From positions 1-32,674 of the forward strand of contig JAFZPS010000011.1 in NCBI GenBank assembly GCA_017550205.1: a DNA stretch of 32,674 nucleotides, in the 5' to 3' direction. The position numbers and the translations under genes were made by a program. Every line of letters begins with the position of its first letter. Position 1 is the first letter of the stretch. This document shows positions 1-32,674 of the stretch, piece after piece. The DNA comes from Bacilli bacterium. GTDB taxonomy: Bacteria; Bacillota_I; Bacilli_A; RF39; UBA660. The notes under the pieces were generated by a model. That model was not told the DNA's origin. It ran no database searches and saw nothing but the letters and a program-made list of their open reading frames with translations.

Positions 1-615
1 ATAATGGATGCTATTAATGATGGTATTGAAAGAGGATATAAGTTATTTGGTTTAAACTCAGATGATGCTTCAGCTTATGGTACTGATATTAATTCTTCAT
101 TAGAAGAGTTATTAGAAAATGTAGTTAAAATAGATAAAGATATATCTTTCTCAATACCTGAGTTTAATCCTAATGGAATAAGTAATAAAGTAATAGAATG
201 TTTAAAAGATAAGAAATTTATTTATATCACAGTACCTATACAAAGTGGATCTCAAGATATATTAAATGTAATGAAAAGACCTTATAAAATAGATGATGTA
301 ATTGAAAAGATAAAGATAATTAAAAAGAATAATAAGGGATTAAAAATAAATACACATGTAATAGTAGGATTTCCAGGTGAAACAGAAGAAGATTTTAATA
401 AGACTCTAAATCTTATTAAAACAGGATTATTTGATAGAGTTAAAGTATTTATGTATAATGATAGACCTAATACTTTATCCTCTACTATGACTAATAAGAT
501 TTCTAATGAAGATAAATTAAGAAGAAAGAATATACTACTAAAAGAAATGAAAAAACAAAATATAAAGCATTTTTCAATTACTAATTTAATTCTAAATAAG
601 GAGCAAATTGTATGA
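1..615 (+). CDS. Radical SAM protein, MiaB-like methylthiotransferase family (5' end outside window)
   Basis: The reading frame is open to the window edge, so the N-terminal half, where the CxxxCxxC iron-sulfur motif should be, is missing. What remains matches the second half of MiaB/MtaB-type methylthiotransferase radical SAM barrels: a PIQSGSQDILNVMKR segment (family form PVQSGSdrvLkaMnR), a VIVGFPGETEEDF segment, and FMYNDRPNT in place of the usual YSPRPGT. Known family members add a methylthio group to tRNA or protein S12. Unlike MiaB and RimO, the protein stops about 40 residues after the barrel and has no C-terminal TRAM domain for RNA binding. Its TGA stop overlaps the ATG of the next gene (ATGA), so the two are translationally coupled. 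The family is clear; the substrate is unknown and need not be tRNA. Confidence 0.75.
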   Translation: MMDAINDGIERGYKLFGLNSDDASAYGTDINSSLEELLENVVKIDKDISFSIPEFNPNGISNKVIECLKDKKFIYITVPIQSGSQDILNVMKRPYKIDDVIEKIKIIKKNNKGLKINTHVIVGFPGETEEDFNKTLNLIKTGLFDRVKVFMYNDRPNTLSSTMTNKISNEDKLRRKNILLKEMKKQNIKHFSITNLILNKEQIV

Positions 616-1442
616 TTGAGTTTTTAGATTATGTTTTAGATTTAGATGATAATTTCTGGATAGTTAATAATGTTACTGAAGATGGTATATATGGATATAT
701 GATATATAAGAAAGATATTAATGGAGATAGATACAATAATTTTACTAAGTTAAATTACACTAAACAGTATGATAATTATCTTATTAGGATACCTAAATAT
801 AAAGAAATATATAAACCTAGAGATTGTTTTAAAAATCATCTTAATGAAATACCTGTAATATGGAGAAAATATGTAGATGTATTAGAAAATATAGGTATTA
901 ATGATATAGGAATTTTTGGATCTTTTTTAATAGGATTTGATCCTATAAAAGATATAGATTTTGTAATATATGGGTTAGATAATTTTAAAAAATATTATGA
1001 TAATATAGAATATATTAGAAATTATATAGGAGCTACTAGTATTACAGAAGGTCATATAAATAAGCAATATAATAAACATAAAAATAATTATTCTAGTAAA
1101 TGTGATTTATTAAAAATAATATCTCGTAATTGGAGTGGTGTTGAATTAGATAATGGTGTATTATCTACTCCAAGATTTGTAATAGATGGATATATTTCTC
1201 CTACTAAAAAAGGAATAGATGAAACTCATGTAGTTGAAATAATAGATGGTACTTTATCTGACTTTGTACCTAGAAGAGCTAAAGCTTTATTAGATGGAGA
1301 AGTATTTGAGATTGTTACTCCTATATGGAAATTTCAAAGTTTTGCTAGAGACAATGATAAAATAGAAATATATGGAAACTATGATTTTAATAATCATGTT
1401 ATAATATTAGATGAAAGAAGTCATTACATTAAATACTTATAG
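612..1442 (+). CDS. Predicted nucleotidyltransferase of archaeal COG1665-like architecture
   Basis: 276 aa. Residues 102-120 hold a pol-beta-type nucleotidyltransferase core: G103-S104, then D114-I-D116 followed by a hydrophobic strand (the GS...DxD motif). A third acidic residue could be D192. An all-beta-looking N-terminal region (1-60) and a C-terminal segment (about 205-276) that reads like an OB-fold strand set flank the core. From memory this three-part layout resembles the archaeal predicted nucleotidyltransferases of COG1665 rather than the short bacterial MNT antitoxins; no search was done. It overlaps the radical SAM gene by 4 nt and is followed 8 nt later by the XRE-CYTH gene, so it is the middle gene of one operon. 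Transfer of a nucleotide to RNA, protein or a small molecule is an inference. No HEPN partner is present, which argues against an MNT-HEPN toxin-antitoxin pair. Confidence 0.6.
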   Translation: MIEFLDYVLDLDDNFWIVNNVTEDGIYGYMIYKKDINGDRYNNFTKLNYTKQYDNYLIRIPKYKEIYKPRDCFKNHLNEIPVIWRKYVDVLENIGINDIGIFGSFLIGFDPIKDIDFVIYGLDNFKKYYDNIEYIRNYIGATSITEGHINKQYNKHKNNYSSKCDLLKIISRNWSGVELDNGVLSTPRFVIDGYISPTKKGIDETHVVEIIDGTLSDFVPRRAKALLDGEVFEIVTPIWKFQSFARDNDKIEIYGNYDFNNHVIILDERSHYIKYL

Positions 1443-1450
1443 GAGGTTTT

Positions 1451-2176
1451 ATGGATACATTAGGAAGTAGAATATCAAAATATAGAATTAAAAATAATTT
1501 AAGTCAAAGTCAATTAGGAGACTTATTATTTGTTTCAGATAAAACTGTATCTAGTTGGGAAAAAGATAGAACTACCCCTACTCTAGATATTATATTTAAA
1601 ATGGCTAATATATTTAAAACTAGTTTCTATCAATTATCAATGAATGAATATTCTAATTTAGATAATTTAGAATTGGAAGTAAAATTAAAATTAGATGAGT
1701 ATGAATCAAAAAGAATATTAAAATTAATAGAAAAAGATTCTTTATACTTAGGAGATGAAGATCATAATGCAGTATACTATGAATCTACTCTAAGAAATTT
1801 TAAAGATGAGTATTTAAGAATTAGAAAAGAAAATAATATATACGTATTAAATTATAAAAAAAATAAAGGTAAAAGTCTTTGTGAGGAATATGAAACTATT
1901 ATAGATAACGCTGATAATATGAAACTTATATTAAAACATTTAGATTTTAAAGAGAAAGCTATAATTAATAAGTATAGAAAGAAATATCTATATAAGAATA
2001 AATATGAATTTTCTTTTGATAAAGTTGAAAATATAGGTAACTTTGTAGAGATAGAAGTAAAGAATCTTACTTCTTATGAAGAAGAATATAATAACTTATT
2101 CAAATTGTTAGATGAATTTAATATAGATATAAATAAAATAGATAATAAGAGATATTTAGATTATTTAGAAGAATAA
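1451..2176 (+). CDS. XRE-family HTH fused to a CYTH (CyaB-type adenylate cyclase / triphosphate tunnel) domain
   Basis: 241 aa. Residues 4-62 form an XRE/Cro DNA-binding domain (LSQSQLGDLL...VSSWEKDRTTP). Residues 73 to about 235 form a complete CYTH domain: the defining ExExK at E74-E76-K78, VYYES at 108-112, LRIR at 122-125, K136, EEYET at 145-149, KYRKKY at 174-179, and D190 with GNFVEIEV at 196-203, close to CyaB-type class IV adenylate cyclases. CYTH enzymes bind triphosphates in a beta tunnel through these acidic and basic residues, and all seem to be kept. The ribosome-binding site AGGAGG lies just upstream. The gene closes the three-gene operon and ends in a terminator. A regulator that senses or hydrolyses a triphosphate, or makes cAMP, is the natural inference. 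I do not recall a characterised protein with this fusion. Confidence 0.82.
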   Translation: MDTLGSRISKYRIKNNLSQSQLGDLLFVSDKTVSSWEKDRTTPTLDIIFKMANIFKTSFYQLSMNEYSNLDNLELEVKLKLDEYESKRILKLIEKDSLYLGDEDHNAVYYESTLRNFKDEYLRIRKENNIYVLNYKKNKGKSLCEEYETIIDNADNMKLILKHLDFKEKAIINKYRKKYLYKNKYEFSFDKVENIGNFVEIEVKNLTSYEEEYNNLFKLLDEFNIDINKIDNKRYLDYLEE

Positions 2177-2205
2177 AAAGCTAATTTTAGTAGCTTTTTT
2201 ATTTT
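2175..2205 (+). terminator. Rho-independent terminator after the radical SAM/NTase/XRE-CYTH operon
   Basis: Stem AAAAAGCTA (2175-2183) pairs with TAGCTTTTT (2191-2199) around a 7-nt loop, followed by a T-rich run. The stem begins inside the TAA stop of the XRE-CYTH gene. Confidence 0.85.
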
Positions 2206-2209
2206 TATG

Positions 2210-2218
2210 TGTTATAAT
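2210..2218 (+). promoter_or_regulatory. Extended -10 promoter for the 2242 gene
   Basis: TGTTATAAT is a consensus extended -10 (TGnTATAAT), 24 nt before the start codon. No good -35 is seen, since the position falls in the preceding terminator. Confidence 0.65.
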
Positions 2219-2241
2219 AACTGCTTAAGAGGAGACATATT

Positions 2242-2895
2242 ATGAAATATATTTATAAAGATGATAAAGTTGAAAGAGTGTTTGATGTTTCTTATGACGA
2301 AGAAGAATTAAAAACATTATTAGATAATATTGTTAAAAAACTAAGTTATAGAGAAGATGGAGGATTTGTTATAGAACCTGGTCCAAAGTTTGATAATAAT
2401 GGATTTTCTAATGGACCTGTTTTACCAAATGGTGATCAAGAGTATGAAAATGTAACAGGATTAATGCAATGGATGCATGAAGGAGGTCTAGGTTATCCTG
2501 GGGATTCTATTAAAATTAAAGGTACAAGGGTAGTTCCACCAAGACTAGCAAGTATTATTGGTAAAATTTTAAATGATGATCCAAAAGGTATAAATGATTT
2601 AATGGAATATCCAAAACGTAGTGAATGTATTCCTATTGATGAAAGAATTGAAACAACTAATAAAGAAATAGATAAAATTAGTAATTTTGATACTGATAAT
2701 AAGATTGGTGCATTAGAAAGATTAAAACAACTTTGTGATGATAAAAAAAATGGAAGATACTTTGATACTAAATTATTAAAAAGTTTTTATTTAGAAACAC
2801 TTTCTATAATTAATCTACGTTTAGATACAGAAACAATTATTAATAAGAATGATAATAAAATATTATTAAAAGATTATATAAATAATAAGAACTAG
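2242..2895 (+). CDS. Hypothetical protein, no family recognised
   Basis: 217 aa, soluble, with no signal peptide or membrane segment. It has its own extended -10 promoter and a GAGGAGA ribosome-binding site. The middle (about residues 43-110) is rich in Gly, Pro and aromatic residues (VIEPGPKFDNNG, GLMQWMHEGGLGYPGD, KGTRVVPPRLASII) and looks like a conserved globular core. The C-terminal third (about 130-217) is predicted to be mostly helical and charged. No catalytic motif stands out. It is a single-gene unit, convergent with the HD-hydrolase gene and sharing one terminator hairpin with it. The function is unknown. Confidence 0.75.
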   Translation: MKYIYKDDKVERVFDVSYDEEELKTLLDNIVKKLSYREDGGFVIEPGPKFDNNGFSNGPVLPNGDQEYENVTGLMQWMHEGGLGYPGDSIKIKGTRVVPPRLASIIGKILNDDPKGINDLMEYPKRSECIPIDERIETTNKEIDKISNFDTDNKIGALERLKQLCDDKKNGRYFDTKLLKSFYLETLSIINLRLDTETIINKNDNKILLKDYINNKN

Positions 2896-2920
2896 TCATT
2901 GGACTAGTTCTTTTTATTTT
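2887..2920. terminator. Bidirectional terminator shared by convergent genes 2242 and 2904
   Basis: The perfect inverted repeat AAGAACTAGTC (2887-2897) / GACTAGTTCTT (2902-2912) has a 4-nt loop and is followed on the + strand by a T tract. The TAG stop of the + gene (2893-2895) and the TAG stop of the - gene (2904-2906) lie in opposite arms of the stem. Confidence 0.85.
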
Positions 2921-3941
2921 TTTGTTTAACTTTATTTTTTTCTTCACTATTATTAGCTATTTTTGCTAATTCTGAAAGTGTTTCATCAACACTATTTTTA
3001 TTTTCTTTTAATTTATAGTACATATCAAGAACTTCAGATATTCTTGATATTTTATTAACATCATTTTTACCTAATAGAATTAGTGTATATAATATTCTTT
3101 CTATAATATTCATGTGTGTTTTTGATAATTTAGCATTCTTTAGAAGATAATTCATAATCTCAATTGTTTCATTTACATATTTATCTACAAATTTTTCATC
3201 TTTTAATTCTATTAAGTCACTTACATTATCTAATCTATCACATAGTTTAATTACTAATGCCCAACTACTCATATTTTTCATTTTAATTGAAAGATATCTT
3301 TCTTTACCTAATGCTTTCTTCATATCTTCATCAGTAGTTACTTCTAAAACTAAACTAGCTACTTGTGGTCCAAATTTATCTACTATTTCAGGGTAAGTAG
3401 CTTTTGTATCTTCTATTACATCATGTAGACAAGCACTTATTAGTAATGTTTCAAGGTTCTTTGATTTTTTATATTTTAAGATGTTTTTTAATACTCGTAA
3501 AGGGTGATATATATATGGATCACCATTTTGTCTTTTTTGACCTTCATGCATCTTTACAGCGTATTTAATTGCCTCTTCTAAATTTTTACTTATATTATTT
3601 TCTTGTAGGATTTTTTCTACTTCATCTTCTTCTTTAGTTTCTGTTTTGCTTGATGGTTTTTTTGTTTCTTTTACTTCTTTTTTTATTTCACATATAGGTT
3701 CTATGTGCCAAGCTTTTGATTCATTTAATTGTTTATTTATATCAAGACTATAGTTATATATTTCCATAATTCTACGCATTTGCATAAAATCATTATAATA
3801 TTGGACCTTACTATGGATATCTTCTCCTTTCTTTACATATACTACATAGTCATCATAATCAAATGTATCACAGACTATTATTGCATGTGAGTATTCACCT
3901 GTATTTCCTCCTAATACAGCTTTGCGAACATCTAGTGGCAT
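2904..3941 (-). CDS. HD-domain (p)ppGpp hydrolase-like protein (SpoT/MESH1-type) with an extra N-terminal region
   Basis: 345 aa. Residues about 118-260 match the hydrolase domain of RelA/SpoT proteins and MESH1: HEGQKRQNGDPYIYHP (H132, H146), LHDVIEDT with H173-D174 and E177-D178, and KLCDRLDNV with D225, which are the metal and catalytic positions of the HD fold. No synthetase or TGS domain follows, so it should only hydrolyse. Known relatives remove pyrophosphate from (p)ppGpp or, as in MESH1, dephosphorylate NADPH. The first 85 residues form a separate unrecognised domain joined by a charged Lys/Glu linker. I chose the ATG at 3941 because GAGGTGATAAT precedes it; an upstream ATG at 3998 lacks a ribosome-binding site. 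It is divergent from the LysR gene. Confidence 0.8.
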   Translation of the reverse strand: MPLDVRKAVLGGNTGEYSHAIIVCDTFDYDDYVVYVKKGEDIHSKVQYYNDFMQMRRIMEIYNYSLDINKQLNESKAWHIEPICEIKKEVKETKKPSSKTETKEEDEVEKILQENNISKNLEEAIKYAVKMHEGQKRQNGDPYIYHPLRVLKNILKYKKSKNLETLLISACLHDVIEDTKATYPEIVDKFGPQVASLVLEVTTDEDMKKALGKERYLSIKMKNMSSWALVIKLCDRLDNVSDLIELKDEKFVDKYVNETIEIMNYLLKNAKLSKTHMNIIERILYTLILLGKNDVNKISRISEVLDMYYKLKENKNSVDETLSELAKIANNSEEKNKVKQKNKKN

Positions 3942-3959
3942 ATTATCACCTCTTTCTAA

Positions 3960-3988
3960 TTGAATTGTATATCTTTTTTTGTTATAAT
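3960..3988 (+). promoter_or_regulatory. Promoter of the LysR gene
   Basis: The -35 is TTGAAT (3960-3965), followed by a 17-nt spacer and the -10 TATAAT (3983-3988), which carries an upstream TG (extended -10). The site lies in the divergent gap, where the LysR protein could also control the HD-hydrolase gene. Confidence 0.75.
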
Positions 3989-4030
3989 TAAAATACAAAT
4001 ATTTTATCTAGACGATAACTGGAGGTTATG

Positions 4031-4912
4031 ATGATTAATTTAGAGTTATATAGAATTTTTTATGTAGTTGCAGTAACTGGTAATATTACTAAGGCAAGTG
4101 AGCAGCTTTGTATATCTCAACCTGCTGTAACAAAACAAATTAAAAATTTAGAAAATCAATTAAATACTCCCCTATTTATTAGAACTAAAAAAGGAGTTAT
4201 TTTAAATGAATGTGGTCAAAAGATATTTCTTAATGTTAAACAAGCTTTAACACTTTTGGATGAAGCTAATAGTAAAATAAAAGAGTTTGCTGAATTAAAT
4301 GCAGGTACAATAAAAATAGGAACTAGTACTACTTTAATGAGAAAATACTTATTAAAATATATTGAAAGATTTCATAATAATTATCCTAATGTAGTAGTAG
4401 ACATTTATACTGACCCTACTAAGGAATTAATTACTAAATTAAAGAATGGTATGATTGATTTAATAATTGGTAAAGTACCAGATAATTTTGATAATGATTT
4501 AGAATATTATGAATTAGATAAAACAAAATATATATTTATGGCAAATAAAAATTATTTTGATTTAAAGAATATGACATTAAGTCCTAAAGATTTAGAAAAA
4601 TATCCTATATTAATACAAGAATATCCTGCTAATTCTAGACTTAGTGTTGAGAATTATTTTAAAAATAATAATGTACAACTTGAACCTAAAATGAATATTG
4701 CAAGTTCTAACTTATTAATTGATTTTATTAATATGGGATATGGTATTGGATATGTAACTGAATTATATGTTAGAGAAGATCTTAAGAAAGATAATATGTA
4801 TAAAGTAAATGTATTACCTGAACCAGAAAGTGTATCTTTTGGAATAATATGTTTAAAAAATAATGTAATATCTAATCCATGTAAGAAGTTTATTGATACA
4901 TTAAAAAAATAA
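4031..4912 (+). CDS. LysR-family transcriptional regulator
   Basis: 293 aa. The N-terminal winged HTH (about residues 4-63) has the LysR signature: LYRIFYVVAVTGNITKASEQL, then SQPAVTKQIKNLENQL and TPLFIRTKKGV. A linker helix and a two-lobed periplasmic-binding-protein-like effector domain follow (about 88-290, starting GTIKIGTSTTL). LTTRs usually act as tetramers and respond to a small metabolite. Two ATGs sit in tandem. The second (4031) is 5 nt from GGAGG and fits better than the first (4028), which is only 2 nt away. The divergent neighbour is the HD hydrolase and no metabolic gene is adjacent, so the target cannot be named. Confidence 0.92.
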   Translation: MINLELYRIFYVVAVTGNITKASEQLCISQPAVTKQIKNLENQLNTPLFIRTKKGVILNECGQKIFLNVKQALTLLDEANSKIKEFAELNAGTIKIGTSTTLMRKYLLKYIERFHNNYPNVVVDIYTDPTKELITKLKNGMIDLIIGKVPDNFDNDLEYYELDKTKYIFMANKNYFDLKNMTLSPKDLEKYPILIQEYPANSRLSVENYFKNNNVQLEPKMNIASSNLLIDFINMGYGIGYVTELYVREDLKKDNMYKVNVLPEPESVSFGIICLKNNVISNPCKKFIDTLKK

Positions 4913-4949
4913 TTATATTATAAATATATTCCCTACTAATAATAAATAA

Positions 4950-4958
4950 TGATATAAT
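4950..4958 (+). promoter_or_regulatory. Extended -10 promoter for the HExxH protease gene
   Basis: TGATATAAT matches TGnTATAAT and lies 36 nt before the start codon. No clear -35 is seen. Confidence 0.55.
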
Positions 4959-4993
4959 TATATTGAATTAATAATAAAGGAAGTAGTGATAAA

Positions 4994-6073
4994 ATGTCTG
5001 ATTTTTTAGCTCAATTACAACAGATAAATTTCGCAAATATAGTAGCTTTTTTATCTCCAACTATAATTTATTTTGTTGCTAAGGAACCTATAGTATCTAA
5101 TTATAAATTAGTAAAAGATTTTAAAGTTAATAGTGTTAAACCTGTAGCTCTTCCAGTTGAAGTTATAAAAAAATATGATGAGATTGATGAGAAAAAAGTA
5201 TTAGAAAAAAGATTTGGTGAATTAATAATTGATTTTGCAAAAGTTGTAAATGAAAAGATTCCAGAGTTTAATTGGTCAATTTTTTTAAATAATTTAAATA
5301 CATTAAAAACAGGTACAAAAAGCTTTAAATTATCTAATTTTATTTATAATAAGAATACTGAAGGAGATTATTCTCCTGCTTCTAATACTATTAGATTATC
5401 AGAACATAATTATCGTATTACTATTACTCATGAATTATTTCATGTTGCAACTACTATTTATGATAGAGCACACGGAATTATTTTTTGTGGATTTGAACAA
5501 GTAAGAGGAAATAGTACAATTGGTGAAGGTATAAATGAAGGATATACTCAATACCTTGCAGAAAAAACTTTTGGAAAAGAGAATACTTTGGGTACTGCTT
5601 ATACATATGAAAAGAGAATTGCTGAAGTTTTGGAAAATATTGTTGGTGGAGAAAAAATGCGTTCTTTATATTTTAACGCTGATCTAAGTGGCTTAATTGA
5701 GTATTTGAAGATGTATACTTCTGAAGAAAGTATTCATAAATTTATAAATACATTAGATTTTTTAAATGAACACATGGGTGATAAATTTTTATTACCTAGT
5801 TCTAAGAAATTAATAAATGAGAGCTGTAAATCTGTTAATGTATTCTTATTACAAACTGCTTTAAGGAAAAAGATTATTGATAGTAATGATTCTACTATAT
5901 CAACTAAAGATTTATTAGATGAATTAATTCCAATTATGACATTAATTCCTGCACATGTTAAAAATAAAGAAAAATCTTCAGATATATTTGATGAGGAATT
6001 AATACTTGATGCTCTTTCGGATGTAATAAACGAATATGATTTAAGCGATGATAATACAAAAATAACTAAATAA
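4994..6073 (+). CDS. Membrane-anchored HExxH zinc metalloprotease-like protein
   Basis: 359 aa. A hydrophobic segment at about residues 12-29 probably anchors the protein. Residues 146-150 are HELFH, a zincin HExxH motif. Thirty-two residues after the last His comes GINEGYTQYLAE, where E182 is the likely third zinc ligand (gluzincin type) and the following Tyr/Thr/Gln resemble NEGxTQ motifs of such peptidases. The rest (190-359) is helical and unrecognised. The start follows AAAGGAAG. The gene stands alone, convergent with an unknown Zn-ribbon-like gene. Substrate is unknown. With only a short N-terminal hydrophobic segment, the side of the membrane cannot be decided from sequence. Confidence 0.75.
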   Translation: MSDFLAQLQQINFANIVAFLSPTIIYFVAKEPIVSNYKLVKDFKVNSVKPVALPVEVIKKYDEIDEKKVLEKRFGELIIDFAKVVNEKIPEFNWSIFLNNLNTLKTGTKSFKLSNFIYNKNTEGDYSPASNTIRLSEHNYRITITHELFHVATTIYDRAHGIIFCGFEQVRGNSTIGEGINEGYTQYLAEKTFGKENTLGTAYTYEKRIAEVLENIVGGEKMRSLYFNADLSGLIEYLKMYTSEESIHKFINTLDFLNEHMGDKFLLPSSKKLINESCKSVNVFLLQTALRKKIIDSNDSTISTKDLLDELIPIMTLIPAHVKNKEKSSDIFDEELILDALSDVINEYDLSDDNTKITK

Positions 6074-6107
6074 AAAAGATTCATCAATTGATGAGTCTTT
6101 TATTTTT
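6071..6107. terminator. Bidirectional terminator between the protease and 6100 genes
   Basis: The long inverted repeat around the palindrome TCATCAATTGATGA (6081-6094) extends with AAAAAGA on one side and TCTTTT on the other, with one mismatch. The stop codons of both convergent genes sit at the foot of the stem. Confidence 0.85.
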
Positions 6108-6687
6108 TCTTTGTATATATTGGTTCACTTTTATGTTCAGCCCAATACAAACCATCTTTTTCTAGTCTTTCTTTATGGTATTCAGAATATGCTTGTTCTT
6201 TGTATCCACAATATTTGCATTTTCTTTCATAAAACTTTCTACCATCTATATATCCTTCAATATCTCCATCTTCATCATACTCTGGTACTTTACCAATTTT
6301 TTCTATCCAATCAGTATAATCATGATTATTTGCACATATGTCTTTTCTTGTTTCTCTTTCTATTGTTCTATAACCATCAATAATTTTTCTGAAGACTCTA
6401 AATCTTAATTCATCATCTTCTCCCAAAATAGTACTTACCATTGAATTTAGTGTATCAGTCACTTTATCATTTAGTTTTATTCTCTCACTAGCTACTTTTT
6501 CTTTTGGAGGAACAACCATACTTAAATTACCAGCTTCATATGCTTCTATTGTTCTATCAACATATTCATATCCGATTGCTCTTCCTATTAAAACTACAGC
6601 AAGTGCTTTTTGTTCTTCTTTAGATAATTTATCAAATTCACAAGCTATTTCAATCATTTTACCTGTTTTATCTTCATTCTTTTCCAT
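6100..6687 (-). CDS. Hypothetical protein with a likely C-terminal zinc site
   Basis: 195 aa, soluble. The N-terminal half is helical, beginning MEKNEDKTGKMIEIACEFDK. The C-terminal part has C118 and H122 (DICANNH) and, after an acidic loop, C157-x2-C160 (RKCKYCGYKE), which could together bind one zinc ion. No known family is recognised. The ATG at 6687 is chosen because GGAGGG lies 5 nt upstream; a longer frame starting at 6738 would overlap the promoter. It is a single-gene unit with its own promoter, just downstream of the tRNA-Gly terminator. Confidence 0.78.
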   Translation of the reverse strand: MEKNEDKTGKMIEIACEFDKLSKEEQKALAVVLIGRAIGYEYVDRTIEAYEAGNLSMVVPPKEKVASERIKLNDKVTDTLNSMVSTILGEDDELRFRVFRKIIDGYRTIERETRKDICANNHDYTDWIEKIGKVPEYDEDGDIEGYIDGRKFYERKCKYCGYKEQAYSEYHKERLEKDGLYWAEHKSEPIYTKKK

Positions 6688-6709
6688 AATAACCCTCCGA
6701 TGTTTACTT

Positions 6710-6738
6710 ATTATACAATGCTTTAATATGAAAAGCAA
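6710..6738 (-). promoter_or_regulatory. Promoter of the 6100 gene
   Basis: On the - strand, the -35 TTGCTT (6738-6733), a 17-nt spacer and the -10 TATAAT (6715-6710) stand 23 nt before the start codon. Confidence 0.65.
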
Positions 6739-6782
6739 CAGCAGGGTTACCCATTTGAACTAATCAAGCGACAGTGAGTATA

Positions 6783-6818
6783 AAAAAAAATACTAGATAG
6801 TTTTCTAGTATTTCTAAT
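6783..6818 (-). terminator. Terminator of the tRNA-Gly transcript
   Basis: On the - strand, AATACTAGA and TCTAGTATT form a 9-bp stem followed by a run of eight or more T. It begins about 7 nt after the CCA end of the tRNA. Confidence 0.85.
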
Positions 6819-6824
6819 TTCAAA

Positions 6825-6898
6825 TGGAGCGGATGATGGGAATCGAACCCACGTAGTCAGCTTGGAAGGCTGAGGTTCTACCATTAAACTACATCCGC
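6825..6898 (-). tRNA. tRNA-Gly (anticodon UCC)
   Basis: A complete 74-nt cloverleaf on the - strand. The acceptor stem GCGGATG pairs with CATCCGC, then U73 and an encoded CCA. The D arm contains TAGTTTAATGGTAGAA. The anticodon stem CAGC/GCTG encloses the loop CTTCCAA, giving anticodon TCC. The T arm is GTGGGTTCGATTCCCAT. It decodes GGA and, by wobble, other Gly codons. It is a single tRNA with its own promoter, leader hairpin and terminator. Confidence 0.97.
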
Positions 6899-6962
6899 AT
6901 ATGTCTTTAATCGCCTTAGTCTTAAATTTCCGAACAACTAAGTCGACTAAAAAAGTAGACAT
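6899..6962 (-). other. Stable 5' leader hairpin of the tRNA-Gly transcript
   Basis: Reading the - strand, ATGTCT (6962-6957) pairs with AGACAT (ending at 6899), and TTAGTCGACTTAG pairs with CTAAGGCGATTAA with one G-U pair and one A-G mismatch. An ACTTTT bulge sits on one side, and an 18-nt loop contains GTTCGG. The predicted transcription start (about 6961) coincides with the first base of the stem, and the stem ends at the tRNA 5' end, so the whole leader folds on itself. Confidence 0.7.
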
Positions 6963-6967
6963 ATTTA

Positions 6968-6995
6968 ATTATACTAAAATTAAGTATTTTGTCAA
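6968..6995 (-). promoter_or_regulatory. Consensus promoter of tRNA-Gly
   Basis: On the - strand, TTGACA (6995-6990), a 16-nt spacer and TATAAT (6973-6968) are both perfect sigma-70/SigA hexamers, the strongest promoter in the window. Confidence 0.9.
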
Positions 6996-7003
6996 GTTTT
7001 TTT

Positions 7004-7035
7004 ATAAAAAAAATTAGTAAGTTTCCTTACTAATT
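7004..7035 (-). terminator. Terminator of the XRE/DUF4097 operon
   Basis: On the - strand, the perfect 10-bp stem AATTAGTAAG / CTTACTAATT has a GAAA loop and is followed by a T run. The stop codon of the DUF4097 gene (7030-7032) lies inside the stem. Confidence 0.88.
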
Positions 7036-7914
7036 ATTTACTATTATATCTCCGCTTGTAGTATTTATTTTTAATTCTACTTCAGCTTTACGATTATTTA
7101 CGTTTATTCTAGTATCTCCAGATATTACATGAGTATCAAAATAAATATCATTTGTCTTACCAATAATTACGTCTCCACTAATTACTCTTATTGAAGAATT
7201 AGTAGTTAAATTTAATTTATTTATTTTAATATCACCACTTGTAGTTTCTAGATTTAATTTACCATCAACATCCCCTATTTGCATATCTCCGCTTGTAGCT
7301 TTTACTTTTAATGATTTAGCAATATTTGTGACTTTTGTATCACCACTTGTGGTAGTTATATCTAGTGTTTTGCATGATCCTACTGATGTGTCTCCACTTG
7401 TAGTTTGAATTACTGTGTTAATAGAATTTTTTAAGTTAACATCGCCACTTCTAGTATTTATACTTACATCTTGTAGATCAATAAGAGAATCTACATCAGA
7501 TGAAGTACCTTCAACCATTAAGTTATAAGTAGTTCCTTTTGGTACTGTAATTTCTATTCTTGAATTACCTAATATTCCAAAAGAGAAACCTATTCTTATT
7601 TCATCTTTATTATCTATATATAGAGTATTATCTTTTACATATGCTTCTGGTTTTACATCTTTTCTATCATATATTTTTACTTCTATATTTTCTATTTCCT
7701 TTTCTAGGATTTTTACATCGTTATTAGTAGTTACTATGTTTAAATTACTAACACTTTCTGTAAATGTGTTTTCATATACTAATGATGTTTTTTCATATAA
7801 ATCTATTCCTTTTATATTAAATTTACCATTTAGTACTATTATTAATATAAAAGATAAAACTATAGCAATATTAGATAATAGTATTATTTTAACTATATTT
7901 AGAGCATTATTCAT
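7030..7914 (-). CDS. DUF4097-family beta-strand-repeat membrane protein
   Basis: 294 aa. One hydrophobic segment near the N terminus (about residues 7-28) acts as signal-anchor. The rest is a right-handed beta-helix-like array in which TTSGD or a close form (SGDVNL, TTSGDTSV, TTSGDTKV, ATSGDMQI, TTSGDIKI, ISGDVII) recurs about every 18-20 residues. This is the mark of the DUF4097 (putative adhesin) family, which is often encoded beside a membrane-bound regulator. The ATG at 7914 lies about 9 nt from GGAGA and fits better than the ATG at 7920. Either start overlaps the end of the upstream XRE gene, so the pair is co-translated. Probably extracytoplasmic; its biochemical role is not known. Confidence 0.85.
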   Translation of the reverse strand: MNNALNIVKIILLSNIAIVLSFILIIVLNGKFNIKGIDLYEKTSLVYENTFTESVSNLNIVTTNNDVKILEKEIENIEVKIYDRKDVKPEAYVKDNTLYIDNKDEIRIGFSFGILGNSRIEITVPKGTTYNLMVEGTSSDVDSLIDLQDVSINTRSGDVNLKNSINTVIQTTSGDTSVGSCKTLDITTTSGDTKVTNIAKSLKVKATSGDMQIGDVDGKLNLETTSGDIKINKLNLTTNSSIRVISGDVIIGKTNDIYFDTHVISGDTRINVNNRKAEVELKINTTSGDIIVNN

Positions 7915-8545
7915 TATCATTGTCTCCTTTCATACCAAAGGCAATTTTAATGATTGCTTGTACTGCAGCAAATACTAACCATATTATCCATGTAATATGC
8001 CAAGCTCCTGTTGCAAAGCTTACTAATAAGTAGATTATAGTAAATATAATAGAAACTAATTCTATAATACCATCCATCTTCTTCTCATCATTTGTCTTTT
8101 CTTTTTTCTTTTTAGTTATTGTAGTACTTAATACAATACCTTGGTAGATTAACATACATGTAGCTATACCACATAGTAAGAAGAATCCTCCTACCATAAA
8201 TCCTTCATTTAAATTGAATGACACTTCAGATACAATGATCCAAATGATTGATAAGAAATATAAGAATATTGCTGAAGTAATAAAAAGTGCTCTTTTCTTT
8301 TTATTATCCTTATTAATAAATTCTACTTCTTTCTCTTCTTTTTCTTCTTGTGTTCCATTAAGCAATTCATTAGTTGATATTTCATATAGTTCACATATAG
8401 GAACTATTTTATCAAAATCAGGTTTAGATTCATCTGTTTCCCATTTTGATACTGATTGTCTAGTAACATTTAATCTTTCTGCTACTTCTTCTTGAGATAA
8501 TCCTTTCTTTTTTCTCAATTCGTATAGTCTTTCTCCTAAAGACAT
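7907..8545 (-). CDS. XRE-family regulator with C-terminal membrane domain
   Basis: 212 aa. Residues 4-62 are a classical XRE HTH (LGERLYELRKKKGLSQEEVAERL, then TRQSVSKWETDESKP). A charged linker leads to about four hydrophobic segments (roughly 84-104, 113-135, 158-178, 180-203), so the DNA-binding domain would be tethered to the inside of the membrane. GGAGGTGATAGT before the ATG is a strong ribosome-binding site. It is first in an operon with the DUF4097 gene, which it overlaps. An envelope-state sensor controlling its own operon is inferred; the palindrome in its promoter fits that. Confidence 0.88.
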   Translation of the reverse strand: MSLGERLYELRKKKGLSQEEVAERLNVTRQSVSKWETDESKPDFDKIVPICELYEISTNELLNGTQEEKEEKEVEFINKDNKKKRALFITSAIFLYFLSIIWIIVSEVSFNLNEGFMVGGFFLLCGIATCMLIYQGIVLSTTITKKKKEKTNDEKKMDGIIELVSIIFTIIYLLVSFATGAWHITWIIWLVFAAVQAIIKIAFGMKGDNDNE

Positions 8546-8589
8546 ACTATCACCTCCATGACAAAAATATTACACCATTTAGCGGTTGC

Positions 8590-8620
8590 ACTCTACCAAC
8601 AGTTCTTGGAAATTTGTCAA
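8590..8620 (-). promoter_or_regulatory. Promoter and possible operator of the XRE/DUF4097 operon
   Basis: On the - strand, a perfect -35 TTGACA (8620-8615) is followed by a weak -10 (GGTAGA at 17 nt or TAGAGT at 19 nt). Between them lies CCAAGAACTGTTGG (8609-8596), whose CCAA/TTGG arms form a small dyad, placed where a bound repressor would block RNA polymerase. Confidence 0.5.
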
Positions 8621-8647
8621 CTTTTATTAACATTTAAATTATAACAT

Positions 8648-8676
8648 AAAAAAAGCAACTATTAATTGCTTTTTTA
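8648..8676 (-). terminator. Terminator of the HtrA gene
   Basis: The stem AAAAAAGCAA (8649-8658) / TTGCTTTTTT (8666-8675) has a 7-nt loop. On the - strand it begins within the TAA stop of htrA and ends in a T run. Confidence 0.85.
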
Positions 8677-9864
8677 TGATAAAGTTACTTCTACATCTTT
8701 TTCTTTATATTGTCTTCCTGAAATATACTTAATTTTTAGTGTTACTTTATCCCCTTTTTTCTTTTCATATAAGTAATCTGTGATTACTGAGAATTTTGTA
8801 ACTTCTTGATTATCTATTTTAACTATTATATTACCTATTTCTAATCCTGCTTTATCTGCTCCACTACCTGCTGATATTTTAGATATATATACTCCTAATG
8901 GCATATTGTATGTTGAAGCTTGTGCTTCAGTTAACATATATCCTTCTATTCCTATTTTACCACCTGTTTTATCTTCTTCACCATTCATTAATGCAGTTAC
9001 TAATTCTTTTACATCTGTGATTGGAATAGCAAATCCCATACCTTCTATTGAAGTACTATTTGAACTACTTGCAGAATATTTAGCAGAGTTAATCCCTACT
9101 ACTTCACCTTTATTATTTAATAATGCCCCACCTGAGTTTCCTCCATTTATGGCTGCATCTATTTGAATCATTCTATTGGTTACATCATCTATTTTTACTT
9201 CTCTATTTAATGCACTTACTACACCAGTAGTTACTGATTGTCCATAACCTAAGGCATTACCTATGGCTATTATTCCATTACCTACTTTTAATTCATTACT
9301 ATCTCCTAATGTAGCTATTTTTATAGCATTAATAGTATCATTGTCTAAGTCTTTCATTTTTACAGCTATTACTGCTACATCACGATTTTCTGATGCACCT
9401 TTTACTGTAGCATCTACACTCTTTTCATTTATGAATTGTACTGATAATTCAGTCGCATCTTCTATAACATGATTATTTGTTAATATTAATAATTCTGTAT
9501 CTGTTTTACTAATTATAATTCCAGATCCTGCACCTGTTGTATATGTATTACTGCTACTACCAAAGTTATAGAATGGACCATAGTATCCTGACTTTACTAA
9601 TGTCTTACTAGTGATTGCTACTATAGATGGCATTACTTCTTCTACTATTTCAGATACATCAGTAATGTAAATACCTTCTTTTATTTTAGTATTTGTTTCA
9701 GTATATGTTAATTCGGCTTTTTGTGTTGTACCTAAATTCTTTAATACATCTATTTTTAATAGTCCTACATTATTTAGAGCTATTATAAATGATATAAGTA
9801 TTAAGCATACAAATGAAATAACTACTATAATTACTATCTTTGAACTTTTATTCTTTTCTTTCAT
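8674..9864 (-). CDS. HtrA/DegP-like membrane-anchored serine protease with PDZ domain
   Basis: 396 aa. One membrane anchor at about residues 9-30. The trypsin-like (S1C) domain spans about 68-285 with the full catalytic triad: H132 in TNNHVIEDA, D162 in NRDVAV, and S244 in NGGNSGGAL. One PDZ domain follows (about 300-390; GVYISKISAGSGADKAGLEIGN). Length and layout match Bacillota HtrA proteins, which degrade misfolded proteins on the outer face of the membrane. GAGGGATAAT precedes the ATG. It appears to be its own unit, with a terminator behind it and an A/T-rich gap ahead. Which paralogue (HtrA, HtrB or YycK-like) cannot be settled. Confidence 0.95.
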   Translation of the reverse strand: MKEKNKSSKIVIIVVISFVCLILISFIIALNNVGLLKIDVLKNLGTTQKAELTYTETNTKIKEGIYITDVSEIVEEVMPSIVAITSKTLVKSGYYGPFYNFGSSSNTYTTGAGSGIIISKTDTELLILTNNHVIEDATELSVQFINEKSVDATVKGASENRDVAVIAVKMKDLDNDTINAIKIATLGDSNELKVGNGIIAIGNALGYGQSVTTGVVSALNREVKIDDVTNRMIQIDAAINGGNSGGALLNNKGEVVGINSAKYSASSSNSTSIEGMGFAIPITDVKELVTALMNGEEDKTGGKIGIEGYMLTEAQASTYNMPLGVYISKISAGSGADKAGLEIGNIIVKIDNQEVTKFSVITDYLYEKKKGDKVTLKIKYISGRQYKEKDVEVTLS

Positions 9865-9930
9865 ATTATCCCTCTTTTCAATTATTCTTTATTACTATAA
9901 TACCAAAATATTAAATAAATGTTAAATATT

Positions 9931-10872
9931 TTATCCGTGACGTCCTCCACCACCATGACTAAATCCTGATGATCCAGAGTGGAATGAATGACCACCACCA
10001 CCGTGGTGAGATCCACTACTTGAAGAAACTGTATAACTTGATGTATGACTTCTTAAGAATGTATCTTCTCTTTTTGTAATATTAATTGAATTTTGATCTA
10101 TGTATTCTCCTGCTTTTTGTGCTTTCTTAACCATTTTATTTTTAGATACCATTACTAATACAATAGTTAAAGCTACTACAAAACCTGCTAGAAATGCTAT
10201 ACCTATTGGTGGATGATACTTAGGTTTTACTCTATGCATATTACCATTATTATCTAAATAATAATTACTTGCTGTAGATGGATAACCTTCTTTTATATAG
10301 TTATCTGTATAAGTAATCCATTTACTAAATCCTTCATAATAATTACCATTATGTATATCATAATATATATCATCTAATATACGATTTACTCTATAATCAT
10401 TTAAATATAATTGAGCATTACCTGAAGTAGACATATGATAATACGGATCTAATGAATATGTATTTCTAAGTAATAATACTCCACTATAATATTCTATATT
10501 AAGACCAAAGTCATTATAATCATAAAAGTCATCTGCATATTCTTGATTCTTTATATCATTAGTATAAGCAAAATTATCAGTTACAATTACCATATCCATA
10601 TTATTATCTTCTATAAACTTATCTATTTTTGCTTTTAATAATTGTTCTTCTTCATCTGTTAATATATCTGAAAAGTCATATATTTTTTCACTTGCATCTA
10701 CTTTTTTAGTATTCATTATATAAGATAATTTACTATTTATATCTTGAACATTTTTATTAACACCATAGTTTTCTAATTCATTTCTATCATATGTATTAGT
10801 TGATGCATAAACATTTACTGTACATAATAATGTTAGAAGTACTATAAATACTATATTAAATATTTTTTTCAT
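9931..10872 (-). CDS. Secreted/membrane TPM-domain protein with Gly/His/Ser-rich tail
   Basis: 313 aa. A signal peptide (1-23, ending VYA) is followed by a TPM-type domain (about 64-195: YDFSDILTDEEEQLLKAKI, then MDMVIVTDNF). A transmembrane segment (about 221-243) and a short tail rich in Ser, Gly and His (about 280-313) follow. The tail's repeated HGGGGHSFH-like pieces resemble those of other TPM proteins such as YgcG. The domain would face outside with the His-rich tail in the cytosol. TPM proteins are linked to membrane protein quality control and photosystem repair, but the bacterial role is unclear. Its ATG overlaps the TAA stop of the Zn-ribbon gene (TAATG), so the two are coupled and probably act together. 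Confidence 0.8.
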   Translation of the reverse strand: MKKIFNIVFIVLLTLLCTVNVYASTNTYDRNELENYGVNKNVQDINSKLSYIMNTKKVDASEKIYDFSDILTDEEEQLLKAKIDKFIEDNNMDMVIVTDNFAYTNDIKNQEYADDFYDYNDFGLNIEYYSGVLLLRNTYSLDPYYHMSTSGNAQLYLNDYRVNRILDDIYYDIHNGNYYEGFSKWITYTDNYIKEGYPSTASNYYLDNNGNMHRVKPKYHPPIGIAFLAGFVVALTIVLVMVSKNKMVKKAQKAGEYIDQNSINITKREDTFLRSHTSSYTVSSSSGSHHGGGGHSFHSGSSGFSHGGGGRHG

Positions 10873-11978
10873 TATAGCATTGCACCTCCTAAAAGATAAA
10901 TAATTAGACTAAAAATCATAATACCAGCAAATATACTTATAAATATTATAAAGAAGTATAAGAATGCTTTACCTACATCTAATGGTATATTTCCTATAAA
11001 TTCGCCTGTTTGTCCATTCATAGCAAATATATACATCTTATCTTTATATTTAACATTTACCATCCATACTGGTAACATTGCATAGTATCTTTTATTTTCT
11101 TTAGCTATTATTGTATCTTTTGTGATTGTTTTTGTAGTGTAATGACCTGTATCATTTTTTAATACTTCTTTTGTTGAATTAATACTTCTATCAGCAGCTT
11201 CTGCAAATACATCTTTTGCTTCTTGATCATATCTTTCTGCATAGAATCCTGAGAGATATGCATGATTATATGGAACTAATTCATTATAATTAAATGGTTC
11301 TATTGTATTCATAATATCATTTTCAAATCTAGTTGAACCATCTATAGGTATTTTTATGTAATCTATTGTTCCACCACGAATTACTCTATAATAATTAGTT
11401 TTAGTATAATGTGTATTTCCTATTCTCCAAGTTTCTACTGTAGTGGCACTCATTTCTATATCTCCACTATTATTTATATCAAATAACCAGAATGGTATAT
11501 ATATACCTCTAATTTTTTCAATATTTTGTTCATTATTAAAATCTTTAGGCATTAATGGTCTTCCCTTAGATAAGCCTTTAAATGCTTCTATAGCATCTTT
11601 TTTTTCATTTTTAAATGGAATAACCAAGTCTGGGGAAAACTTACCTGATAATTTACTTTGAAGTATTGCAGTATTACCACAATATACACAGAATGTAGCT
11701 GCTGTTTCAGAATCAGCTATAATTTCTGCTCCACAGCTTTCACAGTGATATGAAACATACTCAATATTATCATCTTCTACTTTAGCATCTTTTCTATTTT
11801 TCTTTTCAGTAGATGCATTATCAGAATGAGATTGCATTTCTTCTAAAGTAAATTCACTACCACAGTAAACACACTTCCATTTACCTAGTTTAGGATTAAA
11901 TTTAATTGATGCTCTACAAGAAGGGCATCTATTTTCTAGTGAATCTTCTTTTTTCTTTTTTACTTTTTCTTCAGCCAT
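10872..11978 (-). CDS. Double zinc-ribbon protein with C-terminal membrane anchor
   Basis: 368 aa. Two zinc ribbons are visible: C18/C21 with C36/C39, and C79/C82 with C97/C100, each of the CPxC...CxYCG type seen in TFIIB-like ribbons. A conserved domain (about 110-320; DLVIPFKNEKKDAIEAFK, then GIYIPFWLFDI) follows, then one transmembrane helix near the C terminus (about 337-362). In many Bacillota this family neighbours TPM or SPFH/DnaK-type membrane proteins. AGGTGATTAA precedes the ATG. It is the first gene of a two-gene operon with the TPM gene, suggesting one membrane-associated complex. Molecular function is unknown. Confidence 0.8.
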   Translation of the reverse strand: MAEEKVKKKKEDSLENRCPSCRASIKFNPKLGKWKCVYCGSEFTLEEMQSHSDNASTEKKNRKDAKVEDDNIEYVSYHCESCGAEIIADSETAATFCVYCGNTAILQSKLSGKFSPDLVIPFKNEKKDAIEAFKGLSKGRPLMPKDFNNEQNIEKIRGIYIPFWLFDINNSGDIEMSATTVETWRIGNTHYTKTNYYRVIRGGTIDYIKIPIDGSTRFENDIMNTIEPFNYNELVPYNHAYLSGFYAERYDQEAKDVFAEAADRSINSTKEVLKNDTGHYTTKTITKDTIIAKENKRYYAMLPVWMVNVKYKDKMYIFAMNGQTGEFIGNIPLDVGKAFLYFFIIFISIFAGIMIFSLIIYLLGGAML

Positions 11979-12020
11979 TTAATCACCTACTCTATTTATA
12001 ATTATATAATATTTTATGAC

Positions 12021-12044
12021 ATAAAAAAAGAGAAAATCTCTTTA
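12021..12044 (-). terminator. Terminator of the lipoprotein/S51/gpmI operon
   Basis: On the - strand, AAAGAGA (12043-12037), a 3-nt loop and TCTCTTT (12033-12027) are followed by a run of T. The TAA stop of gpmI lies at the foot of the stem. Confidence 0.82.
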
Positions 12045-13544
12045 TTTAATTAAACTTTCTCCATTAATTTCTACTGGTATTGGTATATTCATTAGAGTTA
12101 ATATTGTAGGTGCAATATCAGCTAATTTACCATGTTCTTTTAGTTCTAATTTCTTAGTTATCATAAATGGTACTGGATTAGTTGTATGTGTTGTACAAAC
12201 TGTACCATCAGGGTTCATCATAACATCACAATTACCATGATCTGATGTAATTATCATTATTCCATCTAATTCAGTAACTTTATCATAAACTCTTTTTAAA
12301 CAGGTATCAATAAACTCTACTGCAGTCTTAGCAGCTTCATATACTCCAGTATGACCTACCATATCTCCATTAGCATAGTTTAATACTACGAAATCTAAAT
12401 AATCTTTATCTAATTCATTTAATAATGTATTAGTTACTTCTTCTGCACTCATTTCTGGTTTTAAATCATATGTAGCTACTTTAGGAGATGGTATAAGTAT
12501 TTGTTTTTTTCCATTTAGATCTACATCTTTATCTCCATCAAAGAAATGTGTAACATGAGCATACTTTTCTGTTTCAGCTATTCTTAATTGATTTAATCCT
12601 AGATTAGATAAATATTCTCCTAAACCATTAGTTATTTCTTGATGAGTAAATGCAGTTAATCCTTTAACTGTATCACAGATAGGCATCATAGAAACAAACT
12701 TAATATTATTGTATTTAGTAGTTTCCATTGGAGACTCATCTGGATTAGTAATAGCAGTAAACATTTCTCTTAATCTATCTGGTCTATAGTTCCATACTAT
12801 TATTCCATCATTATCACTTAATTTACCTTCATTAATTACACTAGGTAATATAAATTCATCTGTAATACCTTTAGTATATTGGTCTTCAAATACTTCTAAA
12901 AAGTCATTATACTTATTACCTATTCCATAGCATATAGCATCATATGCTAGTTTTAATCTGTCATAATTATTATCTCTATCCATAGCATAATATCTACCTG
13001 AAATAGTAGCTATCTTACCATCATTTTTTTCATTAATCTTTTCTTCTAATTTTTTAATAAATTTAGGTGCACTATGTATATCAGTATCTCTTCCATCAGT
13101 AAATAAATGAAAGTAAATTTCTTTTATACCATTAGCTCTACACATATCAATAATAGCCATTATATGAGAAGTATGTGAATGAATTCCTCCATCACTAATT
13201 AATCCCATTAAGTGTAATTTAGAATTGTTTTCTTTTACATGATTCATTACTTTTAAAATATTTTCATTAGAGAAAAATGATTTATCTTCTATAGCATGAT
13301 TAATCATTTCTAAAGATTGGTATACAATTCTTCCTGCACCTATATTCATATGTCCTACTTCACTAGTACCCATTTGTCCTTTAGGTAAACCTACTTCTTG
13401 TCCACTTGCTTCTAGGCAAGTATAACAGTAATTATCTTTTATAAAATCTAGAGTTGGAGTATTAGCATTATCAAAGGCATTATAAGGACCTTTTGGTGCT
13501 ATACCGCAACCATCTAATATACATAATACTAAAGGTTTTTTCAT
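12042..13544 (-). CDS. gpmI: 2,3-bisphosphoglycerate-independent phosphoglycerate mutase
   Basis: 500 aa, close to the usual 505-515. It interconverts 3- and 2-phosphoglycerate in glycolysis, using two Mn2+ ions and a phosphoserine intermediate. Visible landmarks are D11 (CILDGCGI), the catalytic S61 in GQMGTSEVGHMNIGAGR, DGRDTDIHSAP, RYYAMDRD, NYRPDR, YANGDMVGHTG and TSDHGN near the C terminus. Its ATG overlaps the TGA stop of the peptidase-like gene (ATGA), and its AGGAGG ribosome-binding site lies inside that gene. Its company is unusual: gpmI normally sits with eno, pgk and tpiA, but here it follows a peptidase and a lipoprotein. Confidence 0.97.
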   Translation of the reverse strand: MKKPLVLCILDGCGIAPKGPYNAFDNANTPTLDFIKDNYCYTCLEASGQEVGLPKGQMGTSEVGHMNIGAGRIVYQSLEMINHAIEDKSFFSNENILKVMNHVKENNSKLHLMGLISDGGIHSHTSHIMAIIDMCRANGIKEIYFHLFTDGRDTDIHSAPKFIKKLEEKINEKNDGKIATISGRYYAMDRDNNYDRLKLAYDAICYGIGNKYNDFLEVFEDQYTKGITDEFILPSVINEGKLSDNDGIIVWNYRPDRLREMFTAITNPDESPMETTKYNNIKFVSMMPICDTVKGLTAFTHQEITNGLGEYLSNLGLNQLRIAETEKYAHVTHFFDGDKDVDLNGKKQILIPSPKVATYDLKPEMSAEEVTNTLLNELDKDYLDFVVLNYANGDMVGHTGVYEAAKTAVEFIDTCLKRVYDKVTELDGIMIITSDHGNCDVMMNPDGTVCTTHTTNPVPFMITKKLELKEHGKLADIAPTILTLMNIPIPVEINGESLIK

Positions 13545-14344
13545 ATTTCCCTCCTATATATATTCTTTTCTAATAATTCACTTAGTGGTTTAAACTCTTG
13601 TGAATCATCTATTCTTTCTTGTAGATATTCTCCATCTTGCCAATAAGCTCTATAACCATATGGTTCTATATTATGGTAAGATGCATCACTCATTATTAAT
13701 CTATATTTATCATCTACTATTTCTAAAGCAGTACAATTTGACATAAACAAACCAATTTGGTCTGTTTTCTTTAATAATTCTTTAACACTATCTTGTCTAC
13801 CAGGTTCATCACTGTGTGGAACAAATAATCCATCAATGAATCCTAAACATTCCATTCCTATTAATGGTTGGTCTGGTCCATATTTAATTTTTAATGAATC
13901 TGTTGAACATTCTTTAAACCAACAATTTGCTCCAGCAGATACTCCACACATTACTTTTCCATCTTCCCAGGCTTTTCTTAATATTTTATCAAATCCTGTT
14001 TCTTTCCAAAGTTTAATCATATCAAGTGTATTTCCTCCACCTTCATAGATTATATCAGCCCAATCTATTAAACTTTGTACATATTCTTTATCATTTAATT
14101 TATCACTTTTTAAATCTTTACATGGACAATTATATTTTCCATTATAGATATTATTTATTACTTCAAAATAGAATTGTTGATTTTCTAATAACTGTGAATG
14201 TGCTATCATTAAGACATTTGGATGTTCTTTTCCTGTTAATTTTATAATTTCTTGATCCATAGGTCCTGTTTCATAAGGATACTTTACTCCATTTTTTACT
14301 CTTCCGTTTTCTCCTCCACCAATAGCTACTATTTTTCTATTCAT
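13541..14344 (-). CDS. Peptidase E-like (S51 family) cytoplasmic protein
   Basis: 267 aa. The class I glutamine-amidotransferase-like fold of the S51 family is suggested by AIGGGENG at the N terminus, IIYEGGGNTLDMIK (about 98-111) and the nucleophile elbow CGVSAGANCWF with Ser136. A possible catalytic His is H177 in FVPHSDE. Family members include peptidase E, which cleaves Asp-X dipeptides, and cyanophycinase. The ATG at 14344 follows AGGTGATAAT and is preferred to the ATG at 14359, which would overlap the upstream gene. It lies between the lipoprotein and gpmI in one operon. Substrate unknown. Confidence 0.83.
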   Translation of the reverse strand: MNRKIVAIGGGENGRVKNGVKYPYETGPMDQEIIKLTGKEHPNVLMIAHSQLLENQQFYFEVINNIYNGKYNCPCKDLKSDKLNDKEYVQSLIDWADIIYEGGGNTLDMIKLWKETGFDKILRKAWEDGKVMCGVSAGANCWFKECSTDSLKIKYGPDQPLIGMECLGFIDGLFVPHSDEPGRQDSVKELLKKTDQIGLFMSNCTALEIVDDKYRLIMSDASYHNIEPYGYRAYWQDGEYLQERIDDSQEFKPLSELLEKNIYRREI

Positions 14345-14352
14345 ATTATCAC

Positions 14353-15045
14353 CTAACACATATCTTTCTTACATGTAATTTGTTCTTCTTCATAGCAAGT
14401 CATTAAGCATTTAAATTTATTATAGATTTCTTTCTTTTGTTTATCAGTTAATTTAGCATATGGATCAATTAAACTTTCTGGAATACCTTCTTCCATTTGA
14501 ACTGCTGTTCCATTAGATACTACTACTACATTAGGAGCATATATTCTTTTTTCTCCTGTATAGATTTTTTCATTATCTTTTGTAAGAGTATAATCACTTA
14601 ATACATTACTAAAATGCTCTATTAGTTTTAAGTAATCTTTATCTCCTTCTTGAACAGTAATAATATTATTATTTTCATCTACTTGTTTAACATCTCTTAT
14701 ATCTTTTACATCTACATAATATATTTTATCTATACCTTTATCTTTAGCTACATTAATTAACTCAGTAATTACACTTCTACACCATGGACATTCTTTGAAT
14801 CCAAAGTACACTATAAATGTTTCTTTATTTTCTACTCTTTTAACTATATCAGTTGTAGTTTGATAGATAATTGGATTAGCTGTTGGAATATTTAATTCTC
14901 TATATTTATTACCATGTCCATTATCTTTATTATTTATACTTTCATATTCTTCTTTAAATTTATAAGCATCTGTTGTTTTATCTACACATCCTGTTAATAA
15001 AAATAAGCTTAATAATATTATTGTTGTTAGTACTATCTTTTTCAT
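14353..15045 (-). CDS. Thioredoxin-fold lipoprotein with CPWC motif
   Basis: 230 aa. The lipoprotein signal peptide ends in the lipobox LLTGC with the modified Cys at 20. A thioredoxin-like strand leads into FGFKECPWCRSVITEL, with the redox pair C86/C89 spaced CPWC. The region YYVDVKDIRDV then resembles the next beta strand. A Cys-rich end (TCYEEEQITCKKDMC) adds four more cysteines. This layout suggests an outer-face thiol-disulfide protein similar to bacteriocin-transport accessory proteins. It is the first gene of the operon with the S51-like gene and gpmI. The redox partner is not evident. Confidence 0.8.
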   Translation of the reverse strand: MKKIVLTTIILLSLFLLTGCVDKTTDAYKFKEEYESINNKDNGHGNKYRELNIPTANPIIYQTTTDIVKRVENKETFIVYFGFKECPWCRSVITELINVAKDKGIDKIYYVDVKDIRDVKQVDENNNIITVQEGDKDYLKLIEHFSNVLSDYTLTKDNEKIYTGEKRIYAPNVVVVSNGTAVQMEEGIPESLIDPYAKLTDKQKKEIYNKFKCLMTCYEEEQITCKKDMC

Positions 15046-15062
15046 AATTACACCTCAATATA

Positions 15063-15071
15063 ATTATAACA
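15063..15071 (-). promoter_or_regulatory. Extended -10 promoter of the lipoprotein operon
   Basis: TGTTATAAT on the - strand lies 17 nt before the ATG, so the leader would be very short. No convincing -35 is seen. Confidence 0.55.
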
Positions 15072-15091
15072 AATTTCTTATATTTTTACAT

Positions 15092-15124
15092 AAAAAAATA
15101 ACTCAACAATTAGTTGAGTTATTT
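15092..15124 (-). terminator. Terminator of the 15127 gene
   Basis: The perfect 12-bp stem AAATAACTCAAC / GTTGAGTTATTT has a 5-nt loop, followed on the - strand by a T run. Confidence 0.9.
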
Positions 15125-15126
15125 AA

Positions 15127-15606
15127 TTAGTTTTGTTTTGTTAATCCTGCTCCTGTATCTCCTGTAGCTAATGTAATCTTACTACAATCTTCTGATATTA
15201 AATATGCTTTTGGGCTTGTATAACTTGGGTCTTTATCTTTTGGACCAGTTGTATGTTTACTATATACAAAAATTATAGTGTTATCTGCAACATAAAATAC
15301 ACCAAATTCTTCTTTTCCTTCAACTTTAAAAGTTCCATCTTCTTTTAATATCCATTTTTCATTACCTTCTGTTCCATCTAATGTATATGTTCCATAGCAT
15401 TTTGCTGTTGGTGTTGAAACTGTTTTTGTTTTTGTTTCTGTTAATTTCTTTTCACATTCTACTTTCTCTTTTAATACTTCTATTGAATTCATTTGTCCAA
15501 TATACCATCCAGCTAACCCGGCACAGGCAATTAAAATAATTGCTATTAAAATACCAAATACTGGGCTTTTCTTTTTTGGTTGTACAACCATATTTTCATT
15601 TTCCAT
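15127..15606 (-). CDS. Small membrane-anchored protein with lipocalin-like beta domain
   Basis: 159 aa. It has a short Lys-rich N terminus, one transmembrane helix (about 17-35), then an extracytoplasmic part. The part after about 68 starts CYGTYTLDGTEGNEKW and alternates short strands (WILKEDGTFKVEG, FGVFYVADNTIIFVY), which looks like a small lipocalin/META-type beta-barrel that checks ligand or protein state. No enzyme motif is seen. It has its own promoter (CTGAAA, 17 nt, TATAAT at 15638-15633) and terminator. The next gene upstream on the same strand is an XRE membrane regulator ending in its own terminator, so any link is regulatory rather than operonic. Confidence 0.72.
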   Translation of the reverse strand: MENENMVVQPKKKSPVFGILIAIILIACAGLAGWYIGQMNSIEVLKEKVECEKKLTETKTKTVSTPTAKCYGTYTLDGTEGNEKWILKEDGTFKVEGKEEFGVFYVADNTIIFVYSKHTTGPKDKDPSYTSPKAYLISEDCSKITLATGDTGAGLTKQN

Positions 15607-15632
15607 ATAATATCTCCTTTATTATTAACTTA

Positions 15633-15661
15633 ATTATATACTAATATAATAATTATTTCAG
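15633..15661 (-). promoter_or_regulatory. Promoter of the 15127 gene
   Basis: On the - strand, the -35-like CTGAAA (15661-15656), a 17-nt spacer and the -10 TATAAT (15638-15633) stand 26 nt before the start codon. Confidence 0.6.
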
Positions 15662-15671
15662 TAAATAAATT

Positions 15672-15711
15672 AAAAAAAATGATAGTTGTCATTTATTTAC
15701 AACTATCATTT
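15672..15711 (-). terminator. Terminator of the mnmA/fic/xre operon
   Basis: The 13-bp perfect stem AAATGATAGTTGT / ACAACTATCATTT (15677-15689 with 15699-15711) is followed on the - strand by eight T. The stop codon of the XRE gene (15693-15695) lies in the loop. Confidence 0.9.
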
Positions 15712-16376
15712 AATTTAATTGGTATTGTGTAAGTAATGGTTTTATTATTATCATCTTTAGCTTCTATTTCTAGTGTTAAACTACTCTTACTTAAGTTCTT
15801 ACATGTTTTAGAAGAATGATTTGTATTTACTTGAAGTTCTTTTAAGAAATCTTCTAGATTAGTATTCTTCTTTTTATCACATGTACTTATTTTAGTTTTA
15901 GTATCATTATATGTTTCATATAAAGTACAAGTAATACTTTTATATTTAGCAGTATCTTCTTTTCCACAGAATTCTACATTAGATATGTATATAGTAGCTT
16001 TATCACTATTATATGCAGCACTACCACTTATTTTAAAATCACTACATGTAGTAGTTATTGTTTTAAATTCATAATCAGAACTTTTTCCATATAATATATA
16101 ACCTACTATTAATAAAACAATTAATAAAACTACTAATAATAATGGATAAAGATTTTTCTTTTTATCTTTCTTTTCTCCATCTAATATTTCATCTATATCT
16201 ATATTAAACATTTTACTCATTTCTTTTATTATAGATATATCAGGAACATTCTTACCATTTTCCCATTTAGATACTGCTTGATAAGTAACTCCTAATTTAT
16301 CGGCTAATTCTTTTTGAGTTAGTTTATTTTCTTCACGTATCTTTTTTATGAATTGTCCTATTTTTTCTTGATTCAT
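15693..16376 (-). CDS. XRE-family regulator with one membrane helix and an outer domain
   Basis: 227 aa. Residues 5-62 are an XRE HTH (IGQFIKKIREENKLTQKELADKL, then TYQAVSKWENGKNVP). A Lys-rich linker leads to one transmembrane helix (about 75-92) and an extracytoplasmic domain of about 130 residues with five or more Cys (CSDF, EFCGKED, TCTLYE, STCDKKK, TCKNLS, and a final DSCK), which may form disulfides. This single-pass shape suggests a transmembrane signal receptor. It lies 13 nt after fic and ends the mnmA operon. The CPWC lipoprotein nearby could service its cysteines, but that is inference. Confidence 0.85.
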   Translation of the reverse strand: MNQEKIGQFIKKIREENKLTQKELADKLGVTYQAVSKWENGKNVPDISIIKEMSKMFNIDIDEILDGEKKDKKKNLYPLLLVVLLIVLLIVGYILYGKSSDYEFKTITTTCSDFKISGSAAYNSDKATIYISNVEFCGKEDTAKYKSITCTLYETYNDTKTKISTCDKKKNTNLEDFLKELQVNTNHSSKTCKNLSKSSLTLEIEAKDDNNKTITYTIPIKLNDSCK

Positions 16377-16389
16377 AATATTACTCCTA

Positions 16390-17139
16390 TTATTTTTGGA
16401 TTGGTCCTTTTCTATCTTTATCTATTTTTTCTTCTAATTCACTTTTTAATGTTTTTAATGTAAATTCTATGAATGGAGTTATATCTCCTTTATTACATTT
16501 AATTATTGCTTTTTTATATTCAGTTCTATTCTTATACATTCCTTTATTGAACATAATAAGTGGATCTTCTTTTTGTTTTATTAGATACCACATAGATAGT
16601 GTTCTTGCAGTTCTACCATTAATATCAAAGTATGGATGTACTTTACCAATATAATAATGAATTATTTGAGATTTAATATATATATCTACTATATTACTTT
16701 CATTATCTGTATTTATGTATTCAAATAAATCATCCATTTTATTACTTACTAGAGATGGGTCTATTCCTTTATCATAACCTCCTAAAAGATTATGTGATCC
16801 ATCTAATATATATACGTCTTTTTGTCTATAGTATTCTCCCATATTTTCTATGGAATAATCATCTAATAAACCATTACTTAAAATATCATATAGTTCTTTT
16901 ACTGTATCTTTATTAATTGTTTTTGTTTCTAATATATAATTATATCCTTTAGCTAAATTTCTTTGGTCTTGACCTAATTCATATTCTAAAGATGAAACTA
17001 ATTCATCATAAGCATCAAAACCTCTTAGACACTTAATAAGATCTTCTATATCTTTTTTTAATCCTATTATCGGAATTTTATTATAGAAGATATTTTTATC
17101 AGCTTCTATTTTTAATTTTAATACTTTAAATCCTAACAT
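16390..17139 (-). CDS. Fic/DOC-family protein with a divergent catalytic motif
   Basis: 249 aa. The Fic active-site loop is at residues 168-179: HPYFDINGRTAR, where the usual form is HPFxDGNGRxxR. The catalytic H168 and the phosphate-binding N174, G175, R176 and R179 remain, but the Gly after the acidic residue is Ile173. An N-terminal helix carries S50-L-E-Y-E54, which fits the class II inhibitory motif (S/T)xxxE(G/N) except for Leu at the last position. Fic enzymes usually transfer AMP from ATP to a Ser/Thr/Tyr of a target protein. It lies between mnmA (12 nt away) and an XRE membrane regulator, after an AGAGGTG ribosome-binding site. Target unknown. Confidence 0.85.
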   Translation of the reverse strand: MLGFKVLKLKIEADKNIFYNKIPIIGLKKDIEDLIKCLRGFDAYDELVSSLEYELGQDQRNLAKGYNYILETKTINKDTVKELYDILSNGLLDDYSIENMGEYYRQKDVYILDGSHNLLGGYDKGIDPSLVSNKMDDLFEYINTDNESNIVDIYIKSQIIHYYIGKVHPYFDINGRTARTLSMWYLIKQKEDPLIMFNKGMYKNRTEYKKAIIKCNKGDITPFIEFTLKTLKSELEEKIDKDRKGPIQK

Positions 17140-17151
17140 CGTGCACCTCTT

Positions 17152-18255
17152 TTATAAATACCATAGTGGTTCATTATTCTTTAGAACAGTTTTAATAATT
17201 CCTCCACCTAAGCATTCTTCACCATTATAGAATACACATGCTTGTCCTGGAGTTACTCTTTTTACTCCTTGTGGATATTTTACTAATACTTCTCCATTAT
17301 CTAACCATTCTAATTCTACATCTATATCTTCTTGTCTATATCTAAATTTAGCTGTACATTTAGTTATCTTTTCTTCACCTAAATAGTTTATTTCATCTAC
17401 TATACATGAATCAGATACTAAATAATCATTATCTTCACCAATACAGATATAAAGAATATTCTTCTTTAAGTCTTTACCAACTACAAACATTCTAGAGTCT
17501 GTTCCGCCGATATTTAATCCTCTTCTTTGACCTATTGTGTAATACATTAAACCAATGTGTTTACCTATTACTTCATTAGTATCTATATTTACAATATCTC
17601 CTGGTTGATTAGGTAAATAATTTTTTAAGAAATTAGTTAAGTTTCTTTCACCTATAAAGCAAATACCAGTAGAGTCTTTTTTATCTGCAGTTACTAATCC
17701 ATATTCTTCAGCAACACGTCTTACATCTGGTTTTACCATATCACCTATTGGGAATAATACATTCTTTAATTGGTCTTTAGTTACTTGAGATAAGAAATAA
17801 GTTTGATCCTTATTAGAGTCTACTGCACGTAATAATTTACCATCTTTTATTCTTGCATAATGGCCTGTAGCTATATAGTCTGCCCCTAGGCGTTCTGCTT
17901 CTTTTACAAACATATCAAACTTAATATATTTGTTACACATAATATCAGGGTTTGGAGTTCTACCTTTTTCTAATTCATCTAAGAAATATTTAAATACATA
18001 ATCATAATATTCTTTTACAAAGTCTTTTCTATGTAGTGGAATACCTAGTTTATCACAAACTTTTTTAGCGTCATTATAGTCTTCTTCTTGTGGACATATA
18101 CCACTTTCTGTAGTTGGGCCATTAAGTTCTCCATCTGCTAAACTATCCCAGTTACGCATAAATAATCCTATTACTTCATAACCTTGTTTTTGTAACTCTA
18201 TTGCTGCAACTGATGAGTCTACTCCACCACTCATACCAATAACAACTTTTTTCAT
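17152..18255 (-). CDS. mnmA: tRNA 2-thiouridine(34) synthase
   Basis: 367 aa, the usual length. It installs the 2-thio group on U34 of tRNA-Glu, -Gln and -Lys, using ATP to activate the base and a persulfide relay. The PP-loop SGGVDSS (8-14), the NPDIMCN motif with the first catalytic Cys, ATGHYAR, DQTYFLSQ, and the second Cys in DSTGICFIGER are all present, as is the C-terminal GQACVFYNGEECLGGG. The ATG at 18255 is 8 nt from GGAGG; the frame could be read from an in-frame GTG at 18264, but that overlaps the ribosome-binding site. It heads an operon with fic and the XRE regulator. Confidence 0.96.
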   Translation of the reverse strand: MKKVVIGMSGGVDSSVAAIELQKQGYEVIGLFMRNWDSLADGELNGPTTESGICPQEEDYNDAKKVCDKLGIPLHRKDFVKEYYDYVFKYFLDELEKGRTPNPDIMCNKYIKFDMFVKEAERLGADYIATGHYARIKDGKLLRAVDSNKDQTYFLSQVTKDQLKNVLFPIGDMVKPDVRRVAEEYGLVTADKKDSTGICFIGERNLTNFLKNYLPNQPGDIVNIDTNEVIGKHIGLMYYTIGQRRGLNIGGTDSRMFVVGKDLKKNILYICIGEDNDYLVSDSCIVDEINYLGEEKITKCTAKFRYRQEDIDVELEWLDNGEVLVKYPQGVKRVTPGQACVFYNGEECLGGGIIKTVLKNNEPLWYL

Positions 18256-18284
18256 GTATTCCACCTCCTTTATTTGGTTGCTTT

Positions 18285-18293
18285 ATTATAACA
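18285..18293 (-). promoter_or_regulatory. Extended -10 promoter of the mnmA operon
   Basis: TGTTATAAT on the - strand, 29 nt before the mnmA start codon. The region just upstream is a poly-A-like run with no clear -35. Confidence 0.65.
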
Positions 18294-18313
18294 CCTTTTT
18301 TTTAATTAAACAA

Positions 18314-18700
18314 CTAGTAATCATAATCCCATAGACTTAGTTTTCCATTTACTTCTATAGGTTTTATTTTCTTTATATTTTCTAATTTAAAAGCATATAA
18401 AGGTTTATCTCCTTCTATAGATAAATTCTTATATACTTCTTTATCTTTTTTTTGAAGTTCTTTTATTAATTTATCATCTACTAATATACAATCAGTTATA
18501 GTAGCTTTAGCAATTATATGTCCTTCATTATACTTTATATTTCTATCAATAAATCTATCTTTATTTTCTTTATTTGGAGTTTTTCCTGAGTGAATTAGAA
18601 TATCTCCTCTATATTTAGTTTTCCATACTCTAAATTCATATTCCTTATAACCTTCAGCTATTAGAGTAGCCCATGGTTCTTTTATAGTAATTGCTTTCAT
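18314..18700 (-). CDS. ASCH-domain protein
   Basis: 128 aa. The N-terminal part, MKAITIKEPWATLIAEGYK followed by EYEFR and DILIHSGK, is the ASCH/PUA-like signature (WatlIleGkKtvE-type) with a possible RNA-binding cleft. The segment HIIAKATITDCILVD is the typical next beta strand, and LYAFKLENIKKIKPIEVNG closes the fold. ASCH proteins bind RNA or modified nucleosides; one bacterial member is an N4-acetylcytidine amidohydrolase. Whether this copy is an enzyme is not shown. It has its own extended -10, and mnmA follows it on the same strand without a clear terminator between, so partial read-through into the tRNA-modification operon is possible. Confidence 0.83.
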   Translation of the reverse strand: MKAITIKEPWATLIAEGYKEYEFRVWKTKYRGDILIHSGKTPNKENKDRFIDRNIKYNEGHIIAKATITDCILVDDKLIKELQKKDKEVYKNLSIEGDKPLYAFKLENIKKIKPIEVNGKLSLWDYDY

Positions 18701-18715
18701 ACTATCACCAATTTA

Positions 18716-18724
18716 ATTATATCA
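18716..18724 (-). promoter_or_regulatory. Extended -10 promoter of the ASCH gene
   Basis: TGATATAAT on the - strand, 15 nt before the start codon, in a divergent gap with the 18782 promoter. Confidence 0.5.
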
Positions 18725-18730
18725 TAAGTA

Positions 18731-18758
18731 TTGAAATAAATAGATATCATGTTATAAT
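18731..18758 (+). promoter_or_regulatory. Promoter of the 18782 gene
   Basis: The -35 TTGAAA (18731-18736), a 16-nt spacer and TATAAT (18753-18758) with an upstream TG make a strong promoter 23 nt before the start. Confidence 0.75.
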
Positions 18759-18781
18759 AAATAACTGTAGGTGGTGTTTGG

Positions 18782-19594
18782 ATGAAAATATATGATAAAT
18801 TACTTGATATAGTAGAAAGTTATTTATGTGATGAACCAATAGAAGAGGGAAAGGGAGTTATTTCTGCTTACACATTGTGGACAGCTGTAAAGAATTACAC
18901 TGATCGAATAAATTATATATTAAATGATAATAGTAAATTACTAGAATTTATTAATTATATTTTTAGTGAAGAAGCAGCTAGACATACATTTACTAATGAA
19001 GAAGCAGCCAAAGATTTTGGTATTAAGAAACCTATCTTTGGACCAATAAAGTTTAAAAAACTAACATCTTCATTTGATGAAAATACTGCTACTATAAGTT
19101 TATTCCCAACAGGGATAGGAAATAAAGATAAAAGAATAGATATACATAGAGAATTCTTTGATGATAATTATTATAGTGATCAAATGAATGATTTCTTAGT
19201 TAGAAATTGTATGACTGGTTTTGATGAAATATTTGATGAGTTAAAGTATTATTCAAGAATAAAATGTAGTGGCAAGCAAATAGTACATGATGAAGACTTT
19301 GATATTGTAATTTCTCATAACGAAGATTCTCCTCTCACTATTAGTATTGAATTAAATAAATCTGTAGATAAACATGATAGTCAATATAAGAAATACTATA
19401 ATGAGGAGTTTACTATTCATGATATTATACTTGCACAACAAGATGAAATATTAAAACATATTCCTGTTAAAATTAATAAATTAGATAAATATTGTAATGG
19501 AATAATTCAAAAACGTATTGTAGATACTATTATAGTTCCTTATAAGAATCAATCTGAATCTAATGAAGGAGAAAAAGTATTACAAAAAAAATAA
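18782..19594 (+). CDS. Hypothetical protein, no family recognised
   Basis: 270 aa, soluble and acidic, with no signal peptide or membrane segment. It opens with a helical stretch (MKIYDKLLDIVESYL), has an alanine- and glutamate-rich helix with EEAARHTFTNEEAAKDFG (about 63-80), and a run ending FFDDNYYSDQMNDF near the middle. The C-terminal third contains several lysine-rich helices (DEILKHIPVKINKLDK). No catalytic motif is evident. The start follows GGTGGTG. It has a strong promoter of its own and is convergent with FemX, sharing one terminator. Function unknown. Confidence 0.75.
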   Translation: MKIYDKLLDIVESYLCDEPIEEGKGVISAYTLWTAVKNYTDRINYILNDNSKLLEFINYIFSEEAARHTFTNEEAAKDFGIKKPIFGPIKFKKLTSSFDENTATISLFPTGIGNKDKRIDIHREFFDDNYYSDQMNDFLVRNCMTGFDEIFDELKYYSRIKCSGKQIVHDEDFDIVISHNEDSPLTISIELNKSVDKHDSQYKKYYNEEFTIHDIILAQQDEILKHIPVKINKLDKYCNGIIQKRIVDTIIVPYKNQSESNEGEKVLQKK

Positions 19595-19615
19595 GACTAA
19601 GTCTTATTTTTTTAT
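19585..19615. terminator. Bidirectional terminator between the 18782 and FemX genes
   Basis: The stem AATAAGAC (19590-19597) / GTCTTATT (19601-19608) has a 3-nt loop, flanked by A and T runs that extend pairing. The TAA stops of both genes (19592-19594 and, on the - strand, 19606-19604) sit in opposite arms. Confidence 0.82.
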
Positions 19616-20809
19616 TTTATGTATTAATTTAAATAAACTATAATGCCATGTTATTGGTAGTTCATATTCTCCTATTAATTCTTCTACATAGCCATTAAAT
19701 CTTCTTTTAAATTCATATATTCCATAGTCTTTAGGATGAGTATTTATATTAGCAGGTATTCCATAAAAATTATGTCTTTTATATTTATTATTAATACCAT
19801 ATTTAATCATTTCCCATTGAAGTAAATATTGTGCATCATATTTCATGTATTCTTCATAATTTCCTCCAGCTAGGAATATTATTTCTGGTTTAGTTAATAT
19901 AAACATTGCACAAGATAATACTATTTTATCTTTACCTATTGTTTTTGCTTCTTCTAATCTTTTATCGATTGATTCTATTTCATTTAATAGACTACTCTTT
20001 GCTTTTGCATCTTTTACATCATCCATTTTTTCATACTTAGTTGTTTTTTCTTCTTTTTCTTCTTCTAATTTTTTTATGTAATCTAATAAGTTTAATTCAG
20101 CTATTAAGTATTTTACATCCTCTTTATATATATTATACATTTTTTGGTAATATTCTATTTTTCTATTAGAGAAACCTTTTCTTTTAGATGTTTCATCCAT
20201 AATATCTTGAAATATATTTAATTCATCATACTTTAATTCTTTTAATTCTATCCCATATTTCTCTGTTTTTCTTATTTTATTTCTAGTAGATGATTGCATT
20301 TCTTTTAGAATAGTATCTTCATCTTTTCCTTCTAAATCTAAAGCAAACATCCATAGTACTTGTTCAGTGTTAGGGATAGATACTTTTTTAAAACCTAGTG
20401 ATAATAGATTATTTACTATATTAGAATTGTCTATTCCACCTTCTTTAATATTTCCATCTATATCTCTTTCCTTATATATTACATATGGATCTATTCTTAA
20501 TACATAACCATTTTTTTCTTTAATATATTTTTTTAATTCATTTGTAAAATAATCTACTAATTCTTTATTATTAAAATCTAATAAATATCCTCTAGGTGAA
20601 TAAAATTCATATTTATTAAATCTTCTTATATGAGATAATAACATAGTAGCAGCAATTATTTTATTATTTTTTTCTACTCCTACATAGTTAGTATTCCAAT
20701 TAGATTTTTCTCTTAATTTTGATATTTCTACAGCTGATAAAAAGGTTTTTAAAGGATGATTTTCCCAAAAACTTTTATATTCTTCTTCTGTTAGTTCTCT
20801 AAATTTCAT
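19604..20809 (-). CDS. FemX/MurM-like peptidoglycan interpeptide-bridge aminoacyltransferase
   Basis: 401 aa, the usual size for Fem proteins. The tandem GNAT-like fold is suggested by MKFRELTEEEYKSF, FLSAVEISKLREKSNW, NKIIAATMLLS, FYSPRGYLLDF (the family PRGPV/YxPRGP-like strand), and a C-terminal half with LSCAMFILTKPEIIFLAGG, YDAQYLLQWEMIKYGI and FYGIPANI. A charged helical arm (about 240-295, Glu/Lys-rich) is inserted between the halves, as in FemA and FemX. These enzymes add amino acids from aminoacyl-tRNA to the lysine or diamino acid of lipid II, which supports a walled Bacillota with a cross-bridge. The amino acid added cannot be read off. It has its own extended -10 just after the lipid kinase gene. 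Confidence 0.92.
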   Translation of the reverse strand: MKFRELTEEEYKSFWENHPLKTFLSAVEISKLREKSNWNTNYVGVEKNNKIIAATMLLSHIRRFNKYEFYSPRGYLLDFNNKELVDYFTNELKKYIKEKNGYVLRIDPYVIYKERDIDGNIKEGGIDNSNIVNNLLSLGFKKVSIPNTEQVLWMFALDLEGKDEDTILKEMQSSTRNKIRKTEKYGIELKELKYDELNIFQDIMDETSKRKGFSNRKIEYYQKMYNIYKEDVKYLIAELNLLDYIKKLEEEKEEKTTKYEKMDDVKDAKAKSSLLNEIESIDKRLEEAKTIGKDKIVLSCAMFILTKPEIIFLAGGNYEEYMKYDAQYLLQWEMIKYGINNKYKRHNFYGIPANINTHPKDYGIYEFKRRFNGYVEELIGEYELPITWHYSLFKLIHKIKK

Positions 20810-20831
20810 GTAATCACATCCTATTATTATT

Positions 20832-20840
20832 ATTATATCA
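20832..20840 (-). promoter_or_regulatory. Extended -10 promoter of the FemX gene
   Basis: TGATATAAT on the - strand, 22 nt before the start codon and immediately after the lipid kinase stop. Confidence 0.55.
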
Positions 20841-20841
20841 T

Positions 20842-21762
20842 TTATTCATTGAATAATTTATTAATATTTTCTTTAGGAACAAGCATTTTCATAGATTGTT
20901 CTACTCTAAATGTTAATACATCATTATCTTTAATATATTCTTCTCCATCTACACACCATGAAGCTTTTGATTTAGATAAGAATTCTAATTCAAAATTATC
21001 TGTTTGATAGTATGTTACATTAGGTATAGTTTTAACATCTACATTAGTAGCCATTACCATTAATTTAACCATTTCTTTTACTGAATTAGCATTAGCTAAA
21101 CATACTTCAAATTTTTTATCATCTAATTTAACATCATAATATACATCAGGTGTTCCTGATACTCTTGAAGAATTAGTTATAAATATAAATGAGTATTCTC
21201 CAGTATATTCTTTACCATCTACTTTATATCTTATCTTATGAGTATTTATTTTAGGTCTAAATTGTTTTAAGGCATATAATAAATAAGCTAATTCACCATA
21301 TTTCTTTTTTAATTCTCTAGGAGTATCATAAGCTAAATCAATATAATCTCCAAAACAAGCTACATAGACAAATGGTTTTTCATTTATATAACAAATATCC
21401 ACTTTTTTTGGTTTACCTTGAAGTACTATTTCTAAGTTTTCAAATACATTTTTGTCTAGTCCATACATGTGTCCTACATCATTAGTACTACCCATAGGAA
21501 GTGGTGCGACTAATAGTTTCTTCTTTCTTTGCATATTACCACTAACTATTTCATTTAGAGTACCATCTCCACCTGCACTAACTACTAAATCTATATCATC
21601 ATTTAGTACTTTCATTATTCTTTCTGCATCTTGTCTTTCTCTTGTGAAAATAATTTCTGTATCATATCCATATTTTCTTAATACATCATAAAAAGTTTGG
21701 TATGATTTAATTTTCTTTTTCTTTCCGCTTTCTGGATTCATTATGATTACACATTTTTTCAT
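20842..21762 (-). CDS. YegS/BmrU-type lipid (diacylglycerol-like) kinase
   Basis: 306 aa. The diacylglycerol-kinase catalytic domain is marked by NPESGKKKK at the N terminus and the nucleotide loop SAGGDGTLNEIVSG (about 74-87), followed by PMGSTNDVGHMYG. The C-terminal domain (about 115-300) has VDICYINEKPFVYVACFGDY and a final WCVDGEE strand. Relatives phosphorylate diacylglycerol or undecaprenol; in Bacillota, DgkB recycles diacylglycerol left by lipoteichoic acid synthesis. Start chosen at 21762, where AGGAGTGATATT precedes the ATG, rather than at 21798 with no ribosome-binding site. It stands alone behind the glycan operon's terminator. Confidence 0.93.
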   Translation of the reverse strand: MKKCVIIMNPESGKKKKIKSYQTFYDVLRKYGYDTEIIFTRERQDAERIMKVLNDDIDLVVSAGGDGTLNEIVSGNMQRKKKLLVAPLPMGSTNDVGHMYGLDKNVFENLEIVLQGKPKKVDICYINEKPFVYVACFGDYIDLAYDTPRELKKKYGELAYLLYALKQFRPKINTHKIRYKVDGKEYTGEYSFIFITNSSRVSGTPDVYYDVKLDDKKFEVCLANANSVKEMVKLMVMATNVDVKTIPNVTYYQTDNFELEFLSKSKASWCVDGEEYIKDNDVLTFRVEQSMKMLVPKENINKLFNE

Positions 21763-21786
21763 AATATCACTCCTATTTATATTTTT

Positions 21787-21795
21787 ATTATACCA
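21787..21795 (-). promoter_or_regulatory. Extended -10 promoter of the lipid kinase gene
   Basis: TGGTATAAT on the - strand, 25 nt before the start codon, directly downstream of the glycan operon terminator. Confidence 0.65.
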
Positions 21796-21798
21796 CAA

Positions 21799-21833
21799 AA
21801 AAAATCAACTCTTCTAACGAGTTGGTTTTTCTA
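21799..21833 (-). terminator. Terminator of the surface-glycan operon
   Basis: On the - strand, AACCAACTC and GAGTTGATT form a 9-bp stem with one C-A mismatch and a 7-nt loop, followed by a T run. The stop of the GtrA gene lies in the stem. Confidence 0.82.
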
Positions 21834-22209
21834 ATAATAATTTTCTTGTGATAAAGTTAAATACCATAACAATACCAGTAGCTATTATTTTACATAACAT
21901 TGAATACCATTTAAATATATCTACTGTTACATATACTATTGCGGTATTTAATAATAATCCTATAATGCTTAATACTATGAATATAATAAATTGTTTTTTA
22001 GGATCATCTTTCTTTACATCAAACACCCATTTTACACTAGCTATATAATTATATATTACGGATATACTGAATGAAATTATATTTGATGGTAGTGTTCCTA
22101 ATTTTAATAATTCATGTAATATAAAGAATATTATGTAATCAATAATAGTAGCTATTCCACCTACTATTATAAATTTAAATATCTGTATTAATAATTTATT
22201 ATTTTTCAT
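21814..22209 (-). CDS. GtrA-family membrane protein (polyprenyl-phosphate-sugar flippase-like)
   Basis: 131 aa. Four transmembrane helices are visible: about 8-28 (FKFIIVGGIATIIDYIIFF), 37-57, 72-92 (FIIFIVLSIIGLLLNTAIVYV) and 98-118. The sequence FIIVGGxATxIDY with the SFxISVIYNYIxxxKWVF block is the GtrA signature. GtrA is thought to move undecaprenyl-phosphate-linked glucose across the membrane for the outside transferase. I used the ATG at 22209, 1 nt after the GtrB stop; an ATG at 22227 overlaps it and cannot be excluded. Last gene of the operon, ahead of a terminator. Confidence 0.9.
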   Translation of the reverse strand: MKNNKLLIQIFKFIIVGGIATIIDYIIFFILHELLKLGTLPSNIISFSISVIYNYIASVKWVFDVKKDDPKKQFIIFIVLSIIGLLLNTAIVYVTVDIFKWYSMLCKIIATGIVMVFNFITRKLLLEKPTR

Positions 22210-22210
22210 A

Positions 22211-23173
22211 TTATTTGTCTCTTTCATTTAAATTCTCTGAAATAATAAATCTTGGTCTAGCTTTAGTTTCACTGTATATTTTACCAATATACTCTCCTAC
22301 TACACCTACACTAATCATATTTAATCCACCTACTATATATAGTGAGATAGATACAAGTAACCATGTAGCTACTTTCATTTTTAGAATAGCTAAAACTATA
22401 GCATATATTCCTAAACCTACACCTATTAAAGTAATAAAGAATCCTAATGAAGCAATTAATCTTAATGGTTTAACACTAAATGATGTAATACCATCCCAAG
22501 CAAAGTTTAACATCTTCTTTAATGGATATTTAGAAACTCCAGCAAATCTTTCATTTCTTTCATAATATACTACATCTGATTTAAATCCTACTAGTGGGAA
22601 CATTCCTCTTAAGAATAAGTTAACTTCTTTAAAGTTTTCAAATTCATCTAATACTCTTTTAGAAGTTAATCTATAATCAGCATGATTATATACACAATCT
22701 ACTCCTAAGGCTTTCATAAATTTATAGAATCCTTCAGCAGTAGCTCTTTTGAAGAAAGTATCTTTCTTTCTAGCACTTCTTACACCATATACTATGTCGC
22801 AACCTTCTTCATATTTTTCAAGCATTCCATCGATAGCATTTATATCATCTTGTAAATCTGCATCCATACTAATAATTACATCAGCATATTTTTTAGCAGT
22901 CATTAATCCACCTAATAAAGCATTTTGATGTCCTCTATTTCTAGATAGAGTTATTCCTGTGAATAATGGTTCTTTTTCACTTATTTCTTTTATTAATGAC
23001 CAAGTTTTATCTTTTGAACCATCATTTACATACATAACTTTACTTTTATTTGATATTTTTTTATCCTTTATAAGTTTTTCCATTTTTACTTTTAATTGTC
23101 TTGTTGTTTCTTGTAAAACTTCTTCTTCATTGTAGCAAGGAATAACTACATATAAAATATTATCTTTTCTCAT
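22211..23173 (-). CDS. GtrB/DPM1-like polyprenyl-phosphate glycosyltransferase (GT2)
   Basis: 320 aa. The N-terminal GT-A domain (about 5-220) has YVVIPCYNEEEVL, VMYVNDGSKDKTW, SRNRGHQNALLGGL and SMDADLQDDI, the nucleotide-sugar and metal-binding DXD equivalents of dolichol-phosphate-mannose synthase-like enzymes. Two C-terminal transmembrane helices follow (about 228-260 and 266-290). GtrB-type enzymes transfer a sugar from UDP-sugar to undecaprenyl phosphate on the inner face. Neighbouring GtrA-like and DUF6056 proteins complete the set. The sugar cannot be read off. Confidence 0.93.
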   Translation of the reverse strand: MRKDNILYVVIPCYNEEEVLQETTRQLKVKMEKLIKDKKISNKSKVMYVNDGSKDKTWSLIKEISEKEPLFTGITLSRNRGHQNALLGGLMTAKKYADVIISMDADLQDDINAIDGMLEKYEEGCDIVYGVRSARKKDTFFKRATAEGFYKFMKALGVDCVYNHADYRLTSKRVLDEFENFKEVNLFLRGMFPLVGFKSDVVYYERNERFAGVSKYPLKKMLNFAWDGITSFSVKPLRLIASLGFFITLIGVGLGIYAIVLAILKMKVATWLLVSISLYIVGGLNMISVGVVGEYIGKIYSETKARPRFIISENLNERDK

Positions 23174-23189
23174 ATTATCACCTATACTT

Positions 23190-24812
23190 CTATTGTCCTA
23201 TTATCCTTTTACCTTTATCCCAAGCATCACTATCATTGAAATAATACTTAGTTACAGCTTGATTTATCCATTCATAATCTGTGTTAATTTCACCATCTTC
23301 TTCAATAGGTATTACCCATTTTTCAATTGAAGCTCCATTATAGTGACTCTTACTTATAAATGTATCTACATATATTTTTTCTTCACCATTAGCAATAGCT
23401 TTCTCTATTGTTTCTTTAGTTTCATTATTCCATTTAACTGCTTTATAACAATCATATAATGTATAAATATAAGTTACTGCTACTACAAGCATTATTATAG
23501 AGAAGAATAACTTTTTAAGAATTAAGTATTTCTTACTAAAGTCTATTCTTAATCCTACATATACTATAGCTATTATTAATGTAAGAGCCATTCCCATATA
23601 TGATCTTGGCCAAGCTGTTGGTGTCATAATATATGCTGCTGTTCCAAATAATGCAGCAAGTGTTAAGAATAAAGTAATTGTATTTGTTGTATGATTTGTT
23701 TCTTTTAATAGTTCTTTTCTATTCTTAATAAATACTATAACCATTACTAGTAATAATACAAATAACATAATTATTATTAATAACCATTTTCTTGGATGAG
23801 TATAAAACCAATTAAGGAATTCTGGTACATTTGGTGGAAGTAAATTAGTAATTGTCATTATAAATCCACCTATAAATAATGTAGCACTTGCGATTAATAT
23901 ACTAAGTTTTGTATCTATTTTTTTCTTCTTTGAAATAATATACATAATATATATTACTAATAATAATGTTATTGTGATAAACATTTTTGATCTTAATATT
24001 CCATTATAGAACCATGGCCCTAATCCATAGAATACTTTAGTTATTAATCCACCTTCTGTTCCCATTGAACTCATTCTAACTGAATTACCTGGTGAAAAAA
24101 AGTTTGTAAAGAATCCTATTAGTGATGCAATAAAACCAAATATTGCGACTTTAGGAAGTTTCTCTTTTTTGATAAATCTAATATAGAATATTGATAAGAA
24201 TATAAACATTAATAATACTAATGAATTAGTTTCAAAACCATTTCCTGCAGCTAATCCTAATATAGTTATTAATATAATATTTATAATATTATCTTTTAAT
24301 GTTTTTTGTTTTCTTAATAATCTAATATAATAACCAACCAATAAGGCTACTAAGAAATACATCCATAGATATATTACTGAACCTATTTGCCAAAACATTA
24401 CTTGTCCAACTGATGGTACTAATACCCAAGTTAGTCCAAATATTGTAGTAGCTAATAAAGCATTTTGTTTATCAGTTGTCTTTTCATCATCTCTTTTAAC
24501 CATTCTATATATTAGATAAACTAATCCAGTATATATAAGTGAGTTTACAACATTAAATATTGGTTTAGGAAAATATAAGAATATGTAATTTATAAATGTT
24601 GATAAATATCTTCCTGTCCAAGCAAAGTAGAAAACAGTACTCCTTTCATATATTCTTAGAAAACTGAATTTACTTTCTCCTAACCATACATTATTATAAA
24701 AAGCAAAATCATCGGCTGCCCATATAGTCATTGAATTAATTATAAGTAATAAAACAAATATAGCAAAAAAAGTTATTATTAAGGTTTTATTCTTTTTTAA
24801 TGTTTCTTTCAT
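23190..24812 (-). CDS. DUF6056-type polytopic membrane glycosyltransferase-like protein
   Basis: 540 aa with about eleven transmembrane segments. After the first helix (14-33), the motif TIWAADDFAFYNNVW puts a DD pair at the outer face, as in GT-C enzymes and Gtr acceptor-specific transferases. Other landmarks are LAAGNGFETNSLVLL and FFSPGNSVRM, followed by a hydrophilic C-terminal tail (about 455-540) that would sit outside. The family has the look of an undecaprenyl-sugar-dependent transferase that finishes what GtrA and GtrB start. Gap to the GtrB gene is 16 nt. Function is inferred from fold and company. Confidence 0.78.
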   Translation of the reverse strand: MKETLKKNKTLIITFFAIFVLLLIINSMTIWAADDFAFYNNVWLGESKFSFLRIYERSTVFYFAWTGRYLSTFINYIFLYFPKPIFNVVNSLIYTGLVYLIYRMVKRDDEKTTDKQNALLATTIFGLTWVLVPSVGQVMFWQIGSVIYLWMYFLVALLVGYYIRLLRKQKTLKDNIINIILITILGLAAGNGFETNSLVLLMFIFLSIFYIRFIKKEKLPKVAIFGFIASLIGFFTNFFSPGNSVRMSSMGTEGGLITKVFYGLGPWFYNGILRSKMFITITLLLVIYIMYIISKKKKIDTKLSILIASATLFIGGFIMTITNLLPPNVPEFLNWFYTHPRKWLLIIIMLFVLLLVMVIVFIKNRKELLKETNHTTNTITLFLTLAALFGTAAYIMTPTAWPRSYMGMALTLIIAIVYVGLRIDFSKKYLILKKLFFSIIMLVVAVTYIYTLYDCYKAVKWNNETKETIEKAIANGEEKIYVDTFISKSHYNGASIEKWVIPIEEDGEINTDYEWINQAVTKYYFNDSDAWDKGKRIIGQ

Positions 24813-24814
24813 GT

Positions 24815-26356
24815 TTATTTCCTCCTTAATAGTTTCTTATTAATCTTTTTAATTGTTTTTAAATAACCATCCATAATAATAGATTTCTTAGTATGATCCC
24901 ATGCTGATTCTATTACTGGATTATTATAAACATTAACTCTACATACTATATTTGCATATTTATTATATTCTTCTGTTACTAGAGATAATAGATTATCGCT
25001 CTTTTTATAATGTTTATCTGCAATACAGTATTCTAATAATTCTTTATATATAAAGTATTTCTTTATATCTGTTTCTTCTATATATTTTTCATTTACTATT
25101 AGATGTTCTTTTATTTCAAATAAATAATTATTCTTTATTATTTCTAATAAACTTTTAATAATATTATTTTCATCTATTTCTTTAAATGCATCTTTAGTAA
25201 TCATAATAGATGAATATGAGAATTTACCAGTTACAATTCTATTTAATGCTTGTGTATTACTATTATTTATAATAGATATTTTAGCATTATTTAATTTCAT
25301 AAATTCTAATTGTTTTTCTATTTTAGTTAGACTATATATTTCTTTTTTAGTTATAAAAGTAATATATGGATTCTTTATTGATTTCTTAATATCAGATAAC
25401 CAATTATCATTATTTTTATTGACTACTATTACATCTATATTTTCATATGTTTGATTTATACTGATATTATCAAATGCGATTACTGTTACTTTATCAGTTA
25501 TCTTATTCTTTTTAAATTTATTATAGATATCACTACACTTCTTATCACAATAGTCTTTTGCTTCATCATATGGTGTATATGTTAAGAATTTAGACATATT
25601 ATTATAGAAGTTATATAGTGATCCATCTAATTCAATCTTTCTTTTATCAGTTATATCTTCCATTAGTTTTATCCAAAAAGGATTTCCTTCTGATTTAACT
25701 TTTGGACTTACATTAGTAACTTGTTTACTATGATATCTCGATGCTGATAAAACTAGTGGTAAATGAATAATTTTATATTTTTTAAACATTCTTTCCCACA
25801 TTTCATAGTCTTGAACTGCTACTAATTTTTCACTAAATAATCCACAAGTATCATAAGCTTTTTTAGGTATTAATAATGTTATACCATTTATTTTTCCATG
25901 TAATAATGCATATTCTGTTTTTTCACCAAACTCATCAAATTGTTTTTGACATATTTCAATAAGTTTACCATTTTTATTAATAAGTGAATGATCTGAATAA
26001 ACAATCACATCTTTATGTAATAATCTATTATTTTTTAAATATTCAATTTGAGCTTCTATCTTATTAGGGTAAATTAAATCATCATGTGATACCCAGGAGA
26101 TGTACTCACCTTTAGACTCTTTAATTGCATAATTTAGTGCGGAAGATACTCCTCCATTTGGTTTACTAAAATAACGGATTTTATCTCCATATGATTTAGC
26201 TATATTTTCTGTTTTTCCATTATCAGTACTTCCATCATTAACTACTACAATTTCAATATTCTTATATGTTTGTGCTATAGCACTATCTATTGCTTCTTTT
26301 AAATACTTTGACCCATTATAAACTGGGATTATTATTGATACCAATGGTAACTTCAT
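24815..26356 (-). CDS. GT2 glycosyltransferase, single GT-A domain with long C-terminal region
   Basis: 513 aa. The GT-A domain (about 3-220) shows SIIIPVYNGSKYLKEAID, VVVNDGSTDNG, NGGVSSALNYAI and WVSHDDL. The C-terminal 240 residues are helical and lack a recognised family. Residues 4-275 are clearly paralogous to the second GT domain of the 742-aa protein encoded at 29946-32174 (shared SIIxPVYNGSxYxxEAIDSA, SHDD and HxxQVTNVxPKV). Start is the ATG at 26356, 1 nt after the upstream stop and behind an AGGTG site; earlier in-frame ATGs lie inside the previous gene. Likely adds a sugar to the lipid-linked repeat in the cytoplasm. Confidence 0.9.
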   Translation of the reverse strand: MKLPLVSIIIPVYNGSKYLKEAIDSAIAQTYKNIEIVVVNDGSTDNGKTENIAKSYGDKIRYFSKPNGGVSSALNYAIKESKGEYISWVSHDDLIYPNKIEAQIEYLKNNRLLHKDVIVYSDHSLINKNGKLIEICQKQFDEFGEKTEYALLHGKINGITLLIPKKAYDTCGLFSEKLVAVQDYEMWERMFKKYKIIHLPLVLSASRYHSKQVTNVSPKVKSEGNPFWIKLMEDITDKRKIELDGSLYNFYNNMSKFLTYTPYDEAKDYCDKKCSDIYNKFKKNKITDKVTVIAFDNISINQTYENIDVIVVNKNNDNWLSDIKKSIKNPYITFITKKEIYSLTKIEKQLEFMKLNNAKISIINNSNTQALNRIVTGKFSYSSIMITKDAFKEIDENNIIKSLLEIIKNNYLFEIKEHLIVNEKYIEETDIKKYFIYKELLEYCIADKHYKKSDNLLSLVTEEYNKYANIVCRVNVYNNPVIESAWDHTKKSIIMDGYLKTIKKINKKLLRRK

Positions 26357-26357
26357 A

Positions 26358-28826
26358 TCACACCTCATCATATAAATTATTATTAATATTTTCTTCTATA
26401 TCTACTTTATCTAAATCATTAAAAAATCTAGTTCTATTTTTATTTTCAAAAACTGATTCTATTGCTGATTTATTATACTTCAATACTTTGTCATTAACTT
26501 TTTTAATATCAAAGTTTTCTTGAACTTGATTGAATAAATCTTCACCACGTTTTGTATTAATAAATACTACACTGCACCCCTTATCATCATCAAATTCTTT
26601 TAATTCATCTTGTATTCCCCAGAAGTCTCCTAAAGTCATATCACTACCACTTGTGAATCCTTTAGCGCTACAATTGTAACAACTCTTTCTTAAGTATAGA
26701 TTTCTAAGGAATCCTTTCATATAAACGTTTTGATCAAATCTTTCATTTAAGATATTTCCATCTTCAAATTCAATCTTAGTATGGAAGTTTTTCCATCCTT
26801 CATCTTTATTTCTAAAACTATATTTTACTACATTCGATTTATACTTTTCTTCAAGTTTTGAAATATATTTAGAGAATACTAATGGACTTGGTACTCCATG
26901 ACATATTACATCTACTGTGTATAAATTATCATATTCTTTATTTAAGAATAAATGTAATCCTTTTATCTGACATGGTGTACCTACATATAATACAATTCTT
27001 TTATCATTTAAATACTCTTTTACTTCTTTATAAGTATTCTTAGTATTACTTTGAAGGTACTTACTTCCTTGAAGTTTATGTAAATCTTTTTTATCAGCAA
27101 TAGCAATATGTTTTAAATCTAAATTTTCATCAAATGCAGATCCAAATACTACACCTTGTCTACTTAATACTTCATCGGCTAAGTGATAGAATACTCCACC
27201 ACTAGAACTTGTTTTTCTTACTTTATCTCCAGCTTTAACAGCAAAACATTTTCTATTGTTTTCTGTCTTTACGCTATTATATACAGGACAAGCTTTTATA
27301 CATTTTCCACAATGAATACATTTTGAATAATCTACTTGTGGATATAAGAAACCTTCTTTATTTTTACTAAAACTTATACATCCTTTTGGGCATGCATTAG
27401 CACAAGCTCTACAACCTGTACACTCGTCTTGTGGTAATTCTTTTGAACTTTTCTTTTTACGTAATTCTTCAATTAATGAACTACATTCTTTTAGTGGTTT
27501 AATATACTCTGGAATTTTCTTATTTAAGTATTTCTTTATATCATCACAATTATCTTCTATATACTTATAAGCTTCTAATAGTTTATTTGGTTCATTTAAA
27601 TCATTAACAGATATTACGTATTTTTCGTAACTACCAAATAGGTCTTTAGCAATACCTTTAGATTTAACACTATACCCTACTACTAGTGTTGGAACACAAC
27701 TACTATATGCAGCTATTGTGGCATGAGTTCTAGCTCCAACAAATATCTTACAAGAACTAATATAACCTTTTAACTTAGAAGCATTATTCTCTTTAATTAT
27801 ACAAATTCTATTAGTATAAGAGAATTCATCATATAATTCTTGAAGTGGTTCTAAGTCATTTTGTTTATCCCAAAATACATGTGGGATTAAAGCAACAGAC
27901 ATATCTGTTTCTTCTAAAATATATTTTATTAAATTAACATAGTTTAAATATATTTGTTCAGGATTTTCAGTATAAGATTTAATTAATGGACTAACATTAA
28001 TTCCTACTGTATTACCATCTATAAATTCTTTTGGTAATTCTACTTCTTCTTTTTCTAATATAAAAGCTGAATCTGGAATTAAATGAGTATTTTTAGTTAT
28101 TCCATTATTAATTAAATTATTATATGTTATTGTTTCTCTAGCAATTATCATGTCATATAGATTAAGATCTCTTAATACTTCTGAATCATCAAATACTTCT
28201 TCATTTATACTGCATCCTTGAAGTATAGTCTTAATACCATATTTATGGAATATTTTATTGTATTGAGCTAGGAGTTTATTTATTTCTTCTCCATAACAAT
28301 AATTATCTCCACCTATAGAAAAGGCTATTGAATTTTTCTTTAATTTTTTTACAAATTCTTCGATACCTAAATCTTCAAAATCAAATTTTGTATCACCCAT
28401 ATAAACAGGTTTATTTGTATTATTACTATCAGTAGGTTTTACTATATATTTAATATATCTACCAATATTCTTATTAATATCTTCTTTTCTTCTAAATGTG
28501 ATTAATGCATTATTTTTAGCTGGTTTTTTATTAACTTGTGTTAAAGTCTTTAATAAAGCTTCACATCCACAGTTATTACTTCCACTATGAAAGTAATATA
28601 TATTTTCAACATCTTTAGATATATCATAATCTATGAAATTCTTTAGAACATTTAGTTCTTCTTCATAGTTATTTATTTTATTTTCTTTTTCATTTAATTT
28701 TTCTTCTAATTTTTTTATTTTTTGTTCATTATTATTTACTGCTTTTATTAAGTTACTTTCCCAATTAACTTCTCTTATTATCCATCTTTTTATTCTTCCT
28801 AGAAACTTTCTTACTTTTTGATACAT
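26358..28826 (-). CDS. Fusion of polysaccharide pyruvyl transferase-like, 2x[4Fe-4S] ferredoxin and FrhB/FdhB C-terminal domains
   Basis: 822 aa in one uninterrupted frame. Residues 20-62 form a coiled coil. About 75-455 is a polysaccharide pyruvyl transferase-like domain (FHSGSNNCGCEALL, FSIGGDNYCYG, ILQGCSIN, PDSAFIL, ARTHATIAAYSSCVPTLVVGYS). Then come two four-cysteine clusters: C469-C472-C475-C479 and C503-C506-C509-C513. From about 525 the FrhB/FdhB C-terminal domain begins (RKTSSSGGVF, YVGTPCQIKGL, GSDMTLGDFWG). Related bacterial genes often sit in capsule loci as separate neighbours; here they form one protein. A redox step linked to a ketal or deoxysugar is suggested, but the electron partner is unknown. 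It overlaps the upstream GT by 16 nt. Confidence 0.88.
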   Translation of the reverse strand: MYQKVRKFLGRIKRWIIREVNWESNLIKAVNNNEQKIKKLEEKLNEKENKINNYEEELNVLKNFIDYDISKDVENIYYFHSGSNNCGCEALLKTLTQVNKKPAKNNALITFRRKEDINKNIGRYIKYIVKPTDSNNTNKPVYMGDTKFDFEDLGIEEFVKKLKKNSIAFSIGGDNYCYGEEINKLLAQYNKIFHKYGIKTILQGCSINEEVFDDSEVLRDLNLYDMIIARETITYNNLINNGITKNTHLIPDSAFILEKEEVELPKEFIDGNTVGINVSPLIKSYTENPEQIYLNYVNLIKYILEETDMSVALIPHVFWDKQNDLEPLQELYDEFSYTNRICIIKENNASKLKGYISSCKIFVGARTHATIAAYSSCVPTLVVGYSVKSKGIAKDLFGSYEKYVISVNDLNEPNKLLEAYKYIEDNCDDIKKYLNKKIPEYIKPLKECSSLIEELRKKKSSKELPQDECTGCRACANACPKGCISFSKNKEGFLYPQVDYSKCIHCGKCIKACPVYNSVKTENNRKCFAVKAGDKVRKTSSSGGVFYHLADEVLSRQGVVFGSAFDENLDLKHIAIADKKDLHKLQGSKYLQSNTKNTYKEVKEYLNDKRIVLYVGTPCQIKGLHLFLNKEYDNLYTVDVICHGVPSPLVFSKYISKLEEKYKSNVVKYSFRNKDEGWKNFHTKIEFEDGNILNERFDQNVYMKGFLRNLYLRKSCYNCSAKGFTSGSDMTLGDFWGIQDELKEFDDDKGCSVVFINTKRGEDLFNQVQENFDIKKVNDKVLKYNKSAIESVFENKNRTRFFNDLDKVDIEENINNNLYDEV

Positions 28827-29929
28827 AGCTTTCTTTTTACTCTTCCTGCTGTTCTTCTTAAGTAGTTTGCTGCTCTTCTTCCTTGGAAGCTTATCTTTTG
28901 TTGTATTGGGAAATACTTATATGGTTTTTCTATAAAACCTTTTTTAAATAGTAATGAAATATCTTTTTTCAATAATAAATATCTAGCTTTTATTGTTTCA
29001 CTAATATATGGATGTTTCTCTATATTAGTTATATTTAATGAATCTATTATATTCTTTACTTCTTTAGTTAATTCTTCTTTTTCTTCATCATTTAATTCTA
29101 GTATTGGTATTTTTTCTAATACATAGAAATTAAATTCTAATATTATGAATGTTTGAAGGAAACTTGGCGTTTCTTTATATTTTTTCTTATAAAAATTTAA
29201 TAAGTCTTTAAGCAAGTAACCAGACATATTAAACACATTAGCTTTATGTTTAATTGTTTGTGTTGCTGATGTACCATTACTTCTTATACGATGCCAATAT
29301 GTTGCATCTGAGATTACTCCGCATTTAGGATTATCTCTAAATATTCTATATAAATAATGACTATCTTCATGTATCTTTAAATTCTCATCATATTCATATT
29401 TATGTGCTTCTTTTTCTTTAATGAAAGATGCTCCTACTTGGCATTGCATAAAACTATAATCTTTTGTCATATCAACAATTCTAGTTTTCTTAAAGAATTC
29501 TTCATTAACCCATGATCCTGATGATTTTTCAAAGTTTACTAGATTAATAGCTACAACATCTGTATCTTTATTCTTCTTATAGAATTCACTTACTTTCTTA
29601 AAAGCATCTTTAGAAAAATAATCATCACTGTCTAAGAAATTTATAATCTTACCAGTAGCTACTTTTAATCCTCTATTTCTTGCGCTACTAACTCCACCAT
29701 TACGTTTCTTTATATACTTAATATTATTTGGATATTTTTTTGCATATTCTTTGCAAATTTTTTCACTATTATCTGGGCTACCATCATTAACTAATATAAT
29801 TTCAATATTATCTTCAAAACCAATTGTTTGGTTAATAACACTATCTATAGCTTCTTTAAGATATTTTTCTACATTATAAATAGCCATTACTACTGAAAAT
29901 TCAAATTGTTTTTTATTTTGTTTTTTCAT
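28811..29929 (-). CDS. GT2 glycosyltransferase
   Basis: 372 aa. GT-A domain (about 9-230) with FSVVMAIYNVEKYLKEAID, EIILVNDGSPDNS, RNGGVSSARNRGL and NFLDSDDYFS, the DXD-like metal site. Its C-terminal end is Arg/Lys-rich (GRRAANYLRRTAGRVKRKL), fit for the membrane surface. The start has GGAGAG upstream; an out-of-frame ATG lies in between. It is the second gene of the operon, 16 nt after the double-domain GT and overlapping the fusion gene by 16 nt. The donor sugar cannot be told from sequence. Confidence 0.92.
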   Translation of the reverse strand: MKKQNKKQFEFSVVMAIYNVEKYLKEAIDSVINQTIGFEDNIEIILVNDGSPDNSEKICKEYAKKYPNNIKYIKKRNGGVSSARNRGLKVATGKIINFLDSDDYFSKDAFKKVSEFYKKNKDTDVVAINLVNFEKSSGSWVNEEFFKKTRIVDMTKDYSFMQCQVGASFIKEKEAHKYEYDENLKIHEDSHYLYRIFRDNPKCGVISDATYWHRIRSNGTSATQTIKHKANVFNMSGYLLKDLLNFYKKKYKETPSFLQTFIILEFNFYVLEKIPILELNDEEKEELTKEVKNIIDSLNITNIEKHPYISETIKARYLLLKKDISLLFKKGFIEKPYKYFPIQQKISFQGRRAANYLRRTAGRVKRKLCIKK

Positions 29930-29945
29930 AGCCCATCTCTCCTAT

Positions 29946-32174
29946 TTAGTCATATTTTTTTTGTGGAATAAATATTCTTATTATTCTCCATAATCTAAGT
30001 TTATCACAGATTCTTATAATAATGTGTTTACTTATTCCTATAAATCCATAACCCCTACATAATGTAATAAATTTATCAAATTTATTTTTATAATTAAAAT
30101 AGTATCTATAATGACATTTAATACAAATTCTCATTTTATCTGTCATTTTCTTTATATGTTTATCATTTGTTTTTTCATATAAATAATCAATTGTATTATA
30201 AAGACCCATATCATTAATAATTAATTGTATTTGATCTAATAATTCTTGATTTACTTCTTTTACTTTTCTATCTTTAATTTTTCTAAATTTATGACATTTT
30301 TTATAGTAATTATAAAGACAAGAATAGATATCTTCTTCTTTATTATCTTTATAAATTTTATTCATCTTTTTAGTAGCAGATTTTTTTATTTCCTCTGCTT
30401 TATTTAAAGCATGTTTTTTAGCTTCTACATAATCATTTTTAGAATTACCCATATTTATTCTTAAATATCTTTCCATTCTTACATAGAAATCATAAATACT
30501 ATGCATTAATCTAATCTTTGTTTCATCAGGTGTTTCTTCTTGGAATTTTATCCATAAGAAATTATTTTCTTCAATAACTTTTGGATTAACATTTGTTACT
30601 TGACCAGCATGTACTCTTGTTGAATTTGTTATTTTTGGAATAAATATATATCTATATTTCTTCATAAAATCAAAGAATAACAAATAATCTTGTACACATC
30701 TATATTTTGTATCAAATACACCACATTCATCAAATGCATCTTTAGGTATTAATAATGCTGTTCCAGATATTAATCCACGAAGAAGTGCTAATTCTGGTTT
30801 ATCATTTGGTCTATATACACCAAAACTAGTTTCTCCAATTACTTTTGATTTTTCATTTATAACATCATAATCAGTATATGTAATAACTTTTTTATTTAAT
30901 AAGTTATTATTTATTAAATAATACATTTGAGTAGATATTTTATTTTCATAATATCTATCATCATGTGAAAGCCATGAGAAATATGCACCTTTCATCTTAC
31001 TAATTCCAAAGTTAAGTGCAGTAGATACTCCACCATTTTCTTTTTTATAGTAAGTTATTTTATCTCCATAAGATAATGCAATTTCTTCTGTTTTTCCATC
31101 ATCTTTACTACCATCATTTACTACGATTATTTCTATATTTGGATAGTCTTGTTTAAGTGCACTATCTATTGCTTCTCTCATATAGTTTGATCCATTATAT
31201 ACTGGAACAATTATTGATACTAATGGATATTTTTCTCTAACTTTTTTTATTTCTTGTTCATAGATATTATTCTTCATTACTTTTGTTTTATACTCTTTTT
31301 CATAATAATCTATGTCATCTTTTAAATTCATTTCTTTAGCATATTCTAGTTTTTTTACGATATATTTTTGATTTACTAATTCTTCTAAATAATCATAATT
31401 ATCTAATTTCATTTTCTTTAATGTAGTAAGTATAATCTTTTTATACTCATCATACATTTCATATAATCTACCAGGTTTTTCATTTTTATAATTTCTTGAT
31501 AAACTTGTACTTCTAGTAACAAAGTATATACCAGGTGTATTTATATAATCAGATTCATAATTATAAAACATTGGTAGAAGAATTTGATAGTTTTGTCCAT
31601 CTCTTGATTCATATATATCTCTATCTTTAACTACTTTATCAAATGCTTTTGTTCTTATTGCTACATAAGTAAAATTATAATTTACTTCTAAAATCATATT
31701 TAAGAAAAGATGTTTTTCAAATGGATTAGTATTCCAATCATTAATCATATTGAATTCTTTTTTACCAATTTGATCTACTTCATCTTCAGGAACTAAGTAT
31801 CCATTTCTTTGAATAACATTAACATTTTCTTTAGAATTAAATAATTTAATAAATGATTCTACATAGTCTTCAGTTATCATATCATCAGAATTAATATAAC
31901 TAAAATAATCACCAGTTACTAGTTTTAAACCAGTATTGATTGCTCCACCTAATCCTTTATTTTCTTGTGTTTTAATTATTACTTTGTATTTAACTTCTTT
32001 CTTAAACTTATTCATCATGTCTAATGTTTTATCTGTACTTCCATCATTAATTAATATAATTTCTAAGTTCTTATAAGTTTGTTTTTTTAAGCATTTTAAT
32101 AATCTATCTAAATAGTCCTCACTATTATAACAAGGTATGATTATACTAAAAAGTTCTTTGTTTGTTTTTTTCAT
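29946..32174 (-). CDS. Bifunctional GT2 protein with two GT-A domains
   Basis: 742 aa. The first GT-A domain (about 5-225) has FSIIIPCYNSEDYLDRLL, ILINDGSTDKT, NKGLGGAINTGL and YINSDDMI. The second (about 320-560) has VSIIVPVYNGSNYMREAID, VVNDGSKDDG, NGGVSTALNFGI and WLSHDDRY. A basic helical tail ends in KLRLWRIIRIFIPQKK, likely to touch the membrane. Two active-site DXD-like motifs suggest two consecutive sugar transfers by one polypeptide, as in bifunctional chain-making GTs. Start placed at 32174: GGAGGG lies upstream, whereas an ATG inside the ribosome-binding site at 32192 and one at 32213 are unlikely. It heads the operon. Confidence 0.9.
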   Translation of the reverse strand: MKKTNKELFSIIIPCYNSEDYLDRLLKCLKKQTYKNLEIILINDGSTDKTLDMMNKFKKEVKYKVIIKTQENKGLGGAINTGLKLVTGDYFSYINSDDMITEDYVESFIKLFNSKENVNVIQRNGYLVPEDEVDQIGKKEFNMINDWNTNPFEKHLFLNMILEVNYNFTYVAIRTKAFDKVVKDRDIYESRDGQNYQILLPMFYNYESDYINTPGIYFVTRSTSLSRNYKNEKPGRLYEMYDEYKKIILTTLKKMKLDNYDYLEELVNQKYIVKKLEYAKEMNLKDDIDYYEKEYKTKVMKNNIYEQEIKKVREKYPLVSIIVPVYNGSNYMREAIDSALKQDYPNIEIIVVNDGSKDDGKTEEIALSYGDKITYYKKENGGVSTALNFGISKMKGAYFSWLSHDDRYYENKISTQMYYLINNNLLNKKVITYTDYDVINEKSKVIGETSFGVYRPNDKPELALLRGLISGTALLIPKDAFDECGVFDTKYRCVQDYLLFFDFMKKYRYIFIPKITNSTRVHAGQVTNVNPKVIEENNFLWIKFQEETPDETKIRLMHSIYDFYVRMERYLRINMGNSKNDYVEAKKHALNKAEEIKKSATKKMNKIYKDNKEEDIYSCLYNYYKKCHKFRKIKDRKVKEVNQELLDQIQLIINDMGLYNTIDYLYEKTNDKHIKKMTDKMRICIKCHYRYYFNYKNKFDKFITLCRGYGFIGISKHIIIRICDKLRLWRIIRIFIPQKKYD

Positions 32175-32201
32175 AGTGAAACTTCCCTCCATACTAATTA
32201 A

Positions 32202-32210
32202 ATTATACCA
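32202..32210 (-). promoter_or_regulatory. Extended -10 promoter of the surface-glycan operon
   Basis: TGGTATAAT on the - strand, 28 nt before the first GT start. Upstream is a weak -35 (TTAGGA at 17-nt spacing), and behind that the terminator of the epimerase gene. Confidence 0.65.
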
Positions 32211-32240
32211 CATTATTATGTTTTTCCTAACAAAATCGTT

Positions 32241-32268
32241 AAAAAAAACATCATATTTCTATGATATT
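32241..32268 (-). terminator. Terminator of the UDP-sugar 2-epimerase gene
   Basis: On the - strand, an 8-bp stem (ATATCATA / TATGATGT with one mismatch) with a 4-nt loop is followed by a run of eight T. It separates the epimerase transcript from the GT operon. Confidence 0.75.
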
Positions 32269-32274
32269 TTATTA

Positions 32275-32674
32275 TTATTTATTATTTTTTCTCCAAACCA
32301 TTTTATTAACTACTCCAGTATAAGATTGAATTATTTTAACTACCTTATCTGAAACATTAATATCAACATAATTTGGTACTGGAATTCCATTATCTCCATT
32401 CTTATTCATTTCAACAGCAACTTCTACGGCATTTAATAAATCTTTAGTATTAATTCCTGCTAGAACGAAGTCTCCTTTATCTAAAGCTTCTGGTCTTTCA
32501 GTACTAGTTCTTATACATACTGCTGGGATTGGTTCATTCTTAGATATATAGAATGAACTTTCTTCAGGTAATGTTCCTGAATCACTTACTACACAGAAAG
32601 CATTCTTTTGTAGATTATTATAATCATGGAATCCTAATGGTTCATGTTGAATTACTCTAGGATCTAACTTAAAA
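32275..32674 (-). CDS. UDP-sugar 2-epimerase, FnlC/CapG-like (5' end outside window)
   Basis: The last 133 residues, open to the window edge. Motifs of non-hydrolysing UDP-HexNAc 2-epimerases are clear: GFHDYNNLQKNAFCVVSDSG, then EESSFY, VCIRTSTERPEALDKG and DFVLAGI. The variants FxDYxxLQxNAFCVxSDSGT and ERPEALDxG fit the FnlC/CapG branch (UDP-N-acetyl-L-fucosamine synthesis) better than WecB/MnaA, although the missing half would decide this. Its own terminator separates it from the GT operon. It supports a capsule or teichoic-type polymer containing an amino sugar. Confidence 0.85.
   Translation of the reverse strand, partial: FKLDPRVIQHEPLGFHDYNNLQKNAFCVVSDSGTLPEESSFYISKNEPIPAVCIRTSTERPEALDKGDFVLAGINTKDLLNAVEVAVEMNKNGDNGIPVPNYVDINVSDKVVKIIQSYTGVVNKMVWRKNNK

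Follow-up and report, generated by a model that had tools for sequence, protein, structure and literature searches.

A radical SAM-nucleotidyltransferase operon with a TRAM-less methylthiotransferase-type enzyme and a lineage-specific XRE-CYTH neighbour

Results

Gene layout at the left end of the window

The window (the whole stretch of DNA that was analysed, 32,674 nucleotides) opens with three co-directional genes, which encode the C-terminal part of a radical SAM protein, a pol-beta-type nucleotidyltransferase (NTase), and a protein that fuses an XRE-type helix-turn-helix (HTH) to a CYTH domain (Table 1). The radical SAM and NTase genes overlap through an ATGA, and the NTase and XRE-CYTH genes are spaced by 8 nt; coordinates and domain matches confirm this three-gene arrangement, which had been proposed in a first-pass annotation of the sequence. 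Domain searches matched gene 1 to Radical_SAM (2.9e-15) and TIGR00089 (1e-43), and gene 3 to the Pfam families HTH_3 (1e-11) and CYTH (3.1e-17). The assignment of gene 2 as a nucleotidyltransferase also holds: the GS-x9-DxD motif is present, and Pfam NTP_transf_2 matches below threshold (15 bits vs. a cut-off of 21). The terminator read at the end of the genes in that annotation stands in part: a hairpin and a T run are visible, but the consensus terminator scan, which demands three G-C pairs where this stem has two, does not list them. The window holds the tail of a longer operon, the kinase and dehydrogenase genes of which (see below) would sit 5′, beyond the window edge.

Table 1. Features at the left end of the window
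Feature	Position	Strand	Remarks
Radical SAM gene, 3′ part (last 204 codons)	1..615	+	5′ end and cysteine motifs outside the window
Pol-beta-type NTase gene, 276 aa	612..1442	+	Small beta-barrel (N-terminal), NTase core, OB fold (C-terminal)
NTase active-site motif G103-S104-x9-D114-x-D116	918..959	+	G, S, D and D invariant in 78/78 aligned sequences
NTase OB-fold domain, C-terminal, residues 197-276	1200..1439	+	
XRE-CYTH fusion gene, 241 aa	1451..2176	+	HTH_3 at residues 8-59; CYTH from residue 73
CYTH hallmark ExExK, residues 74-78	1670..1684	+	Present in 37/38 aligned XRE-CYTH proteins
YxRxR, residues 121-125 (YLRIR in the window)	1811..1825	+	Aromatic-stacking motif of thiamine triphosphatases, according to the accessible part of PMC8233210
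Terminator-like hairpin and T run 3′ of XRE-CYTH	2176..2206	+	8-bp stem, 7-nt loop; read from the sequence

A TRAM-less clade of methylthiotransferase-type proteins

Full-length relatives of the gene 1 product are ~391 aa long and comprise a UPF0004 and a Radical_SAM domain, after which they stop; the tail of one near relative (P0254, 391 aa) is identical to the window fragment at 195 of 204 positions. UPF0004, the N-terminal domain of methylthiotransferases (MTTases), was found in 6/6 homologous loci. In an alignment of the six unit members with 14 paralogues (A8; the window gene's own cysteine region lies outside the window), C13/C49/C81 of the UPF0004 domain and C166/C170/C173 of the CxxxCxxC motif are invariant in 20/20 rows. 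The unit proteins therefore resemble MiaB, MtaB, e-MtaB and RimO in having both domains and three plus three invariant cluster cysteines, but differ from them in having no TRAM domain, in forming a separate long-stemmed clade, and in being encoded in an operon with a kinase and an NTase.

The first-pass annotation had described gene 1 as MiaB-like and without TRAM, and the lack of TRAM extends beyond the window fragment: TRAM was detected neither in the fragment nor in any of the six unit members (searched up to E 1), and it is absent from the precomputed Pfam assignments among the homologues listed (120 of 227). Within A8, nine members match TRAM and five match TRAM_2, two sets that possibly overlap. 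Each of the six unit-bearing genomes has one to three further MTTases, which together with those of G005 give the 14 full paralogues; six of these were tested and score above the cut-offs for e-MtaB-type proteins (two), RimO, MtaB, and MiaB (two). In a tree of 21 rows, from which the partial paralogue L100 was left out, the unit proteins and the window fragment form a single clade (100/100), the stem of which measures 1.4 changes per column. Identity of the fragment to the other clade members is 65-73% for the bacterial five and 51% for the archaeal protein, and the equivalog scores of the radical SAM proteins of the window, L004 and L007 are all below cut-off. Judged by these sequence comparisons, the protein is a separate MTTase-type enzyme and not MtaB, because it falls in its own clade, has lost TRAM, and has paralogues in the same genomes. 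Methylthio transfer is the activity predicted from its family membership.

A pol-beta-type nucleotidyltransferase with two flanking domains

Members of the pol-beta superfamily carry an active-site motif of the form hG[GS]...Dx[DE]. An active site of this form is present in 78/78 sequences of our NTase alignment (A6; 72 of 116 homologues, the window protein and five of the homologous loci). A third catalytic carboxylate is expected in pol-beta NTases; none is obvious in the alignment, and an invariant R188 lies near the expected strand. The core aligns to Pol beta, TUTases and PolX, and its VIA neighbours include TUTases and CutA; the OB fold resembles those of SSB/RPA, and the N-terminal domain resembles the insertion domain of Ski2. 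Unlike TUTases, Pol beta/PolX, CutA and ANT(2''), the window protein has a small barrel and an OB fold on either side of the core, and it stays below the Pfam cut-off. Foldseek searches with the model, whole or as residues 1-196, returned no match at E <= 1e-3, a result that bears only on the families listed, and the sequence search for a solved relative yielded none, its one match (E 0.004) being chance-like. The protein may resemble the archaeal nucleotidyltransferases of COG1665, on which we found no publication in the open-access literature.

A kinase and a dehydrogenase precede the radical SAM gene

Seven loci (L001-L007) emerged when genomes were scanned with 30 aligned NTase sequences; five of them (L001-L004 and L006) are bacterial and come from metagenome-assembled genomes labelled Clostridia or Bacilli. 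The order kinase, radical SAM, NTase is found in 5/5 bacterial loci fetched, with overlapping genes: the kinase and radical SAM genes overlap by ~20-50 nt, depending on the start codon, and the radical SAM and NTase genes by 1-4 nt. A gene for a Gfo/Idh/MocA dehydrogenase lies immediately 5′ of the kinase in 4/5 bacterial loci (aligned relatives; family match 1e-14 in L004). The archaeal locus L007 reads AAA_28, a 61-aa ORF, CYTH, kinase, radical SAM and NTase, with gaps of −17 to +1 nt. In L005 (Woesearchaeota), the kinase and NTase genes are followed by a methyltransferase gene, and the radical SAM gene is absent.

Two further archaeal loci (L064, by Pfam; L065, by eye; the kinases of both tested) contain transaldolase, kinase, NTase and polyprenyl synthase genes with an aldo/keto reductase gene nearby, and L064 additionally has a B12-type radical SAM gene. 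The full kinase-radical SAM-NTase order is thus present in one of the four archaeal loci with a strong NTase match. The kinase itself is more constant: it lies directly 5′ of the NTase or radical SAM gene in 9/9 loci having a strong NTase match, and it is present upstream in 6/6 loci carrying the window-type radical SAM clade. This kinase answers the first-pass suggestion of a fourth gene upstream, which for the window itself would lie outside the sequence.

The kinase resembles the 2PGK family in being a P-loop kinase, with 2PGK matches of 5.4e-16 (L004) and 6.5e-36 (L007), and its nearest models are 2-phosphoglycerate kinase and mevalonate-3-phosphate 5-kinase, i.e. kinases of small phosphorylated acids. 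It differs from true 2-phosphoglycerate kinase, scoring 58.8 bits (L004) and 124.3 bits (L007) vs. a cut-off of 343 for NCBIfam PRK04220. The identity matrices of kinase, radical SAM protein and NTase correlate over the six loci (r 0.93-0.97), a figure that few contrasts drive.

At the distant NTase loci L066, L067, L075 and L076, no such kinase adjoins the NTase gene within the stretches read; the partners there are once more of the small-molecule kind, namely genes for nucleotide pyrophosphatase/phosphodiesterase, NUDIX, HIT-like and PHP proteins (the last two named by eye). L075 and L076 encode an NDK-NTase fusion (NDK tested by Pfam in L075) beside a DegT-type aminotransferase, and in L075 a phosphodiesterase gene and a NUDIX gene are close to the fusion. 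The distant matches L053-L063, L078 and L079 are covered solely through L066 and L067.

Linkage and spread of the unit

As a proxy for linkage, two proteins were counted as linked when their longest contigs agree exactly in length; the measure is indirect and undercounts, since it sees only the longest contig of each protein cluster. The input was all 116 NTase homologues, 120 listed of 227 radical SAM homologues and all 83 XRE-CYTH homologues. By this proxy, 36/116 NTase homologues are linked to a listed radical SAM homologue (35 distinct lengths), vs. a mean of 0.8 and a maximum of 3 coincidences in controls with lengths shifted by 1-10 bases.

The NTase is rare: it occurs in 2/385 and 1/193 genomes of a Bacilli order (overlapping draws, centres counted), in 3/191 genomes of a Clostridia order (two distant matches and one full-length, centre counted), and in 13/327 and 10/194 genomes of archaeal phylum draws, where most matches are distant. 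It has no match in phage records, plasmid records or viral contigs, and the kinase has none in phage records; we rejected phage or plasmid cargo on these searches. The patchy spread of the NTase and the agreeing identity matrices would fit an accessory unit that moved as a block, and the operon is rare and most likely horizontally spread, common to gut bacteria and some tiny-genome archaea.

The XRE-CYTH protein adjoins the operon in one clade

The XRE-CYTH protein forms its own family of 83 homologues, of which 28 are >=68% identical to the window protein (the window's clade) and 55 are not. It keeps the ExExK and the opposing R/K/ExE residues of CYTH/triphosphate tunnel metalloenzymes, and in an alignment of 37 of the 83 homologues with the window protein (A7), 35/38 carry the W/YxRxR motif, a single-motif likeness to thiamine triphosphatases (ThTPases); the HF that precedes ExExK in cyclases is found in 0/38. 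Because the tunnel residues and the aromatic-stacking motif are kept, an organic triphosphate is the probable ligand or substrate of the CYTH domain, through which the protein is predicted to set transcription. The protein differs from described CYTH enzymes in its N-terminal XRE HTH; the accessible part of PMC8233210 names fusions of other kinds, and its main text nowhere uses the term 'HTH'. We found no publication on a combination of XRE/HTH and CYTH in the open-access literature.

XRE-CYTH is found in at least 37/385 genomes of the order of G004 (E <= 1e-25, with up to seven candidates scored in each genome), and the NTase in two genomes (G004 and G006) of an equal draw of 385; the two lists have no genome in common. 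At 30 XRE-CYTH loci fetched (2.3-3.8 kb each), phmmer found no relatives of the NTase, radical SAM protein or kinase, and the neighbours differ from locus to locus with no constant partner by eye. None of the seven NTase-bearing genomes has the fusion: matches there span the HTH region; one in G001, which at query 4-141 is the longest, crosses a frame with five stops. In the window's clade, 7/28 XRE-CYTH proteins share a longest contig of equal length with the radical SAM protein or NTase (shifted control 0.15, maximum 1), whereas outside it 1/55 do, no more than chance (control 1.3, maximum 3). XRE-CYTH is not a core member of the operon and adjoins it only in the window's clade, where it looks like a local addition at the 3′ end; membership of the core was ruled out by the separate genome lists and by the loci lacking unit relatives.

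Regulators differ between lineages

Two Clostridia loci (L001 and L002) have, upstream and in place of XRE-CYTH, a gene for a NUDIX protein with an NrtR_WHD winged HTH. Like NrtR/AraR as described in the accessible part of PMC4666351, these regulators join NUDIX to a winged HTH and have an impaired NUDIX box (REMLEK); unlike NrtR proper, the type scores 145 bits vs. a cut-off of 400 for the NtrR equivalog, and it is absent from the window. At E <= 1e-30, the regulator occurs in 1/57 genomes of the order; that genome is the unit-bearing one, which suggests that regulator and unit move together. The regulators change between lineages, with XRE-CYTH in the window and NUDIX-NrtR in the two Clostridia loci. 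That two unrelated HTH proteins, each fused to a domain from a family that binds phosphate compounds, lie beside the same enzymes is a hint that the product or a precursor may be a nucleotide-type compound; BtAraR senses plain arabinose, according to the accessible part of PMC4666351, which weakens this hint.

Discussion

Our analysis suggests that the operon acts on a small sugar- or polyol-like metabolite, which it would phosphorylate, methylthiolate and nucleotidylate, with XRE-CYTH added in the window's lineage; we give this reading a little less than an even chance. The Gfo/Idh/MocA dehydrogenase would set the oxidation state of the metabolite; the P-loop kinase would add a phosphate; the radical SAM enzyme would modify an unreactive carbon with sulfur or a methylthio group; and the NTase would transfer NMP from an NTP, to yield a nucleotidylated, sulfur-bearing compound. 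We infer the substrate and the order of these steps. The level of an organic triphosphate may be what XRE-CYTH reads out in the window's lineage. Relatives of the NTase keep company with enzymes of small molecules (transaldolase, polyprenyl synthase and aldo/keto reductase, and at L075 the DegT aminotransferase next to the NDK-NTase fusion), an observation that we counted for the pathway.

The idea of an undescribed nucleotide-linked system, put forward in the first-pass annotation, gains support with its membership revised. The pairing of radical SAM protein and NTase is conserved well above the shifted control, and the kinase and dehydrogenase join it as partners, whereas XRE-CYTH is not constant and is a local attachment, its adjacency being stable in the window's clade and at chance level elsewhere. 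A nucleotide-linked product is still the best guess. The accompanying idea that XRE-CYTH senses this product could be true for the window's lineage alone, because outside the window's clade the protein is separate from the unit.

A more far-reaching proposal, which we offer tentatively as a minority possibility, is that the unit would contain the first MTTase whose substrate is a small molecule, free or linked to a nucleotide. The enzyme would belong to a fifth, TRAM-less clade and work within a kinase-NTase pathway that has passed between DPANN archaea and the Bacilli/Clostridia of the gut, served by exchangeable one-component regulators that sense nucleotides or triphosphates. The proven substrates of MTTases are tRNA A37 and ribosomal protein S12, as given in the accessible part of PMC10702137; the same part mentions a methylthiolated small molecule, coenzyme F430 of ANME-1 archaea, and the study wanted its MTTase ruled out for that step. 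A TRAM-less clade tied to a kinase and an NTase would bring a new class of MTTase substrate, would assign a role to the large NTase family that so far is an orphan, and would point to an undescribed sulfur-containing metabolite of animal-gut bacteria and DPANN archaea. The gene set is undescribed in the open-access literature that we found, the coverage of which leaves out most subscription journals.

It is possible, though on balance unlikely, that the radical SAM-NTase unit is real while XRE-CYTH has nothing to do with it, having arrived at its 3′ side in this lineage and being transcribed by read-through. The wide occurrence of XRE-CYTH apart from the unit, its varied neighbours at the 30 loci and the chance-level linkage outside the window's clade fit such an origin; but the adjacency is stable within the clade, with its 8-nt gap, the archaeal operon L007 holds another CYTH gene, and the Clostridia versions have a different HTH, fused to a NUDIX domain.

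The main rival to the metabolite pathway is an operon that modifies RNA or tRNA, in which the MTTase would methylthiolate an RNA base, the NTase and kinase would build or repair RNA, and the CYTH protein would in some versions be an RNA 5′-triphosphatase. The MTTase substrates cited above argue for it, as do the SSB/RPA-like OB fold of the NTase, its Ski2-like N-terminal domain, the TUTases and CutA among the VIA neighbours of its core, and the RNA triphosphatases among the CYTH enzymes (accessible part of PMC8233210). We regard this rival as rather improbable while giving it serious weight.

Apart from these two alternatives, the metabolite pathway faces weaker ones. Anti-phage defence would be in keeping with the patchy spread, the attached HTH gene and several weak PADLOC matches, to the P-loop of the kinase (mad8, 3.6e-5), to the HTH (RmrA/HTH_VI) and to the NUDIX-NrtR regulator of L001 (PDC-S07, 1.1e-9). 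PADLOC is nonetheless silent on the radical SAM protein, NTase and dehydrogenase of L004 and on the CYTH and AAA_28 proteins of L007, the NTase is without a phage or plasmid match, and the enzymes look biosynthetic; we consider a defence operon very improbable. Even less credence goes to an ordinary MtaB/MiaB gene with chance neighbours, to which we assign next to none: although gene 1 matches MiaB/MtaB family models, its sub-cut-off equivalog scores, its own clade, the TRAM-bearing paralogues in the same genomes and its constant neighbours stand against a full housekeeping MtaB orthologue, which for the sampled loci is ruled out by tree, TRAM loss and paralogues, in agreement with the first-pass view of the gene.

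We see hardly any prospect of the operon belonging to cAMP signalling, with XRE-CYTH as its class IV adenylate cyclase (AC-IV). The protein scores above the cut-off for TIGR00318 (70.9 vs. 57.95 bits), and homologues are labelled 'class IV adenylate cyclase' (P0133) or 'predicted adenylyl cyclase CyaB' (P0129); the HF of HFxxxxExExK is said to be needed for AC-IV in the accessible part of PMC8233210, and we rejected the cyclase on the motif counts (HF in 0/38). Because HF is absent and W/YxRxR present, the cyclase label is probably wrong despite the TIGR00318 score, and XRE-CYTH genes so labelled would probably encode triphosphate-binding regulators, a correction that we offer for their annotation.

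Other gene contexts of the NTase and CYTH families

The strings in the archaeal loci L064 and L065, each of which contains genes for a transaldolase, the 2PGK-like kinase, the NTase, a polyprenyl synthase and an aldo/keto reductase, with a B12-type radical SAM gene additionally present in L064, are a further, as yet unexplained, use of the kinase-NTase pair.

More distant NTase relatives adjoin phosphodiesterase/nucleotide pyrophosphatase, HIT-like and PHP-like genes in L066 and L067: the former has two side by side (about 350-420 aa), and the latter has one long relative and another divided between two frames. The NTase gene is also duplicated in tandem in bacterial L003. The fusions in L075 and L076 both adjoin a DegT-type aminotransferase gene and lie near a NUDIX gene; a phosphodiesterase gene is also nearby in L075. 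One operon in L038 encodes two CYTH proteins.

In the window, the 217-aa ORF adjoining the operon's end has no match in Pfam or NCBIfam. The HD_4 gene lies ~0.7 kb downstream of the XRE-CYTH gene on the opposite strand, and its product resembles RelA/SpoT in the hydrolase half only. Elsewhere in the window, an XRE-type gene adjoins the Fic-domain gene.

Coordinates of features in the window and in homologous loci
Feature	Location	Strand
Operon-like gene string, archaeal	L064:4134-9312	-
Operon-like gene string, archaeal	L065:4529-9175	-
NTase relatives and neighbours, archaeal	L066:4079-9019	
NTase relatives and neighbours, archaeal	L067:4239-8259	
Tandem NTase genes	L003:8001-9747	
NTase-family gene, fused N-terminal nucleoside diphosphate kinase domain	L075:6896-8329	
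Same fusion	L076:3991-5415	
XRE-CYTH gene overlapping AAA_28-CYTH fusion gene	L038:396-2226	-
217-aa ORF	window:2242-2895	+
HD_4 protein gene	window:2907-3998	-
XRE-type gene	window:15693-16376	
Fic-domain protein gene	window:16393-17139	-
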